Source: Pedobacter aquatilis (GTDB lineage: Bacteria > Bacteroidota > Bacteroidia > Sphingobacteriales > Sphingobacteriaceae). From it: a stretch of 64,000 nt of DNA. The notes under the pieces were generated by a model. It was not told where the DNA came from. It worked only from the letters and a program-made list of their open reading frames with translations, and did no database searches. Position 1 is the stretch's first letter; every line of letters begins with the position of its first letter. The position numbers were made by a program, and so were the translations under genes. The stretch spans positions 124,001 through 188,000 of the forward strand of contig NZ_JAUFPW010000034.1 of NCBI RefSeq assembly GCF_030409415.1. Direction: 5' to 3'. Shown here one piece after another: positions 1 through 64,000 of this stretch.

Positions 1-631
1 TAAATATACTCCAGATTGGATTGGTGGCATTTCAAATACTTTTACATATAAAGGTGTAAGTCTGGGTGTATTGATAGACGCTAGTTTTGGTGGTTCGATT
101 TATAATGGGACCTATGCGACCGGAACTTATACAGGTGTTTTAGCCTCTACTTTGCCAGGTCGTGGTGCAGAGTTTGGCGGTATTTCATACTACTACCCAG
201 GTAATTTGAAAGCAAATGGAACCGTTAGAGTAACGTCTAATAACGCGGCTCCGGCAGGGGTAACGGTTTACGATGACGGGATGATATTTGATGGAGTAAC
301 TGCGGATGGAAAAAAGAATGAGAAAATTCTTCCTGCGCAGCAGTACTACAAATCTTTCCGTACGATAGATGAGGCAAATATTTTTGACGCCTCTTACGTT
401 AAACTTCGTGAAGTTAGGTTGAGCTATAATCTACCTGCAAAATGGCTTAAACCATTAAGCCTACAAGGCGTTTCTGTTGCCTTTGTAGGTAGAAATCTTG
501 CAATTCTTCATCGTAATGTTGTCGATATCGATCCTGAAGTGGCTTTTAATACAGGAAACGGCCAAGGTTTGGAAAGCCTTTCTAATCCAACAACGCGTAC
601 CTATGGTATAAATCTTAACATCAAATTCTAA
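1..631 (+). CDS. SusC/RagA-like TonB-dependent outer membrane receptor, C-terminal end (partial)
   Basis: Only the last ~209 residues are inside the window; the frame is open from base 2, so the gene begins upstream. The visible part has the classic end of a SusC-type beta-barrel: TPDWIGG near the edge, then FTYKGVSLGVLIDASFGG, the YVKLREVRLSYNLP block, the GRNLAIL block and a final aromatic residue in the last strand (NLNIKF). SusC proteins import oligosaccharides or peptides across the outer membrane with TonB energy, capped by a SusD lipoprotein. The SusD gene follows after 7 bp, so the two form one transcript. The substrate cannot be told from this fragment. The family call is very secure. 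Confidence 0.95.
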   Translation, partial: KYTPDWIGGISNTFTYKGVSLGVLIDASFGGSIYNGTYATGTYTGVLASTLPGRGAEFGGISYYYPGNLKANGTVRVTSNNAAPAGVTVYDDGMIFDGVTADGKKNEKILPAQQYYKSFRTIDEANIFDASYVKLREVRLSYNLPAKWLKPLSLQGVSVAFVGRNLAILHRNVVDIDPEVAFNTGNGQGLESLSNPTTRTYGINLNIKF

Positions 632-638
632 AATCACC

Positions 639-2072
639 ATGAAAAAGAATATTCTATATAGTCTGCTATCTATCACTCTTTTGTTGGCTTCATGCGCAAA
701 AGAATTAGATGAAGTAAACATTAACCCTAACGCTACCGAAAATGCACAGCCAGATTATTTATTAACTGCTGCGATAAAAAATACTACCGATGCTTACTGG
801 GGAACAACAAACAACATGAATTCTAGCTTGTTATTTTCACAACATTGGGCAAAAGTTCAATATACTGAAGAAGATAGGTTTATCTATTCTAACAGTAGTT
901 TTACCTCGCTTTGGTCTACACTTTATGCACAAAGTATAACCGGTTTTAATAAAATAATAGAGATTGGTAATGCAACAAACAATCCGAATTATAGGGGTGT
1001 TGCACTTACATTAAGATCTTGGTCTTTTTTGCTTTTAACTGATGCTTATGGCGATATACCTTACAGTCAGGCTGGAAAATTAAATGAATATATTACTCCG
1101 GCTTACGATAAGCAAAAAGATGTGTATTTTGGATTATTAGATGATTTAAAGGCAGCTAAAACAGTTTTGGACCCAAGTGGCAAAGCAATTGCTGGCGATA
1201 TCATTTATAGTGGCAACATCACAAGGTGGAAAAAATTAGCTAATTCGCTTCGTTTAAGAATTGCTTTACGCATTGCGGATAAAGAGCCTGCAAAAGCAAA
1301 ACAAGTTTTAGATGAAATAAGTGCCGACGGTGATTTATTTATCAGTGATAATACAGATATCGCTCAGCTAATTTATCAAATATCGCCTCAGCAAAATCCG
1401 GTTAGTGCACAATTTGATACCCGAGATGATTACCGCATCAGCAAAACAATTGTAGATAAATTATTCGCCCTGAACGACCCACGTTTAGCCATTTACGCAA
1501 GTAAAACTCAAACGGCTACACCTCAAGAATATGTTGGTTTACCGAATGGATTAACAAATTCAGAAGCAAGTAATTTAGGTTTTGCAAGAACATCAAAACC
1601 TGGGGCGTACTTTCTTGCCCCACAATCGCCTGCGGTTATTTTTAGTTATGCTGAATTGCTTTTTGATAGAGCTGAAGCTGCTGCAAGAGGTTTAACAACA
1701 GAAAATGCAGCAGATTTATTTAGACAGGGTGTTACTGCATCACTAAAACAGTTTTCTGTTAGCGATGCTGCGGTTGCGACTTATTTGGCTCAAACTGCTG
1801 TACAATACGATGCATCTAATTATAAAAAAACGATTGGTGAACAAAAATGGCTTGCCTTGTTCGGACAAGGTTTAGAAGCTTGGGCTGAACGCAGAAGATT
1901 GGACTATCCTGTGTTAACCGCTTCTGTTAATACAGTTCTTAACGGACAAATCCCTGTTCGTTTCATTTACCCTGGTACAGAGCAATCTTTAAACGGGCAA
2001 AGTTATAGAAATGCTGTTGCCAGTCAAGGTGCAGATTTACTTACCACAAAATTATGGTTTGATGCGAATTAG
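639..2072 (+). CDS. SusD/RagB-like nutrient-binding outer membrane lipoprotein
   Basis: This 477-residue lipoprotein starts with a type II signal peptide (MKKNILYSLLSITLLLASC, lipidated Cys at residue 19). It continues with the NINPNATENAQPDYLLTAAI block and the RSWSFLLLTDAYGDIPYSQA helix typical of the SusD-like_2 subgroup. SusD proteins sit on the cell surface and hand ligand to the SusC barrel; most of the fold is TPR-like helices. It lies 7 bp after the SusC gene and is followed by a strong terminator, so it ends the SusC/D unit. No sigma/anti-sigma pair or glycoside hydrolase follows at once; the GH43 gene 0.8 kb downstream may or may not belong to the locus. Confidence 0.95.
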   Translation: MKKNILYSLLSITLLLASCAKELDEVNINPNATENAQPDYLLTAAIKNTTDAYWGTTNNMNSSLLFSQHWAKVQYTEEDRFIYSNSSFTSLWSTLYAQSITGFNKIIEIGNATNNPNYRGVALTLRSWSFLLLTDAYGDIPYSQAGKLNEYITPAYDKQKDVYFGLLDDLKAAKTVLDPSGKAIAGDIIYSGNITRWKKLANSLRLRIALRIADKEPAKAKQVLDEISADGDLFISDNTDIAQLIYQISPQQNPVSAQFDTRDDYRISKTIVDKLFALNDPRLAIYASKTQTATPQEYVGLPNGLTNSEASNLGFARTSKPGAYFLAPQSPAVIFSYAELLFDRAEAAARGLTTENAADLFRQGVTASLKQFSVSDAAVATYLAQTAVQYDASNYKKTIGEQKWLALFGQGLEAWAERRRLDYPVLTASVNTVLNGQIPVRFIYPGTEQSLNGQSYRNAVASQGADLLTTKLWFDAN

Positions 2073-2103
2073 TACGGCGAACAATTAACAATAATTATTT
2101 CGA

Positions 2104-2131
2104 AGCAGTTCTGAAAAGAGCTGCTTTTTTT
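2104..2131 (+). terminator. Rho-independent terminator after susD
   Basis: A 9-bp stem (2104-2112 with 2117-2125, one G-T pair) closed by a GAAA tetraloop is followed by a run of T. It lies 32 bp after the SusD stop. Confidence 0.8.
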
Positions 2132-2156
2132 GGTTGATTATTCCAATTCGCAAGCT

Positions 2157-2217
2157 TTTAAACTTTGAGGAAAACTCCGATCCTTATTTTCAAGGAGGAG
2201 TTGGGGGGGTGGTTTAA
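2157..2217. repeat. Intergenic palindromic repeat, family E, copy 1
   Basis: An approximately 61-bp block begins TTTTAAACTTTGAGG and ends GGGTGGTTTAA, with a central hairpin (TCCTT, ATTTTC, AAGGA). A second, diverged copy lies at 2493-2553 in the same orientation. Both have a purine-rich GGAGG-TTGGGGG-like right half. It looks like a dispersed non-coding repeat; no reading frame is conserved between the copies. Confidence 0.7.
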
Positions 2218-2492
2218 TAGATATTTTTGTCCTAACCAGACTTGGCTTTTTCTTTTGCCTTGATGCAAAAGAAACAAAAGATCAAGGCTGGCATCTTTTG
2301 TTGCATAAAGCTAAGGAAATACTTATTGCGGAGATTTGAGGCCCCGAAGAAAAATCGGGACTGAAAATCTCCTTGTTATAATTCGTATTTACAGGTAGTA
2401 GATGTTTTTCCTTGCTTTCTGCCTCCAAAATCTGCTAGGCCGGATAGCATGATGTATAAGCATAAGTTCCATAATTTATTGCTTCGGATATG
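2218..2492. other. Non-coding filler between the two family E repeats
   Basis: No credible reading frame was found. It holds a C/T-rich stretch with a self-complementary pair (TTCTTTTGCCTTGATGCAAAAG followed by GATCAAGGC, around 2250-2290) and a CCCCGAAGAAAAATCGGG-type hairpin (around 2342-2360). The make-up suggests several short dispersed elements landing next to each other rather than a decayed gene. Confidence 0.45.
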
Positions 2493-2553
2493 ACTTTAAA
2501 ATTGAGGGAAAACTACCCTCCTTATTTCAAGGAGGGGCTGGGGGTGGTTTAAA
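2493..2553. repeat. Intergenic palindromic repeat, family E, copy 2
   Basis: This is the second copy of the block at 2157-2217. It runs from CTTTAAAATTGAGGG to GGGGGTGGTTTAA and has a longer hairpin, CCCTCCTT / AAGGAGGG, around an ATTTC loop. Confidence 0.7.
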
Positions 2554-2708
2554 TCTGCGCCATTACCATTTATATATTCTCTATACTATTCCTATTCCAG
2601 TGCTATAACATGATACTTGCTTGGAAATCCTTTCCGGTGAAGTTGGATATCATGGGTGCAGGATGCTTTCACACTGAGTTTACAATTGGCGTACGGAACT
2701 AGTATACT

Positions 2709-2763
2709 CGGATTTAACACGGACTATACACGGACTTGAGTCGGACTAGAAACAGACTTATAA
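2709..2763. repeat. Short tandem array with exact 11-bp period (CGGACT units)
   Basis: Five units start at 2709, 2720, 2731, 2742 and 2753: CGGATTTAACA, CGGACTATACA, CGGACTTGAGT, CGGACTAGAAA, CAGACTTATAA. The first six bases are kept (CGGACT) while the last five vary, so the array looks like spaced recognition boxes on one helix face rather than a slipped simple repeat. It ends 144 bp before the GH43 start codon. A regulatory array is an inference; the pattern is plainly visible. Confidence 0.6.
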
Positions 2764-2907
2764 AAAATGAAAATTTTGAATTTTTATGATGGATTGAATT
2801 AATCCGGTGGTATAATTAAATATAAGTTATTTTACAAGAACTATCAACCTTTGTAAAATAAAGATTGATACTTAAAGAATATTCATAATTAAAATTAATT
2901 TAGTTAA

Positions 2908-4416
2908 ATGAATCTACCCAAATACTTGCTGCTAATTATTGCAATTACCTCATCACTATTTATTAATAATTTATCTGCGCAAAATGTTATCAAACCCGTA
3001 ATTTCTGGTGATTTTGCAGATCCATCAATTATTAAAGCAATGGATACATATTTTGCTATTGGTACATCCTCTGAATGGGCACCACATTTTCCAGTTTACG
3101 CATCCAGCGATTTAATGAACTGGAAACAAACCGGATATGTATTTGATAAAGCACCAGAATGGACTTCAGGTTCTTTCTGGGCGCCTGAATATTATTACCA
3201 AAAAGGTACATATTTTATTTATTATACCGCAAGGCGGAAAAAAGATAATATATCATGTATTGGAGTTGCAACTTCAAAATTTCCAGATAAAGGGTTTACA
3301 GACCATGGTGTAATTATAGAACATGGAATGGAAGCGATTGATGGTTTTGTTTTTGTTGATAATGGGATAAAGTATATTACTTACAAAGCTTATGGTCTTG
3401 ATAAAAGACCAATCGAAATTTTAGGTGTTAAATTATCTGATGATGGTCTAAAAATCGAGGGCGAAACATTTTCTATGATGAAAGATGATGCTGGTAAAGG
3501 TTTAGAAGGACAAAGCTTTATGAAGGTTGGCGACTATTATTATATGTTTTACTCTGCCGGAGGATGTTGTGGAATACAATGCGATTATAATGTGGGCGTT
3601 GCCCGTTCAAAATCATTTAAAGGACCATACGAGAAATACACTCAAAATCCAATATTGGCAGAAAATGAATCTTGGAAATGCTCTGGTCATGGTACTTTCG
3701 TTAAAACCGAACAAGGTAAAAATTATTATTTGTACCATGCATATAACAAAGAAACTACAGTTTTTGCTGGCCGGCAAGGTATGCTAGCAGAATTAACATG
3801 GCCAGAAAAAAAAGGCTGGCCAAAGTTTAAAGAAATTTCAGGTTCAAATACTTCAAAAGATGGGTCATTTAATTTTAATGATAAAACACCTGATAAAAGC
3901 TGGCAATGGGATTTTCGAAATTCTATTCCAAAAATTTCACAAGAAAATGGCAAGCTTAATTTGTCTGGGAGTATAGCAGCATCAAATTTAGCAGGAATTG
4001 TTTTAACCATTCGTCCTACATCTGCCATCTTTGAGGCAACAACTACCGTGAGTAATTCAAATAATGCATTAAAAGGCATCAGTTATTACGGAGATGCAGG
4101 TGCGGCAATAGGTGTTGGCATAACTGGCAATCAGGTTCAGTTTTGGAAAGTCCAAAATAAGCAGAAAACAATATTAGCTTCACAAACAATTAATAAAGCA
4201 GAAAATGTTGAGTTAAAATTAAAGGTTGCAACTAATTTAGAAGTCACAACATTTTATAAAGAAGGGCAAGAAGATTGGAAAATCCTTAATTCGGAAGTTA
4301 AAGTAAATGTTAACTTTTTACCACAATGGGATAGAAGTCCACGCATCGGTTTAAATTTTAATGGTAAACCAGAAGAAGTTGCTTCATTCACAAATTTTAA
4401 TCTTAAATATCAGTAG
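2908..4416 (+). CDS. Secreted glycoside hydrolase family 43 (xylosidase/arabinofuranosidase-like)
   Basis: The 502-residue protein has a signal peptide (cleavage likely near NLSA-QN, residue 25) and a GH43 five-bladed propeller to about residue 310. The three expected acids are visible: D38 in DFADPS (general base), D145 in EAIDGFVF (pKa modulator) and E200 in KGLEGQSF (general acid), plus H261 in SGHGTF. The rest (about 320-502) looks like a beta-sandwich accessory domain. It probably cleaves arabinose or xylose side groups in the periplasm or at the surface. GH43 has many specificities, so the exact substrate is open. It stands alone, with no other gene in its transcript that is clearly linked; the 11-bp array lies upstream. 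Confidence 0.88.
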   Translation: MNLPKYLLLIIAITSSLFINNLSAQNVIKPVISGDFADPSIIKAMDTYFAIGTSSEWAPHFPVYASSDLMNWKQTGYVFDKAPEWTSGSFWAPEYYYQKGTYFIYYTARRKKDNISCIGVATSKFPDKGFTDHGVIIEHGMEAIDGFVFVDNGIKYITYKAYGLDKRPIEILGVKLSDDGLKIEGETFSMMKDDAGKGLEGQSFMKVGDYYYMFYSAGGCCGIQCDYNVGVARSKSFKGPYEKYTQNPILAENESWKCSGHGTFVKTEQGKNYYLYHAYNKETTVFAGRQGMLAELTWPEKKGWPKFKEISGSNTSKDGSFNFNDKTPDKSWQWDFRNSIPKISQENGKLNLSGSIAASNLAGIVLTIRPTSAIFEATTTVSNSNNALKGISYYGDAGAAIGVGITGNQVQFWKVQNKQKTILASQTINKAENVELKLKVATNLEVTTFYKEGQEDWKILNSEVKVNVNFLPQWDRSPRIGLNFNGKPEEVASFTNFNLKYQ

Positions 4417-4492
4417 CTCTCGTTTTAAGTATTTGTAATGCAGTTTGTTAAATGTTATATTGGTATTCTTTTCTTAATCTAAATTATAAGCC

Positions 4493-5776
4493 ATGTCTGT
4501 ATATAAAATTGTAACCAGCCTAACTGCAAATACTTTTAAAAATATTCCATCAAACACTAAAAAAGGTGGAAACAATACTTTGCTCATGGGTTCTTATGTT
4601 AAACTTCTGGGGCAAACTCAAAATAACTTTTCATTGGTTAGCGCTTTTGGAATTGATGGCTGGATAGATAATTCTGATATTGGAGATGTGCCTGGCTTAA
4701 AGGTGTTTTTTGTAGATGTAGGGCAAGGTGATGGAGCTTTAATTGAAGTTGGTAATAATTTTAAAATGCTTATAGATGGTGGCCCTGGTAACAATATGGC
4801 TGCATATTTAAATAAGTGGCAGTACACTTACTATCATAATTTGAATCAAAAAGTTCATATCAATTACATTGTAGTTAGCCATTTTGATAAAGACCATTAT
4901 GAATGTTTAATTGATATTATAAACGATGTAAGATACACCTTCGGTACAATTTTACATAATGGTATTGCCAAATTTAACGAGGATAAAGAAGGTTTTAAAA
5001 CCTTGTATAATTGCGGCTTAGGCAAGAAAGAGAATTTGAATGGCAAATCATTTCTAACGACCAGTTTCGATAGTATTGAAGAATTGAATAAACTTAAAGA
5101 TACCGGAATGATGCAGCGATTGCACGAAAAGTTTTGCTTTGCGGTATCAAATGCTAAAAAAGAAGGGCGTTTAAAATCCTTTAAGCGGGTTGACCACACA
5201 ACCAAAACAATAAACCTTAATGAATACACAAATGTAGATTTCAACCTTGAAATTTTAGGTCCTGTAACTGCGAAAGTTAATAATAAACCGGCTTTTGATT
5301 ATTTTAAGGATGATGCACATACGGTTAATGGCCATAGTGTTGTAGTAAAACTAAACTATGGCAAAAGAAGTCTTTTATTTGGTGGTGATTTAAATATTCC
5401 TTCTGAAGAACATCTATTAAAACATTATGGATCAAATAATCCTTTCAGGGTTGATGTCGCAAAATCATGTCACCATGGCGCATCAGAGTTTACTGTTGAT
5501 TTTATGAAGCATGTAAGTCCAATTGCGACAGTCATTTCTTCAGGAGATAACGAAAGTTACGCTCATCCACGTGCCGATGCAATTGGTTGTGCTGGTAAAT
5601 ATTCTGTTTCAGATAGACCGCTTGTATTTTCCACAGAACTTGCCCGTTCTATTAATTCTGCCAATGAAATTAAGTTTGGTATGATTAATTTTAGATGTAA
5701 TGGAACAGACTTTATTATGGCACAAATGAAAGAAGTGGCAAAACAAGGTTCTGTTTGGGATTTATATAATCCTTAA
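4493..5776 (+). CDS. SH3-like domain plus ComEC-type metallo-beta-lactamase-fold hydrolase
   Basis: This 427-residue protein lacks a signal peptide and membrane segments. Residues ~1-68 look like a bacterial SH3 domain (ending GWIDNSDIGDVPG). From residue 70 a metallo-beta-lactamase fold of the ComEC/Rec2 kind begins: VFFVDVGQGDGALIEV, LIDGGPGNN, metal-binding SHFDKDH (H130, D132, D134, H135), then RSLLFGGDLN and CHHGASEF. In ComEC this domain is a nuclease fused to a DNA channel; here the channel is absent, so it should act as a soluble hydrolase. Its real substrate is unknown. It sits alone between a GH43 gene and an esterase gene, with short gaps on both sides. Confidence 0.8.
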   Translation: MSVYKIVTSLTANTFKNIPSNTKKGGNNTLLMGSYVKLLGQTQNNFSLVSAFGIDGWIDNSDIGDVPGLKVFFVDVGQGDGALIEVGNNFKMLIDGGPGNNMAAYLNKWQYTYYHNLNQKVHINYIVVSHFDKDHYECLIDIINDVRYTFGTILHNGIAKFNEDKEGFKTLYNCGLGKKENLNGKSFLTTSFDSIEELNKLKDTGMMQRLHEKFCFAVSNAKKEGRLKSFKRVDHTTKTINLNEYTNVDFNLEILGPVTAKVNNKPAFDYFKDDAHTVNGHSVVVKLNYGKRSLLFGGDLNIPSEEHLLKHYGSNNPFRVDVAKSCHHGASEFTVDFMKHVSPIATVISSGDNESYAHPRADAIGCAGKYSVSDRPLVFSTELARSINSANEIKFGMINFRCNGTDFIMAQMKEVAKQGSVWDLYNP

Positions 5777-5835
5777 ATAATCAGTAAACAAGAATCAAAA
5801 TAACATTTTTAGTCGGTAATTATATATGTACGTAA

Positions 5836-6702
<867 letters not shown>

Positions 6703-6793
6703 CGGTTTTTTAAGGATAAATGTATTCACACATTCGGTACTATTTGAAATTTTTCAAAACTTAATTTCTTTTACTGAGGTTGTCTTTTTAACT

Positions 6794-7132
6794 ATGAAAG
6801 AAAAAACAACTACAAAAACACCAGTTAATCAATTAGTAAATACCTTAGCGAAATCTAGAACGGTTAAGAAAACCATAGAGCCTGGCTTCTCTGTTGTAAA
6901 TAGTTTGGTGCGGGCAAATTTCACAAAAAAAGGTTCAACTCCATACCGTATTCAGCGCAATATAGAATTTGGCGCAGCAGGTGTTATTGCTGCGTTAAAT
7001 CTTTACAATGGAATAAAAAAGAAACGAAAACATTTAGTTTTTCAGGCTACATTAATCAGTATTGCAATTGTGAGCTTATTAGTTATTTCTTCTTCCGAGA
7101 AAAATAAAGTAGCAGATAATGGACCTAATTAA
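6794..7132 (+). CDS. Small membrane protein of unknown function
   Basis: The frame is open further upstream and overlaps the esterase end, but the ATG at 6794 (MKEKTTTKTPVNQ) gives a natural start with an AT-rich leader and a 112-residue product. The first ~60 residues are basic and soluble. Two hydrophobic stretches follow (about residues 71-88, FGAAGVIAALNLYNG, and 93-112 of the open frame's tail, FQATLISIAIVSLLVIS), separated by the basic KKKRKH loop. I do not recognise the family. The amphipathic layout suggests a small inner-membrane protein with the N-terminus in the cytoplasm. Confidence 0.65.
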   Translation: MKEKTTTKTPVNQLVNTLAKSRTVKKTIEPGFSVVNSLVRANFTKKGSTPYRIQRNIEFGAAGVIAALNLYNGIKKKRKHLVFQATLISIAIVSLLVISSSEKNKVADNGPN

Positions 7133-7272
7133 TCCATCAACTTGTTTCATAATTATTTGAGAAATTAAAGTAATAGCTAGTAATACTCTATTTTTTGATT
7201 AAATTTCTCTAAATTTTATGTTCCTTATCTACAGTTAATTATACAGCAGCTGTTAAAAATTATTGCTTAATA

Positions 7273-7303
7273 TTTGCTTGCTAAAAATATTAGTATATTT
7301 TTG
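7273..7303 (+). promoter_or_regulatory. Bacteroidota-type promoter for the CoiA-like operon
   Basis: TTTG at 7273-7276 and TATTTTTG at 7296-7303 are separated by exactly 19 bp, matching the Bacteroidota consensus TTTG-N19-TAnnTTTG. The predicted transcript begins near 7307, giving a leader of about 50 nt before the ATG at 7358. Confidence 0.65.
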
Positions 7304-7308
7304 CCGTA

Positions 7309-7334
7309 TTCTATTACGTTTATTAGTAATAGAA
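7309..7334. promoter_or_regulatory. Perfect 9-bp inverted repeat at the predicted transcription start (candidate operator or leader hairpin)
   Basis: TTCTATTAC (7309-7317) and GTAATAGAA (7326-7334) are exact complements with an 8-base spacer. They begin just after the predicted start site of the promoter at 7273-7303. There is no T-run after it, so it is not a typical terminator; a repressor site is the simplest reading. Confidence 0.5.
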
Positions 7335-7357
7335 GAAGATAATTAGGAAGATACTTT

Positions 7358-7672
7358 ATGACAATTACGGTACTTGCAATAACAGAAACAGATTTTGTGC
7401 CCGATGCATCACTGGGAAAAATAATGAATGAGCGCTTGAAGCAGGCAGCAGCCGAACTTCAGGATATTCATTTGCAGCCATTGCTTTCTGTTGGTGAGAG
7501 AAAAGATGATTTAGTAGTTTACATTAGCTATAATCCAAAATATAAGATAAGATTTAGAGTGGTAAATGATGTTACTGAAGATGTAGAAAACTTTGTTGGT
7601 TACGTTTGTGGTAATCTTGGTTACATCAAATGGAAAACAAGTGTGTTAAACGTTTTTAAAGGAAATGGATAA
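7358..7672 (+). CDS. Small protein of unknown function upstream of the CoiA-like gene
   Basis: A 104-residue soluble protein, beginning MTITVLAITETDFVPDASLG, without signal peptide or membrane segment. The sequence reads as a compact alpha/beta domain: a strand at the N-terminus, a helix (KIMNERLKQAAAEL), then alternating strands (DLVVYISYNPKYKIRFRVVND). I do not recognise it. Its end overlaps the start of the CoiA-like gene by 8 bp (7665-7672), which implies translational coupling and a shared task. It has a good promoter and a potential operator just upstream. Confidence 0.7.
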   Translation: MTITVLAITETDFVPDASLGKIMNERLKQAAAELQDIHLQPLLSVGERKDDLVVYISYNPKYKIRFRVVNDVTEDVENFVGYVCGNLGYIKWKTSVLNVFKGNG

Positions 7673-8339
7673 GGTTGATGATAATCTTCTAAGATATTTT
7701 AATGGAGATTTATCAGCCTACCCTAACGACCCTTTTGAGAAATACCATAGGGAAAGTATATGGCATAAAAATTGGAAAAAGGCATTTCCGGTAGAGTGTA
7801 GAGAAAAAGTTTTTTGTTGTCAGGAGAGTGGCGAATTGCACAGGACAGATGTTTACACAAATTGCGGTACAGCTATAGAATTTCAAAATTCGCCAATTAC
7901 ACTTATCGAAATGCAAAGCCGAGAAGCTTTCTATCCTAAAATGATATGGGTATTGAATGGTAAAAAGTTTAAAGGCTTTAAAATATTAAAAAATCTTCCG
8001 AATCCGGATGATGCAAAACTTGCAGCTTTTGAATTTTGTAACACAGATCATCTTTCAGTAATCCGTAAAACGGAACCATCAACAAATTTAATTAAACCGA
8101 AGGTTTTAAATTTTTACCATCCCGAATTAAAGAATATAAAAATTACTTCCAATTATTATCATTTCTGTTGGAAACAACCACACACAGTTTGGTATGCTGC
8201 AAAAGCACCTATTTTTGTTGATTTGGGTGGATTGTTTCTCTACCATTTAAAAATCAGGAAGCAGCAATCTGGAGATTATCCTTATTTAGAAATGATAAAC
8301 CGCAAAAGGTTTATCGAAAGTTTTTTAAATGTTGATTAA
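7665..8339 (+). CDS. CoiA-like competence/nuclease family protein
   Basis: This 224-residue protein carries the CoiA-type PD-(D/E)XK pattern: GELHRTDVYTNCGTAIEFQNSPIT, with D62, E72 and Q74 as the putative metal-binding set, followed by R86...Y90...WVLNG, as in CoiA. In Bacillus and Streptococcus CoiA acts during DNA transformation. The protein here is shorter than classical CoiA (roughly 380 residues) and consists mainly of the nuclease core with a short C-terminal tail. It is coupled to the 104-residue gene by an 8-bp overlap. No other competence gene is near. It ends only 5 bp from the convergent DUF481 gene. Confidence 0.75.
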   Translation: MDKVDDNLLRYFNGDLSAYPNDPFEKYHRESIWHKNWKKAFPVECREKVFCCQESGELHRTDVYTNCGTAIEFQNSPITLIEMQSREAFYPKMIWVLNGKKFKGFKILKNLPNPDDAKLAAFEFCNTDHLSVIRKTEPSTNLIKPKVLNFYHPELKNIKITSNYYHFCWKQPHTVWYAAKAPIFVDLGGLFLYHLKIRKQQSGDYPYLEMINRKRFIESFLNVD

Positions 8340-8344
8340 GGTTG

Positions 8345-9067
8345 TTAAAAGTATTTATCAATACTTAAACCATAAGTTAAATTCAAGTTTTCACGTTGTG
8401 TAACGTTTAATCTATTATAATTTAAGGCGGTTGTAAAGCTAATCCATTTTCTAATTTTTAAGCCTAATGTTGTGCTCGATCTAATAATGTAATCTCCTTT
8501 GCGGGAATATGAATTTTGAAGAAAATGACTCCCATCAATTGAAATTATGTTTTTTATTAGGAAGTGGTATTGTAACCTGAGTGAATTTCTAAAGGTGCTA
8601 TAATCCGCCATTTCGACAAGACTACTTCTGTCGAATAACACGCCATTACTTAAATTGATATATGCATTTGTAGTATCAATAAAACTGTAAGCAATACCTG
8701 CACCTGCTAAAAGCTGGTTTTTAAGTTTTAGTGAGTAACTTGTATTATAATTTACTAATCCCCAATAATAGAAATTAGGAAATGTCTTGTACAGGTTCAA
8801 ATTCATTGTTGTAGAAAAATCGTTATTACTAAGTGCATTGTTTTGTTTACCATAAAGCCAACTAGAAGTGCTGTTAAATACAATACTTTTTTTCTTTACT
8901 CCAAGGTTAATGTTGTTGTTTAAAATGTAAGCCCGCTCGTTATTGGTTTTATTAATAGAACCGGCAGATGACGCTACAATGTGATAATTAGTACTGTCGC
9001 TAAATTGTGCATAGGTAAAAATGGAAGAAGTAAGCAGGGCGATAAGTAGCAATATTCTCATAATCAT
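8345..9067 (-). CDS. DUF481 outer membrane beta-barrel protein
   Basis: The 240-residue protein has a signal peptide (cut near TYA-QF) and then alternating strands typical of the DUF481 (YdiY-like) family: SSAGSINKTNNER, NSTSSWLYGKQNNALSNNDFSTTMNLNLY, and the last strand LTYGLSIDKYF ending in Phe, the usual barrel-insertion signal. YdiY was described as an acid- or salt-induced outer membrane protein in enterobacteria, but its role is not known. A second ATG six bases in (9061, MRILLLIALL) is an equally likely start. It is monocistronic and convergent with the CoiA-like gene. Confidence 0.8.
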   Translation of the reverse strand: MIMRILLLIALLTSSIFTYAQFSDSTNYHIVASSAGSINKTNNERAYILNNNINLGVKKKSIVFNSTSSWLYGKQNNALSNNDFSTTMNLNLYKTFPNFYYWGLVNYNTSYSLKLKNQLLAGAGIAYSFIDTTNAYINLSNGVLFDRSSLVEMADYSTFRNSLRLQYHFLIKNIISIDGSHFLQNSYSRKGDYIIRSSTTLGLKIRKWISFTTALNYNRLNVTQRENLNLTYGLSIDKYF

Positions 9068-9199
9068 TTAACATATTTTAGCAACTGTATGTTTCAGGTA
9101 AATAAACTGTTTGATAAAGGTCATTTGTAAAAACTTGCACTTTCTTTGCCTTTTTTAAAGATATTTTTGTGTTTATTACTGTAATATACTTTCGTTAAA

Positions 9200-10201
9200 A
9201 TGGATAATCTATTAAAAAACATACCATATTCCGTATTAGACCTTGCAACTGTTTTAGAAGGGCACACTGCCTCCGATACTTTTAAAAGTAGTTTAGATTT
9301 AGCTCAGCAATCGGAAAATTTAGGTTACAATCGTTATTGGTTTGCAGAACATCATAATATGGCCGGGGTGGCCAGCTCAGCAACAGCAATTTTAATAGGT
9401 TTTGTGGCTGGAGGAACAAAAACGATTAAAGTTGGTTCTGGAGGGATCATGTTGCCTAATCATTCACCGCTGATTGTTGCCGAACAATTCGGAACGCTTG
9501 CGTCATTATATCCAAATAGAATTGATTTAGGTTTGGGTAGAGCGCCAGGGACAGATCAGGTTACGGCTATGGCAATCAGAGGTCAAAACATTCATGCTGC
9601 ACATAGTTTTCCTAAAGATATAGAACAATTACAAAGGTTGTTTTCTGCTGATAACCGTACATCTAATGTTAGGGCGATACCTGGAGAAGGTTTGGATATT
9701 CCGATTTGGATTTTAGGCTCTAGTACAGATAGTGCCCGGTTAGCAGCTGCTAAAGGATTGCCTTATGCATTTGCGAGCCATTTTGCACCTACATATTTTG
9801 AGCAAGCGATTGCAATTTACAGAAATGAATTTCAGCCATCAGAATTTCTGCAATCGCCTTATGTAATGGCTTGTGTTAATGTTGTTGCAGCCGATACTGA
9901 CGATGAGGCCGAGGTTTTATCAAATTCGGTAAAAAGAATGTTTTTAGGTGTGATAACAGGCAAACGTGAAAAATTGAAACCACCGGTTCAAAATATGAAT
10001 TTGATTTGGGATGCGGTGGAAAAGGATGCAGTTGAACAAATGTTGTATTATTCGTTTATTGGTAGTGCTGGTACCATAAAAAATAATTTAGATGCCTTTG
10101 TTACTAAATATGGTGTAAATGAAATTATGAGCACCTCACATATTTATGATCATGATGCAAAGTTGCATTCAAATAAGCTATTTGCTTCACTTTTTAAATA
10201 A
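9200..10201 (+). CDS. LLM-class flavin-dependent oxidoreductase (luciferase-like)
   Basis: The 333-residue cytosolic protein matches the single-subunit YhbW-like branch of bacterial luciferase-like monooxygenases. Visible are [39 protein letters not shown], the [41 protein letters not shown] block that lines the flavin site, and [26 protein letters not shown]. Members reduce flavin or use FMNH2 to oxidise small substrates; the substrate here is unknown. It stands alone with its own upstream region and is followed by the SulP transporter after 75 bp. Confidence 0.9.
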
Positions 10202-10260
10202 AATGGAGATGATTTAACGTGTAAATTAATTTAAAACCGATTTAACATTTTAAATTAATT

Positions 10261-10268
10261 TACCTTTG
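10261..10268 (+). promoter_or_regulatory. TACCTTTG -7 promoter element for the SulP gene
   Basis: A perfect TAnnTTTG element lies just 8 bp before the ATG at 10277, so the transcript would have only a few leader bases. No clear TTTG -33 box is present at the expected distance. Confidence 0.5.
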
Positions 10269-10276
10269 AATCAAAT

Positions 10277-11812
10277 ATGAAATCATTATTAAATCTATTC
10301 GATTTTAACCAAAAAGTTAATTATAGAAATGAAATTTTAGCAGGACTTACGGTTGCAATGACCATGATGCCTGAGTCACTATCATTTGCAATTCTGGCAG
10401 GCTTTCCGCCATTGGTTGGATTATATGCTGCATTTATAATGGGTTTGGTTACATCCATATTTGGTGGTAGACCTGGATTAATTTCTGGTGGAGCAGGTGC
10501 AACAGTTATTGTACTCATAGCCTTAATGAAATCAAATGGGATTGAATATGTATTTGCTGCAGTAATCTTAGGCGGAGCCATTCAAATTCTTATCGGACTA
10601 TTTAAACTTGGGAAATTTATCAGATTGGTTCCTCAGCCGGTAATGTATGGTTTTGTTAACGGATTAGCTGTAATTATCTTTCTTGCTCAATTGGAACAAT
10701 TTAAAACAGTGGTAAATGGAGAGTTAGTTTGGCTTTCTGGAAATGCACTTTATTTAATGGCAGGTCTGGTTTTATTAACCATAGCCATCGTTGTAATTAC
10801 TCCAAGGTTTACTAAGGCCTTTCCACCATCTTTACTGGCAATTATTATGGTATTTACATTAGTTATGTTATTTAATATTAATACCAAAACCGTTAAAGAT
10901 ATTGCCTCTGTAAGTGGTGGCTTTCCGCCATTTCACATTCCTCAAATTCCATTTGCATTAGAAACACTAAAAATTATTTTTCCGTATGCTTTGATTATGG
11001 CTTGTGTTGGCTTAACTGAAGGATTACTAACCCTTAATTTAGTTGATGAAATTACTGTAACAAAGGGAAATGGTAACAGAGAATGTTTAGCGCAAGGCAC
11101 TGCAAATATTGCTAATGGATTTTTCTTCGGTATGGGTGGTTGTCCGATGATAGCACAAACCTTGGTAAATCTTTCATCGGGTTCTAGGGCAAGATTATCT
11201 GGTATTATCGCATCCTTAACTATTCTTGTAATTATACTTTTTGGCGCTCCAATAATCGAGCGTGTTCCGATGGCGGCACTAACTGGAGTAATGATTATGG
11301 TTGCGGTTGGCACATTTGAATGGGCTAGTTTCAGAATTATTAATAAAATGCCAAAGCAAGACATTTTTATTGGCATAACGGTAGCGCTAATTACCATCCT
11401 TCTACACAATTTGGCATTGGCAGTTTTGGTTGGTGTTATTATTTCTGCGTTGGTTTTTGCGTGGGAAAGCGCAAAGCGAATTAGAGCGAAAAAATATACT
11501 GATGAACTCGGCATGAAGTACTACGAAATATATGGACCATTATTTTTTGCTTCAGTTTCTGCCTTTAATGAAAAATTTGATGTAGTTAACGACCCGGAAA
11601 AAGTTGTAATTGATTTTTCTGAAAGTAGGATAGCAGATATGAGTGGGATTGATGCACTTCATAAACTTACTCAACGCTATGCTGAAGCTGGCAAAACTTT
11701 GCATTTAAAAGCTTTAAGTGCTGATTGCCGAACATTACTGAAAAATGCGGAAGCCGTTATAGAAATCAACATTATTGATGATCCAAATTATTCAGTTGTT
11801 ACTCAAAAATAG
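10277..11812 (+). CDS. SulP/SLC26-family anion transporter with STAS domain
   Basis: This 511-residue inner membrane protein begins with a cytosolic stretch and then the SulP signature region (NEILAGLTVAMTMMPESLSFAILAGFPPLVGLYAAFIMGL). Around 10-14 hydrophobic segments reach to about residue 400, followed by a C-terminal STAS domain (FDVVNDPEKVVIDFSESRIADMSGIDALHKL). Transport of sulfate, bicarbonate or a dicarboxylate are all possible; the internal GGCPMIAQTLVNLSSGSRARLSG block is shared by the family and does not settle it. No sulfate-assimilation or carbonic anhydrase gene is adjacent. It is followed by a strong terminator. Confidence 0.92.
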   Translation: MKSLLNLFDFNQKVNYRNEILAGLTVAMTMMPESLSFAILAGFPPLVGLYAAFIMGLVTSIFGGRPGLISGGAGATVIVLIALMKSNGIEYVFAAVILGGAIQILIGLFKLGKFIRLVPQPVMYGFVNGLAVIIFLAQLEQFKTVVNGELVWLSGNALYLMAGLVLLTIAIVVITPRFTKAFPPSLLAIIMVFTLVMLFNINTKTVKDIASVSGGFPPFHIPQIPFALETLKIIFPYALIMACVGLTEGLLTLNLVDEITVTKGNGNRECLAQGTANIANGFFFGMGGCPMIAQTLVNLSSGSRARLSGIIASLTILVIILFGAPIIERVPMAALTGVMIMVAVGTFEWASFRIINKMPKQDIFIGITVALITILLHNLALAVLVGVIISALVFAWESAKRIRAKKYTDELGMKYYEIYGPLFFASVSAFNEKFDVVNDPEKVVIDFSESRIADMSGIDALHKLTQRYAEAGKTLHLKALSADCRTLLKNAEAVIEINIIDDPNYSVVTQK

Positions 11813-11903
11813 TTTAAGTTTTAAAACCATCTGCCAATCAAGTTGTTATAACATTGTACAAATTTAGTCAGTTCATAATAAGAGAATTGATTAAGTTTAA
11901 AGT

Positions 11904-11940
11904 AGCCCTTTTTGCATTTGCAATAAAGGGCTTTCTTTTT
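11904..11940 (+). terminator. Rho-independent terminator after the SulP gene
   Basis: Stem AGCCCTTT (11904-11911) with AAAGGGCT (11925-11932), partly extended by TGC/GCA in the loop, followed by TTCTTTTT. Confidence 0.75.
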
Positions 11941-12023
11941 GAATGGGGTTTGGTAAATAATTTGTTGTAAAATGATGCAGGTAAAAGGTTTTACTATATT
12001 TACTTTTTAACCGCATATATATA

Positions 12024-13865
12024 ATGAAATTCAATAAATTCCTTATTCCCTTAAGCTTGTTTTTAAGCATTGGAGTTCATGCTCAAACCAATTGGGCCTT
12101 TAAAAAAGATAAAATTGTAACTGATTTTGCTTCGAAAGTAAATCCCGATGCTGTATTGCCAGAATATCCGAGACCACAATTATCAAGAGATAACAATTGG
12201 AAAAATTTGAATGGTTTATGGGAATATGCAATTGTTCCAAAATCTGCTACAGAACCTGCAAAATATGATGGAAAAATTCTTGTTCCTTTTGCGGTAGAAT
12301 CTGCGCTTTCTGGTGTAGGTAAAACTGTTGGGAAAGACAGTGTTTTATGGTATAGAAATAACATTACAATTTCTTCTTCATTAAAAAGTAAAGATGTTTT
12401 GTTACACTTTGGTGCGGTAGATTGGCAAACTGAAGTGTATGTAAATGGAAAGCTTGCTGGCAAACACGAAGGCGGTTTTGACCCATTCAGTTTCAACATA
12501 ACTGCCTTATTAAAAAGTGGTAATAATCAGGAAATTAAAGTAAAAGTTTGGGACCCAACAGATGATGGACCTCAACCGAGAGGAAAGCAAGTTAAAAAAC
12601 CTGAAGGTATTTGGTACACACCAGTAACTGGAATCTGGCAAACCGTTTGGATTGAAGGTGTTTCTAAAACTCACATCATTAACACAAAGCAAACACCAGA
12701 TATTGATGCAAGAACGATTTCCGTTATAACAAATCTGGCATCTGCGCAAGCTGCGGATTTGGTTAAAATTGAGGTTTTAGAAGGCGGGAAGGTTTTATCT
12801 CAAAACCAAGTTAAGCCTGGCGCTACAGCATTAATTTCAGTTAATAAACCAAAACTTTGGTCGCCTGATAGTCCGTTTCTTTACGATTTAAAAATTAGTG
12901 TTGTAAGACAAGGTAAAGTTATTGATGAGGTTAAAAGTTACTTCGCAATGCGAAAAATTTCTACAGGAACTGATGCAAATGGCATAAAAAGAATGTTTCT
13001 GAATAATAAGTTTCTATTTCAATATGGTCCTTTAGATCAAGGTTTTTGGCCTGATGGACTATATACTCCACCAACAGAAGCTGCAATGAAGTTTGATATT
13101 GATGAGCTTAAAAATATGGGATTCAATATGATAAGAAAGCACATTAAAGTAGAATCTGCAAGATATTATAACTATTGCGATAAGATTGGAATGTTGCTTT
13201 GGCAAGATATGCCTAGCGGTGATTTGGGCAACGGTTGGGAACCAAATCCTGGTATTGTTGGCAGAGGAACTGAACAAAAAAGAACTCAAGAATCAGAAAG
13301 TTACTATCGCAAAGAATGGACAGCAATAATGGATGCTTTACACAACTATCCTTGCATTGTTGTTTGGACACCTTTTAACGAGGCATGGGGACAATTCAAA
13401 ACTGTAGAAATTACCGAATGGACGATGAAAAAAGATCCATCGCGTTTGGTAAATAGTGCAAGTGGTGGAAACTTTTTCAATACCGGGCATTTTACAGATT
13501 TACATCATTATCCGCAACCAGCAATGCCTAGGTCAGATTTATTTGGTAAAAATACCATTTTGGTTTTAGGTGAATTTGGAGGTTTAGGCTTACCAGTAAC
13601 TGGTCATACCTGGCAAAATAAAAATAATTGGGGCTATCAAAGTTTTAAAACTGCAGATGAAATGCTGGCCAAATACAAAACTTTTACAGATAGAATGATT
13701 GAGTTAATTCCTTTGGGTTTATCTGCAGCGGTTTACACGCAAACTACGGATGTAGAGGGGGAAATAAATGGTTACATGACTTACGATAGAAAGGTGATCA
13801 AAATGCCATCCTCAGAATTACTTAAACTGCATACAAAATTATATGATGCATCTTTGGTAAAATAA
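12024..13865 (+). CDS. Secreted glycoside hydrolase family 2 (beta-galactosidase/glucuronidase-like)
   Basis: The 613-residue protein has a signal peptide ending VHA-QTNW (~residue 20), a sugar-binding jelly-roll domain with ENLNG-like LNGLWEYAI and KHEGGFDPFSFNITALLKSG, an Ig-like domain (roughly 216-310), and a TIM barrel with KNMGFNMIRKHIKVES and LLWQDMPSG. The acid/base Glu lies in PCIVVWTPFNEAWGQ and the probable nucleophile Glu in LVLGEFGGLGLP. This short three-domain form is common in Bacteroidota; substrates include beta-galactosides, glucuronides and arabinosides, not decided here. It is monocistronic, bounded by terminators on both sides. Confidence 0.9.
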   Translation: MKFNKFLIPLSLFLSIGVHAQTNWAFKKDKIVTDFASKVNPDAVLPEYPRPQLSRDNNWKNLNGLWEYAIVPKSATEPAKYDGKILVPFAVESALSGVGKTVGKDSVLWYRNNITISSSLKSKDVLLHFGAVDWQTEVYVNGKLAGKHEGGFDPFSFNITALLKSGNNQEIKVKVWDPTDDGPQPRGKQVKKPEGIWYTPVTGIWQTVWIEGVSKTHIINTKQTPDIDARTISVITNLASAQAADLVKIEVLEGGKVLSQNQVKPGATALISVNKPKLWSPDSPFLYDLKISVVRQGKVIDEVKSYFAMRKISTGTDANGIKRMFLNNKFLFQYGPLDQGFWPDGLYTPPTEAAMKFDIDELKNMGFNMIRKHIKVESARYYNYCDKIGMLLWQDMPSGDLGNGWEPNPGIVGRGTEQKRTQESESYYRKEWTAIMDALHNYPCIVVWTPFNEAWGQFKTVEITEWTMKKDPSRLVNSASGGNFFNTGHFTDLHHYPQPAMPRSDLFGKNTILVLGEFGGLGLPVTGHTWQNKNNWGYQSFKTADEMLAKYKTFTDRMIELIPLGLSAAVYTQTTDVEGEINGYMTYDRKVIKMPSSELLKLHTKLYDASLVK

Positions 13866-13884
13866 TATACTATAAAACCAATAA

Positions 13885-13912
13885 AAAGGGAGATTAGCAA
13901 TAATCTCCCTTT
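13885..13912. terminator. Bidirectional terminator between the GH2 gene and an orphan receiver gene
   Basis: A perfect 12-bp stem (AAAGGGAGATTA / TAATCTCCCTTT) closed by a GCAA tetraloop lies between two convergent genes, with A-run and T-run flanks, so it can serve both strands. Confidence 0.85.
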
Positions 13913-13913
13913 C

Positions 13914-14276
13914 TTAGTTAGGTGCATATTTTACAACTCGTGAAGCAAAATCATTCAAATCAAATGGTTTGTTTATTAAATCTTCTGCTGTACATTTAGA
14001 TTTTACCTGAGCTAAATGGTTGTTTGCCGACATCATCATAATTGGTATGTTATGTGTTTTAACATTGCCTTTCAGTGCTGTGCAGATATCAATTCCATTT
14101 CCGTCAGGAAGCATAATATCCAGAATTATCATGTCTGGTTTATGGTTTTGCATTTGCTGCCAAAAGGCTTTAGTGTCTTTGCAGCCCTTAACTTCGTAAA
14201 GCTCTTCAGTAAGTAGAAATTCTATAATTTCTCTAATATTTGGATTATCCTCAACAACATAGATGCACTTTTTCAT
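13914..14276 (-). CDS. Stand-alone response regulator receiver (CheY-like)
   Basis: The 120-residue protein is one receiver domain and nothing else: acidic pair E9-D10, phospho-acceptor D53 in MIILDIMLPDGNG, switch serine S83 (MMMSANN) and K103 (NKPF). No output domain or histidine kinase gene is near, so it must act through a protein partner. A similar stand-alone receiver at 22943 shares the DxMLPDGNG core. The stop codon follows the shared terminator directly. Confidence 0.92.
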   Translation of the reverse strand: MKKCIYVVEDNPNIREIIEFLLTEELYEVKGCKDTKAFWQQMQNHKPDMIILDIMLPDGNGIDICTALKGNVKTHNIPIMMMSANNHLAQVKSKCTAEDLINKPFDLNDFASRVVKYAPN

Positions 14277-14364
14277 AAGCTTGAGTTCTATGCTTGTAAT
14301 AACTAAAAATGAAATCTGTTGTTTAGCTTAGTTATTCACAATCATGTACTTATCCACCTCTGCA

Positions 14365-14616
14365 TTAGTTTTTATCGTACCAATTTGGCACAGCGATATA
14401 ATCATCATCCCAAATAATTTCATCATCATCACTTTTAAACCCGGCAGAAATATATTTAATATTTGGTTCTTCCTGAGCTAGTTCAGTTTTAAATTGATAA
14501 GCATCAATAGCCAAATGATGATAAAGTTTAGTTTGTTCTGCTTTATTTTCGGTTAGTAAAATCAGGGCCTTTTCTCCTGTTTTTAGTGTTATAACCACGG
14601 TGCCTTTCACGCTCAT
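14365..14616 (-). CDS. Small acidic protein of unknown function
   Basis: An 83-residue soluble protein with a highly acidic centre (KSDDDEIIWDDDYIAVP). The N-terminal part (VKGTVVITLKTGEKALILLTENKAEQTKLYHHL) predicts strand-strand-helix. I do not recognise the family. It reads divergently from ligD, with about 135 bp between the two starts, so the two may share a regulatory region. The next gene downstream on this strand is the receiver, 88 bp away. Confidence 0.6.
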   Translation of the reverse strand: MSVKGTVVITLKTGEKALILLTENKAEQTKLYHHLAIDAYQFKTELAQEEPNIKYISAGFKSDDDEIIWDDDYIAVPNWYDKN

Positions 14617-14751
14617 AATCTGATACTTTATTCTGTAAAAGAAATGTTAACTAATGTTTCATTAAAAAGGCTAGCCTTCGCTGAAGCTTTCTAAGTTCAC
14701 AGAAGTAAAACCTTTCTATTGCTCTTTGGTTTTTATGTTAAAACAATTAGT

Positions 14752-17445
14752 ATGACTTTAGCTAAATATAAATCGAAACGAGATTTTTCTAAAACTTCAG
14801 AACCTAAATCTGGCAAGAGTTTAAGTAAAACAAAGTTGATGTTTGTGATTCAAAAACATGATGCATCTCGTTTACACTATGATTTTAGGCTAGAAATGAA
14901 TGGTGTTTTAAAAAGTTGGGCTGTTCCAAAAGGGCCATCTACAGACCCCAAAAATAAACGTTTGGCGATGATGGTTGAAGACCATCCTTTTGATTACAGG
15001 AATTTTGAAGGTATAATCCCGAAAGGAGAATATGGCGGTGGAACTGTTATTGTTTGGGATGAAGGAACTTACGAGCCAATTGAGGCTATAAAAGGCAAGA
15101 AAGCTCAGGAAAAACATTTATTAAAACAGCTCAACGAGGGATCGCTAAAAGTTAAACTCCACGGAAAAAAGTTAAAAGGAGAATTTGCACTGGTAAAAAC
15201 AAATGGAATGGGCGAGAATGGGTGGCTATTGATAAAACATAAAGACGATTTTGCTTCAATAAAAGATATTACAAAGGATGGTAAATCCGTGCTTTCTGGT
15301 AAGGATATCGAAACGGTGGAAAAAACATCGGAAATGATTTGGAAAGATGGTCACGAAGAAAAAATTAAATCATCAAAAAAAACACAACAAGATAAGCTAG
15401 AGAAAAAAATAAAATCAGAAGATACTGAAAAAGGCTTCGACGTAAAAAAGTTACTCGCCAAGGCACCAAAAAGTGCTATGCCAAAAAGTATAAAACCGAT
15501 GTTGGCAACCTTAATTGATGACCCATTCGATAATGTTGAATGGCAATATGAGGTAAAATGGGATGGTTATCGGGCTCTGGCATTTGTAAATAAGGGTAAG
15601 GTAGAGCTGCTATCCAGAAATAATAAATCTTTTAACGATAAATTTTACCCGATTTATAACTTACTCGAAAAACAGAAAATAAATGCTGTTTTTGATGGAG
15701 AGATTTTGGTACTGAATGAAAAAGGAGTTTCAAATTTTGGTGCCCTGCAAAATTGGCGAAGCGAGGCAGATGGGGAACTTATCTTTTATGTTTTCGATTT
15801 GCTTTGGTATAATAATAAAAACCTGATGGATTTAACATTATCAGAACGGCAAGCAATTCTTGCCGATGTATTACCAACCGATGACGATAGAATAAGATTG
15901 AGTAAGGTTTTTAAAGCCAGTGGTATAGATTTTTTTGATGCGGCTACAAGAATGGGCTTAGAAGGGATTATTGCAAAAAAATCAAATAGTACTTACACTT
16001 CCGATAAAAGATCAAAGCAATGGTTAAAGATAAAAGCTAATAAAAGGCAGGAAGTTATAATTGCCGGATACACCAAAAATGATGATACGTCAAAGTCATT
16101 CAGTTCGCTATTATTAGGTGTTTATGAAGGAAAAAAACTTCATTATGTTGGTAAGGTAGGAACAGGCTTTTCTGATAAATTACAGAAAGAAATGATTAAA
16201 TCTTTCAATCCATTAGTTACTGATAAGATTCCTTTTGATGAAATTCCAGATGTGAATAAACCATCTAGATTCAGACCAAATCCGCCAAAGGCGAAAGTGA
16301 CCTGGTTAAAACCTGAATTAGTTTGCGAAGTTTCTTTTACTGAAGTTACCGATGACGGCGTTTTCCGTCACCCTTCCTTTCAAGGGATGCGGGAAGATAA
16401 AAAAGCAAAAGATGTAAGTCGGGAAAAAGAAATATCAAGAGAAAAAGTTGTTACGGACGATAAAGAGGATAGTCATTCTAAGGCTTTAAAACCACCAAAA
16501 ACTCAAGAGCCAAAAACTTTATTAAACCCTAAAGATGAAACGCAGGTTCGAAAAATTAAAGGGCATGAGCTGAAATTTACACATTTAAGCAAACTTTATT
16601 GGCCAAAAGAAAAAATCAGTAAAAGAGATATGTTTAATTACTATTATCAGGTTGCTGATTATATTTTAAGGTATTTAAAAGATAGGCCTCAGTCGTTAAA
16701 TCGTTTTCCAGGTGGAATAAATGGGAAAAGTTTTTATCAAAAGGATGTAAAAGGCAAAGCGCCAGATTGGGCAGAAACTTTCCCTTACGAAAATGGGGAT
16801 GGAGAGCATAAAGAATATTTGGTAGGAAACGGTGTAGATAGTTTACTATGGATGGCCTCTTTAGGCTGCATAGAAATGAACCCATGGTTTAGTAGAATAC
16901 AAAAACCAGATAATCCTGATTATTGTGTAATTGATTTAGATCCTGATAAGCATACTTTCGATAAAGTTATAGAAGCTGCCAACGAAACAAAAAAGGTTTT
17001 AGACGCACTTGATGTTCCATGTTTTCCTAAAACTTCTGGTTCAACTGGCATTCATATTTATGTTCCGCTTGGTGCAAAATACAGTTATGATCAAAGTCAG
17101 ATGTTTGCGAAAATTATTGTGAGTTTGGTTAATAAACAGATTCCTGATTTTACAACTTTAGAAAGGATGGTCTCGGCCAGAAAAGGGAAAATGTATTTGG
17201 ATTTTCTTCAAAACAGGCCTGGAGCCACCATCGCCGGACCATATTCTTTAAGACCAAAGCCTGGAGCAACTGTTTCAATGCCTTTAGATTGGACCGAAGT
17301 AAAACCTGGTTTAAAAATGACAGATTTCAATATTCATAATACACTTGAAAGATTGAAATCTGAAGGTGATTTGTTTAAAGGCGTTTTAGGTAAAGGTATT
17401 GATTTGAAAAAAGCAATTGAAAAGGCAAAAAGTACTTTTGGGTAA
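14752..17445 (+). CDS. ligD: Multifunctional DNA ligase D (phosphoesterase-ligase-polymerase)
   Basis: LigD performs bacterial non-homologous end joining with Ku. The ATG at 14752 (MTLAKYKSKRDFSKT) matches the usual family start; an in-frame ATG at 14719 would add 11 residues. From that start (897 residues), the order is: 3'-phosphoesterase (about 30-165; FVIQKHDASRLHYDFRLEMNG), a charged linker, an ATP-dependent ligase with nucleophile K269 in VKWDGYR, and a C-terminal primase-polymerase with DLDPD metal ligands. This PE-LIG-POL order is common in Bacteroidota. No Ku gene is found in the window. The gene stops 1 bp before the convergent DoxX gene. Confidence 0.95.
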   Translation: MTLAKYKSKRDFSKTSEPKSGKSLSKTKLMFVIQKHDASRLHYDFRLEMNGVLKSWAVPKGPSTDPKNKRLAMMVEDHPFDYRNFEGIIPKGEYGGGTVIVWDEGTYEPIEAIKGKKAQEKHLLKQLNEGSLKVKLHGKKLKGEFALVKTNGMGENGWLLIKHKDDFASIKDITKDGKSVLSGKDIETVEKTSEMIWKDGHEEKIKSSKKTQQDKLEKKIKSEDTEKGFDVKKLLAKAPKSAMPKSIKPMLATLIDDPFDNVEWQYEVKWDGYRALAFVNKGKVELLSRNNKSFNDKFYPIYNLLEKQKINAVFDGEILVLNEKGVSNFGALQNWRSEADGELIFYVFDLLWYNNKNLMDLTLSERQAILADVLPTDDDRIRLSKVFKASGIDFFDAATRMGLEGIIAKKSNSTYTSDKRSKQWLKIKANKRQEVIIAGYTKNDDTSKSFSSLLLGVYEGKKLHYVGKVGTGFSDKLQKEMIKSFNPLVTDKIPFDEIPDVNKPSRFRPNPPKAKVTWLKPELVCEVSFTEVTDDGVFRHPSFQGMREDKKAKDVSREKEISREKVVTDDKEDSHSKALKPPKTQEPKTLLNPKDETQVRKIKGHELKFTHLSKLYWPKEKISKRDMFNYYYQVADYILRYLKDRPQSLNRFPGGINGKSFYQKDVKGKAPDWAETFPYENGDGEHKEYLVGNGVDSLLWMASLGCIEMNPWFSRIQKPDNPDYCVIDLDPDKHTFDKVIEAANETKKVLDALDVPCFPKTSGSTGIHIYVPLGAKYSYDQSQMFAKIIVSLVNKQIPDFTTLERMVSARKGKMYLDFLQNRPGATIAGPYSLRPKPGATVSMPLDWTEVKPGLKMTDFNIHNTLERLKSEGDLFKGVLGKGIDLKKAIEKAKSTFG

Positions 17446-17446
17446 T

Positions 17447-17884
17447 TTATTTATTAGTCAAATTATCAATGCTCCATTTATAATTTGTTAAGCAAGACAG
17501 TAATAAAGCGCCTGCGCTTGCAGAAAAAACAGAGTAATTAAATGGTGCTTTTAGCCCTAATGATAATGCCATGCAGATACCAAAACTTAGCAATAGAGCA
17601 AAACTGCCGAATGCCGCCAATTTTGTTTTGTATCCGATAATTAATAAAACACCAAATATAACTTCTCCAATTGTTGCAGTCCATCCAAAAATATCAGACA
17701 ATGTTCTATCAAGTATGGGTAATAAGAGATGAGTATAATCCAAAAAGGCTCTCCAGTTTCCCCATGCAATATTTCCATCAGCAGGATCGAGCCATCCAAT
17801 CCTATCTAAAACAGCATAAATGAAGCTTAAGCCGCCTAAAGCAAGTCTTAAAAAGATTTGGGCGTATGAATAATTATTTCTCAT
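17447..17884 (-). CDS. DoxX-family membrane protein
   Basis: A 145-residue protein with four hydrophobic segments and the family features FLRLALGGLSFIYAVLDRIG near the start and TIGEVIFGVLLIIGYKTKLAAFGSFALLLSFG in the centre. DoxX relatives are small inner membrane proteins, some linked to quinone redox or oxidative stress, but the role of this one is unknown. It ends 1 bp from the convergent ligD stop and is separated from the upstream glp operon by that operon's terminator. Confidence 0.85.
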   Translation of the reverse strand: MRNNYSYAQIFLRLALGGLSFIYAVLDRIGWLDPADGNIAWGNWRAFLDYTHLLLPILDRTLSDIFGWTATIGEVIFGVLLIIGYKTKLAAFGSFALLLSFGICMALSLGLKAPFNYSVFSASAGALLLSCLTNYKWSIDNLTNK

Positions 17885-17952
17885 AGATGAGTTTAGAATC
17901 TTTTCAAAGATAAAATTGATTTGGGCAAAAAAACTTAATCTAGTTTAATAAA

Positions 17953-17981
17953 CAAAAAAGGATAGGCACTCGGCCTATCCT
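17953..17981 (-). terminator. Rho-independent terminator of the glpD-glpK-glpF operon
   Basis: Read on the minus strand: a 9-bp stem (17959-17967 with 17973-17981, core AGGATAGGC) followed by six T. It lies 130 bp past the glpF stop and before doxX. Confidence 0.75.
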
Positions 17982-18110
17982 ATATCTAAACCCAAACATG
18001 CGCTCAAACATGAATGAATTAGTCAAAGGTATTAAATATTTGATTTTAATGCGATATTTATAAAGGGAAAAAGACTGTTAATTCTTTGTTACAGTTACTG
18101 CTAAATCGTA

Positions 18111-18848
18111 TTAATACTTAAAATTTAAAGCAAAGTAAAGCAAAGCTGCCAATGCTGCCCCACAAATCGGACCAACAATCGGTACCCATGCATAAGCCCA
18201 ATCACTACTTCCTTTTCCCTTCATTGGAATGATGCTGTGTATAATTCTTGGACCTAAATCACGGGCTGGGTTTATAGCATATCCTGTTGTTCCGCCTAAG
18301 GCCAAACCAATTACCCAAACTAAAAAAGCAACCGGAATTGCGCCAATAGAGCCTAAACCAATTGGGGTTTTTTCTGTTCCCATTTCTGCATTCGTGAAGT
18401 AGAAAATAACGAATATTAGAACAAAAGTTCCAATAATTTCAGATAAAAGATTGGATTTTAAGTTTCTAATGGCTGGAGAAGTAGCAAAAGGGGCAGCTTT
18501 TAAGCCTTTATCAACTGTAGCATCAAAATGATCTTTATAAATTAGCCATACCAAAATAGATCCAAGCATTGCACCACATAACTGAGCTAAAATGTAGTAT
18601 GGAACCTTAATCCAAGCAAATTTCTGTGTTATGGCTAAAGCAATTGTTACCGCCGGATTTAAATGCGCACCGCTATAGGGTGCAGCTATTACAACGCCAA
18701 CAAATACTGCAAGCGCCCATGCAGTTGTAATTACCATCCAACCACTATTGTTGCCTTTTGTATCTTTTAAAACAACATTAGCAACAACTCCATTACCGAG
18801 AAGAATAATTAGCGCTGTGCCAATAAATTCTGCAACAAACTCTGTCAT
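18111..18848 (-). CDS. glpF: Glycerol uptake facilitator (aquaglyceroporin)
   Basis: The 245-residue inner membrane channel of the MIP family has both pore half-helices: HLNPAVT and AINPARD. The Asp after the second NPA motif is the usual mark of glycerol facilitators rather than water-only channels. It is the third gene of glpD-glpK-glpF on the minus strand, with 33 bp between glpK and glpF, so glycerol entry is expressed with its kinase and dehydrogenase. Confidence 0.95.
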   Translation of the reverse strand: MTEFVAEFIGTALIILLGNGVVANVVLKDTKGNNSGWMVITTAWALAVFVGVVIAAPYSGAHLNPAVTIALAITQKFAWIKVPYYILAQLCGAMLGSILVWLIYKDHFDATVDKGLKAAPFATSPAIRNLKSNLLSEIIGTFVLIFVIFYFTNAEMGTEKTPIGLGSIGAIPVAFLVWVIGLALGGTTGYAINPARDLGPRIIHSIIPMKGKGSSDWAYAWVPIVGPICGAALAALLYFALNFKY

Positions 18849-18881
18849 TTTTATATTTGGTTAAATCAATTAATGAACTTT

Positions 18882-20372
18882 TTAATTTTCTGCGCAAACT
18901 CTGGCAGCTTTAATCGCCCGGTTCCATCCCTTAATTCTTTCTGTATTATCAATTCCTTCGGTTGCGGAGAATGTTTGGTTTATTTTCCATTGCGAGCGTA
19001 TATGCTCTATACTATCCCAAAAGCCTGTTGCTAAACCAGCTAAATATGCAGCACCGATTGCAGTAACTTCAGTTACATCCGGCCTAACTACTTCGCTATT
19101 TAATAAGTCAGCTTGAAACTGCATTAATAAATCATTCGCTGTTGCACCACCATCAACCCTTAATTCGGCTATACTAACTCCGGCATCGGCTTCCATCGCT
19201 TTTAAAACATCCATCGTTTGGTATGCAATACTTTCCAGTGCTGCTCTGGCAATGTGCGATTTATTAGTACCACGAGTTAAACCCGTAATTGTACCACGGG
19301 CATGTTGATCCCAATGTGGTGCGCCTAAACCTGCAAAAGCCGGAACAATATAAACGCCTTGCGTATCACTAACTTTTTTGGCGAGTGTTTCCACATCGGC
19401 AGATTTTGAAATTAATCCCATTTCATCTCTAAGCCATTGTACAACTGCGCCACCAATAAAAATACTACCTTCTAAAGCATAATGAACTTCATTGTTGATT
19501 TTCCAGGCGATTGTGGTAAGCAGGTTATTTGCTGAAATTTTCGCTTCAGTTCCAATATTCATCAACATAAAACAACCTGTGCCATAAGTGTTTTTCACCA
19601 TGCCAACTTCGGTGCACATTTGACCAAATAATGCCGATTGCTGATCGCCCGCAATGCCTGCAATTGGAAGTTTTGCAGCGAGTATCTTTCCCGCGGTCTC
19701 ACCATAGACTTCACTTGATGATTTTACTTCGGGAAGCATCTCCATCGGAATGCCAAATAATTCAAGCAATTCATTATCCCATTCAAGCGTATGGATATTG
19801 TACAGCATAGTACGCGATGCATTTGTAACATCGGTAACATGGGTTACTCCAGCTGTCAATTTCCAAATTAGCCAAGTATCAATTGTTCCAAAAGCAAGTT
19901 TTCCTGCCTTGGCTTTTTCCATTGCGCCGTCAACATTTTCTAAAATCCATTTCGCTTTTGTTGCTGAGAAATAAGAATCAATAATTAACCCAGTTTTCTC
20001 CTGAATTTTTTCCGATAAACCTTGCGCTTTTATTTCATCGCAATAAGCAGATGTTCGTCTATCTTGCCAAACTATAGCATTATAAATCGGCGCACCAGTT
20101 TCTTTGTCCCAAACAACTGTAGTTTCACGTTGATTTGTAATTCCGATTGAATTTATTTCCTTAACAGATAATCCTGCTTTTACAATAACCTCTGCAACAA
20201 CAGAAAGCTGTGTAGACCATATTTCCATCGGATCATGCTCAACCCAACCTGCTTGCGGATATATCTGTGTAAATTCTTTTTGTGCAATGGCAACAATGCC
20301 GCCATCATGGTTAAAAATAATTGCCCTCGAACTGGTGGTTCCTTGGTCGATAGACAAGATAAACTTGCTCAT
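18882..20372 (-). CDS. glpK: Glycerol kinase
   Basis: The 496-residue FGGY-family kinase has the full standard length. Seen: the start block [21 protein letters not shown] (phosphate-binding), [52 protein letters not shown] and [18 protein letters not shown]. It makes glycerol-3-phosphate from glycerol and ATP in the cytosol. It lies 21 bp after glpD and 33 bp before glpF in one operon. Confidence 0.97.
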
Positions 20373-20393
20373 AATTCAATATTAGGTTAAGTA

Positions 20394-21983
20394 CTATTCG
20401 GTTAGAATCGCTTGCGTTTCTTTATTATTATTGTAAATGTAGTTTAGCGCCAAATTATTAAAAATTTCAATTTGGTGTTGTTCCCAATCTTTGTTGGTGT
20501 GTAACGCTTTCGCTAAAATTGAAGCGACTACAGGAGCCATTTCCATCGCAGCCCTAGCATCAATAAATAAAACCCTTAAACGTCGGCTTAAAATATCTTC
20601 AATCGTTTCGGCCATTTCATTTTGAATCGCCCAAACAACTTCTGCTTTGTTATAAGGAAAATCAGCATGTAATTTTTCACACAAATCTGGTTCATTAATC
20701 ATTAATTCTTGAATATTTGATTTATAAGAGCCATAAATATCCAAGTAGCTTCCGTCTTTAAAATCAGTACATCCATTAATTTTTAAGCTTCTTGTAATAC
20801 AATTTTTAGCAGCCAAACCACCATGAGATATAGCTAAATCAACCGTTTCTTCTGCCATGCGGCGATAAGTTGTCCATTTACCTCCCGTAATTGTAATTAA
20901 GCCTTTTGCAGATATTAGTAATTTGTGGTCGCGGCTAATTTCTTTTGTATTGTTAGCATCATTGTTAGATGGAGCAGCAAGAGGCCTTAATCCTGAGAAA
21001 ACACTTAAAATATCACTTTCAATTGGTTTTCTGTTGAAGTAAGAAGATGCAGTTGCTAATATAAAATCTACTTCTTCTTTCAAAGCTTTAGGTTCCAAAC
21101 TATGCTCATTTATTGGTGTATCTGTTGTTCCAACCAATAAGTGCTTATGCCAAGGCACTGCAAAAAGCACTCTGCCATCCGATGTTTTTGGAATCATTAA
21201 GGCAGATTTAGTATTTAAAAAACTTCTATCTAATACAATATGAACACCCTGGCTTGGACGAACCATGTTCTTAGAGTTTGGATTGTTCATTTTTAAGATG
21301 TCATCAACAAAAACCCCTGTAGCGTTAATAATTATTTTTCCTTTAAAAGCATTCTTTTTTCCTGTTAAAACATCTTCAGTTTCAATGCCTATCACTGCTT
21401 CATTTTGTTTTTGTAACGCAGTTACTTTGGTGTAATTTAATAATGTAGCCCCATAATTTATAGCAGTTTGTGCAATATTTATAGCTAATCTTGCATCATC
21501 AAATTTTCCATCGAAATAACTTATGGCGCCTTTTAAACCTTTTGATTTAATCTCAGGCATTAATTTTAAAGTTTCGTTTTTAGATAATAACTTAGATTTT
21601 CCAAAGCTATATTTGCCTGATAACCAGTCGTAAATAGTTAATCCACTTAAGTATTTAATTATTGAAAACCAACTATAACAAGGAATGATAAATTCTTCTT
21701 TATTAACTAGGTGCGCTGCATTTTGTTGAAGTAAGCCTCTTTCTTCAAGTGCATGTTTAACCAAGCTAATATCTCCTTGTGCCAAATAACGTACACCTCC
21801 ATGAACTAGTTTGGTACTCCTGCTTGATGTTCCCTTTGCAAAATCCGATTGCTCAACCAAAAGTGTCTTTAATCCACGGGTTGTTGCATCCAAAGCTGTT
21901 CCTAAGCCAGTTGCTCCTCCACCGATAATTATAATATCCCATGGCGTGTTATCTTCAATTATTGGATTATATATTCTATTCAT
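20394..21983 (-). CDS. glpD: FAD-dependent glycerol-3-phosphate dehydrogenase
   Basis: The 529-residue enzyme has an N-terminal FAD Rossmann motif (DIIIIGGGATGLGTALDATTRG), then EQSDFAKGTSSRSTKLVHGGVRYL, the substrate region DGRVLFAVPWHKHLLVGTTDTP, and a C-terminal helical domain with TGGKWTTYRRMAEETVD. It oxidises glycerol-3-phosphate to dihydroxyacetone phosphate and passes electrons to the quinone pool. It is the first gene of the glp operon, divergent from the DeoR-type regulator at 22138 across ~154 bp of AT-rich DNA that should hold both promoters. Confidence 0.95.
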   Translation of the reverse strand: MNRIYNPIIEDNTPWDIIIIGGGATGLGTALDATTRGLKTLLVEQSDFAKGTSSRSTKLVHGGVRYLAQGDISLVKHALEERGLLQQNAAHLVNKEEFIIPCYSWFSIIKYLSGLTIYDWLSGKYSFGKSKLLSKNETLKLMPEIKSKGLKGAISYFDGKFDDARLAINIAQTAINYGATLLNYTKVTALQKQNEAVIGIETEDVLTGKKNAFKGKIIINATGVFVDDILKMNNPNSKNMVRPSQGVHIVLDRSFLNTKSALMIPKTSDGRVLFAVPWHKHLLVGTTDTPINEHSLEPKALKEEVDFILATASSYFNRKPIESDILSVFSGLRPLAAPSNNDANNTKEISRDHKLLISAKGLITITGGKWTTYRRMAEETVDLAISHGGLAAKNCITRSLKINGCTDFKDGSYLDIYGSYKSNIQELMINEPDLCEKLHADFPYNKAEVVWAIQNEMAETIEDILSRRLRVLFIDARAAMEMAPVVASILAKALHTNKDWEQHQIEIFNNLALNYIYNNNKETQAILTE

Positions 21984-22137
21984 TTAAAAACAAAAGGTAA
22001 TAAAACGAAACAATACGCAATTATAAGTAATAGTAATCGAAATAATATAATATTCAGGTTAAAAAATTATTATTTTATTTATATAAATGATTTTACAAAT
22101 TGCTAATTTGTGGCGTTTAAAAACATATCTTAACATT

Positions 22138-22902
22138 ATGATAAATTTAGCTGAAAGGCACCAGTTAATTTTAAGCCGTTTACAAAGAGATCAATATATT
22201 AATGTTGTTGACTTATGTAAGGAACTGAAAGTATCTTCTGTTACGATAAGAAAGGATTTAAAACTCCTCGAAGATAAAAATCTTTTGTTTAGGACCCATG
22301 GCGGTGCCACCATGAATAATCCTTATACAGTAGATAGACCTGTTAATGAGAAAGAAAAACTTCAATCCTCAGAAAAAAATAAAATTGGTGCAGCTGCTGC
22401 TCAATTGTTAAATGAAAATGAATCAATTGTAATTGCATCAGGCACAACTGTATTATATTTTGCCAAGAATATTCCGGCTGGGGCTAACCTAACAGTTGTA
22501 ACATCTGCATTAAATGTTGCCCTAGAACTAATGAGGGAAAATAGTATAGAAGTGATACAATTGGGTGGCTTACTTAGAAAAAGCTCATCATCGGTTATGG
22601 GAAGTTATGCTGAACAGGTTTTGGGCGATTTTTATTTTAATAAGTTGTTTTTGGGGGTAGATGGTATAGATTTAGATTTCGGATTAACGACTACAAATGC
22701 AATGGAGGCACATTTAAACAGGAAAATGATTAATGTTTCTCAGAGGACAATTGTGCTTGCCGATTCGACAAAATTTGGAAAAAGAGGATTCGGAAAAATT
22801 TGTGGATTAGAAGAAATTGATCATATTATAACAGATAAGGGAATTTCTGAACAAATTGTAAAACATTTAGAAAGTTTAGGTGTTACTGTTACTATCGTAT
22901 AG
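22138..22902 (+). CDS. DeoR/GlpR-family transcriptional regulator
   Basis: The ATG at 22138 (MINLAERHQLILSRLQRDQYINVVDLCKELKVSSVTIRKDLKLLEDKNLLFRTHGGATM) gives a 254-residue protein that starts exactly at the DeoR helix-turn-helix; the open frame extends 17 codons upstream with no support. A sugar-phosphate sensor domain follows (VIASGTTVLYFAKNIP, LGGLLRKSSSSVMG, LFLGVDGIDLDFGLTTTNAMEAHLNRKM). Its divergent position next to glpD implies that it represses the glp operon and responds to glycerol-3-phosphate or a related ligand. This role is inferred from context. Confidence 0.9.
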   Translation: MINLAERHQLILSRLQRDQYINVVDLCKELKVSSVTIRKDLKLLEDKNLLFRTHGGATMNNPYTVDRPVNEKEKLQSSEKNKIGAAAAQLLNENESIVIASGTTVLYFAKNIPAGANLTVVTSALNVALELMRENSIEVIQLGGLLRKSSSSVMGSYAEQVLGDFYFNKLFLGVDGIDLDFGLTTTNAMEAHLNRKMINVSQRTIVLADSTKFGKRGFGKICGLEEIDHIITDKGISEQIVKHLESLGVTVTIV

Positions 22903-22942
22903 TAAAAATTGCGATATTTAAACCAAAACAATAATTTGAACC

Positions 22943-23335
22943 ATGTCAAAAAAACGCATACACATTTTAGAAGATGATCAAGAAATCAGAAATGTTATCG
23001 AAATTCTTTTAAAAGAGGAGGGATTTGAACTTCAACTTTCATCAACATTTTCAGAACTAAAAAAGAACATTCAGGATGCAATGCCAGATTTGTTTTTACT
23101 TGATGTAATGTTACCTGATGGAAACGGAGCTGAAATCTGCGAAGATTTAAAAACAGATATTTTTACTAAACACATCCCAATTATAGTAATGTCTGCACAG
23201 AATAACAGCGAACAAAAAGCTATAGATGCATTTGCCGATGATTATATTAGCAAACCGTTTGATATTTATGATGTTTTAGAACGCATAAACATTCAGATTA
23301 ATAAGGCGAGAGAAGGTAAAGAAGCCAAAGCTTAG
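22943..23335 (+). CDS. Stand-alone response regulator receiver (CheY-like)
   Basis: The 130-residue protein is one receiver domain: acidic residues D11-D12, phospho-acceptor D54 in LFLLDVMLPDGNG, switch S84 (IVMSAQNN), and K104 (SKPF), with a short basic tail. No output domain is present. It follows the glp regulator by 40 bp and could share its transcript. It is a paralogue of the receiver at 13914-14276. Confidence 0.9.
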   Translation: MSKKRIHILEDDQEIRNVIEILLKEEGFELQLSSTFSELKKNIQDAMPDLFLLDVMLPDGNGAEICEDLKTDIFTKHIPIIVMSAQNNSEQKAIDAFADDYISKPFDIYDVLERINIQINKAREGKEAKA

Positions 23336-23350
23336 TGCTTCTGCATAAAT

Positions 23351-23387
23351 AAAAAAAGGGATTTGCTTCTGGCAAATCCCTTTTTTT
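23351..23387. terminator. Bidirectional terminator between the receiver gene and a convergent lipoprotein gene
   Basis: A perfect 16-bp stem, 23351-23366 with 23372-23387 (core GGGATTTGC / GCAAATCCC), closed by TTCTG and flanked by seven A and seven T. The stop of the minus-strand gene lies inside the T run. Confidence 0.9.
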
Positions 23388-23721
23388 ATTTAAGGTCCTT
23401 AACTATATCACCCTCTAAATTACTGATAAGGACGACAATATCATCAATTTGGTTGGCTGATTTCAATTCGGTTGGCTTTTCTACGCTAAATAAAAACTTT
23501 AACCCTCTAAAATCAATCAATCGTTGAGTAGAAGTATAATAGTATAAGCCACCTGCTTCAATATATCTAACGTACCAGTATAAAGTTTCGGGCTCGTTAG
23601 TATTTGCGTTTAATATTTTTGTAGTGTAAACATTAAGTTTAATAGCATCTGCAGTTGGAATGGATTTTTTACAAGCATTGAATGTTAATAGAAGTACTAT
23701 AGCGATAATTATTTTTCTCAT
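23386..23721 (-). CDS. Small lipoprotein of unknown function
   Basis: Start chosen at MRKIIIAIVLLLTFNACKK (23721), which gives a clean type II signal peptide with lipobox FNAC; an in-frame ATG 7 codons earlier (23742) would add MKPFLKF. The mature part (~95 residues) has strands such as AIKLNVYTTKILN and LYWYVRYIEAGGLYYYTSTQRLIDFRGLKFLFSVEKP. I do not recognise the family. It is monocistronic and convergent with the receiver gene, sharing its terminator. Confidence 0.7.
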   Translation of the reverse strand: MRKIIIAIVLLLTFNACKKSIPTADAIKLNVYTTKILNANTNEPETLYWYVRYIEAGGLYYYTSTQRLIDFRGLKFLFSVEKPTELKSANQIDDIVVLISNLEGDIVKDLK

Positions 23722-23806
23722 AAATTTTAAAAATGGTTTCAAAAATAATAAAAACTATCATTGAAACTACTCTTAATGAATTAGGTGCAGGATTGACCTG
23801 AATTTA

Positions 23807-25003
23807 TTAGTTTAAAAGATTAAAGCATTGATTTGCAATTTCAAATTCCTCATTTGTTGGTATAACTAAAACCTCAACCTTTGCATTATCATTATTAATA
23901 TTTAACAGTTCGCCCTTAAAATTTTTATTTTTAGCTACATCAATAGTTATCCCTAAATAATCTAGGTTTTTACATACTGAAAATCTCATTTCGGCATCAT
24001 TTTCTCCAACACCAGCAGTAAATACCAGGGCATCAACTCCGTTTAAAATAGCCACATAAGCTCCAATAAATTTTTTGATTCTATATGCGTAAATTTCAAG
24101 TGCAAGTTTAGCAGTTTCATTGCCTTCTTTAACCAGTTTATTTATGTCTCGCATATCGCTGGAGCCACCAACGCCTAGTAAACCGGATTGTTTATTTAAT
24201 AAGGTACTCAGTTGTTCAAGCGTATATCCAGAATGTTCCATTAAATGAAAAATAACAGATGGATCTATATCTCCTGATCTGGTTCCCATCATTAAGCCAC
24301 TCAACGGACCAAAGCCCATGCTTGTATCTACAGATTTTCCGTTTTTTATTGCAGTTATGCTACACCCATTCCCTAGGTGAACGCTGATGATTTTCGAATC
24401 TACCTTATCAAGATATTTAGCAGCTTGTTCACTAACATATTTGTGGCTTGTACCATGAAAACCATAAACTCTAATGCCATGTTCTTTGTAATACCATTCA
24501 GGAATTGCATAGCGATATGCGTTTTGAGAGATGGTTTGATGAAATGCGGTATCAAAAACGGCAATTTGCTTTGCCGATTGAAAAGTTTGTTCTGCAACTT
24601 CAATACACTTATAATTTACGGGGTTATGCAAAGGAGCCAGAGAAAATAATTTCTTAATCTGATGCTTTACTTCGTCATCTATGATTGTTGCGCCGGTAAA
24701 ATGTTCTCCACCATGCACTACACGATGACCAACGGCTGCAATATCATCTGGACTTGTAATTACTGCATTTTCTCCTTCTGATAACAAGCTCAAAACCTGC
24801 TTTAAACCTTCTCCATGGTTTGATATAAAACCATCTTTTTCTATTATAATTTTTTCTCCGCTAGGAAAAACAGAATGTTTTATAAAAGAACCTTCGATAC
24901 CGATACGCTCTACCAAACCACTGCAAACGGGTTTCGGGCTAGGCATTTTAAATAATTGATATTTGATGGAACTGCTTCCAGAATTGATAACTAAAATATT
25001 CAT
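23807..25003 (-). CDS. ackA: Acetate kinase
   Basis: The 398-residue enzyme has the family length and signatures: NILVINSGSSSIKYQLF at the start, VGHRVVHGGEHF, VFDTAFHQTI, YGFHGTSHKYV, HLGNGCSITAIKNGKSVDTSMGFGPLSGLMMGTRSGDIDP, and FTAGVGEND. It converts acetyl phosphate and ADP to acetate and ATP. It follows pta on the minus strand after 91 bp, so both steps of the acetyl-CoA to acetate route are together. Confidence 0.97.
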   Translation of the reverse strand: MNILVINSGSSSIKYQLFKMPSPKPVCSGLVERIGIEGSFIKHSVFPSGEKIIIEKDGFISNHGEGLKQVLSLLSEGENAVITSPDDIAAVGHRVVHGGEHFTGATIIDDEVKHQIKKLFSLAPLHNPVNYKCIEVAEQTFQSAKQIAVFDTAFHQTISQNAYRYAIPEWYYKEHGIRVYGFHGTSHKYVSEQAAKYLDKVDSKIISVHLGNGCSITAIKNGKSVDTSMGFGPLSGLMMGTRSGDIDPSVIFHLMEHSGYTLEQLSTLLNKQSGLLGVGGSSDMRDINKLVKEGNETAKLALEIYAYRIKKFIGAYVAILNGVDALVFTAGVGENDAEMRFSVCKNLDYLGITIDVAKNKNFKGELLNINNDNAKVEVLVIPTNEEFEIANQCFNLLN

Positions 25004-25094
25004 TTGTAGATATTTCTTGCTTTTTAAAGATCAAATGGAATAAGCCACATATCTTCATTTGCATTTTTTATTATGGTAAATTGCTATTTTATAA

Positions 25095-27185
25095 TTACAT
25101 TATATCCTGACATTGAATTGCAGTGATAACCACTGTATTAAAAATATCGTCTACAGTACAGCCTCTGCTTAAATCATTTATAGGCTTATTTAATCCTTGC
25201 AGCATTGGACCAATTGCTAATGCACCCGTTTCTCTTTGCACCGCCTTATAGGTATTATTTCCAGTATTCAAATCAGGAAAAATTAACACGCTTGCTCTTC
25301 CGGCAACTTCAGAACCTGGTAATTTTTGTTTTCCAACCAATGGGTCAACTGCTGCGTCATATTGTATAGGGCCTTCAATTTTCAATTTTGGATGTTTGGC
25401 TCTAACAATTGCAGTTGCTTCTCGTACACGTTCAACATCTTCGCCTTCACCAGAGCTTCCTGAAGAATAGGAGAGCATTGCAATTCTTGGCTCGATACCA
25501 AATTTAGCGCTGCTTTCTGCTGATGAAATAGCAATTTCTGCCAATTGTTGCGCTGTTGGGTTAGGGTTGACTGCACAATCGCCAAAAATGGCTACACGCT
25601 CTGGTAAACACATAAAAAATATTGATGAAACGACAGAAACACCTGGCTTAGTTTTAACAAACTGTAAAGCTGGCCTGATGGTGTGTTGAGTAGTGTGAAC
25701 TGCTCCAGAAACCATTCCATCTGCATCGCCTTTGTAAACCATCATTGTGCCGAAATAAGATACATCAGTCATCATATCTCTAGCCATTTCCATATTCACA
25801 TTTTTGTTCTTACGTAGTTCATACAAAGTTTCCACATAATCATCATATTGAGTTGATTGAGTAGGGTTGTGTATGTTTATGGTGTTTACATCTAAATTAA
25901 GTCCTAATCTTTTAATTGATGTACCAATCTCTACTGGGTCTCCCAATAATGTGATATTTACTATATCCTGAGCAATTAATTTTTCTACGGCTTTTAGTAT
26001 TCTTTCGTCATTTCCTTCGGGCAGTACAATGTGCTTTTTATCTCTTTTAGCCCATTTAACCAAATTATATTGAAACATGTGTGGTGTAATACCTTGGTAA
26101 CTAAAAGTGATAATTTTATCATCAAGCGCTTTAATATCTACATATTTCTCAAATAGTTCTATAGCAACAGCAATTTTCTTTTTATTATCTATCGTTATTT
26201 TTGAATGAATAGAACCAATCGCAGTCGTTGTTTCGAAGGTGCCTTTCTGTACAGAAATAATCGGAATTATGGTTTGCAAACCTTCAATAAGTTTTATCAT
26301 TGGTTCATCTGGCAAACTTCCGGCAGTTAATACAATTCCAGCAATTTTTGGGTAATTGGCTGATAAATTTGCTTGTAAGGAACCGATAATAATATCACCT
26401 CTATCGCCTGGAGTTACAATGAGCAAATTATCCTTAATATGCCTTAGAAAATTTGGCAACATCATAGCTCCGGTAACAAAATTATCAACCTGGTTTTCCA
26501 TTAAATCAGCTCCAAATAACACTTCTGCACCTAAAGTTTCTGTAATTTCCTTCATTGTTGGGCTTTGCAAGCTACTTTCTATTGGTATTACAGCAATTAA
26601 TAATTCTGGGGGCAATTGATTGGTTAATGCTTGTTTTATACGATCAGCTTCATCCGCATTGACCATATTTGCAACAACACCTAAAACCTGAACATCTCTC
26701 AATAGGAAATTTCTATATATGTTTATTGCCGATTTAAAAAGCTGACTTGCAGTTTTATTCTTACCTGATACAACAATTAAAACCGGTGCGCCAAGGTTTT
26801 TGGCTACCAAAGCGTTCGATTCAAATTCAAAAGCCATTCCTTCTCCAAGAAAATCACTTCCTTCAATTACGGTAAAATCATAATTATCTTCTAATTTTTT
26901 ATACTTAGTGATAATTGTATTAATGATATCACCACTGTTTTGATGCTCATGCAACATATCTTGCCTATTAAAAGCAAACGCATCTTCATACTTAACAGGT
27001 AGTGAAAAATAATCGAGCATGGCTTCTACATGCTTGTCTTTTTGACTGGCATCATCTTGTGCAATAATCGGCTTGAAATACCCAACCTTTTGTGTTTTAG
27101 CAAGCAACATATTAATCATTCCAAAGGCAATAACAGATTTTCCGGTATACGGTTCTGCAGAAGCAATGAAGATATTCTTAGTCAT
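25095..27185 (-). CDS. pta: Phosphate acetyltransferase (long form)
   Basis: This 696-residue protein is the long, E. coli-like Pta. Residues ~1-200 are a P-loop, dethiobiotin synthetase-like domain (FIASAEPYTGKSVIAFGMINML); ~210-325 a DRTGG domain (TPGDRGDIIIGSLQANLSANYPKIAGIVLTAG); ~370-690 the catalytic phosphotransacetylase domain (KHIVLPEGNDERILKAVEKL, DGMVSGAVHTTQHTIRPALQ, SIFFMCLP, DCAVNPNPTAQQLAEIAI, FPDLNTGNNTYKAVQR). It makes acetyl phosphate from acetyl-CoA. It is the first gene before ackA. Confidence 0.97.
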   Translation of the reverse strand: MTKNIFIASAEPYTGKSVIAFGMINMLLAKTQKVGYFKPIIAQDDASQKDKHVEAMLDYFSLPVKYEDAFAFNRQDMLHEHQNSGDIINTIITKYKKLEDNYDFTVIEGSDFLGEGMAFEFESNALVAKNLGAPVLIVVSGKNKTASQLFKSAINIYRNFLLRDVQVLGVVANMVNADEADRIKQALTNQLPPELLIAVIPIESSLQSPTMKEITETLGAEVLFGADLMENQVDNFVTGAMMLPNFLRHIKDNLLIVTPGDRGDIIIGSLQANLSANYPKIAGIVLTAGSLPDEPMIKLIEGLQTIIPIISVQKGTFETTTAIGSIHSKITIDNKKKIAVAIELFEKYVDIKALDDKIITFSYQGITPHMFQYNLVKWAKRDKKHIVLPEGNDERILKAVEKLIAQDIVNITLLGDPVEIGTSIKRLGLNLDVNTINIHNPTQSTQYDDYVETLYELRKNKNVNMEMARDMMTDVSYFGTMMVYKGDADGMVSGAVHTTQHTIRPALQFVKTKPGVSVVSSIFFMCLPERVAIFGDCAVNPNPTAQQLAEIAISSAESSAKFGIEPRIAMLSYSSGSSGEGEDVERVREATAIVRAKHPKLKIEGPIQYDAAVDPLVGKQKLPGSEVAGRASVLIFPDLNTGNNTYKAVQRETGALAIGPMLQGLNKPINDLSRGCTVDDIFNTVVITAIQCQDIM

Positions 27186-27341
27186 AACGAAAAGTAATTT
27201 TTATAGATAAACCAATTATCGGCAAGATAGTTGGAAAAATTCATAAAGCGCTTTGTTAATTGAAATTCTATTTAGAATAGTTCTAAATAATTTATGTATT
27301 TGCGAAATTATTTAAAACTTAAGAATCTAAAAGGAAAGCTC

Positions 27342-27377
27342 AAAAAAAAATCCTGAAATCTTTCGATTCAGGATTTT
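27342..27377 (-). terminator. Rho-independent terminator after tRNA-Ser
   Basis: On the minus strand a stem of about 13 bp (core AAAATCCTGAA with one bulged base, GAAA-type loop) ends in a run of nine T. It starts about 15 bp downstream of the tRNA 3' end. Confidence 0.85.
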
Positions 27378-27391
27378 CCTAGCTTTTAAAG

Positions 27392-27476
27392 CGGAAAGCG
27401 AGGGATTCGAACCCCCGGACCTATGACAGTCAACAGTTTTCAAGACTGCCGCATTCGACCACTCTGCCAGCTTTCC
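27392..27476 (-). tRNA. tRNA-Ser (anticodon UGA)
   Basis: The 85-nt gene folds into a type II tRNA. The acceptor stem is GGAAAGC / GCTTTCC with G discriminator; the anticodon loop CTTGAAA gives UGA; the variable arm is long, as in serine tRNAs; the T-arm is GGGGGTTCGAATCCC-like. The 3' CCA is not encoded. No integration-type direct repeat of its 3' end was seen nearby. Confidence 0.95.
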
Positions 27477-27572
27477 GGAGGCAAAAGTACAAACTCTGGT
27501 TAAATCTGCAAACTATGATGAACTTTTTTTTATATAAAATTGATAATTGCTTAACACAGAGGAAGAAAAAAA

Positions 27573-28562
27573 TTATTTCTTGGAAATGTTTTCCTCAATT
27601 GGAGCAGTTTTTTTGAATAAGTTAAAGTTAGGGCGGATAATTTTTACACTTCTTTTGCTAACATCAACACTAGCATTTAACTCAAAACCGATTAATAAAA
27701 TTAGCGAATTAAGGTAAAGCCAAATCATTACAACAATTAAAGTCCCGATGGAGCCGTAAACTTTGTTGTAAGAACCAAAGTTATTGATATAGAATGAAAA
27801 TCCCCAGATTGTTAAAAAAGCTAAAATTGTAGCCAGCCAAGAACCCGCACTAAACAACTTCCATTTTTTTGCATGCGATGGTCCATACCGATAAAGTATA
27901 GAAATTGTGATGAAATAAAGCGCAGCCAGTAAAGTCCATCGAGTTAACTGTATCGCATAAACAGCCAAACTATCTTTGATGTGAAGTTCTGTTTTAATGT
28001 AATTTAAAAGTACTTCTCCAATTGCCATTGCACTAATGCAAATGATAATTGAGAAAAAAATTATCATGGTTAAAATTAAAGCTACCATTCTTTGTCTTAA
28101 CCAACCTCTGGTTTCGATTACCAATGATGCTTTGTTAAATGCTTTCATCAGGTTTTGAACACCGTTCGTTGCAAAAAATATAGCCGATAAAAAACCGAAC
28201 GATAATAAACCCCTGTTTTGGTTTTTAATAATGTCTTTTAAAGTAGTTTCGAATGCCTCGAATGCATTGTGTGGTAAAATCAGTTCGATTAGGCTCAAAA
28301 GTTTATCCTGAAAGCCAGAAATAGGTATGAATGGAATTAATGTAAATAGAAAGATGATGCTCGGAAATATGGCAAGCATGAAACTGTAAGCCAAAGACGA
28401 TGATTTGTTTACAAGCGATTCTTTTTTTATCTCTCTAAAAAAGAAAGTTGCAACTGTAAAAAGGGGTAGAGGGCTAAAACCAGGCAACACGCAAACTTTA
28501 GTCCACGCTATAAATTTAGTGTAGAACCTGAAGTTTAATAATTGCCTGTGTAACCATTCCAT
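27573..28562 (-). CDS. YihY/BrkB-family inner membrane protein
   Basis: The 329-residue protein has six hydrophobic segments and the family features SLAYSFMLAIFPSIIFLFTLIPFIP near the start and NKVYGSIGTLIVVMIWLYLNSLILLIGFELNA near the end. A charged C-terminal tail (KRSVKIIRPNFNLFKK) is cytosolic. The family was once called ribonuclease BN in error; its role is still unclear. It lies 7 bp after the thioesterase gene and closes the PASTA-mltG-thioesterase-yihY minus-strand run. Confidence 0.88.
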   Translation of the reverse strand: MEWLHRQLLNFRFYTKFIAWTKVCVLPGFSPLPLFTVATFFFREIKKESLVNKSSSLAYSFMLAIFPSIIFLFTLIPFIPISGFQDKLLSLIELILPHNAFEAFETTLKDIIKNQNRGLLSFGFLSAIFFATNGVQNLMKAFNKASLVIETRGWLRQRMVALILTMIIFFSIIICISAMAIGEVLLNYIKTELHIKDSLAVYAIQLTRWTLLAALYFITISILYRYGPSHAKKWKLFSAGSWLATILAFLTIWGFSFYINNFGSYNKVYGSIGTLIVVMIWLYLNSLILLIGFELNASVDVSKRSVKIIRPNFNLFKKTAPIEENISKK

Positions 28563-28569
28563 TAATTAT

Positions 28570-28980
28570 TTATACAAAGTGAGGCGTAACCCCAGCCATA
28601 AAATTTTTAGGCGGATGGCACGGTCTTCTGGTTGTTTTATCTACAAAAACCAGAACCGTTTTGCCAATGTTAATTAATTCTTCTTCTTCGTTGTAAATTT
28701 CATATTCAACATTAAGCCTTACTGTTGGAAGTTCTTTTACAATAGATTTAACTGTTAAAACCTGGTTGTAAAGTGCAGGTTTTAAAAACTTCGATTGTAA
28801 TTCTAATAGGGGTAGCATAACACCTTCAGCTTCCATTGATTCGTAAGTTATACCAGAACAAGCTTCAAAACATTCAGTTCTGGCTATTTCATAGTATAGA
28901 GCATAGTTTCCATGATGAACAACACCCATTTGGTCGGTTTCCGCATAGCGAACTTTAACCTTTGTTTCGTGTACAAACAT
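28570..28980 (-). CDS. Acyl-CoA thioesterase (4-hydroxybenzoyl-CoA thioesterase/YbgC type hotdog fold)
   Basis: The 136-residue protein has the YbgC-like hotdog core: VRYAETDQMGVVHHGNYALYYEIARTECFE, with the catalytic Asp in ETDQMGVVHHGNY, and VEYEIYNEEEELINIGKTVLVFVD. It splits acyl-CoA thioesters; the substrate is unknown. Its start codon overlaps the mltG stop by one base (TAATG), so the two are translationally coupled. Confidence 0.9.
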   Translation of the reverse strand: MFVHETKVKVRYAETDQMGVVHHGNYALYYEIARTECFEACSGITYESMEAEGVMLPLLELQSKFLKPALYNQVLTVKSIVKELPTVRLNVEYEIYNEEEELINIGKTVLVFVDKTTRRPCHPPKNFMAGVTPHFV

Positions 28981-30035
28981 TATTTAAAAATGTTTCTTTT
29001 GTTTAAAGCATCACGATATTTCTTCGCGTTAATTTCGTGTTCTGCCTTAGTTTCTGCAAAATTATGGTAACCAGAAAAATCTTCTTTGGCACACATATAA
29101 ATATAATTGTTCTTATTGTAGTTTAAAACAGCATCAATTGCATTAATGCTAGGCATCATAATTGGTCCTGGAGGTAAACCTGCGTATTTGTAGGTATTGT
29201 AAGGAGACTGAACCTGCAATAATTTATTGGTTACTCTTTTAACCGTAAAATCATCATTTGCAAAAATTACGGTTGGGTCGGCCTGTAACAATATCCCTTT
29301 ATTTAAACGGTTTAAGTACAAGCCTGCAATAATTGGCATTTCTTTATCATATAATGCTTCAGCATCTACAATTGATGCTAATGTATAAACCTGTGCATTA
29401 TTTAGGTTTAAACTGGCAGCCTTTTGCTTACGTTCTGCAGTCCAGAATTTATCGTATTCTTTGTGCATACGCTCAAAAAAATCAATTGGCGAAACATTCC
29501 AATACATTTCATAAGTATTCGGAATGAACATGGTATAAACGTTATCCTGATTTAAACCATATTTACTAATGATAGCTGTAGAATCTAATAAGCTAATAAA
29601 ACTCAAAGAATCAGCTTCCAAGTTACTAGCTAAATAAGCTACAAAGTTTTCCTTTTTACGGATGTTCTGGAATTTAAGCTTAACCGGTTCCTGGTTTCCG
29701 GCTTTAATCATGTTAATTAAAGTTCGGTTTGTCATTCCCTTTTTTAAACGATAACGACCAGGTTTAACATTGGTTGGGAGATTCATTTTACCAGCGGCAC
29801 TTGCAAATGATGAAGTGCTATTCAAAATATCCTTCGCTTTTAAGTTATTAACTAAATCATCGTAGCTAGAATTCGTTTTGATGTAAAGAAACTTCTGATT
29901 TTCGGTTACGTTTGGTGCAAAATAAAGTTTGTAAATATTTAACGCGAAGTATCCGCCAATTAAAACGGCCAATACAACAATCGTTAAAGCAATTTTTTTT
30001 CCAGTAGTCATGCTCTTTTTTTCAATCTCGCTCAT
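28980..30035 (-). CDS. mltG: Endolytic murein transglycosylase MltG
   Basis: Start chosen at 30035 (MSEIEKKSMTTGKK), giving 351 residues; the frame opens 29 codons earlier but that would overlap the PASTA gene. A single N-terminal membrane helix (IALTIVVLAVLIGGYFAL) is followed by a LysM-like region and the YceG catalytic domain with VYTLASIVDAEAL and LYLNRLNKGILLQADPTVIFA. MltG cuts growing glycan strands in the periplasm. In the E. coli enzyme the catalytic Glu lies in ASIVEKET; here the aligned residue is Asp (ASIVDAEA) with the second Glu kept. It lies 19 bp after the PASTA gene. Confidence 0.9.
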   Translation of the reverse strand: MSEIEKKSMTTGKKIALTIVVLAVLIGGYFALNIYKLYFAPNVTENQKFLYIKTNSSYDDLVNNLKAKDILNSTSSFASAAGKMNLPTNVKPGRYRLKKGMTNRTLINMIKAGNQEPVKLKFQNIRKKENFVAYLASNLEADSLSFISLLDSTAIISKYGLNQDNVYTMFIPNTYEMYWNVSPIDFFERMHKEYDKFWTAERKQKAASLNLNNAQVYTLASIVDAEALYDKEMPIIAGLYLNRLNKGILLQADPTVIFANDDFTVKRVTNKLLQVQSPYNTYKYAGLPPGPIMMPSINAIDAVLNYNKNNYIYMCAKEDFSGYHNFAETKAEHEINAKKYRDALNKRNIFK

Positions 30036-30054
30036 TTGTGTAATGCGTAAAAGA

Positions 30055-30825
30055 TTATTGTTGTTTGTTAGATATGGTGATGTTAATTTTTGTACCGATG
30101 GCAACTTTTGTAAGTGAATCAACCGGTGTCGGGTCTTGTTTAGTGATTACCGCGTTTGCACTATCCGTAATCTCACCTTCGTAGATAATATTACCCAAAG
30201 TTAAAGCAGAACCCTTTAAACTGAATTTCGCCTCATCAATTGTTAAACCAATTAATTGTGGAATATCAACTTCTTCATTCCCTCTTCCATCACCTAAAAC
30301 TAAATTAATTCTAGAACCTACCGGGATGGTTTGTCCTGCCTGTATAGCTTGCCCGCCAAATGTTGCTTCTAAAACAACATCACGGCTAACATCTGCTTTG
30401 TAAGTAGTATCGCCAAGCTTCAAACGAGAACTTTCGATAATTGCCTGTGCTTCTCTAAGCGTTTTAAAAGCAATATCAGGAAATTTGGTGTTTGGTGTAT
30501 TAGCTGTATTTATCGTTAAATAAATGGTTCTGTTATCTTTAACAAATGTATTTGCATCTGGGTCTTGATCTATAACTAAACCCGCTGGCTGGTCCATAAT
30601 ATAAACAGAATCTACTTCATATTTTAGGCCTGCTTCTTCTAATTTAACAACAGCATCAGCAAAAGATAACCCTTTAACAAGCGGAACGTTTAATCCTTGT
30701 CCGTGTTTGGTATAAAATCTTAAACTAAAAAATGCAACTAATAATAAAACGAAAACTGTAATTACAGCTGCAATTAGTGTTTTTCTGAACGATTTTGTTT
30801 TTAAGTACTCTATAAATTTAGACAT
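30055..30825 (-). CDS. PASTA-domain membrane protein without kinase domain
   Basis: The ATG at 30825 (MSKFIEYLKTKSFRK) is used; a TTG one codon earlier is less likely. The 256-residue protein has one membrane helix (about 17-36) and then three PASTA repeats in the periplasm (starting near NVPLVKGLSFADAVVKLEEAGL, KFPDIAFKTLREAQAIIESSRL and VDIPQLIGLTIDEAKFSLKGSAL). PASTA domains bind peptidoglycan fragments or lipid II in kinases and PBPs; this one has no catalytic domain. It is the first gene of a run with mltG and divergent from ddl, so a role in cell-wall synthesis is likely. Confidence 0.9.
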   Translation of the reverse strand: MSKFIEYLKTKSFRKTLIAAVITVFVLLLVAFFSLRFYTKHGQGLNVPLVKGLSFADAVVKLEEAGLKYEVDSVYIMDQPAGLVIDQDPDANTFVKDNRTIYLTINTANTPNTKFPDIAFKTLREAQAIIESSRLKLGDTTYKADVSRDVVLEATFGGQAIQAGQTIPVGSRINLVLGDGRGNEEVDIPQLIGLTIDEAKFSLKGSALTLGNIIYEGEITDSANAVITKQDPTPVDSLTKVAIGTKINITISNKQQ

Positions 30826-30953
30826 CAATTATCAAATTCTTTGGTTTAGCCTGAAACTCAAATGTAGGCAAATTTTAATTATAGCCTTGATGAGTAATAA
30901 GCATTTAAGCAATAAGCTTACCAACTCTATTAATTCTATAAATCAAAATTAAA

Positions 30954-30980
30954 TTTTGCACAAAGATATTTATATTTTTG
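30954..30980 (+). promoter_or_regulatory. Candidate promoter for ddl
   Basis: TTTTG at 30954-30958 and TATTTTTG at 30973-30980 resemble the Bacteroidota boxes, but the spacer is only 14 bp, so this is a weak call. Confidence 0.35.
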
Positions 30981-31024
30981 AGGATATATTTACATCAATT
31001 TCTAATTATTAAAGGATTTTCCAG

Positions 31025-32014
31025 ATGAAAAAAACTATTGCTTTATTAACAGGCGGCACTACAGGCGAATGGGTTGTTTCAGTTAAAAGTGCGGCAACAA
31101 TTGCGCAAAATATTGATGCTGATTTGTATGATGTATATAAAATTATGCTTAATGACAAAGGATGGTTTTATGAGCCTGCAGATTCTGTTAAAATAGAAGT
31201 TGATAAAAATGATTTCTCACTAAACATAGAAGGTAGAAAAATAAAATTTGATGGTGTCTTCATCGCCATTCATGGTTCTCCTGGAGAAGATGGAAAGTTG
31301 CAAGGTTATTTTGATATGCTAAACATTCCCTATACCACTTGTGATGCCTTAACATCATCCATAACAATGAATAAAGGTTATACAAAAGCAATTGTTAATG
31401 GTATTGATGATTTAAATGTTGCAAAATCGGTGCAAATATTTAAAAATGGAAGTTATAATCTCAATCAGATAAAGCAAGATTTAAAATTTCCATATTTTGT
31501 AAAGCCAAATAGTGGTGGCAGTAGTATTGGCATGAGTAAAGTAAAACATGCTGATGATTTAGAAAATGCAGTTGCTAAAGCTTTTAAGGAAGATACACAA
31601 GTGCTTATTGAAGAATTTGTGAGCGGCAGGGAATTTTCTATCGGAGTTTTTGGTGCTGAAGGAAACATTATTGTGCTGCCTACAACAGAAGTTATTCCGG
31701 CTAATGAGTTTTTTGATTTCGAAGCGAAATATACGCCTGGCGCAACCGAAGAAATAACACCGGGTAACATGAGTGAAGAGGAGGTTGATCGTGTAAATCG
31801 TGTTGTAACCGATGTGTATAAAAAATTAAATTGCAGGGGTGTTGTGCGCATCGATTACTTTTTAGAGCATGAAACCGGCAAATTTTATTTTATAGAAATT
31901 AATACCATTCCGGGACAAACCGCAACAAGTTTTATTCCGCAACAAGTTGCAGCCATGGGCATTAGCTTAAAAGAATTTTATACCCGATTAATGAAGGAAA
32001 CGCTTAAAGGTTAA
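31025..32014 (+). CDS. ddl: D-alanine--D-alanine ligase
   Basis: The 329-residue ATP-grasp enzyme shows LLTGGTTGEWVVSVKSA at the start, FIAIHGSPGEDGKLQGYFDMLNIPYT, the ATP lid FPYFVKPNSGGSSIGMSKV, and metal ligands in FYFIEINTIPGQTATS. It makes D-Ala-D-Ala for peptidoglycan. It is divergent from the PASTA-mltG operon and followed after 8 bp by the Crp/Fnr gene. Confidence 0.95.
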   Translation: MKKTIALLTGGTTGEWVVSVKSAATIAQNIDADLYDVYKIMLNDKGWFYEPADSVKIEVDKNDFSLNIEGRKIKFDGVFIAIHGSPGEDGKLQGYFDMLNIPYTTCDALTSSITMNKGYTKAIVNGIDDLNVAKSVQIFKNGSYNLNQIKQDLKFPYFVKPNSGGSSIGMSKVKHADDLENAVAKAFKEDTQVLIEEFVSGREFSIGVFGAEGNIIVLPTTEVIPANEFFDFEAKYTPGATEEITPGNMSEEEVDRVNRVVTDVYKKLNCRGVVRIDYFLEHETGKFYFIEINTIPGQTATSFIPQQVAAMGISLKEFYTRLMKETLKG

Positions 32015-32022
32015 CCAGAAGT

Positions 32023-32604
32023 ATGGATATCCAAAAACTTATTGATATGGGATGTCCGGTGCGGAAATATCCAAAAGATTCGGTTATATATGAACCTGGA
32101 ATGCAACCCAAACATGTCTATTTTGTTAAGATGGGTGAGGTAAGAATGGTTACTGTAAATAATGATGGGAAGGAATTTATACAGGGAATATTTAAATCTG
32201 GGCAGTATTTTGGAGAACCAGCTTTGCTTGTGGATAAACCATACCTGGCATTTACTATTGTTAATAAACCTTCGGAGATTGTAAGCGTTAGCAGGGAAAA
32301 CTACATTAACTTAATAAAAACAGATGCTGAATATAGCATGAGTTTAATCAAGACTTTAAGTAATCGTTTGTTCTATAAATCGATGATGCTGGAGGAACTG
32401 GCAAATGAAAAAGCAGAACATCGTTTGCTAATTATAATCAATTATCTTTTTAATGATCATAAAAAGGGAGAGAGCTTGAATCTAACTCGTCAGGATTTAG
32501 CAGATTTGACAGGCTTAAGAGTTGAAACGGTGATTAGAGAGGTTAAAAATCTGGCAGATAAAAATTTGATAAGCTTAAATCAGGGTAAAATATATAAATT
32601 GTAG
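32023..32604 (+). CDS. Crp/Fnr-family transcriptional regulator
   Basis: The 193-residue protein has an N-terminal cyclic-nucleotide-binding beta-roll (SVIYEPGMQPKHVYFVKMGEVRMV, GQYFGEPALLV), a dimer helix, and a C-terminal winged helix (LTRQDLADLTGLRVETVIREVKNLADKNLISL). The recognition helix reads V-E-T-V-I-R, which is like Fnr (V-E-T-I-S-R) rather than Crp (R-E-T-V-G-R). No cysteine cluster for an Fe-S centre is present (only C11), so it is not an Fnr-type oxygen sensor. It starts 8 bp after ddl. A perfect Fnr-type palindrome lies 8 bp after its stop. Confidence 0.9.
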   Translation: MDIQKLIDMGCPVRKYPKDSVIYEPGMQPKHVYFVKMGEVRMVTVNNDGKEFIQGIFKSGQYFGEPALLVDKPYLAFTIVNKPSEIVSVSRENYINLIKTDAEYSMSLIKTLSNRLFYKSMMLEELANEKAEHRLLIIINYLFNDHKKGESLNLTRQDLADLTGLRVETVIREVKNLADKNLISLNQGKIYKL

Positions 32605-32611
32605 TGTCCAT

Positions 32612-32635
32612 AAAATATGATGTAAATCATATTTT
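32612..32635. promoter_or_regulatory. Perfect Fnr-type palindromic operator upstream of the DUF983 gene
   Basis: Arms AAAATATGAT (32612-32621) and ATCATATTTT (32626-32635) are exact complements around GTAA, containing TGAT-N4-ATCA, which matches the core of the Fnr box TTGAT-N4-ATCAA. The centre lies about 41 bp before the predicted transcription start, the classic place for an activator. Confidence 0.7.
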
Positions 32636-32660
32636 GCCAAATTTTTAGAATGTACCTTTG
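32634..32660 (+). promoter_or_regulatory. Promoter of the DUF983 gene
   Basis: A perfect -7 element TACCTTTG (32653-32660) and TTG at 32634-32636 (16-bp spacer, slightly short). Predicted start is near 32664, with a leader of about 14 nt before the ATG at 32678. The -33 box abuts the palindrome at 32612-32635. Confidence 0.65.
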
Positions 32661-32677
32661 CAGTATAGAAATTAACC

Positions 32678-33088
32678 ATGGCAGAAATAACAAAATTCCA
32701 GGCTGTAATTCAATGTAAATGTCCTAGATGTAGAAAGGGCGATATTTTTACTGGGAATGCTTACGCATTTAAGCTTCAAAAAACTAATATAAATTGTCCT
32801 TATTGCAATTTAAAATTTGAACGCGAACCTGGTTTTTTCTACGTAGCAATGTTTGTGAGCTACGCTATGAATGTAGCAGAAATTATAACAATTGGAGTAG
32901 CATCTTACGTGTTAGGTTTACCACTTATTTACGAAAACTTGTGGTATTATGTTGCTTTGATTTTAGTCGGCGTATTTCTTTTATCCCCAATTAATTATAG
33001 ATATTCAAGAGTAATATTATTGCATTGGCTTACACCGGGCTTAAATTACGTTCCTGGAATAGAAGCACATAAATCAGGCAGTATTTAA
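32678..33088 (+). CDS. DUF983 membrane protein with zinc-ribbon-like head
   Basis: The 136-residue protein has an N-terminal cysteine knuckle (CKCPRCRKG and CPYCNLKFERE, C15/C18 and C40/C43) followed by two hydrophobic segments (FVSYAMNVAEIITIGVASYVLGL and LWYYVALILVGVFLLSP). This is the DUF983 layout; its function is unknown, though in proteobacteria the family often lies near respiratory oxidase genes. The promoter carries an Fnr-type site next to a Crp/Fnr gene. It ends 11 bp from a convergent lipoprotein gene. Confidence 0.88.
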   Translation: MAEITKFQAVIQCKCPRCRKGDIFTGNAYAFKLQKTNINCPYCNLKFEREPGFFYVAMFVSYAMNVAEIITIGVASYVLGLPLIYENLWYYVALILVGVFLLSPINYRYSRVILLHWLTPGLNYVPGIEAHKSGSI

Positions 33089-33099
33089 TAGGATAGGAT

Positions 33100-33624
33100 T
33101 TAATGAATTACGTGTGCAGGGTGTTGTATGTACTCTAATAATTCAACAACTTTTCCTTTAGAAAATTTAACTTTATTGTATAGATAGACCGTATCTATTT
33201 TTCCTTCTTTGGTAATGTTAATTTGTTCGTACCAAAGGTTTACAGATTCTTCTTTGTCATTAATTAATGGTACTACCTCATAAACAGTTATTTTAAAACT
33301 GGTCATTCGGTTAAATTCAAATTCCATTTGCTCTAAAAGATGTTTTTTATGCCCATCAAATCTATAACCATCCAAAAAGAAAATCACAGTATCCGCCATA
33401 TCTACACTCATCATTGCGGTATCTAACCTCTCAAAGCCTTTAAGTAATTTTAACATTTTTATAGAATTGGTGCTGTCTGTACCAACTTGCCAATGTTTAA
33501 TCTGCTTAACTATATATGGAGAACTACTTGTGTCGGGTGATAAGATATCTCTACTTTTCGGTTTGTTGTATTGGCATGCCACTAATAGTGGGATTACACC
33601 AATTAAAATTGATGAATTTTTCAT
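33100..33624 (-). CDS. Lipoprotein of unknown function
   Basis: A 174-residue protein with a type II signal peptide (MKNSSILIGVIPLLVACQ, Cys at residue 17). The mature part has helix-rich stretches (KMLKLLKGFERLDTAMMSVDMADTVIFFLDGYRFDGHKKHLLEQMEFEFNRM) and ends in strands (FKITVYEVV, VNLWYEQINITKEGKIDTVYLYNKVKF). I do not recognise the family. It is monocistronic, convergent with the DUF983 gene. Confidence 0.7.
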   Translation of the reverse strand: MKNSSILIGVIPLLVACQYNKPKSRDILSPDTSSSPYIVKQIKHWQVGTDSTNSIKMLKLLKGFERLDTAMMSVDMADTVIFFLDGYRFDGHKKHLLEQMEFEFNRMTSFKITVYEVVPLINDKEESVNLWYEQINITKEGKIDTVYLYNKVKFSKGKVVELLEYIQHPAHVIH

Positions 33625-33740
33625 GATTAATTTGTTTAGATGGATAGTTCAGTAAAATTACTAATTATCTGAAAATTAATCAATTAATTGTATTGTGCTG
33701 ATTTTATAATTAAAGTGGTATTCTTTCTAGGAATGTATGT

Positions 33741-34478
33741 TTATTGATTTAAAATATCAACTAATCCTTTTACCTTTTCAGTTGATGTCAGCTCATATTG
33801 ATATTCATCATCGATACTGCCCATCTTGGTATCTGTATTTCTAAATAGCATCTTGCTTTGAACATATTCTTTTGCAGATGCATGAAAATTAGTTGCGCCG
33901 GTTTCAGTTATAAGGGCTTTTAAGTTATTGCTGTTTATACCTGCGCCAGGCATAATTTCAATTCTTCCATTGGCTTGTTTTACGAGTTTTGCTAATCTTT
34001 GAGTTCCATTGATTGCCGATGATGCGCCGCCAGAAGTGAGCACTCGAACAATTCCTAAATCAATTAAATCCTCTAGAGCCTGTTCCATATTGTTGCTCAT
34101 ATCAAAGGCTCTATGAAATGCAATCTTTAAAGGTGCTGCTATGTTTATTAGGGTTTGCATTCTTTCTTTGTCTATACCTCCATTAGCTAAAAGAATTCCT
34201 GTAACTATACCTTCGCAATTTAATGATTTAAAGGCTTTTATGTCTTCAATCATTAACTCAAACTCTAAGTCGTTATATAAAAAATCTCCACCACGCGGAC
34301 GAATGATTGGCCAAATCTCTATCGTTAAATTTTTCTTCGCTAAAGCAATTTGGCCATAGCTCGGTGTAGTTCCACCTTCGGCTAAATTATCACAAAACTC
34401 TACACGCTTTGCACCACCGTTTTGTGCAGCTAATGCAGATTCATAGCCGTTTGCGCAGACTTCTAAAACGCTATTCAT
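33741..34478 (-). CDS. cutC: CutC family protein
   Basis: The 245-residue TIM-barrel protein has the CutC signatures LEVCANGYESALAAQNGGAKRVEFCDNLAEGGTTPSYG, IRPRGGDFLYND, GILLANGGID, IAFHRAFDM and ILTSGGASSAINGTQRLAKLV. CutC was linked to copper tolerance in E. coli, but a direct role is doubtful and its chemistry is not established. It is the last gene of a minus-strand run that includes a glycosylasparaginase, 5 bp after the DUF2314 gene. Confidence 0.93.
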   Translation of the reverse strand: MNSVLEVCANGYESALAAQNGGAKRVEFCDNLAEGGTTPSYGQIALAKKNLTIEIWPIIRPRGGDFLYNDLEFELMIEDIKAFKSLNCEGIVTGILLANGGIDKERMQTLINIAAPLKIAFHRAFDMSNNMEQALEDLIDLGIVRVLTSGGASSAINGTQRLAKLVKQANGRIEIMPGAGINSNNLKALITETGATNFHASAKEYVQSKMLFRNTDTKMGSIDDEYQYELTSTEKVKGLVDILNQ

Positions 34479-34483
34479 AATTT

Positions 34484-35356
34484 TTATTTGTTATCTATCG
34501 GGCCCAGAACTTTCCATCCGTTATTCGATTTGAAAGTATTTAATTTTTGAATAGATTTTCCGCCATCTGGAAACCAGCAAATTTCAGTAATGATATAGTG
34601 TTCATCATCTGTTTTTTCTCTTTCGAAGGCATTTTGTAAACTTTCAAAATTTGGAAATCCATAATCTTCTATGTTCTTGATAAATGCAAGCTCTAAAACT
34701 TCTGCTGTTCCTGCTAACATTTCATCATCAGTTTCGGAATTCAAGCCTGCAAGCATTATTTTAGCTTCTTCCCGAAAATCTTTACATGAAAGTGCTGCAT
34801 CTAAGTTATTTGCATTGTAAGCTTGCTCCAGGGATAATATTGCGCCCTCAGGTGTTTCTAAATCAGCTTTGAAATGGTCCACACCTTCATCGATATATAA
34901 ACCGATGCTATTATCAAAAGCTGCTTTTTCATTTTCAGGAACGCCATCTCTTATTGCTCTTATCGTGTAGCCACCTATTAGTTTTCCATTTTCAATTGTC
35001 ATCCAATCAGATATCAAATCTCTGTCAATACCGATTTTCTGATTAAGCTTTACAGTTGTAACATTTACGGGTTCATTTCCAATGGTTCCGTAAAGATTTC
35101 CTTCCTCGTCAAAATGCGGTTCGGTCAACCAAATGTGTTCTCCATTATCGCCATCAATAATGTGAACTTTAACAGAAAAATAAGCTTGATGAGGTTGAGG
35201 ATTTGCAAGGCTTTCTTCAAAATACCAAAGGGTTAATTTGGCTTTCTCAATCGCCCAGTTCATGCGCTCATCTTCATTAGGAACATAAACCATATCCGGT
35301 TCTCCTTTACGTTCCTCAACATTTTTTTTACCGAAAATTTTAGACAGTAATCCCAT
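34484..35356 (-). CDS. DUF2314-domain protein
   Basis: The 290-residue soluble protein has, at ~25-145, the DUF2314 pattern: MNWAIEKAKLTLWYFEESLANPQPHQAYFSVKVHI, GEHIWLTEPHFDEEGNLYGTIGNEP, DRDLISDWMTIENGKLIGGYTIRAIRDG. The second half (from about 160) is a helical segment with EAYNANN-like repeats followed by an NTF2-like strand region (HYIITEICWFPDGGKSIQKLNTF). The function is unknown; the family is common next to toxin or immunity genes, but nothing like that is present here. It is in an operon with cutC (5 bp) and the asparaginase (39 bp). Confidence 0.8.
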   Translation of the reverse strand: MGLLSKIFGKKNVEERKGEPDMVYVPNEDERMNWAIEKAKLTLWYFEESLANPQPHQAYFSVKVHIIDGDNGEHIWLTEPHFDEEGNLYGTIGNEPVNVTTVKLNQKIGIDRDLISDWMTIENGKLIGGYTIRAIRDGVPENEKAAFDNSIGLYIDEGVDHFKADLETPEGAILSLEQAYNANNLDAALSCKDFREEAKIMLAGLNSETDDEMLAGTAEVLELAFIKNIEDYGFPNFESLQNAFEREKTDDEHYIITEICWFPDGGKSIQKLNTFKSNNGWKVLGPIDNK

Positions 35357-35395
35357 ATTTAGCGTTTTTAGATTTTGTTGTGGGATGATTTTATA

Positions 35396-36433
35396 TTAAT
35401 AATAGCTTTTTCCTTTGATTAACAGGTCTTGCTTTTCTGCATTACAAACAGCATAGCTAAATCCTTGCTGAATGGCGTAAGCGCCATATTCGCCTTTTTT
35501 GTTAATGGCTAGAAAGCCAACCTGGATATTCTTGGCCGTTTCTGGTTTCTTTTTGATGATGCGCATAACAGCTTCTTTACAGGCCGCTTCGGGAGTGTAA
35601 CCTTGGCGCATCAGCTCAACAACTAAAAATGAGCCAACATTGCGTACAACTTCTTCACCAACTCCGGTAGAAGTTGCACCGCCAACTTCATTATCTACGA
35701 ATAAACCGGCACCAATAATCGGGCTATCGCCAATTCTGCCATGTAATTTGTACGCCATTCCACTGGTTGTGCAAGCACCAGAAATATTGCCCTTTGCATC
35801 TATGGCTAACATTCCAATGGTATCATGATTGTATTGATTGCCTGGTAATTTTTGAGGTGCAGCTTTATCATAAAGTTTATTCTCAATATTCATTACAGGT
35901 TCGTATTTGGCTGTTTTTAACCATTCTTTCCAAGCTTTTTCACTTTCAGGTGTGAGCAAATTTTCCTTTTTGAAACCTTGTTCTAACGCAAACTGTAAGG
36001 CACCATCGCCTGCAAGCATTACGTGAGGCGTTTTTTCCATTACCTTTCGGGCAACAGAAATTGGATGTTTAATATGTTCTAATGCTAAAACAGCTCCACA
36101 ATTACCGTTTTCATCCATTATGCAAGCGTCTAAAGTAACCTTGCCATCTCTATCCGGTAAACCGCCGTAGCCAACAGATTGATTTTTTACATCGGCTTCC
36201 GGTACCCAAACGCCTTGTTCAACAGCATCTAAAGATTTGCCACCCTTTGATAAAACCTTCCAGGCATCGGCATTTGCCGCTATACCGAAATCCCAGGTTG
36301 AAATTACAATTGGAAAGTTTGCAGCTGAAGTATTAGGTTGAAATGGAATGGCATTTGCAATGTTACTCTTATTGATGGCCAACATTCCAGCAGAAAGGGC
36401 AGAAGCTTTTATAAATTTGCGACGGTTAAACAT
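35396..36433 (-). CDS. N4-(beta-N-acetylglucosaminyl)-L-asparaginase (glycosylasparaginase)
   Basis: The 345-residue protein begins with a twin-arginine signal (NRRKFIKASALSAGMLAI) and is an Ntn-hydrolase: self-cleavage should occur at N-HDTIGM with T205 as the new N-terminal nucleophile, followed by GACTTSGMAYKLHGRIGDSPIIGAGLFVD. The sequence around this site matches the Elizabethkingia/Flavobacterium glycosylasparaginase. It splits GlcNAc-Asn left from N-glycoprotein breakdown, in the periplasm. It lies in the methionine aminotransferase-to-cutC run, 74 bp after the amidase gene. Simple L-asparaginase activity is a less likely option. Confidence 0.9.
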   Translation of the reverse strand: MFNRRKFIKASALSAGMLAINKSNIANAIPFQPNTSAANFPIVISTWDFGIAANADAWKVLSKGGKSLDAVEQGVWVPEADVKNQSVGYGGLPDRDGKVTLDACIMDENGNCGAVLALEHIKHPISVARKVMEKTPHVMLAGDGALQFALEQGFKKENLLTPESEKAWKEWLKTAKYEPVMNIENKLYDKAAPQKLPGNQYNHDTIGMLAIDAKGNISGACTTSGMAYKLHGRIGDSPIIGAGLFVDNEVGGATSTGVGEEVVRNVGSFLVVELMRQGYTPEAACKEAVMRIIKKKPETAKNIQVGFLAINKKGEYGAYAIQQGFSYAVCNAEKQDLLIKGKSYY

Positions 36434-36507
36434 TTGTTTTGGGTTAGTTTGGTTAATTGTTTTGTGGTGAATAGCTAAATTAATTATTGAAAATTGGTTG
36501 TTCTAAA

Positions 36508-37314
36508 TTAGTCCTCAATCGTAAATTTATCTGCATCTTTTAAAAAGGGAAACTGTCGTCTTATTTTTACCAATTCCTCGTAATTTATGGTTACCGTATA
36601 CATATCCTCATCTTCTGGTTTGTAATATACGGTGCTTCCATACGGATCAATTACCATTGAATGGCCTCCGTGATAAATTTGATTTCCATCATGCCCAACA
36701 CGGTTTACGCCGATAACGTAGCTCTGGTTTTCGATGGCACGAGCAGGAATTAATGCCCGCCAATGTGCCGAGCGTTTATCTGGCCAGCTCGCAACCAAAA
36801 GTAAAATGTCATACTCTTCATCAACATTCCGCAACCAAACAGGAAAACGTAGATCATAACATACAGCTAATCTAATTTTCCAGCCTTTTAATTCTACAAT
36901 TAATTTGTCTGTGCCGGCACTAAAGTTTTTGTCCTCATCGCCCATACCAAATAAATGGCGTTTATCGTAGTGTTTATGTTCTCCATTTTGATCCATCCAT
37001 ATTAAACGATTGTAGTAATTTCCGTTCTCTTTAATAATTAAGCTACCCGTAACTACACAATTGTATTGATGTGCTATTTTTTGCATCCATTGCATAGTAA
37101 ATCCACCCATTTCTTCTGCCAAGGTTTCAGAATTCATACTAAATCCACTATTAAACATTTCTGGTAGTATAATTAAATCGGTTTTTTCTCTTACGCCTGA
37201 TGATAATCTGAGCCCAAGATTCTGCAGATTTTTTTCTATGTTTTCCCAAAAAAGATAAGCTTGAAAAATTGTGATTTTCAAGTTTTCTATTTGTGTGTAA
37301 ACAGGTTTTTCCAT
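36508..37314 (-). CDS. Nitrilase-superfamily amidohydrolase (omega-amidase / YafV-like)
   Basis: The 268-residue enzyme has the nitrilase Glu-Lys-Cys triad: E52 (LIILPEMFNSGFSM), K118 (KHYDKRHLFGMGDE) and C152 (LAVCYDLRFPVWLRN). FGMGDEDKNFSAG is typical of YafV/Nit2-like omega-amidases, which hydrolyse alpha-ketoglutaramate. It lies 21 bp after a methionine aminotransferase gene; the pair fits glutamine-driven regeneration of methionine from its keto acid, with the amidase removing the product. Confidence 0.9.
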   Translation of the reverse strand: MEKPVYTQIENLKITIFQAYLFWENIEKNLQNLGLRLSSGVREKTDLIILPEMFNSGFSMNSETLAEEMGGFTMQWMQKIAHQYNCVVTGSLIIKENGNYYNRLIWMDQNGEHKHYDKRHLFGMGDEDKNFSAGTDKLIVELKGWKIRLAVCYDLRFPVWLRNVDEEYDILLLVASWPDKRSAHWRALIPARAIENQSYVIGVNRVGHDGNQIYHGGHSMVIDPYGSTVYYKPEDEDMYTVTINYEELVKIRRQFPFLKDADKFTIED

Positions 37315-37335
37315 GTATGTTTATTTTGAGGGATG

Positions 37336-38481
37336 TTAAACATTTTTTAATTTTTCGGCTGCCATAGCTAAGGTTGATTCTTCTTTAGCAAAACAAAAAC
37401 GGATAATTTTATAGTCGGTTGCTTTTTGGTAAAATGCCGAAACCGGGATGGTGGCAACTCCAAATTCTTTTATCAACCGAATGCTAAAATCTGTATCTTT
37501 TTCATCGCTAATTTTACTATAACTTGCACATTGAAAATAGGAACCATTACAAGGCAGTAATTCAAAGCGGCTTTCTGCTAATAGTTTCCTGAAATAGTCT
37601 CGTTTTTTTTGAAAAAAAGCAGCTATGCCGTTATAATTGTTTGGTTCTTTAATATATTCTGCAATAGCTTGCTGCATCGGACTATTAACGCTGAAAACAT
37701 TAAATTGGTGTACTTTTCTAAATTCTTTAGATAATTTTTCTGGTGCTAAACAGTAACCAAGTTTCCATCCGGTAGCGTGTAGAAGTTTACCGAATGATGC
37801 TATAATAAAGCTTCTTTCCCGTAATTCGGGAAAAAGCATTACACTTTTGTGCTTCTGCTCGTCATAAATTAAGTGTTCATAAACCTCGTCGCTTAAAATT
37901 AGAATATCTGTTCCGCTAACCAATTTAATTAGCGATTTCATATCTTCTTCAGATAAAATGCTACCAGTTGGATTTTGTGGAGAATTCAAGATAATCATCC
38001 TCGTACTTGAGGTGAAAAGCTTTTTAACCATATCCCAATCAATGGCATAATTAGGTGGTGCGAGTTCGTATGTTTTTACTAAGCCACCTAAAAGTTTAAC
38101 GGTTGGCGCATAGCTATCATAAGCAGGTTCAAAAATTATAACTTCATCACCAGGATTTATTATTGCAGTTAGCGCTGTGAAAATTGCTTGTGTTCCACCA
38201 GCAGTAACGGTTATTTCCGTATCAGGATTATATTTAATATTATATAATTTCTCAACTTTCTCGGCAATAGTTTCTTTTAAAAAAATATTGCCTGGCATTG
38301 GCGCATATTGATTGTAGCCATCTTTCATCGCTTTTTCAACCAATTCGGTAAGTTTTGGGTCGCAAGGATAATCAGGAAAACCCTGAGATAAATTAATTGC
38401 ATTATGCTCTGCCGCAAGTTTAGACATTACCGAGAAGATGGTAGTACTAACACCCGGAAGTTTTGATTGTATATTTAACAT
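37336..38481 (-). CDS. Methionine aminotransferase (YbdL-like, PLP-dependent)
   Basis: The 381-residue fold-type I aminotransferase has INLSQGFPDYPC, the NSPQNPTGSIL turn, LSDEVYEHLIYD and the PLP lysine K232 (ASFGKLLHATGWKLGYCLAP). The family of KLPGVSTTIFSVMSKLAAEHNAINLSQGFPD start belongs to YbdL/kynurenine aminotransferase-like enzymes preferring methionine or glutamine. It is the first gene of the minus-strand run down to cutC. No other methionine-salvage gene (mtn, mtk) is in the window. Confidence 0.9.
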   Translation of the reverse strand: MLNIQSKLPGVSTTIFSVMSKLAAEHNAINLSQGFPDYPCDPKLTELVEKAMKDGYNQYAPMPGNIFLKETIAEKVEKLYNIKYNPDTEITVTAGGTQAIFTALTAIINPGDEVIIFEPAYDSYAPTVKLLGGLVKTYELAPPNYAIDWDMVKKLFTSSTRMIILNSPQNPTGSILSEEDMKSLIKLVSGTDILILSDEVYEHLIYDEQKHKSVMLFPELRERSFIIASFGKLLHATGWKLGYCLAPEKLSKEFRKVHQFNVFSVNSPMQQAIAEYIKEPNNYNGIAAFFQKKRDYFRKLLAESRFELLPCNGSYFQCASYSKISDEKDTDFSIRLIKEFGVATIPVSAFYQKATDYKIIRFCFAKEESTLAMAAEKLKNV

Positions 38482-38793
38482 GTATAAGCGAAAATAACAA
38501 AAAAAAGGCTAAAACTTTAAATAGTAGTAAATGCAGACATTTCAAATGTTAATTTTTAAAATAGGCTTGCTAATTAGTTTTATCTGATTCTGATATTAGA
38601 ATACTTATAAATTCTGTTGTTAAAATAATGAAAAATTTATAACTATTGGTTAAACGTTTTAATTATAAAAACTGCAATAAAAGGTTAGTTTATAGCGGAA
38701 TTTTTAACAAAATTTAATTTTTTATGATACGATTTTGTAGCTATAACTGCTTTAAAAATTCTACATTTACAGCGTAACGATTTATATAATAAG
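38482..38793 (+). promoter_or_regulatory. Long AT-rich gap between metAT and serC, with a candidate serC promoter
   Basis: This 312-bp stretch has no credible gene. Near its right end, TTTTG (38733-38737) and TACATTTA (38762-38769) resemble promoter boxes, but the spacer (24 bp) is long. Both flanking genes start here, so two promoters are expected. I see no riboswitch-like fold. Confidence 0.35.
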
Positions 38794-39867
38794 ATGAAGC
38801 ATAATTTTGGCGCAGGCCCTTGTATTTTACCTCAAGAAGTGTTTAAACAAGCTGCACAGGCAGTTTTAGATTTTAACGATGGATTATCGATTTTAGAAAT
38901 TTCGCACAGAACAACCGAGTTTGAGGCAGTTGTTGCTGAAGCTGAAAAATTGGTAAAAGAGTTATTAAGCGTGCCATCGGGTTACTCCGTTTTATTTTTA
39001 CAAGGCGGCGCAAGTTTGCAATTTGCTATGGTGCCAATGAATTTGTTGGGCGATGGGCAAACGGCAAGTTATTTAGATTCGGGTGTTTGGGCAACTAAGG
39101 CATTAAAAGAAGCTAAATTTGTAGGAAACGTGAATGTAGTAGCAACATCTAAAGAGGCTAACTATACATTTATTCCAAAAGATTTCGAGATTCCTGCTGA
39201 TAGTGCATATTTCCACTATACTTCGAACAACACAATTTACGGTACTGAACTTTTCGAAGCACCAAAAACCAGCGTTCCAATCGTTTGTGATATGTCGTCA
39301 GATATTATGAGCCGTGTAATTGATGTTTCTCAATTTGATTTGATTTACGCTGGCGCACAGAAAAATGTCGGTCCGGCGGGTTTAACTATCGTAATTGTTA
39401 AGGATGAAATTTTAGGTAAAATCGACCGTAAAATTCCATCGATGTTAAATTATCAATCGCATATTGATAATGGTTCGATGTACAATACACCTCCAGTTTT
39501 CTCTATTTATGTGGCTTTGTTAAATCTTCGTTGGTTAAAATCTAAAGGGGGCGTTGCTGAAATTGAGAAAGAAAATAAGCAAAAAGCCGAGGCGCTTTAT
39601 AGAGAAATTGACCGAAACCCACTGTTTAAAGGTACTTGCGCTGTAGAAGACCGCTCGAAAATGAATATTTGTTTCGTGATGGAAAACCCTGAATTGGAAA
39701 AACCATTTTTGAGATTGGCAGAAGAGCATGGTATCGTAGGGATTAAAGGCCATAGAAGTGTGGGTGGTTTCCGGGCATCGATGTATAATGCGTTGCCAAT
39801 TACGAGCGTACATGCCTTGATTGATGTAATGCAAACTTTTGAAGAGAACCAGGCGAAAGCAAACTAA
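38794..39867 (+). CDS. serC: Phosphoserine aminotransferase
   Basis: The 357-residue PLP enzyme has the family start [42 protein letters not shown], the DMSSDIMSR block and PLP lysine K190 in [13 protein letters not shown], ending with the [11 protein letters not shown] motif. It makes phosphoserine from phosphohydroxypyruvate. It lies 68 bp before serA; the pathway order is SerA then SerC, and the phosphatase SerB is not in the window. Confidence 0.97.
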
Positions 39868-39935
39868 TTTAAATTATAAAAGATAATTGATTCTCAGTTA
39901 AATCTGTGCAATTAATTTAATCCCTGAATCATATT

Positions 39936-40886
39936 ATGATTAAAATATTAGCAAACGATGGAATTGATCCTATCGGAAAAGAATTATTAGAAAAAGCAGG
40001 TTTCCAGGTTGATACTGAAACCATTCCGCAAGACCAGTTGGCAGAAGCCTTAAAAAACTACGATGCCATAACCGTTCGTAGTGCAACAAAGGTTAGAAAA
40101 GAATTAATTGATGCCGTTCCGAATATTAAATTAATTGGTAGGGGTGGTGTTGGTATGGATAATATTGATGTTGAATATGCCCGTAGTCAAGGTGTAGCGG
40201 TTGTTAACACACCGGCAGCATCATCACTATCAGTTGCAGAATTGGTTTTCTCTCATTTATTTACTGGCATTCGTTTTTTACAAGACGCTAACCGTAAAAT
40301 GCCTGTTAGCGGTTCAACACAGTTTAACGACCTTAAAAAAGCTTATGCTAAAGGAACTGAACTAAGTGGTAAAACCATCGGTATTATCGGTTTCGGACGA
40401 ATTGGTCGCGCTACTGCAAAAGTGGCTTTAGGTTTAGGTATGAATGTTTTGGCTTATGATTTATATGCATCTGAAACTGAAATTACTTTAAACTTTCAAG
40501 GAGGAAAATCAGTTAGTATTCCCATTAAAACAGTTTCTTTGGATGAAGTAATTTCTGGAAGTGATTTCTTGAGTTTACATACACCTTTTGCTGATAAACC
40601 AATTTTAGGTGCTGAGGAATTTGCAAAAATGAAAAATGGCGTTGGTATTGTAAATTGTTCTCGTGGTGGAACTATTGATGAGCCAGCTTTAATTGAAGCT
40701 ATTGACTCTGGTAAAGTTGCTTTTGCCGGTTTAGACGTATTTAATAATGAGCCTACACCATTGGCAGAAATTTTAACACATCCTAAAATTTCTTTAACAC
40801 CACATATTGGTGCATCAACTAACGAAGCGCAAGAACGTATTGGTACAGAATTGGCAACTTTGATTATTGAACATTTTAAGAAATAA
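39936..40886 (+). CDS. serA: D-3-phosphoglycerate dehydrogenase (short form)
   Basis: The 316-residue enzyme has the NAD motif TIGIIGFGRIGRATAKVALGLGM, VRSATKVRKELID, GRGGVGMDNIDVEYA, NCSRGGTIDEPALIEAI and the catalytic His in ISLTPHIGASTNEAQERIG. It has no C-terminal ACT domain, so serine feedback is not expected in the usual way. It is the first enzyme of serine synthesis, following serC in the same operon. A terminator lies about 80 bp past the stop. Confidence 0.95.
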   Translation: MIKILANDGIDPIGKELLEKAGFQVDTETIPQDQLAEALKNYDAITVRSATKVRKELIDAVPNIKLIGRGGVGMDNIDVEYARSQGVAVVNTPAASSLSVAELVFSHLFTGIRFLQDANRKMPVSGSTQFNDLKKAYAKGTELSGKTIGIIGFGRIGRATAKVALGLGMNVLAYDLYASETEITLNFQGGKSVSIPIKTVSLDEVISGSDFLSLHTPFADKPILGAEEFAKMKNGVGIVNCSRGGTIDEPALIEAIDSGKVAFAGLDVFNNEPTPLAEILTHPKISLTPHIGASTNEAQERIGTELATLIIEHFKK

Positions 40887-40894
40887 GTTATTTC

Positions 40895-40957
40895 CGTCAC
40901 TCTGAACTTTTCTTAGAGTCTCCTTTAAATAGATGCTGAAATGAATTCAGCATGACG
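40895..40957. repeat. MITE-like intergenic element, family A (inverted CGTCA-ended termini)
   Basis: The 63-bp element runs from CGTCACTCTGAA to TTCAGCATGACG; its ends are inverted repeats with 10 of 12 bases matching. The right 24 bases are repeated exactly at 63858-63881. Confidence 0.65.
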
Positions 40958-40969
40958 ATTTCTTTATAA

Positions 40970-40997
40970 ATGGCCAGCTCATAAGTTGGCCATTTTC
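40970..40997. terminator. Terminator after serA (also placed to serve the convergent small gene)
   Basis: Stem ATGGCCAGCT / AGTTGGCCAT (40970-40979 with 40984-40993, one G-T pair), loop CATA, followed by TTTTC. On the minus strand a short T-rich tail also follows. Confidence 0.65.
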
Positions 40998-41142
40998 AAT
41001 CCAATGCATTAGTGGTTACCCAATAGCGATAACCCAAAATGGCTTTCTGAAAAGTAGTTAACTTATTTGGGTCTTTTTTATATAAACTTGGCAATAAAAC
41101 TCTATTTATCTTTGCCAAAACTTTAAATATTTCTTTTTTCAT
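40996..41142 (-). CDS. Small basic protein (48 residues), overlapping the upstream gene
   Basis: The product starts MKKEIFKVLAKINRVLLPSL and ends ILGYRYWVTTNALD, with stop TGA at 40996-40998. The first 20 bases overlap the 3' end of the 41123-41641 gene in another frame, which suggests translational coupling. The sequence is a real-looking helix-turn-helix-like mix of basic and aromatic residues (KINRVLLPSLYKKDPNKLTTFQKAILGYRYWVTT) with good codon choice and no internal stop. I recall short basic proteins like this in other Bacteroidota genomes but cannot name the family. It is predicted to be cytosolic. It is below the usual gene-calling size. Confidence 0.65.
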   Translation of the reverse strand: MKKEIFKVLAKINRVLLPSLYKKDPNKLTTFQKAILGYRYWVTTNALD

Positions 41143-41641
41143 AATTTTTTAATTTCTTGTTAAAGAAGTAAAAACCACCTGCCATTAACAGAAGTAAAAA
41201 CACAATTATATAGCTTGATAATCCTCCGCTATTTTTCTTTTCAATTTCACTTTTTAATGCCTCATTCTGATCTTGTAATTTCTTTATCGAGCGCATATAA
41301 TTTTCTATTCTCTCTTGCGAATTATCAGCAACTGCAACTTTCTGCTGATTTTGAAGATCCTTGTAATCCATCAATATCTTCAACTCTTTAAAAATATTGT
41401 TATCCGTTAAAACCACTTGGCGTAAAATTTCATTAGAATTTTTGATATCTTTTTTAGTTTGCCAACCAAAAATACCAGTACGTTGATTTAAACTCTCATC
41501 GTACTGACCAAATTTTTGACTACGTTCAGCAAGTAATGTGTTAACCTTGACTCTCTGTGCTGCGTAAGCGGTTGTATCCTGCTGAGCAAAAGCCTGGTAA
41601 TTAAGCAAAATAATAGCAATCAAATAGAAATATTTCTTCAT
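41123..41641 (-). CDS. Envelope protein with coiled coil and C-terminal membrane anchor
   Basis: The 172-residue protein has a signal peptide (ending QAFA-QQ, about residue 20), a helical central part (residues ~30-140; SQKFGQYDESLNQRTGIFGWQTKKDI, then coiled coil SQERIENYMRSIKKLQDQNEALKSEIEKKN) and a C-terminal membrane segment (SSYIIVFLLLLMAGGFYFFNKKL) with a basic tail. So the body is periplasmic and the C-terminus cytosolic. I do not recognise the family. Its 3' end overlaps the 48-residue gene by 20 bp. Confidence 0.7.
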   Translation of the reverse strand: MKKYFYLIAIILLNYQAFAQQDTTAYAAQRVKVNTLLAERSQKFGQYDESLNQRTGIFGWQTKKDIKNSNEILRQVVLTDNNIFKELKILMDYKDLQNQQKVAVADNSQERIENYMRSIKKLQDQNEALKSEIEKKNSGGLSSYIIVFLLLLMAGGFYFFNKKLKNYEKRNI

Positions 41642-41712
41642 GAGGTATAAACGTGAAAAGGGTGGAAGTTGTTTGATTTTTAGCTTACTGGTTCGTTGAT
41701 TTACGAATTTTC

Positions 41713-41784
41713 GTCATTGCAAACCACGAAGCAATTTTACAACGAAAAGGTACTATTTAGATTGCTTTGTGCCTCGCAATGACG
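41713..41784. repeat. MITE-like intergenic element, family B (CGTCATTGC ends)
   Basis: The 72-bp element has inverted ends CGTCATTGCAAACCACGAAGCAAT and the reverse of ATTGCTTTGTGCCTCGCAATGACG, about 20 of 24 positions matching. A half copy is at 55763-55788. Confidence 0.7.
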
Positions 41785-41822
41785 ACCGTGTATGCAAAGT
41801 TCGTAATGAACAATTTAACTTC

Positions 41823-42602
41823 CTAAGGATGAAACTCAACCCTTACAATATCACCAAGATGCAAACCTAACAAACCACTGGCCTTGCCTTTGTTAATGGC
41901 AATTTCCAAGTGATTACTAATACCAAATAAGCAGAGTTTTTCTCCCTCAGATACTTCGTTGTAGTGCCAGCTTAATTGTGTAATGGTTTCACTTTTTCTG
42001 AAGTATAAGGTGAAGTCGCGATTTTTTTGAATTTTGGTAAACAAGTCTTTTGTAATATTGGTAATTACGTTACAAAAAGTATCAATATAAACAACACTTC
42101 CGCGGATAATATCTCGCTCAATAACAGGATGCAAAAGCATCTTCTGTTCAATTTCTGCTACAGGTAATCCAATATCTTTTAATCTACCACCTTTTGCTAA
42201 ATGTGTAGCAGCTTTTACAAAAATATCCACGAGTGGAAAGTGAAGATATTTTAAGTCCTGCATGATATTAAGTTCAACAACATCATCAGGCAAATCATCA
42301 AAAAGTAAAGAAAAAATACCATTATCTGCACCTACAAAATAATGATCACGATGTTTAACCGCAATGTATTTTGTGTTTTCACTATAAACAGAATCAATGC
42401 CAATAAGGTGTACGGTATTCTTCGGGAAGTATGGATATGCATTTTTTAAAACGAATGCAGCATACGAAATATTGAAAGAAGGAACTTCATGAGTTATATC
42501 AACTAAGTTAACATTAGGCATAAGACTTAGCAAACTACCTTTAAGGGCACTCTGGTAAAAATCTTTTGAACCTAAATCTGTTGTTAAAGTAATTATCCCC
42601 AT
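41823..42602 (-). CDS. S-adenosyl-L-methionine hydroxide adenosyltransferase (DUF62)
   Basis: The ATG at 42602 (MGIITLTTDLGSKDFYQSALKG) gives 259 residues and places the family's TDLGxxD motif at the very start; the open frame extends 20 codons further without support. Other signatures: LVDITHEVPSFNISYAAFVLKNAYPYFP, IGIDSVYS, YFVGADNGIFSLLF, VVYIDTFCNVITNI. The family cleaves SAM to adenosine and methionine. It is divergent from phoH, with about 100 bp between starts. Confidence 0.92.
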   Translation of the reverse strand: MGIITLTTDLGSKDFYQSALKGSLLSLMPNVNLVDITHEVPSFNISYAAFVLKNAYPYFPKNTVHLIGIDSVYSENTKYIAVKHRDHYFVGADNGIFSLLFDDLPDDVVELNIMQDLKYLHFPLVDIFVKAATHLAKGGRLKDIGLPVAEIEQKMLLHPVIERDIIRGSVVYIDTFCNVITNITKDLFTKIQKNRDFTLYFRKSETITQLSWHYNEVSEGEKLCLFGISNHLEIAINKGKASGLLGLHLGDIVRVEFHP

Positions 42603-42705
42603 TAAAAATTCATTAATATTGCTTATTCTTGTGTGGAGGCATAAGCGTCTGCAAATATTCAAATTTTAATTAATATAGCCCGATAACTTTTTAAAATACT
42701 ATAAT

Positions 42706-43665
42706 TTGAACGAATTAAAATTAACACTGGACACCGTAAATCCTGCTCATTTTTGGGGAGCAAATAATGAGAATTACGAAATGATTAAAGGTTCGTTCGC
42801 CAAATTAAAACTGGTTGCGAGAGGTAGTGAAGTTAAGGTTCTTGGTGATGAACAGGAACTAAAGGCATTCGAAACGAAGTTTAGTCAGCTAGTTGCACAC
42901 CTGGAAAAATATAGTTCTTTAACTAATAATGATGTTGAAGCTATATTAGGCGCAAAAGCTAGTGGAGTTGCAAAAAAAGATGTAGAACAACCAACCGGTG
43001 GAGGTGGAGAAGTAATTGTTTTCGGTACTAATGGTTTACTGGTTAAGGCAAGAACGGCTAATCAGCGTAAAATGGTTAGCAGTATTGCTAAAAACGATAT
43101 TCTTTTTGCAATCGGTCCGGCAGGAACGGGAAAAACCTACACTGCTGTAGCTTTGGCTGTTCGTGCTTTAAAGAATAAAGAAATTAAACGAATTATTTTA
43201 ACTCGTCCGGCAGTTGAGGCAGGAGAAAACTTAGGCTTTTTACCTGGAGATTTGAAAGAAAAAATCGATCCTTATTTACGTCCGCTTTACGATGCTTTGG
43301 ATGATATGATTCCGGCAGAGAAGTTGAAATTTTATATCGAAAATAGGACGATTGAAATTGCACCATTGGCTTTTATGCGTGGGCGTACTTTAGATAATTG
43401 CTTTGTAATTTTAGATGAGGCACAGAACGCAACTGATATGCAGTTAAAAATGTTTTTAACGCGTATGGGGCCAACGGCTAAATTTATTGTTACCGGCGAT
43501 GTTACGCAAATCGATTTGCCTAAGAAACAAATGTCTGGTTTGTTTAATGGTTTACGCATTTTAGAAGATATTAAAGGAATCGATATTATTTACTTAAGCG
43601 GAGAAGATGTGGTTCGCCATAAATTGGTGAAAGATATATTAAAGGCTTACGGAGATATTCAGTAA
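42706..43665 (+). CDS. phoH: PhoH-family ATPase
   Basis: The best start is TTG at 42706 (read MNELKLTLDTVNPAHFWGANNENYEMIKG), which matches the family N-terminus in Bacteroidota; no ATG lies nearby in frame. The 319-residue protein has an N-terminal KH-like part and the PhoH P-loop domain: FAIGPAGTGKTYTAVALAVRALK (Walker A), ILTRPAVEAGENLGFLPGDLKEKIDPYLRPLYDALDDM, FVILDEAQNATDMQLKMFLTRMG (Walker B). It is linked to RNA metabolism; the exact role is uncertain. Confidence 0.93.
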   Translation: MNELKLTLDTVNPAHFWGANNENYEMIKGSFAKLKLVARGSEVKVLGDEQELKAFETKFSQLVAHLEKYSSLTNNDVEAILGAKASGVAKKDVEQPTGGGGEVIVFGTNGLLVKARTANQRKMVSSIAKNDILFAIGPAGTGKTYTAVALAVRALKNKEIKRIILTRPAVEAGENLGFLPGDLKEKIDPYLRPLYDALDDMIPAEKLKFYIENRTIEIAPLAFMRGRTLDNCFVILDEAQNATDMQLKMFLTRMGPTAKFIVTGDVTQIDLPKKQMSGLFNGLRILEDIKGIDIIYLSGEDVVRHKLVKDILKAYGDIQ

Positions 43666-43925
43666 GTCGGAAAGTCTTTAGTCGGGAAGTTCGAAGATAA
43701 AATCGCAGATTGAGAATGTGAAAAAGAAAATTACAATAGAATTGTTCTAGCGTTTGCATAGCAAGAGAAGTGCTGAATAATTCATCATGAAAACATATTT
43801 TTTTTATAAAAATTTTAACCTCGTAGCTTATAGCATACGAGGTTTTTTTGAACTTTAATCTTCCGACTTCGGTCATCGGACTTTCCGACTTTTTATAATC
43901 TTCCAACCTCGAACTTTCGAGACTT
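43664..43925. repeat. Low-complexity inverted AGTCGGAAAGTC repeats between phoH and purC
   Basis: AGTCGGAAAGTC plus related GTCGGGAAGT at 43664-43697 recurs on the other strand at 43858-43925 (AATCTTCCGACTTC, GACTTTCCGACT, and CGAACTTTCGAGACTT). The block looks like an intergenic repeat pair flanking a terminator rather than a gene; a reading frame in it on the minus strand is judged spurious. Confidence 0.6.
43817..43850 (+). terminator. Terminator between phoH and purC
   Basis: Stem AACCTCGTA / TACGAGGTT (43817-43825 with 43836-43844) followed by TTTTTTG. Confidence 0.75.
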
Positions 43926-43945
43926 TTTCCTATTTTTATCCCCTC

Positions 43946-44890
43946 ATGAAAGCACAAAAAGAAACCAATTTCAATTTCCCAAATCAGAGCAATTTTTATA
44001 AGGGCAAAGTACGCGATGTTTACACAATTGCCGATAAATTAATGGTAATGGTTGTATCCGATCGCATCTCAGCATTTGATGTTGTATTACCAGAAGCTAT
44101 CCCTTTTAAAGGACAGGTTTTAAACCAAATTGCCGCAAAATTTTTATCTGCTACGCAGGATATTGTTCCAAACTGGGTTTTAGATATTCCAGACCCAATG
44201 GTTACCATTGGCCGTATTTGTGAACCGTTTAAAGTAGAAATGGTTATCAGAGGTTATCTTGCTGGTCACGCTTGGAGAGAATATATTGCAGGTAAGCGTT
44301 CTGTTTGCGGTGTGGCTTTGCCAGACGGTTTAAAGGAAAATGATAAATTACCTCAGCCTATTATTACACCAACAACAAAGGCATCGGTAGGACATGACGA
44401 AGATATTTCTAGAGAGGATATTTTAGCAAAAGGAATTGTTTCTTTAACTGATTATGAAAAATTAGAGGAATATACTTTTGCATTGTACCAACGAGGAACT
44501 GAAATTGCTGCCAAAAGCGGATTAATTTTGGTGGATACAAAATATGAATTTGGCAAAGCCGACGGTGTTATTTACTTAATTGATGAAATCCACACGCCTG
44601 ATTCATCTAGATATTTTTACGCTGAGGGTTACGAAGAACGTCAAAAGACTGATGAACCACAAAAGCAACTTTCGAAAGAATTTGTGAGAAAATGGTTAAT
44701 CGAAAATGGGTTCCAAGGTAAGGATGGACAAGTTATTCCTGAAATGACACCTGAGATTGTAAATTCAATTTCTGAAAGATATATTGAGCTTTACGAAAAG
44801 ATTGTGGGCGAAAAATTTGTTAAGGCTGATGCAGACGCTATTTCAAATCGTATCGAAAGGAATGTTTTAAAGGCTTTGGAAACCTTGTAA
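43946..44890 (+). CDS. purC: Phosphoribosylaminoimidazole-succinocarboxamide synthase (SAICAR synthetase)
   Basis: The 314-residue enzyme has [48 protein letters not shown] at the start and [24 protein letters not shown] with [35 protein letters not shown], all family signatures. It forms SAICAR in purine biosynthesis. It is the longer, yeast-like form. No other purine gene is near; it sits between phoH and the STAS gene. Confidence 0.96.
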
Positions 44891-44925
44891 ATTTTTATAC
44901 ATTAGTACAATAAAGTTTAGAGTAG

Positions 44926-45303
44926 ATGAAATTTTCGGTAGATAAACACGATAAATATGTAACCTTAAAGTTGAAAGAACCTAAGTTTACAAACGATAAT
45001 GCACCAGGGCTGAAATCAGAATTGTATTTGCTTAATGCAGAAGGTTTTAAAAATATTATAGTTGATTTAAGCTACATCAAAGAATGTAATGATGCGCAAG
45101 ATTTAAGTAGCCTTTTAGTGGGCGATAGACTTTGCAAATCAGCAGGAGGGTTATTTATTGTTACTGGAATTAATGATGAAATTGCTCCAATTATCGAATT
45201 ATCAAACATATTTCAATCGGTAACGTTTGTTAATACATTAAAAGAAGCAACTGATTTCATCTTCATGGATGAATTAGAAAAGGAATTTAGAGGCGCTAAA
45301 TAG
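44926..45303 (+). CDS. STAS-domain protein (anti-sigma factor antagonist-like) with altered phospho-site
   Basis: The 125-residue protein is a single STAS domain: VTLKLKEPKFTNDNAPGLKSELYLLNAEGFKNIIVDLSYIKE, then NDAQDLSSLLVGDRLCKSAGGLFIVTG. In usual members the loop reads VDSSGLSAILVGNRL, with the second Ser phosphorylated by a partner kinase. Here the aligned stretch is NDAQDLSSLLVGDRL, so the DSSG acceptor is replaced by DAQD. It may therefore be a constitutive partner or have lost switching. It lies 35 bp after purC and 71 bp before the RNase Z gene, with a terminator between. Confidence 0.85.
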   Translation: MKFSVDKHDKYVTLKLKEPKFTNDNAPGLKSELYLLNAEGFKNIIVDLSYIKECNDAQDLSSLLVGDRLCKSAGGLFIVTGINDEIAPIIELSNIFQSVTFVNTLKEATDFIFMDELEKEFRGAK

Positions 45304-45329
45304 GCGATATATTAATTAAAAAAATTAGG

Positions 45330-45362
45330 CCTCGTAGTTTCTAAAATCTACGAGGTTTTTTA
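45330..45362 (+). terminator. Terminator after the STAS gene
   Basis: Stem CCTCGTAG / CTACGAGG (45330-45337 with 45348-45355) followed by TTTTTTTA. The stem core is the same as that of the phoH-purC terminator. Confidence 0.8.
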
Positions 45363-45374
45363 TATCTTAAAATT

Positions 45375-46280
45375 ATGAAGTTTGAAGTTACAATTCTTGG
45401 AAGCAGTTCGGCAACGCCCGTTTTTAACAGGAACCCATCGGCACAGCTTTTAAATTGTAACGAAAAATATTATTTGATAGATTGTGGCGAAGGAACGCAA
45501 CAACAGCTTATCAAATACAATTTAAAAGCTGCCCGAATAGACCATATATTTATTAGTCACTTACATGGCGACCATTATTTTGGGTTAATTGGTTTACTTT
45601 CTAGCTTACATTTAAATGGTAGGACTAAACCAATGCAAATATTTGCTCCGAAACCACTTTTAGAAATTTTGGAGATCCAATTCAAATATTCTGATACTAC
45701 TTTAAGATATCCAATTGAATTTTTCCCACTGGATACAGACCAATCTGTCCAAATTTTTGAAAACAGTGATCTGACCGTCAAAACTATTTTACTTAACCAT
45801 AGAATACCAACAACAGGCTTTATATTTCAGCAAAAAAAACGTCAGAGAAAATTGATTAAGGATAAAGCTGAAGAAATTCCAATGGCTTATTATACGGCTT
45901 TAAAGAAAGGAATTGACGTAGAGCTTCCAAATGGTGACATAGTTAGGAGTGAAGATTACACAACTGCAGCCGATGCCCCACGTTGCTACGCATACTGCTC
46001 AGATACGCTTTATGATGAAAGATATTTTGAATCAATAAAAAACTGCGATACCCTTTATCACGAAGCAACTTTCACACATGACCTTTTAGATAGAGCAAAC
46101 GAAACCCATCATACAACAGCTTTACAAGCGGGAGAAGTTGCCAAAATTAATGGTGCAAAAAAGTTAATTATAGGGCATTTTTCTTCTCGTTACAAAACCT
46201 TACAAATGCTTTTGGAAGAAACACAATCGGTTTTTGAAAATACAGAATTAGCGATTGAAGGAAAGACTTTTCAATTATAA
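45375..46280 (+). CDS. rnz: Ribonuclease Z
   Basis: The 301-residue metallo-beta-lactamase-fold tRNA 3'-processing endonuclease has VTILGSSSATPVFNRNPSAQLLNCNEKYYLIDCGEGTQQQL, the metal motif H62-H64-D66-H67 (SHLHGDHYFGLIGLL), and LYHEATF plus HTTALQAGEVAKINGAKKLIIGHFSSRY. It trims tRNA precursors. A STAS gene before it is a common arrangement in this phylum. The start overlaps nothing; the terminator of the STAS gene ends 13 bp upstream. Confidence 0.95.
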   Translation: MKFEVTILGSSSATPVFNRNPSAQLLNCNEKYYLIDCGEGTQQQLIKYNLKAARIDHIFISHLHGDHYFGLIGLLSSLHLNGRTKPMQIFAPKPLLEILEIQFKYSDTTLRYPIEFFPLDTDQSVQIFENSDLTVKTILLNHRIPTTGFIFQQKKRQRKLIKDKAEEIPMAYYTALKKGIDVELPNGDIVRSEDYTTAADAPRCYAYCSDTLYDERYFESIKNCDTLYHEATFTHDLLDRANETHHTTALQAGEVAKINGAKKLIIGHFSSRYKTLQMLLEETQSVFENTELAIEGKTFQL

Positions 46281-46317
46281 AAATTGTTTTCTGATGAGTT
46301 ATAGTAGGTTATCGTTG

Positions 46318-46395
46318 TATCTAAACCCGACATTAACGAGCATGGAGCGAAGCGGAATAAAGTGGTTGGCGGGGCTGTAGGCTGCCAAGAATATC
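46318..46395. repeat. Diverged intergenic repeat after rnz (GGAGCGAAGCGGAAT core)
   Basis: The block holds GGAGCGAAGCGGAAT (about 46344-46358), almost the same as GGAGCACAGCGGAAT in the family C element at 59812-59909, next to a GGTTGGCGGGGCTGTAGG stretch. The ends are too decayed to mark. Confidence 0.4.
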
Positions 46396-46473
46396 AAACA
46401 ATAATTTCCAAATACTTCTTAAATAATAATTATTCTTTTGTAAAGTATAACGAAAGTGTGAATTTCTTTAATA

Positions 46474-46511
46474 AAAAAGCCTTGCTATTAATTAAATAGC
46501 AAGGCTTTTTA
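46474..46511. terminator. Bidirectional terminator between rnz and the MlaD gene
   Basis: A perfect 16-bp stem, 46474-46489 with 46495-46510 (core GCCTTGCTATT), closed by AATTA, with A and T flanks. Confidence 0.85.
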
Positions 46512-46526
46512 GTATGATATTAATTA

Positions 46527-47480
46527 TTATTTATCTTTTTTATTGCCGCCACCAAATACAGAGAAGTGTACGTAACGTTTAGGATTTGCTTTTAAATCAA
46601 TCATTAACTCATCTAAGTTTTTAGATGCATTATTCAAATTGTTATACATTTTATCATCGTTCAATAATAAACCTAAACTACCTTTTCCATCTTTAATGCC
46701 CGATATTACGCTCTGTAAATCAGCAATTGCATTATTTGCATTATCTAAAGTTTGTTTAAAATTAGCTGCTGCAAACTTATCTGTAACTGTATTAATGTTG
46801 GTTAAAATGTCGCTTATTTTCTTGTTATTATTATTTAAGTTGGCGGTAATGCCTTCAACATTCTTAAATATAGCTTCGATACGAGCACTTTCCGAACCAA
46901 CTAAACCATCAACTTTTTTTGATGTAGTTTCTAGAGATGCTAATGTACCAGCGATGCTGCTAAAGCTTTTATCAACATTTTTTTGAAAATTTGGATTTAG
47001 AATTGAGTTCACACTACTCAAAATTGAATCCATTTTTCCAATGATTAATTCTGCTTTCTTTTGAACTGGCTGAACTTGTTCCATTAAACCTTTTTCTACA
47101 TTCGCATTAAGTGTAAAACCTTCTTCAGCCATTTTTTTTGAATCGCCTAACGACATCACAATCGCTTTGCTACCCAATAAATCTGTACCTTCTAAACGGG
47201 CAATACTGTTTTCAGGAATATCATATTTACTGTTGATACTCAAGGTTGCTAAAATTGTTCCACCCTGTTCTAATTGAAGCTTGGCAACACGACCAATTTG
47301 ATATCCATTAATTAAAACTGGTTTTGAAACTGTTAAACCATCAACTCTGGTGTATCTTGCAAATAGAGTAGTTTCGCTAGAAAAAATAGAGTTTCCTTTT
47401 AAAAAGTTATATCCAATAATTAGTAAAGCAATGGCAAATGCAGCTAAAATACCTACTTTGGTTTCGTTCTTAATTTTCAT
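46527..47480 (-). CDS. MlaD-family (MCE domain) lipid-transport protein
   Basis: The 317-residue protein has one N-terminal membrane helix (VGILAAFAIALLIIGYNFLKG) and an MCE domain (TTLFARYTRVDGLTVSKPVLINGYQIGRVAKLQLEQGG, ARLEGTDLLGSKAIVMSLG), then a long helical tail (LASLETTSKKVDGLVGSESARIEAIFKNVEGITANLNNNNKKI). MlaD proteins bind phospholipids in transport between membranes. No mlaE or mlaF gene is adjacent. It follows the second amidase on the minus strand after 175 bp and has its own -7 element. Confidence 0.92.
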   Translation of the reverse strand: MKIKNETKVGILAAFAIALLIIGYNFLKGNSIFSSETTLFARYTRVDGLTVSKPVLINGYQIGRVAKLQLEQGGTILATLSINSKYDIPENSIARLEGTDLLGSKAIVMSLGDSKKMAEEGFTLNANVEKGLMEQVQPVQKKAELIIGKMDSILSSVNSILNPNFQKNVDKSFSSIAGTLASLETTSKKVDGLVGSESARIEAIFKNVEGITANLNNNNKKISDILTNINTVTDKFAAANFKQTLDNANNAIADLQSVISGIKDGKGSLGLLLNDDKMYNNLNNASKNLDELMIDLKANPKRYVHFSVFGGGNKKDK

Positions 47481-47556
47481 GTGTTCTTATTTAGTGGCTG
47501 CAAATGTTAATATCCTTTATTAAAATTTGGCAGAGCGCTATATTTATTAATTTGTG

Positions 47557-47564
47557 CAAAGGTA
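47557..47564 (-). promoter_or_regulatory. TACCTTTG -7 element upstream of the MlaD gene
   Basis: A perfect TAnnTTTG match on the minus strand, giving a leader of roughly 70 nt before the start at 47480. No clear TTTG box at -33. Confidence 0.45.
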
Positions 47565-47655
47565 TTTATAATAGATAATGTTTGCACTAATGTTTTTGTT
47601 TGGAATATGTTATTTTATTTGCTATCTAATAATTAAATACCATTTTTTGTGCCAA

Positions 47656-48435
47656 TTATCTTACTTCAATATTTTTCTTATATGTTTTTATTGCAGCGAA
47701 AATAGAGCTTGCAATTTCGTCTTGACCTTTTGAAGAATTAATGTATTTTTCTTCTTCTGTATTAGAGATAAAACCAACTTCTGTTAACACTGCTGGCATT
47801 CCACAACGTTGCAAAACAAGTAAGCCTTGTTCTTTTACACCTCTGCTGGCTCGTTTATCTCTACTTACATAACTATTTTGCATAAGTTTGGCAAGTTTAA
47901 TGCTTTTATCGCGAAAGGTGTTTTTTAGTAAAGACATGAGGATGAAAGTACCAGGATTGTTTGGATCATAACCATCATATTTGCTTTTATAATTCTTTTC
48001 CAACTTTATATCGGCATTTTCTCTTATTGCTGCATCCTGTTCTTTTAATCGATGAGAACCTGCAACCAATGTTTCAACACCCTTAATGTGTTTATTGCCA
48101 GGAGGCATAGAATTGCAATGAATAGAGATAAATAAGTCGGCATTGGATTCATTTGCGATTTCTGCTCTGCGATATAAATCTACGTCAATATCAGTTTTTC
48201 GGGTAAAAATTACCTTGATATCTGGCAAATCCTCTTTAAGTTTTGCACCTAATTTTAAAGCAACTTTTAATGCAATATCTTTTTCTTTGGATACGCTGCC
48301 TGAAGCACCAGGCTTTCTGCCACCATGACCAGGATCGATTACTATGGTTTTTATCTTATATCCCTGAGCAAAAACTTCCTGGAGCTGAGTAACGGAGCAA
48401 AATAAGCAGATTATGGTTAGAAGTTTTATCTTCAT
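47656..48435 (-). CDS. N-acetylmuramoyl-L-alanine amidase (Amidase_3)
   Basis: The 259-residue protein has a signal peptide (ends VFA-QGYK) and the Amidase_3 fold: KTIVIDPGHGGRKPGASGSVSKEKDIALKVALKLG with zinc His in DPGHGG, FTRKTDIDVDLYRRAEIANESNADLFISIHCNS, and QGLLVLQRCGMPAVLTEVGFISNTEEE with the catalytic Glu. It cuts the muramyl-peptide bond in the periplasm. It lies 9 bp after a paralogous amidase gene; the two look like a tandem duplication. Confidence 0.94.
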   Translation of the reverse strand: MKIKLLTIICLFCSVTQLQEVFAQGYKIKTIVIDPGHGGRKPGASGSVSKEKDIALKVALKLGAKLKEDLPDIKVIFTRKTDIDVDLYRRAEIANESNADLFISIHCNSMPPGNKHIKGVETLVAGSHRLKEQDAAIRENADIKLEKNYKSKYDGYDPNNPGTFILMSLLKNTFRDKSIKLAKLMQNSYVSRDKRASRGVKEQGLLVLQRCGMPAVLTEVGFISNTEEEKYINSSKGQDEIASSIFAAIKTYKKNIEVR

Positions 48436-48444
48436 TTTATATTA

Positions 48445-49308
48445 TTAAAACGATGTTTCGGCTAAACGTTTGTAGTTTTTAATTGCTTTTATTATTCCGT
48501 TAACAATTTCTGCTTGCCCTTCGGGCGAGTTCATATAGTCTTCTTCATCAGGGTTACTTACAAAACCAATTTCGGTAAGAACAGCTGGCATTGCAGCCCT
48601 CGCTAAAACTGCAAGGCTTTTTTCTTGTACACCACGATTAATTCTACCGGCAGCAACGTATTCTTGTTGAATCATCGAAGCAAACTTTAAACTCCTATCT
48701 CGGTTAGTTTGTTTCATTAAGGATAACATTATATCGTTTTCTGGAGTATTGGCAATAAAACCTTCATAGTTTTTTTGGTAGTTATCCTCTAAAAACATCG
48801 AAGCATTTTCACGTTTAATTACTTCATCTTGTTCACTTAATCTGCCTGTCCCAGATACAAATGTTTCTGTACCTCTTGTTGATGTACTTTTTGAAGTTAT
48901 TGTACGATAAACCGGCACTTTTCTGCCTTTAACTTTTTTATAATAATCAACAACTCTAGATACCCTTACCGGCATATCATTTAAGTGGATTGAAATAAAT
49001 AAGTCTGCTTTGGCATTATTTGCAATATTTATTCGCTCATAAAGTGGAATAAATACATCAGTTTCTCGGGTGTAAATAACTTTTATATCTTTAATACTAT
49101 CTTGTAAAGCCTTACCTAAGTTCAAAGCGGTTTTTAAAGCAACGTCTTTTTCCTTTGAATAAACACCATGCGTTGCCCCATCTTTGCCTCCATGTCCGGC
49201 ATCAATTACAATTGTTTTAATTTTATATTCTTGTGCAAATGCTTGATTATCAATTAAATTGAGTGCTACTAAGCAAATAATAAATGTTAAAAGGTTTTTA
49301 AGATACAT
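48445..49308 (-). CDS. N-acetylmuramoyl-L-alanine amidase (Amidase_3), paralogue
   Basis: The ATG at 49308 (MYLKNLLTFIICLVALNLIDNQAFAQ) starts a proper signal peptide; a start at 49374 would leave only 8 bp to the divergent lptD gene. The 287-residue protein repeats the family pattern: KTIVIDAGHGGKDGATHGVYSKEKDVALKTALNLG, YTRETDVFIPLYERINIANNAKADLFISIHLND, VQEKSLAVLARAAMPAVLTEIGFVSNPDEE. It carries an insert (residues ~125-165, VDYYKKVKGRKVPVYRTITSKSTSTRG) that the downstream paralogue lacks. It cuts peptidoglycan side chains. Confidence 0.92.
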   Translation of the reverse strand: MYLKNLLTFIICLVALNLIDNQAFAQEYKIKTIVIDAGHGGKDGATHGVYSKEKDVALKTALNLGKALQDSIKDIKVIYTRETDVFIPLYERINIANNAKADLFISIHLNDMPVRVSRVVDYYKKVKGRKVPVYRTITSKSTSTRGTETFVSGTGRLSEQDEVIKRENASMFLEDNYQKNYEGFIANTPENDIMLSLMKQTNRDRSLKFASMIQQEYVAAGRINRGVQEKSLAVLARAAMPAVLTEIGFVSNPDEEDYMNSPEGQAEIVNGIIKAIKNYKRLAETSF

Positions 49309-49382
49309 CAATGGTATATTTTTCACTAATTTTGAACGTTTTTGATTAAACATTTGTGCAAAAATAACATTCAAATACGAAT

Positions 49383-52040
49383 TTGAAACTCCTTAGCAAC
49401 TCTATTTTACTAATTTCTGTCATTTTATTAACACTAACCGTTAATAAAGCTAACGCATATTCCGCTTTTTCATTGCAGCAGGTGGTTCAACAAGATACTT
49501 CAAAGCGTGATACATCTAAAGTAAAAACAAAGAATAATAGCGACCTCGACCAAAAAGTTGAGTATAAAGCGACCGATTCTGTTAGGTTTAGCAAAGACAA
49601 GAACATTATTTACATGTATGGAAACGCCAGGGTTATTTATGGTGATTTCGAATTAGATGCAGATTATATTCGCTATGACCAAAAAAATAATTTGATTTTT
49701 GCAAGTGGAAGAACAAATCCAAGAACTAAAAGGTATGTAGGTAGGCCGATTTTTAAATCGGGCGCTGAAGGTTCTGCAATCGCCGATTCGCTATATTATA
49801 ATTCTGCAACAACGAAAGCAAAAGTATTTGGCGTTTTCTCTCAGCAAGATGATGGATTTTTCTCAGGTGGGCAAAGTAAAAAGCAACCTGATAACGAACT
49901 GCACATCAAAAATATGATGTATAGCACTTGTAATCTTCCCCATCCACATTTTGGACTAATGATTAGTAAAGGTATTGCTACTGAGAAACAAATTATTACC
50001 GGTCCAACCTACATGATAATAGAGGATGTACCTACACCTTTTGCATTACCATTTGCCTTTTTTCCAAAGCAAAATAAACGTACTTCGGGGCTTATGCTGC
50101 CAACACCAGGCGAAGATGCTACTCGAGGATTTTTCCTTCAAAATGCAGGTTATTATTTAGGTTTAAGTGATTATTGGGATGCTAAATTGATGGGGTCTAT
50201 TTACACAAATGGTTCTTACGAAGCCTCTTTAAATACAAATTACATTAAACGTTATAAATATAATGGTAGCATAACTACACATTATGCCAGCACTCGAAAT
50301 GGTATTCAAGGACAGGAAAATATAGGTAAAGATTTTCGTATTGGTTGGTCTCACAGCCAAAATCCAAATGCTAGTCCGGGTAGTACTTTTAGTGCCAATG
50401 TAAATTTAAGTTCAAGTAGCTACTATACATCTACAGCAGCGAATCAAACTTATGATTTAGGCGCAATCGCTACAAATAGTTCGAACAGTAGTATCGCTTA
50501 TTCGAAAGTTTTGGCTGGTGGTTTATTTAATTTTAGTACGGCTTTAAGTGCTCAGCAAACATTTAGTACTCGTGAAATTGCCTTACAATTGCCATCGTTC
50601 AACTTAAATATGTCAACCATTAGTCCTTTCGATTCTAAAAACAGAAGTGGAGAGCAAAAATGGTATCAAAAAATTACGGTTGGTTATAGCTTACAGGGAA
50701 ATAATAATATCACCACAAAAGATAGTTTATTATTTCAGCCAACCGGATTAAGAGCGTTAAAGAGTGGTTTAAACCATAACATTCCAATCAGCATGAATTT
50801 TACAGCCTTAAAGTATTTAAACTTTACGATGGGTGGTACTTATAATGAGGTTTGGAACTTTCAAACAATCAATAGAAGATATACAACTTTTACAGATGGT
50901 TCTTATACTTTTAGACAAGATACAATTTCGGGTTTCAAACGTGGTGGAAGTTATAATTTATCGACAAGTATGAGTACCAAAATTTATGGTAAAACTAAAG
51001 AGTTTAAAAATCTTGGAAATATAAAGCAATTGCGCCACGTAATGACGCCCACTGTTGGTTTTTCTTATTCTCCTGATTTTACCGATCCATCGAGAGGGAT
51101 TTACAAGGAAGCTTCTAATCAGAATAATCAAATAATTATAGATCCAAGTACGGGCAGGCCGCTAACTTATTCCATATTCACAAATAGTGCATTTGCTGGT
51201 TCTTTCTCTGGAAGGCAAGCGGCAATAAATTTTATTTTGGATAATACAACCGAACTAAAAGTTCGATCTAAAAAAGATACAACTGGTACTGGCGAAAAGA
51301 AAATACCTATTATTCAAGGTTTAACCTTTAATGGTTCATATAATTTTCTCAGTCCGAGAAGAAAATTATCTGATATTAGTTTTAGTGGCCGTTCTCAGTT
51401 CACAGATAAATTGGGCATAACTTATAATGGTACATTTAATCCATATTTATTACGCGATTCGATTAATACCAGCGGAAATAGAGTGTTTTATGAAGAAGAC
51501 AGATACTTTTTTAAAGGCGGTAAATATTTTCCAAGATTGGAACGGATAGGATTTTCGTTTGATTATAGTTTAAATCCTGATGCATTTAAGCGTAAAAATG
51601 ATGCTTACGATGCAACTAAAAATCAAATGGAAAAGCAAGGGATTACGCCTTTACAAACAGAGCAACTAAATGCGCTTAATCGCGACCCGAATGCATTTGT
51701 TGATTTTAATATTCCGTGGAATTTTGCATTTCAATATCGATTTGATTATTCCAATGTTCTTGGGCAATCTACAATAACAAATACTTTAAATTTTAATGGT
51801 GATTTTAATTTAACGCCTAAATGGAAGTTCACCTTTAATTCTGGTTACGATTTTAAAAACAAGGGATTAGCACCTATGCAACTCGCAATTTACAGAGATT
51901 TGCATTGCTGGGATATGAATATTTCTTGGGTTCCTTATGGAGCTTACAAAAGTTATTCGGTAAATATCCGGGTTAAGGCTTCTATTCTTCAAGATTTAAA
52001 ATTGAGTAAACGATCAGGTTTTTATAATACCTACCAATAA
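49383..52040 (+). CDS. lptD: LPS-assembly outer membrane protein LptD-like
   Basis: The 885-residue protein starts with TTG at 49383 (read MKLLSNSILLISVILLTLTVNKANA, a signal peptide); no ATG in frame lies at a suitable place. An N-terminal OstA-like jelly-roll domain (KVEYKATDSVRFSKDKNIIYMYGNARVIYGDFELDADYIRYDQKNN) is followed by the large beta-barrel (about 210-885), with the conserved TSGLMLPTPGEDATRGFFLQNAGYYLGLSDYWDAKLMG part. It inserts lipopolysaccharide into the outer leaflet. It is divergent from two amidase genes and 3 bp before cinA, in an operon. Confidence 0.92.
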   Translation: MKLLSNSILLISVILLTLTVNKANAYSAFSLQQVVQQDTSKRDTSKVKTKNNSDLDQKVEYKATDSVRFSKDKNIIYMYGNARVIYGDFELDADYIRYDQKNNLIFASGRTNPRTKRYVGRPIFKSGAEGSAIADSLYYNSATTKAKVFGVFSQQDDGFFSGGQSKKQPDNELHIKNMMYSTCNLPHPHFGLMISKGIATEKQIITGPTYMIIEDVPTPFALPFAFFPKQNKRTSGLMLPTPGEDATRGFFLQNAGYYLGLSDYWDAKLMGSIYTNGSYEASLNTNYIKRYKYNGSITTHYASTRNGIQGQENIGKDFRIGWSHSQNPNASPGSTFSANVNLSSSSYYTSTAANQTYDLGAIATNSSNSSIAYSKVLAGGLFNFSTALSAQQTFSTREIALQLPSFNLNMSTISPFDSKNRSGEQKWYQKITVGYSLQGNNNITTKDSLLFQPTGLRALKSGLNHNIPISMNFTALKYLNFTMGGTYNEVWNFQTINRRYTTFTDGSYTFRQDTISGFKRGGSYNLSTSMSTKIYGKTKEFKNLGNIKQLRHVMTPTVGFSYSPDFTDPSRGIYKEASNQNNQIIIDPSTGRPLTYSIFTNSAFAGSFSGRQAAINFILDNTTELKVRSKKDTTGTGEKKIPIIQGLTFNGSYNFLSPRRKLSDISFSGRSQFTDKLGITYNGTFNPYLLRDSINTSGNRVFYEEDRYFFKGGKYFPRLERIGFSFDYSLNPDAFKRKNDAYDATKNQMEKQGITPLQTEQLNALNRDPNAFVDFNIPWNFAFQYRFDYSNVLGQSTITNTLNFNGDFNLTPKWKFTFNSGYDFKNKGLAPMQLAIYRDLHCWDMNISWVPYGAYKSYSVNIRVKASILQDLKLSKRSGFYNTYQ

Positions 52041-52043
52041 ATT

Positions 52044-53288
52044 ATGTTAGCAGAAATTATTACCATTGGCGATGAAATTCTAATCGGTCAGATTGTTGAT
52101 ACCAACTCTGCCTGGATGGCAAAGCAGCTGAATTTAATTGGCGTTTCTGTAAAACAAATTACTTCAGTTTCTGATGATGAACAACATATTTTATCTGCTT
52201 TAGCTGATGCTGAAAAACGAGCCGATATTATTTTAATAACAGGTGGTTTGGGGCCAACCAAAGATGATATTACAAAGAAAACTTTGGCCAAATATTTTGG
52301 AATGGGTTTTCGTAGAGATGATGGAGCTTTGGAAATGGTTGCTTCAATCTTTAAAAAATATAATCGTCCATTGTTAGATGTTAATATTCAGCAAGCGGAT
52401 GTTCCAGATGGTTGCGAAGTTATTGTGAACCGAAACGGAACCGCACCTTGCATGTGGTTTGAGCAGAATAATAAAATTTTTGTTTCGATGCCGGGTGTTC
52501 CTTACGAGATGATGTATTTAATGGATGATGAGATTTTACCGAGGATTAAATCGAGATTTAGTCTGCCATTCATAGTTCATAAAACTATATTAACCGCAAA
52601 TATTGGCGAATCGTTTTTGGCTCAGGAAATAGAAACTATTGAAGACAGCTTACCAGCTCACATCAAGTTGGCTTATTTGCCAAAACTTGGCCAAGTTCGC
52701 TTGCGCCTATCCGCCAAAGGCGAAAATGAAATTACTTTAAAAAACGAAGTAGAAACATACGCTCAACAGATTATTGCAAAGGTTAAAAAGTTTGTTGTTA
52801 TTGATGAAGATATTCCTCTTGAGAAAGCTATTCTGAATATAATGAAAAAGCGTGGCTTGACTTTATCTACAGCAGAAAGTTGTACTGGTGGTTACATAGC
52901 GCATTTAATTACGCAACATCCGGGTTGTTCTTCTGTTTATTGGGGCGGGGCAGTAGCTTACGCTTACGAACTCAAAGAATCTATTTTGGGTGTAAAAGAA
53001 AATACACTAACAAGTTTTGGTGCAGTTAGCGAAGAAACCGTTACTGAAATGTCTGAAGGTGCAATCAAGCATTTTAAAACAGATTATTCCATTGCTGTAA
53101 GTGGAATTGCTGGTCCGGATGGCGGTACAGAAGATAAACCAGTTGGAACGGTTTGGATTTCTATTTCATCGAAACACAAAACAGTAGCTAAAGTGTTTAA
53201 TTTCAGTAATAAACGCGTTCAAAACATAGAACGTTCTGGAGCTTCGGCGTTAGCAATGTTATTAAATCTATTAAGAGAAGACGAGTAG
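52044..53288 (+). CDS. cinA: CinA (nicotinamide-nucleotide amidohydrolase / competence-damage protein)
   Basis: The 414-residue two-domain protein has an N-terminal MoCF-like domain (AEIITIGDEILIGQIVDTNSAWMAKQL, ITGGLGPTKDDITKK) and a C-terminal PncC amidase domain (LSTAESCTGGYIAHLITQHPGCSSVYWGGAVAYAYELKES, AVSGIAGPDGGTEDKPVGTVWISIS). The C-terminal domain deamidates nicotinamide mononucleotide. It starts 3 bp after lptD. Confidence 0.95.
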   Translation: MLAEIITIGDEILIGQIVDTNSAWMAKQLNLIGVSVKQITSVSDDEQHILSALADAEKRADIILITGGLGPTKDDITKKTLAKYFGMGFRRDDGALEMVASIFKKYNRPLLDVNIQQADVPDGCEVIVNRNGTAPCMWFEQNNKIFVSMPGVPYEMMYLMDDEILPRIKSRFSLPFIVHKTILTANIGESFLAQEIETIEDSLPAHIKLAYLPKLGQVRLRLSAKGENEITLKNEVETYAQQIIAKVKKFVVIDEDIPLEKAILNIMKKRGLTLSTAESCTGGYIAHLITQHPGCSSVYWGGAVAYAYELKESILGVKENTLTSFGAVSEETVTEMSEGAIKHFKTDYSIAVSGIAGPDGGTEDKPVGTVWISISSKHKTVAKVFNFSNKRVQNIERSGASALAMLLNLLREDE

Positions 53289-53303
53289 AACAAATAAAAA
53301 CTG

Positions 53304-53311
53304 TATTTTTG
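53304..53311 (+). promoter_or_regulatory. Candidate TATTTTTG -7 element upstream of the E2 gene
   Basis: A TAnnTTTG match 34 bp before the ATG at 53345. The -33 region lies in the cinA end and has no clear TTTG. Confidence 0.35.
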
Positions 53312-53344
53312 TCGCAATACCAATATAATATACTGTAATTTAAT

Positions 53345-54682
53345 ATGGCTCAATACGAATTATTGTTACCAAAAATGGGTGAGAGTGTTGCGGAAGCAAC
53401 CGTGATTAAATGGGTAAAACAACCAGGTGATGCTATTGATTTAGATGATACCATTCTTGAAATAGCTACCGATAAGGTAGATTCTGAAGTGCCGTCGCCA
53501 GTTGCTGGTAAGTTGGTAAAACAATTATTTAAAGAGGATGAAGTTGCGCAGGTTGGTGATGTGATTGCAATTATCGAAACTGAGGGCGAAAATGAAGCTA
53601 AAAAAGACGAAACTCCAATTTCTGCTCCTTTTGTAGAGGAAAAACCGGAAACTATTCCTGGTTTAGAACAGCTACCAGAGGAAAAGGTGGCGGTCCAAGT
53701 TAATTCATCTTCATCAGATCGTTTTTATTCTCCATTAGTAAAAAGTATTGCATCGCAAGAAAATATATCGACAACTGAATTAGATTCTATCAAAGGTTCT
53801 GGCGCAGATGGCCGCTTAAATAAAGACGATTTATTAAATTATATAGCTAATAAAAAAGGTGATGTGCCAGTTTCTGTAACTAAACCTCAGGCTGAAGCTA
53901 TAGTAAACAAGCCAGCTGCAACTCATGAAGTTTCATCTGTAACAAATAAACCATCTACAACATCAGTTTCTGGTAGCGATGAAATTATTGAGATGGATAG
54001 AATGCGTAAACTTATTGCCGACCATATGGTAATGAGTAAAAGTACCTCTCCACATGTTACCTCATTTGTTGAAGCCGATGTTACTAATTTGGTTTTATGG
54101 CGCAACAAAGTGAAAAATAGCTTCGAAAAGCGTGAGAGTGAAAAAATAACATTCACGCCAATTTTTGTTGAAGCTGTTGCAAAAGCAATTAAAGATTTTC
54201 CGATGATTAATGTTTCAGTTAATGGAACGCAAATCATCAAGAAAAATAATATTAATATTGGTATGGCGGCTGCTTTACCAAGTGGTAATTTAATTGTTCC
54301 GGTAATTAGAAATGCGGACCAATTAAACTTAGTTGGTTTAACCAAAGCTGTTAACGATTTAGCTTTAAGAGCAAGAAACTCAAAATTAAAACCAGATGAA
54401 ACACAAGGCGGAACTTTTACACTTACAAATGTTGGTTCTTTTGGTAATGTGATGGGTACGCCAATTATTAATCAGCCACAGGTAGCTATCTTGGCAGTTG
54501 GTGCAATTAAAAAGAAACCAGCGGTTTTAGAAACCGAACATGGTGATGTAATCGCTATTCGCCACATGATGTTCCTTTCACTTTCCTATGATCATAGAGT
54601 TGTTGATGGATCGTTGGGTGGAATGTTTGTTCGAAGAGTTGCCGATTATTTAGAAAACTGGGATTTTAACAGGGAGATTTAA
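53345..54682 (+). CDS. 2-oxo acid dehydrogenase E2 (lipoamide acyltransferase)
   Basis: The 445-residue protein has a lipoyl domain (lipoyl lysine K44 in IATDKVDSEVPSP), a linker, an E1/E3-binding domain (YSPLVKSIASQENISTTELDSIKGSGADGRLNKDDLLNYI) and the catalytic domain with IEMDRMRKLIADHMVMSKSTSPHVTSFVEADVT and the HRVVDG motif (SLSYDHRVVDGSLGGMFV). The KMGESVAEATVIKW start and the RRLIADHM-like block favour the branched-chain or 2-oxoglutarate type rather than pyruvate. No E1 or E3 gene is next to it, so the complex partners lie elsewhere. Confidence 0.93.
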   Translation: MAQYELLLPKMGESVAEATVIKWVKQPGDAIDLDDTILEIATDKVDSEVPSPVAGKLVKQLFKEDEVAQVGDVIAIIETEGENEAKKDETPISAPFVEEKPETIPGLEQLPEEKVAVQVNSSSSDRFYSPLVKSIASQENISTTELDSIKGSGADGRLNKDDLLNYIANKKGDVPVSVTKPQAEAIVNKPAATHEVSSVTNKPSTTSVSGSDEIIEMDRMRKLIADHMVMSKSTSPHVTSFVEADVTNLVLWRNKVKNSFEKRESEKITFTPIFVEAVAKAIKDFPMINVSVNGTQIIKKNNINIGMAAALPSGNLIVPVIRNADQLNLVGLTKAVNDLALRARNSKLKPDETQGGTFTLTNVGSFGNVMGTPIINQPQVAILAVGAIKKKPAVLETEHGDVIAIRHMMFLSLSYDHRVVDGSLGGMFVRRVADYLENWDFNREI

Positions 54683-54830
54683 GCCGAAGAGTACTTTATC
54701 AAACTCAAAATAAATTATCTTATAAAATTTATTTCTAATTGGTTTTATATTGATACCGAATTATCCCTTGTTCAAACTGAAGGTTATTAATAGGTTAAAG
54801 CCAAAAACAATTGGTAGAAGCATAAAATAA

Positions 54831-54857
54831 AAAAAGGGATAATTTCTATCCCTTTTT
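54831..54857. terminator. Bidirectional terminator between the E2 gene and SDR genes
   Basis: Perfect 11-bp stem AAAAAGGGATA / TATCCCTTTTT (54831-54841 with 54847-54857), loop ATTTC. Confidence 0.85.
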
Positions 54858-54880
54858 AAGTCAAATTGTTGTTGAGAAAT

Positions 54881-55726
54881 TTAAGCTTCATCGAAATTTG
54901 TTGCTGTTGCTAACGCTTTCCAATCACTCATATCTTTCTGCACATCTGCAATTTTTGCACCGGCAACTGCATAAGCATCCGGACCTAAGAAAAGGTGTAA
55001 AGGCGCATTTTCGCTTTCAGCAGCAGCAATAATCACATCACATCCTTTAGCGGGGTCGCCGGGTTGTTGATTGTTAATATCATTTTGATGTGCTGCCTGC
55101 GAATCTCTAACTTCTTTGTAAGCATCAATCGGATTTGATGGTACAGCCAAAGAATTGGCAGTTAAAAATTCAGTCCTAAAATAACCAGGTTCTACAACTG
55201 TTGCTTTTATACCTAAAGATTTTACTTCTGCAGCTAAAGATTCTGTAAAACCAGAAACTGCAAATTTAGTAGCACAGTAAATTCCGAAGCCTGGAAAATT
55301 ACCAGAAAAACCTCCGATTGAAGATATATTAAAAATATGTCCAGATCCTTGTTTTCTCATTTGTGGCAATGCTTTTCTAATTACATTTAACGAACCGAAA
55401 ACATTTACATCAAAATTTGCTCTGGCCTCTCTATCGCTTAATTCTTCCAAAGCTCCAAGCATTCCATAACCTGCATTATTCACCAAAACATCTAACTGTC
55501 CAAATTTTGTAATTGTTTGGCTTATCGCATCTTCAACATTGGTTTCGTTTAGCAAATCCATCGAAATAGGGAGGAAGCTCTCATGATTTCCAACCGCTTT
55601 TTCTAGGTCTGAAATAGTTCTGGAAGTTGCGGCAACACGATTTCCATTGTTTAATAATTTTTTAACTAATGTTAGTCCCAGACCTTTTGAAGCGCCTGTT
55701 ACAAACCATACTTTTTTGTTTTCCAT
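54881..55726 (-). CDS. Short-chain dehydrogenase/reductase (SDR)
   Basis: A 281-residue classical SDR: TGASKGLGLTLVKKLL (dinucleotide loop), NNAGYGMLGALEE, NISSIGGFSGN with the catalytic Ser, and YCATKFA (Tyr-xxx-Lys). A member of the family lacking known substrate. It is clearly paralogous to the next gene upstream (55842-56675); both follow the AraC gene on the same strand and may be its targets. Confidence 0.92.
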   Translation of the reverse strand: MENKKVWFVTGASKGLGLTLVKKLLNNGNRVAATSRTISDLEKAVGNHESFLPISMDLLNETNVEDAISQTITKFGQLDVLVNNAGYGMLGALEELSDREARANFDVNVFGSLNVIRKALPQMRKQGSGHIFNISSIGGFSGNFPGFGIYCATKFAVSGFTESLAAEVKSLGIKATVVEPGYFRTEFLTANSLAVPSNPIDAYKEVRDSQAAHQNDINNQQPGDPAKGCDVIIAAAESENAPLHLFLGPDAYAVAGAKIADVQKDMSDWKALATATNFDEA

Positions 55727-55762
55727 GATTTTTATTTTTTAAATAGAATATTGAGCTCTTTT

Positions 55763-55788
55763 CGTCATTGCGAGGTACGACGCAATCT
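55763..55788. repeat. Half copy of the family B intergenic element
   Basis: CGTCATTGCGAGGTACGACGCAATCT matches one end of the element at 41713-41784. It sits between the two SDR genes. Confidence 0.65.
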
Positions 55789-55841
55789 CTTTTTTTTATG
55801 TTTATCAAAACATCGTACAAATTCTGTCTCGCATTAATACT

Positions 55842-56675
55842 TTAGTAATCTGTAGATATCGTTATTGCTTTCCAATCTCGAAATTCTTTTTCTAACGATT
55901 CTATTTTAGTATTCGCCCTTGTAAAAGCATCGTTTCCTAGCAGTAAATGGATTGGAGGGTTTGGCATAGCCACTAAAGAAATCATAGCAGCTGCAGCTTT
56001 TTCCGGGTCGCCAATTTGCTGGCCATCCATTTTTAAATATCTCTGGTGTACAGCTCGAACATCTTCATATTCTGCAATTGGATTTTCTGCTAATATTAAA
56101 GATTCTGGCGTAAGAAAACTTGTTCTGAAAGCACCTGGAGAAATAACAGTAACCTTAATACCGAAAGCTTTAACATCTTCAGCTAATACTTCTGACAATG
56201 CAATTACTGCTGCTTTTGTTGCGGAATAGACCGCCCAGCCAATTGCACCAGATATACCAGCAATGGATGCGATATTTATGATATGACCAGATTGTTGTTT
56301 CCTTAAATGTGGCATTACTTTCCTAATCACATTTAAAGTACCGAAAACATTTACGTCAAAACTGTTTCTTGTTTCTAAATCGGTTAATTCTTCTATGCTG
56401 CCACCAATTCCGTAGCCTGCATTATTTATAATCACATCAATTTTTCCAAATTGAGAAATTGTGGCATTGATGGCTTGCTCCACATTAAGTTCATCACTTA
56501 AGTTTACCGCTAATGGAAGAAATTTTTCAGAATTTGAATTTACGGCGGCGGCTAATTCATTAACATTTCTGGACGTAGCCGCAACGTACTGTCCAGATTT
56601 TAATAGTTGCTTTACTAAACTTAGTCCTAATCCTTTCGAAGCACCAGTTACAAACCAAACTTTTTTAAGTCCCAT
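55842..56675 (-). CDS. Short-chain dehydrogenase/reductase (SDR), paralogue
   Basis: A 277-residue classical SDR: TGASKGLGLSLVKQLL, NNAGYGIGGSIEELTD, NIASIAGISGAIGWAVYSATKAA (Ser, Tyr and Lys catalytic set). It shares a layout and most motifs with the SDR at 54881-55726, so the two came from a duplication. It lies 82 bp after the AraC gene. Confidence 0.92.
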   Translation of the reverse strand: MGLKKVWFVTGASKGLGLSLVKQLLKSGQYVAATSRNVNELAAAVNSNSEKFLPLAVNLSDELNVEQAINATISQFGKIDVIINNAGYGIGGSIEELTDLETRNSFDVNVFGTLNVIRKVMPHLRKQQSGHIINIASIAGISGAIGWAVYSATKAAVIALSEVLAEDVKAFGIKVTVISPGAFRTSFLTPESLILAENPIAEYEDVRAVHQRYLKMDGQQIGDPEKAAAAMISLVAMPNPPIHLLLGNDAFTRANTKIESLEKEFRDWKAITISTDY

Positions 56676-56757
56676 AATTTTATCCTTTTTGTTAAGACAA
56701 AATTACTCTGGAAATTAAAGTTAAGTATTACGCAAATCAAACTGATGATTACGAAAT

Positions 56758-57669
56758 TCAAACAATTCTGTAAGATGTTGGTGTATGGTTGGTTAATTTT
56801 TTAAAAAAGTTATTAAAGTGCGTTGGCTCTTCAAAACCCAAGCAATAGCCAATTTCAGCTATATTCCAATCTGTATGTTTTAATAAAGCTTTTGCTTCGC
56901 TTAATAAACGTTCAGTAATATAATGCGTGGTGGTTTTTCCTGTAGTTTCTTTAATTGCTCTGTTTAAATGATTTACATGAACCGAAAGTTGCGAAGCATA
57001 ATCTTTAGCCGAACGCATAGTAAACCTTTGAGATGTAGTTTCTATTGGAAATTGGCGTTCTAGTAATTCAGTGAAAACTGATGTAATTCTGCTGTTCGCG
57101 TCGGTATGTTTAAATAAAGTTTCTGATGGTTGAGTTTTTAAAGCAAAGTGCGTTATCTCCGTTATGTAGTTTCTAAGCAAATCGTATTTATAAATATAGT
57201 CAGTATTTATTTCTTCAAACATTTTTGTAAATATCGATGAGACGATAGCATCCTGCTTATCATCAAGTATATAAGCAGGCTTTCCTCCAGCAATAAACAT
57301 TGGCAAATCACCAATGTTACCACGAATTTTTTCTTTGAAAAATGCTTCAGTAAAAATACAGAAGAAACCAGTTACATCGCTTTTATTCCCGCTAGCCAAT
57401 TCCCATGTATATGGAACCAAAGGATTAAAGAACATCAATGCGGTGCCATTAATTTCTATGCTTTTATCGGCGTAATGATAAATATTATGGCCACGATTTA
57501 ATGCAATTTTATAGAAATCCCTACGATTATAACTCATCTGCTTGTTATCATCGCGTAAGCAATCTTCTAATTTAAAAACATTAAAATGACCCACGCCATT
57601 TTGTAAGTTTTCTGGTAAAAAACTAAACTTGTTTTGATAAAATTCTTCCAATGTTTCCGTTGTACTCAT
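56758..57669 (-). CDS. AraC-family transcriptional regulator
   Basis: The 303-residue protein has an N-terminal ligand-binding cupin-like domain (MSYNRRDFYKIALNRGHNIYHYADKSIEINGTALMFFNPLVPYTWE) and a C-terminal double helix-turn-helix (AKDYASQLSVHVNHLNRAIKETTGKTTTHYITERLLSEAKALLKHTDWNIAEIGYCLGFEEPTHFNNFFKKLTNHTP). It is the first gene of a minus-strand set with the two SDR genes, which it likely controls. The ligand is unknown. Confidence 0.93.
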   Translation of the reverse strand: MSTTETLEEFYQNKFSFLPENLQNGVGHFNVFKLEDCLRDDNKQMSYNRRDFYKIALNRGHNIYHYADKSIEINGTALMFFNPLVPYTWELASGNKSDVTGFFCIFTEAFFKEKIRGNIGDLPMFIAGGKPAYILDDKQDAIVSSIFTKMFEEINTDYIYKYDLLRNYITEITHFALKTQPSETLFKHTDANSRITSVFTELLERQFPIETTSQRFTMRSAKDYASQLSVHVNHLNRAIKETTGKTTTHYITERLLSEAKALLKHTDWNIAEIGYCLGFEEPTHFNNFFKKLTNHTPTSYRIV

Positions 57670-57743
57670 AAATCAAAGTTACAAAATTCAAACTTAATTG
57701 AAAGTACATTATTTTTTTCTGGTGATGACTATCTAGCTAAGAT

Positions 57744-57788
57744 TTGCCATTCGTATGGCAATTCTTACAATCAGAATTATCACCTTTG
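57744..57788 (+). promoter_or_regulatory. fabF promoter region with two inverted repeats
   Basis: A -7-like CACCTTTG (57781-57788, one base off TAnnTTTG) is preceded by AATTCT-N7-AGAATT (57760-57778) and TTGCCAT-TCGT-ATGGCAA (57744-57761). Both lie upstream of fabF (57852) and could be regulator sites. Confidence 0.4.
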
Positions 57789-57851
57789 CCCCGATAAGTG
57801 GCAATGGTGTTAATTAAACATCCTGCTGCAAAAGAAATTAAACTAATTAAA

Positions 57852-59102
57852 ATGAAACGAGTAGTTATAACGGGTTTAGGTGCAATAACACCATTGGGAA
57901 ACACAGTAGGAACCTTTTGGAAAAATATTTTAGCTGGTAAAAGTGGCGTTGGGCCAATTACAAAATTCGATACCAGTAAGTTTAAAACACAATTCGCTGC
58001 CGAGGTTAAAGATTTTAATGCGGAAGCTTTTATCGAAAAGAAAGAAATTAAAAAATACGATTTATTTACACAATACGCAATCGTTTCAACCGACCAAGCA
58101 ATTATTGATGCCGGCTTAGATTTTACAAAATTTACAGATGATGAACTTGCTGAAGTTGGAGTAATTTGGGCAACAGGAAATGGCGGTATTTCAACCTTTG
58201 AACAACAATTAGCGGAGTTTCACCAAGGCGATAAAACACCAAGGTTTAATCCTTATTTTATTCCGAAAATGATTGTAGACATAGCAGCTGGAGTTGTTTC
58301 AATTCGCCATAAATTACGTGGACCAAACTACTGCACGGTTTCGGCTTGTGCATCTTCAAATACTGCAATTATTAGTGCTTTTGATACGATTCGTTTAGGT
58401 AAGGCAAATATTATGGTTGCTGGTGGCTCCGAAGCTGCCATTACAGAAGCATCGGTTGGCGGTTTTAATGCGGCTCAGGCATTATCTAAACGAAATGATA
58501 GTCCTGAAACAGCTTCGAGACCTTTTGACGAAACACGCGATGGTTTTGTAATGGGCGAGGGCGCAGGTGCTTTGATTTTAGAAGAATTAGAACATGCCTT
58601 AAATCGTGGTGCAAATATTTATGCTGAAATTGTTGGCGGTGGCATGGCCGGAGATGCTTATCACTTAACTGGAACACCTCCAGATGGAATTGGCGCTACT
58701 TTAGGCATGAAAAAAGCATTAAATGATGCGAATATTTCTGCTGAGAAAATAGATTATATTAATGCACACGCCACTTCTACGGGTTTAGGTGATATTAGCG
58801 AACTGGTTGCCGTTAAGAATGTTTTTGGTGATTTACCAGTCGTTGTTGGTGCTTCAAAATCTATGACAGGACATTTGCTTGGTGCCGCTGGTGCTGTAGA
58901 AAGTTTAATCAGTATTTTGGCTATTCGCGACGGTATTATTCCACCAACTATCAATACAGAAAAATTGGATGAAAAGATTCCACAAGGTTTAAATATTATT
59001 TTAGGAACGCCGATTAAAAAAGAAATCAACTATGTTTTAAATAACACCTTTGGTTTTGGTGGACACGTAGCCAGTACTATTTTCAAGAAATACGAAGTGT
59101 AG
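57852..59102 (+). CDS. fabF: 3-oxoacyl-ACP synthase II
   Basis: The ATG at 57852 (MKRVVITGLGAITPLGN) is the standard start; the open frame extends 18 codons upstream without support. The 416-residue condensing enzyme has the catalytic cysteine C166 (TVSACASSN), then two His sites in INAHATSTGLGD and SKSMTGHLLGAAGAVE, and NNTFGFGGHVAS at the end. It elongates acyl-ACP. The usual acpP gene is not adjacent, so it may be an additional FabF. It ends 1 bp from a convergent gene. Confidence 0.96.
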   Translation: MKRVVITGLGAITPLGNTVGTFWKNILAGKSGVGPITKFDTSKFKTQFAAEVKDFNAEAFIEKKEIKKYDLFTQYAIVSTDQAIIDAGLDFTKFTDDELAEVGVIWATGNGGISTFEQQLAEFHQGDKTPRFNPYFIPKMIVDIAAGVVSIRHKLRGPNYCTVSACASSNTAIISAFDTIRLGKANIMVAGGSEAAITEASVGGFNAAQALSKRNDSPETASRPFDETRDGFVMGEGAGALILEELEHALNRGANIYAEIVGGGMAGDAYHLTGTPPDGIGATLGMKKALNDANISAEKIDYINAHATSTGLGDISELVAVKNVFGDLPVVVGASKSMTGHLLGAAGAVESLISILAIRDGIIPPTINTEKLDEKIPQGLNIILGTPIKKEINYVLNNTFGFGGHVASTIFKKYEV

Positions 59103-59103
59103 T

Positions 59104-59754
59104 TTATTTATCCATTAAAAGATTTACAAGCTCTTTTAAATCTTCCACTTCTTGTTCGAGCTTTAATATGCGATTTTCCAACTCTTCATTGGGTTGGAAA
59201 ATTGTTGTTTGTGGCATATGTTGTTCAATCTCCTGAACCTCCGCTTGTTCGCCCAATAAATGAATAAATCGAGCTTCTTTTTGCCCAGGTTTTTTAGGTT
59301 GTAATTTTACAAATGGCGGTTGTTCCTCGGAGAGTTTTTGTAATTGTTCCAGAATTTCTTCAATGCTATCAAATTCATAAAGTCTGCCAGAGTTGCTATT
59401 GATTTCGCCAGGGGTTAATGCGCCACGCAAAAGCAATAAACATAATATCGAAAGTTCTGATGGAACTAAAGGATAAACAATTCCGAGGTTATGTTTATAT
59501 TTAATTACCCTACTTGAGCCACCTGTAGCAGTTGAGATTAAGCCTTTTACTTTTAGTGAATTAAGCGTCAGCGTAACTATTTCTTCATCATAATTTACCA
59601 CCGGATTTCTAGAGCTTTTTTGGTTGCAGGCAGCTGTCAAACTATTCAAAGTCATTGGGTAATAATCTGGCGTGGTTCTGCTTTTTTCAATTAAAGAACC
59701 TAAAACACGTTGTTCTTCTGCTGATAAATCGGGTAGTGGTTTAATATCTTCCAT
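59104..59754 (-). CDS. YceH-family protein (DUF480)
   Basis: The 216-residue protein has the two winged-helix units and core block LSAEEQRVLGSLIEKSRTTPDYYPMTLNSLTAACNQKSSRNPVVNYDEE, with LRGALTPGEINSNSGRLYEFDS, and a C-terminal coiled coil (ENRILKLEQEVEDLKELVNLLM). Function unknown; the family is related to transcription factors by fold. The stop lies 1 bp from the convergent fabF stop. Confidence 0.92.
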   Translation of the reverse strand: MEDIKPLPDLSAEEQRVLGSLIEKSRTTPDYYPMTLNSLTAACNQKSSRNPVVNYDEEIVTLTLNSLKVKGLISTATGGSSRVIKYKHNLGIVYPLVPSELSILCLLLLRGALTPGEINSNSGRLYEFDSIEEILEQLQKLSEEQPPFVKLQPKKPGQKEARFIHLLGEQAEVQEIEQHMPQTTIFQPNEELENRILKLEQEVEDLKELVNLLMDK

Positions 59755-59811
59755 TTGCTAAAAATAGAAATTGACTTCACATTTTCGAAATTATTTTATT
59801 TAATCCTCAAG

Positions 59812-59909
59812 CCGTCATTTCGATTGGAGCACAGCGGAATACAGACCACGAGAAAGTAAAATCTTTATATCTGCTTTAAAAGATTTCTCCACTACGGTCG
59901 AAATGACGG
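59812..59909. repeat. MITE-like intergenic element, family C (perfect 12-bp inverted ends)
   Basis: The 98-bp element begins CCGTCATTTCGA and ends TCGAAATGACGG, a perfect 12-bp inverted repeat. Inside, GGAGC-AGCGGAAT is shared with 46318-46395. Confidence 0.75.
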
Positions 59910-60119
59910 TTAGCGCATTTCTCTTATTCTTTATGCTAAACCAAATCGTCATCCCCCACGCAGGTGGGAATCTTAAAGCAAAAAAATTTAGGATGATTAA
60001 GTAAACTCAAACAGGACGGCCTAAATCTTTCTTATTAGAATTATTCTAAATTTCTGAATCAACCTATTTTACGGTTTAGATTTACGAACTTTAAAGAACA
60101 ACATCACAAAACATATTTT
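59910..60119. other. Upstream region of the aldehyde oxidoreductase operon
   Basis: No gene is visible. At 59947-59980 lies a further CGTCAT-start block (CGTCATCCCCCACGCAGGTGGGAA) with a small hairpin. The operon promoter should be to the right of it; I see no clear TAnnTTTG there. Confidence 0.4.
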
Positions 60120-60743
60120 ATGCATTCATCTGATAAGGAATCAAATCAGGGCGACACCAGACGAGATTTTCTCAAGAAATCGTCCCTATTTACAGCAATC
60201 GCTCTAACACCATCTATCGCTGTAAAAGCAGCAGAAAACCAGGCGGATGAACGTTTCGCAGCGTTATTTGAAAAAATTCCCCTCAACCTAACCGTAAATA
60301 ATAAGGTCTATAAAGCATCTGTTGAGCCAAGAGTTACGCTCTTAGATTATTTAAGGGAAGAACTTCATTTAACTGGCACAAAAAAAGGTTGCGACCATGG
60401 TCAATGTGGAGCTTGCACCGTTCATGTTAATGGCGAACGAGTAAATTCTTGTTTGAGTTTGGCAGTAATGAATGAGGGTAAAAAAATAACTACAATAGAA
60501 GGTTTGGCAAATGGTGAAGAATTGCATCCAATGCAAGCTGCATTTATAAAACACGATGGTTTTCAATGTGGCTATTGTACGCCTGGTCAAATTATGTCGG
60601 CTGTGGCTTGTGTTAAAGAAGGGCACACAAAATCTAGGGCAGAAATTAGCGAATATATGAGCGGAAATATTTGTAGATGTGGTGCTTATCCTAACATAGT
60701 TGATGCCATTGTTGAAGTATCGAAAGGAGGAAGCAAAGCATGA
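60120..60743 (+). CDS. paoA: Tat-exported 2Fe-2S subunit of a molybdenum aldehyde oxidoreductase (PaoA-like)
   Basis: The 207-residue protein starts with a twin-arginine signal (DTRRDFLKKSSLFTAIALTPSIAVKA) and holds two [2Fe-2S] clusters: C91, C96, C99, C111 (plant-type domain) and C150, C153, C185, C187. It passes electrons from the molybdenum subunit to FAD. With the next two genes it forms a heterotrimer sent folded to the periplasm by the Tat signal on this subunit, as in E. coli PaoABC. It overlaps paoB by 4 bp (ATGA). Confidence 0.92.
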   Translation: MHSSDKESNQGDTRRDFLKKSSLFTAIALTPSIAVKAAENQADERFAALFEKIPLNLTVNNKVYKASVEPRVTLLDYLREELHLTGTKKGCDHGQCGACTVHVNGERVNSCLSLAVMNEGKKITTIEGLANGEELHPMQAAFIKHDGFQCGYCTPGQIMSAVACVKEGHTKSRAEISEYMSGNICRCGAYPNIVDAIVEVSKGGSKA

Positions 60744-61723
60744 TCAACTTCCAATACTTAAGAACTACATCAACAAAATCTGCTTTGGCTTTACTGCTAA
60801 AGGATAAGAATTCAAAGTTCCTTGCCGGAGGTACAAACCTTATCGATTTAATGAAAAGAGGCGTTACTGCTCCAGAAAAATTAATCGACATTAACCATGT
60901 TCCGCTAAAACAGATTGAGCTTGTTGGCAATAAAATTATAATTGGTGCATTAGCTTCAAATACGGCGGTTGCCGAAAATCAACTCCTTAAGGAAAAACTA
61001 CCTTTGTTAGCAATGGCACTAAATGCCGGAGCATCGGCACAATTAAGAAATGTAGCTACAGTTGGCGGTAACATGATGCAAAGAACGCGTTGTGGCTATT
61101 TTTATGATACCGAAATGCCTTGCAACAAACGTCAACCAGGTTCTGGTTGTGGTGCAGTTGGAGGTTTCAATAGGATGCATGCAATTTTCGGAACCTCAGA
61201 TAAATGCATTGCTGTTCATCCGAGTGATATGTGTGTAGCATTAGTGGCTTTGGACGCTACTGTAGTAATTGCCAGTGCAAAAAGTGAGCGCAAAATTTTA
61301 TTTAAAGATTTTCATCGCCTTGCGGGAGATACACCGCAGTTTGACAATAACTTAAAAGCTGATGAAATGATTATCCGTTTGGAAATACCGACTAATAATC
61401 TTTCGAAAAATTCAAATTATTTAAAGGTAAGAGATAGAGCATCTTATGCATTTGCATTGGTTTCTGTTGCCGCTGCTATGGAAATTGCCGATGGCAAAAT
61501 CGTTGATATTAGATTAGCGATGGGTGGAGTTGCACATAAACCTTGGCGTTTAACGGAAGCAGAAGCTTTCTTGAAAGGTAAAAGTGCTACTTTGGAAAAC
61601 TTTGAACAGGCTGCTAAGTTAGCTATGAAAGGTGCTAAAGGCTTTGGAGAGAATGATTTCAAGCTTCAAATGGCACCAAACACAATTATTGAAGCTTTAA
61701 CTGTTGCAAAATCTAAAGCATAA
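60740..61723 (+). CDS. paoB: FAD-binding subunit with extra iron-sulfur site (PaoB-like)
   Basis: The 327-residue subunit has an FAD domain (LRTTSTKSALALLL, KFLAGGTNLIDLMKRGVTAPEKLIDI, VATVGGNMMQRTRCGYFYD) and a cysteine insert, C118, C128, C137 and C156, in TRCGYFYDTEMPCNKRQPGSGCGAV and GTSDKC. That insert marks PaoB-type subunits with an extra [4Fe-4S] cluster. The gene overlaps paoA by 4 bp and paoC by 1 bp (TAATG), a sign of strong coupling. Confidence 0.92.
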   Translation: MINFQYLRTTSTKSALALLLKDKNSKFLAGGTNLIDLMKRGVTAPEKLIDINHVPLKQIELVGNKIIIGALASNTAVAENQLLKEKLPLLAMALNAGASAQLRNVATVGGNMMQRTRCGYFYDTEMPCNKRQPGSGCGAVGGFNRMHAIFGTSDKCIAVHPSDMCVALVALDATVVIASAKSERKILFKDFHRLAGDTPQFDNNLKADEMIIRLEIPTNNLSKNSNYLKVRDRASYAFALVSVAAAMEIADGKIVDIRLAMGGVAHKPWRLTEAEAFLKGKSATLENFEQAAKLAMKGAKGFGENDFKLQMAPNTIIEALTVAKSKA

Positions 61724-63855
61724 TGATGGAAAATATATTAATTAACGATGAGAATGACCGCGTAGATGGGGTTTTTAAAGTTACCGGAAAAGCTAAATAT
61801 TTTGCAGAATATGAACTACCTGGATTAACTTATGGCGTTTTAGTAACTAGTACGATAACAAAAGGAAAGATTACATCATTAGATACAAAAGCTGCTGAAA
61901 AAGCACCAGGCGTAATTTCAATTGTTTCACATTTGAATAAACCGTCTGCACCAGCTTACGAGCAAGAAGGTGGTTCGCCGATGAAGATTTTTTACACTGA
62001 TAAAGTTTTCTTCAATGGACAGCCAATTGCCATCGTTGTTGCAAATACTTTTGAAAGGGCTACATATGCGGCATCATTGGTGAAGGTTACATATACAAAG
62101 GAAGAATTTAACACAGACTTTGAAAAAGCGATAAAGGATGCAAAAGCTAAGAAACTACAAGGACAGCCAGATTATAAACGTGGGGTAGAAAATGCTTACA
62201 AAACTGCCGAAGTTCAAATCGAGGCTAAATACCATATTCCAATAGAAACCCATAATCCTATGGAACTACATGGAATTATTGCAGATTGGCGACCTAATAA
62301 TCAAGTTACTGTTTATGCGAAAACTCAAGGCGTTAAAGCAACACAAGGTACTATTTCCAATGTTTTTAAAATTCCAATAGAAAATATTCAGGTTAATTCT
62401 GAGTTTGTTGGAGGTGGTTTTGGAATGGCACTTAGAACATGGCCGCTGGAAATTGCTACGGTGATGGCTTCTAAACATATTGCCAAGCCCGTAAAACTGA
62501 TGATTACCAGGATGCAAATGTTTACCATGGTTGGTAATCGCCCTGCGGCTGTACAAACGATAGGTTTAGGTGCAAATAAAGATGGAAAATTAACTGGCAT
62601 TACACACAAAGCTTTTGGAGAAACTTCTGCTTATGAAAATTTTACAGAGGGTGTGGTAAATATGTCAAAGTTCATGTATCAATGCGATAATGTAAACACA
62701 CAATACACAGTTGTTCCGGTTGATTTGGGCGTTCCAATTTGGATGCGTGGACCTGGTGAAGCAACTGGTGCTTTCGCATTAGAAAGTGCAATTGACGAAA
62801 TGGCGCATGCTTTAAATATGGATCCGTTAGAATTCAGAATAAAAAACGACCCTGAAAGAGACCAGCAAAAAGATAAACCTTTTTCTGATAAAAACATTAA
62901 AGAAGCTTATCGAGTTGGCGCACAAAAAATAGGATGGAGCGAACGCAAAAATAAGCCGGGTAGTTTAGTTGATGGTCAATGGAAATCGGGCTTTGGTGTT
63001 AGTATTGGTGTTTTTAATGCAAATAGAGGTAGGGCAAGTGTTAAGGGGATTTTAAAGGCTGATGGAACCTTGGTTTTACAAAGTGCAACAAGCGATATCG
63101 GACCTGGAACCGGAACCGGAATGACCTTAATTGCCAGTAAATTAATGGGTATTCCTGCTGATAAAATTAAATTTGAATTGGGGGATTCTTCGCTTCCTCC
63201 AGCGCCAAGTCAAGGTGGTTCGGCAACGCTTTCTACTGTGGGTTCTGCCGTAAACGATGTTTGTGTTTCACTAAAATCTACTATTGCAGAGTTGGCTGCA
63301 AATTCAAATATGGATGCTACATCAAATTTTATTGATGTCCTAAAGAAAAATAATCTTCCATCTATTGAAGTAACCAAGCAAAGTCAGGCCGGAAAGGAGC
63401 GTGATGAGTATTCTATGTATTCGTTTTCCATCCACTTTGTAAAAGTTAAAGTGCATAGCTTAACTGGAGTAGTTAAAGTCGATAAAATTGTTTCTGTTGG
63501 CGATTCAGGAACTATTGTAAGTCCGAAAACGGCTCGTAGTCAAATGGTTGGTGGTGCAGTTGGTGGCGTTGGAATGGCACTAACCGAAGAGTCAATTATC
63601 GATCATCGTTACGGAAGATACATCAACAACAATTTTGCTGATTATCATGTTCCGGTTAATGCCGACATTCCTGAAATTGAGGTTCATTTTATTAATAAAC
63701 CAGACCCACACATCAACCCAATGGGTGCAAAAGGAATGGGTGAAATTGCTTTAATTGGATTTTCTGCTGCTGTGGCTAATGCGGTTTTTAACGCAACAGG
63801 AAAGCGAATTAGAACATTGCCAATAACACCTGATAAGATTTTGGCAACTGCTTAA
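61723..63855 (+). CDS. paoC: Molybdopterin-binding catalytic subunit (PaoC-like aldehyde dehydrogenase)
   Basis: The 710-residue protein has the xanthine dehydrogenase family layout: RVDGVFKVTGKAKYFAEYELPGLTYGVLVTS at the start, YHIPIETHNPMELHG, VNSEFVGGGFGMALRTWPLEIATVMASKHIAKPVKL, MRGPGEATGAFALESAIDEMA, DIGPGTGTGMTLIASKLMGIP, and the catalytic Glu in AKGMGEIALIGFSAA. Length and partners match periplasmic PaoC. It oxidises aromatic or aliphatic aldehydes to acids. The substrate range is inferred. A family A repeat starts 3 bp after its stop. Confidence 0.93.
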   Translation: MMENILINDENDRVDGVFKVTGKAKYFAEYELPGLTYGVLVTSTITKGKITSLDTKAAEKAPGVISIVSHLNKPSAPAYEQEGGSPMKIFYTDKVFFNGQPIAIVVANTFERATYAASLVKVTYTKEEFNTDFEKAIKDAKAKKLQGQPDYKRGVENAYKTAEVQIEAKYHIPIETHNPMELHGIIADWRPNNQVTVYAKTQGVKATQGTISNVFKIPIENIQVNSEFVGGGFGMALRTWPLEIATVMASKHIAKPVKLMITRMQMFTMVGNRPAAVQTIGLGANKDGKLTGITHKAFGETSAYENFTEGVVNMSKFMYQCDNVNTQYTVVPVDLGVPIWMRGPGEATGAFALESAIDEMAHALNMDPLEFRIKNDPERDQQKDKPFSDKNIKEAYRVGAQKIGWSERKNKPGSLVDGQWKSGFGVSIGVFNANRGRASVKGILKADGTLVLQSATSDIGPGTGTGMTLIASKLMGIPADKIKFELGDSSLPPAPSQGGSATLSTVGSAVNDVCVSLKSTIAELAANSNMDATSNFIDVLKKNNLPSIEVTKQSQAGKERDEYSMYSFSIHFVKVKVHSLTGVVKVDKIVSVGDSGTIVSPKTARSQMVGGAVGGVGMALTEESIIDHRYGRYINNNFADYHVPVNADIPEIEVHFINKPDPHINPMGAKGMGEIALIGFSAAVANAVFNATGKRIRTLPITPDKILATA

Positions 63856-63857
63856 AA

Positions 63858-63881
63858 GCTGAAATGAATTCAGCATGACGA
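63858..63881. repeat. Solo right end of the family A element
   Basis: 24 bases identical to 40935-40958, placed directly after the paoC stop codon. Confidence 0.75.
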
Positions 63882-63926
63882 ACGTTAATGACTAATACTA
63901 TAGCTTTGAATTCAAATTAATAATAT

Positions 63927-64000
63927 ATGATAGCTGCAAAAGGATATGCTGTTCACAGCCAAACCGATAAACTGGCTCCATGGAGTTTCGAAAGAAGAAA
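63927..64000 (+). CDS. Zinc-dependent alcohol dehydrogenase, N-terminal fragment (partial)
   Basis: Only the first 24 residues are in the window: MIAAKGYAVHSQTDKLAPWS and then FERR, which is the standard start of NAD(P)-dependent YahK/AdhA-type alcohol dehydrogenases (cinnamyl alcohol dehydrogenase group). These reduce aldehydes to alcohols. It follows the aldehyde oxidoreductase operon after 71 bp, including a repeat, so the two could act on the same aldehydes by different routes. The call rests on a short stretch. Confidence 0.7.
   Translation, partial: MIAAKGYAVHSQTDKLAPWSFERR

Follow-up and report, generated by a model that had tools for sequence, protein, structure and literature searches.

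The regulator gene and its surroundings

The window, that is, the whole stretch of 64,000 nucleotides of Pedobacter aquatilis DNA that we analysed, contains a gene for a Crp/Fnr-family regulator of 193 amino acids (32023..32604, plus strand), recognised from the list of open reading frames, Pfam and an AlphaFold2 model. Pfam matched the protein to cNMP_binding (PF00027, 66.1 bits) and HTH_Crp_2 (PF13545, 36.8 bits), both above the cut-off, and the model (mean pLDDT 89.9) has E. coli CRP as its closest solved fold. With a sensor fold in its N-terminal part and an HTH_Crp domain in its C-terminal part, the protein belongs to the Crp/Fnr superfamily. The sensor domain is of the cyclic-nucleotide-binding type and spans residues 14–101 (32062..32325, plus strand; Pfam), and the DNA-recognition helix, LRVETVIR, was placed by alignment at residues 165–172 (32515..32538, plus strand). 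V167-E168-x-x-x-R172 of this helix (R-V-E-T-V-I-R) align with R180-E181-x-x-x-R185 of CRP, in agreement with the V-E-x-x-x-R that a preliminary description of this DNA had read there. The same description was right in stating that the regulator lacks Fe-S cysteines, as the only cysteine is C11. Residues R82, S83 and T127 of CRP, which we take to be its cAMP contacts, align with Y74, L75 and K119 of the regulator, the last of which lies outside the sensor domain.

Eight base pairs 5' of the regulator gene ends a gene for a D-alanine--D-alanine ligase (31025..32014, plus strand; NCBIfam equivalog NF002527). A pattern scan located the box TATTTTTG 5' of the ligase (30973..30980, plus strand); apart from the DUF983 box described below, it is the sole TAnnTTTG on the plus strand within 30901–32700, and the ligase and regulator genes may share one transcript. 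Downstream of the regulator lies its proposed target, a gene for a DUF983 protein of 136 amino acids (32678..33088, plus strand; list of open reading frames). The family was assigned through homologues: the window's own protein scores 18.8 bits against Pfam DUF983 (PF06170; cut-off 22.6), and two homologues score 26.4 and 29.5 bits. By eye, the protein has two CxxC pairs followed by hydrophobic stretches, and both cysteine pairs are kept in all 30 aligned DUF983 relatives. According to a passage of PMC4013037, bacterial operons for cytochrome oxidase include DUF983 among their genes, and the protein is compared there to COX4; that it helps to assemble the oxidase is our guess. Convergent with DUF983, a 174-aa open reading frame on the minus strand (33100–33624) looks lipoprotein-like by eye and has no Pfam family.

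Between the regulator and DUF983 genes lies a predicted palindromic operator (32612..32635), which reads AAAATATGAT GTAA ATCATATTTT. It had been described as a perfect 24-bp palindrome; it is indeed present at this position, but it falls short of perfect, since 11 of the 12 pairs (22 of the 24 bases) match. The 10-bp arms and the central T-A are paired, and only 32622/32625 (G/A) are not. Its TGAT-N4-ATCA was correctly read and occupies 32618–32629, and the core that is conserved among relatives, ATGA-N6-TCAT, occupies 32617–32630. The centre of the palindrome (32623.5) had been put about 41 bp before the start of DUF983. This distance holds for the predicted start of transcription and not for that of translation, as the ATG (32678) lies 54 bp downstream of the centre. 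The transcription start is predicted at 32665 (plus strand) from the -7 promoter box TACCTTTG (TAnnTTTG; 32653..32660, plus strand), which keeps its spacing to the operator centre; parts of two papers describe TAnnTTTG boxes at -12 to -5 in promoters of F. psychrophilum (PMC9723704) and F. johnsoniae (PMC6847099). Relative to this predicted start, the palindrome is centred at -41.5.

Taken alone, the palindrome is not beyond chance. A single 24-bp palindrome that matches in 11 or more of its 12 pairs occurs in the window, and one or more such palindromes arise in 18 of 40 dinucleotide shuffles; TGATNNNNATCA occurs four times in the window against 1.72 expected, a count that 8 of 100 shuffles reach. 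This bare core also proved unusable genome-wide, where it gave 145 sites against 40 for the reversed pattern, the expectation being already 1.72 per 64 kb in the window. It is conservation across genomes that carries the case, and we accept the site because it is conserved across loci, a single sequence being no proof in itself.

Conservation of the site and its link to the regulator

We followed the locus in two sets of genomes, whose counts are not to be summed because several loci share species. A family sample of 151 genomes contained nine close copies of the regulator (60–100% identity), all in the window's genus. The ligase lies 5' of all nine and DUF983 3' of eight, the ninth genome having DUF983 on another contig. 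A scan of species genomes added at least 67 further loci (55–82% identity, all but two titled Pedobacter); they are the named loci among the best 80 of 345 relatives, which also comprise 13 distant loci at 38–42% identity. Within these best 80 of 345, DUF983 lies downstream on the same strand in 66 of the 67 named loci. All 66 have the order regulator-site-DUF983, so that the synteny in relatives suggested as a check by the preliminary description is borne out, and the one remaining locus (L137) shows no DUF983 in the stretch examined. In 65 of the 67 (best 80 of 345) the ligase is encoded upstream on the regulator's strand, sometimes about 1 kb away; it appears to be a conserved upstream neighbour, context for the proposed switch rather than a demonstrated member of it.

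The site is found in all 66 two-gene loci (best 80 of 345), in 64 by an intergenic scan and in two from P. cryoconitis (L182 and L188), where the operator lies unaltered within an extended reading frame of the regulator. We looked for relatives that keep both genes and have lost the palindrome, a loss that would speak against the pairing of regulator and site, and found none, as all 66 keep the site. ATGA and TCAT are invariant in the 66 loci, with flanking columns near random (best 80 of 345); the columns next to the core show Y at -8, Y at -3, R at +3, and G at +2 in 57 of the 66. The distance from operator to TAnnTTTG is 29 bp in 55 loci and 30 bp in 11 (best 80 of 345), which places the operator centre, as inferred from box position and not from mapped starts, at -41.5 in 55 and at -42.5 in 11 of the 66. 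Judged from the box, the operator would thus occupy the position of a class II activator (about -41.5). The loci are not independent, because the evidence comes mostly from one genus. That the site is a chance AT-rich palindrome, as the 18 of 40 shuffled windows with one as good might suggest, is refuted by its conservation: the core is invariant at fixed spacing in 66 loci whose flanks have diverged, and the probability that we leave for chance is practically nil.

The regulator is conserved along with its site. LRVETVIR is identical in all 76 DUF983-linked regulators, a set including species common to the family sample and the 67-locus scan (best 80 of 345 relatives), and also in 27 of 31 distant relatives, the other four having a single residue change. 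K119 is invariant in 40 aligned sequences, and H133, M42, M121 and M122 are invariant in 76, which by itself is no proof of haem binding or NO sensing. Cysteines number none in 48, one in 16 and two in 3 of the 67 named orthologues (from the best 80 of 345), so that the four-cysteine set of a [4Fe-4S] cluster was found in none of these 67 loci. The regulator would accordingly be a local, cysteine-independent member of the Crp/Fnr family.

A survey of 145 genomes of the genus examined whether regulator and site occur together, with the regulator called at E <= 1e-40 and a site match at E <= 0.01. The site model (R1) had been built from 59 of the 66 sites, among them sites that share a species, and 40 first-look candidates were scored per genome. 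The regulator was called in 87 of the 145 genomes, and all 87 have a site match, versus 3 of the 58 others. Taken with the site at DUF983 in 66 of 66 loci, these counts argue strongly for the pairing of regulator and site that the preliminary description had proposed. In 85 of the 87 genomes no more than about 250 bp separate the regulator from the match downstream of it. The two exceptions are G150, whose match sits on a different contig, and G167 (L245), where the distance is about 3 kb: a stretch with a DDE transposase gene (Pfam) parts the genes there, and the site stays by DUF983. As for the three matches in genomes without a called regulator, G239 has no site with box, and at DUF983 in G249 (L246) and G234 (L247) operator and box are complete and the ligase is close by, but the gap lacks a regulator gene and neither genome has one at E <= 1e-40; because both assemblies are fragmented, loss, relocation and missing sequence look alike here.

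The parted genes of L245 also bear on whether the palindrome might instead be an RNA hairpin or terminator that ends the regulator gene. The sequence is symmetric, rich in AT and begins 8 bases after the last base of the stop codon, and 73.8% of the cells are paired in its alignment versus at most 50.7% when slid by 1–3 columns, as would be true of any palindrome. The covariation, however, is 0.086 against a shuffle mean of 0.097 (417 of 500 shuffles reach it), each of the four outer pairs fails to form in between 20 and 49 of the 59 sequences, and in L245 the palindrome stays with DUF983 rather than with the regulator gene it would terminate. A hairpin therefore seems to us scarcely credible.

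DUF983 itself is nearly universal, being present in 148 of the 151 family-sample genomes. Of the 30 best DUF983 loci, the 9 from regulator-bearing genomes all have the site, versus 1 of the 21 others (Fisher p 7e-7), and this one, in G135, is a variant, GTGA-N6-TCAC. At the G135 locus (L124; G135:C34, near 9386) the ligase stands directly before DUF983 and the CRP-like GTGA-N6-TCAC lies 28 bp from the box; elsewhere this genome has a nos-cluster regulator with the LRVETVIR helix. An AraC-family gene (the query gene named by Pfam) adjoins DUF983 on the same strand in 19 of the 21 regulator-less loci, upstream in 15 and downstream in 4; of the remaining two, one has the ligase only and one neither. 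DUF983 thus appears mostly to adjoin a regulator, of either of two unrelated kinds (Crp/Fnr or AraC). At four loci with the AraC gene after DUF983 (L072, L078, L079 and L084), ACCAT-like repeats seen by eye in the promoter could be an AraC operator.

The preliminary description had named binding by another Crp/Fnr protein as an outcome that would overturn the pairing. The main candidate is a receiver-Crp/Fnr fusion encoded next to a hemN-like gene (name by eye); the fusion is present in the window's genome and has the helix TASETVSR, whose E-x-x-S-R comes closest to the recognition-helix motif of FNR. All 11 genomes without the regulator in a set of 20 encode the fusion at full length, yet ten of these have no site at their best DUF983 gene and the eleventh, G135, shows only the variant. 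Conversely, it was not found in G035 (a receiver-domain match only), though G035 has the site, and in 87 of 87 genomes with the local regulator a site match accompanies it. In the tree the fusions form a separate clade with 100/100 support, and the other Crp/Fnr-like proteins found in the window's genome have different helices. We consider it highly improbable that one of these proteins, rather than the local regulator, is the one that binds the site.

Distant relatives and the size of the regulon

The same geometry of site and box (ATGAY-N4-RTCAT, TAnnTTTG) recurs in 13 of 31 distant loci, with 14 sites in 142 kb versus none in 20 shuffled sets. In Flavobacterium and its kin the operator precedes the gene for a hydrophobic protein of 93–95 amino acids after the regulator (L200–L203, L206 and L209–L211), without a Pfam family when run for L200. 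Globin genes occur by two of these loci, Bac_globin at L200 and a globin-FAD-NAD (flavohaemoglobin-type) gene at L209. In nos clusters the regulator is followed by a gene for a large membrane protein, with the same operator in front of it. Of the 18 family-sample sister loci, 13 have nosZ no more than 1.5 kb away and three more have it within wider stretches; nosZ also stands beside 4 of 13 far loci. In the tree, the DUF983-linked regulators (32 rows, unity 85/75) are sister to the 31 distant rows (100/98), which are largely nos-linked. The idea that they are nested within an N-oxide branch was dropped, as the tree makes the two groups sisters.

The preliminary description had also suggested a genome scan to define the regulon. 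Such a scan of 20 genomes, with 150 first-look candidates scored in each, gave the DUF983 site as the one strong match in 9 of 9 regulator-bearing genomes (E 1.6e-10 to 4.2e-5), the next separate match across the 20 genomes being at 0.0135. Second sites with full geometry were found in five genomes of the genus (L242–L244 and L248–L249), before a DUF4440 gene in G159, G160 and G264 and an esterase gene in G153 and G245 (one of each run through Pfam). Six second matches were weaker, three being a bare core without an exact box (G238, G164 and G272) and three lacking the full core. G238, a regulator-bearing metagenome assembly, has a nos cluster with a nosZ 73% identical to that of G140; here (G238:C244, L258) the core ATGATCTGAATCAT, centred at 3505, lies between a cytochrome gene and a large membrane gene. 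The near-box TACATTTA follows after 29 bp, and the gap lacks the regulator that relatives carry at this place. This hints that a DUF983-linked regulator can serve N-oxide genes too; the assembly may also be chimeric, or a nos-type regulator may lie elsewhere.

With regard to the window's genome, 15 of 20 listed exact ATGAT-N4-ATCAT sites were examined, and two have a box 29 bp off: that of DUF983 and one at a pyridoxamine-phosphate-oxidase gene (G000:C3:165669; Pfam PNPOx_N). We do not claim the latter as a target, since its site is present in 7 of 9 regulator-bearing genomes and also in the regulator-less G145; it overlaps the start of a divergent AlgH-like gene, with its box just ahead of the ATG, so that coding constraint may explain it. 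Candidates for regulon membership that were likewise rejected are nosZ and ScdA_N (Ric), found in 0 of the 9 regulator-bearing genomes sampled. With respect to autoregulation, 66 of the 67 named loci (best 80 of 345) show no site in as much as 1000 bp of DNA ahead of the regulator, and the site in L151 has no box. The regulon would thus consist of one or two genes, with DUF983 as the only well-supported target in the window's genome and a second target in a few relatives.

At four further loci (L088, L094, L100 and L113), ATTATGA-N6-TCATT and TAnnTTTG stand at the same spacing before a metallo-beta-lactamase-plus-rhodanese gene (Pfam, L113). Since genomes that lack the regulator have this site as well as genomes that bear it, a similar operator may serve a different Crp/Fnr protein there.

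The proposed switch and its relation to known systems

The regulator and the fixed site at the DUF983 promoter very probably form a small switch in soil bacteria of the genus Pedobacter. We put at roughly 0.8 the probability that the regulator is a local class II activator of DUF983, acting via ATGA-N6-TCAT and triggered through its sensor domain. A regulator dimer would bind ATGA-N6-TCAT at 32617–32630, centred at -41.5 of the DUF983 promoter, and would touch RNA polymerase from the class II position, DUF983 being switched on once the sensor domain is triggered. The site, its spacing, the co-occurrence and the invariant helix come from comparison; binding, the dimer and activation over repression are what we infer. 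A class II activator seems most likely because the spacing is fixed and because the unit of regulator, site and target is repeated in distant relatives.

It is also conceivable that the regulator binds the site and represses DUF983 by blocking its promoter until a signal releases it, as the site overlaps the upstream promoter region and could occlude it. Nor does a missing -33 box prove the need for an activator, because promoters of F. johnsoniae show little sign of a -33 element, according to part of PMC6847099. Against repression, the spacing varies by no more than 1 bp around the class II distance in all 66 loci and recurs in distant relatives at other genes; for a repressor we would expect a wider range of positions to be tolerated. 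We therefore regard repression as unlikely and activation from the class II position as the better account.

The preliminary description had proposed a signal other than an oxygen-labile cluster because of the missing cysteines only. Neither an FNR cluster nor cAMP is likely to be the signal, because the four cysteines are absent and the cAMP contacts R82, S83 and T127 are replaced. Kinship suggests nitric oxide, a different N-oxide or low oxygen as our leading guess, since the sister branch, which shares both helix and site, largely adjoins nosZ and in places globin or flavohaemoglobin-type genes; the guess is weakened in that nosZ and ScdA_N were found in 0 of 9 sampled regulator-bearing genomes. 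A wider and rather doubtful idea is that the LRVETVIR regulators might be sensors of gases or N-oxides that make up an undescribed branch in the Bacteroidota and have an operator of their own, ATGAY-N4-RTCAT, typically adjoining a target with the operator at -41.5. Pedobacter DUF983, under that signal, would then be a respiratory-stress or oxidase-assembly factor, and elsewhere the AraC-family neighbour would do the same job.

The proposal gives the DUF983 family a dedicated regulator, promoter and operator, so that the inducing signal could be searched for with a single reporter. It likewise offers an operator for a little-studied Bacteroidota branch of Crp/Fnr proteins, which in other genera adjoins N2O reductase and sometimes globin genes. 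It also brings out that one and the same gene, DUF983, can adjoin either a Crp/Fnr or an AraC regulator, two kinds that are unrelated. A search of open-licence PMC papers for DUF983, Pedobacter and 'Crp Fnr' found none joining any pair of these terms, and such a regulator or operator is not named in the titles and abstract beginnings listed for related open-licence PMC papers.

FNR has a V-E-x-x-x-R helix with a Ser in it, the core TGAT-N4-ATCA and the -41.5 position. The present system resembles it in the helix motif, in the TGAT-N4-ATCA of the window and in the predicted position; it differs in that the regulator has no set of four cysteines and has Ile where FNR has Ser. Instead of the FNR operator TTGAT-N4-ATCAA, all 66 loci have A at -7 and T at +7. 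The label 'Fnr-type' given to the palindrome is thus loose: it suits the TGAT-N4-ATCA in the window but not the conserved core ATGA-N6-TCAT, with its invariant A where FNR has T. CRP is the best match among solved structures in both sequence and fold. However, its R180-E181-R185 helix reads TGTGA, whereas the regulator has V167-E168-R172 and the site has ATGA; R180 is replaced by Val, position -7 of the operator is A and not G, and R82, S83 and T127 are replaced. The receiver-Crp/Fnr fusion is of the same superfamily and genome and differs by its TASETVSR helix, its receiver domain and its separate clade.

DNR likewise has no Fe-S cysteines and acts from the class II place. The DNR/NnrR regulators, which respond to NO and control denitrification in Proteobacteria, resemble the present system in their TGAT-type palindrome, and the regulator's sister branch largely adjoins nosZ. 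In contrast, control of denitrification genes was not seen in the window's own branch (nosZ in 0 of 9 genomes, G238 excepted), and solved DNR matches the regulator less well than CRP does (E 8.3e-9 versus 2.3e-15). The DNR motif given in a section of PMC1274295, TTGATnnnnATCAA, has T where the present operator has an invariant A.

HcpR2 of Bacteroides and relatives comes from the same phylum, is a Crp/Fnr protein and has a tiny regulon like the present regulator; in most Bacteroides it comprises only hcp, according to the same section of PMC1274295. HcpR proteins are recognised there by the motif GTAACnnnnGTTAC or TTGACnnnnGTCAA and an hcp neighbour. The present operator motif differs from these, and no hcp-like gene was seen by eye among the open reading frames at 27–38 kb of the window. 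HcpR2 combines GTAACnnnnGTTAC with Pro at position 181 (PMC1274295, in part), whereas the present system combines ATGAYnnnnRTCAT with Glu. The superfamily itself is very well known, and what would be new is the local variant, a clean small switch.
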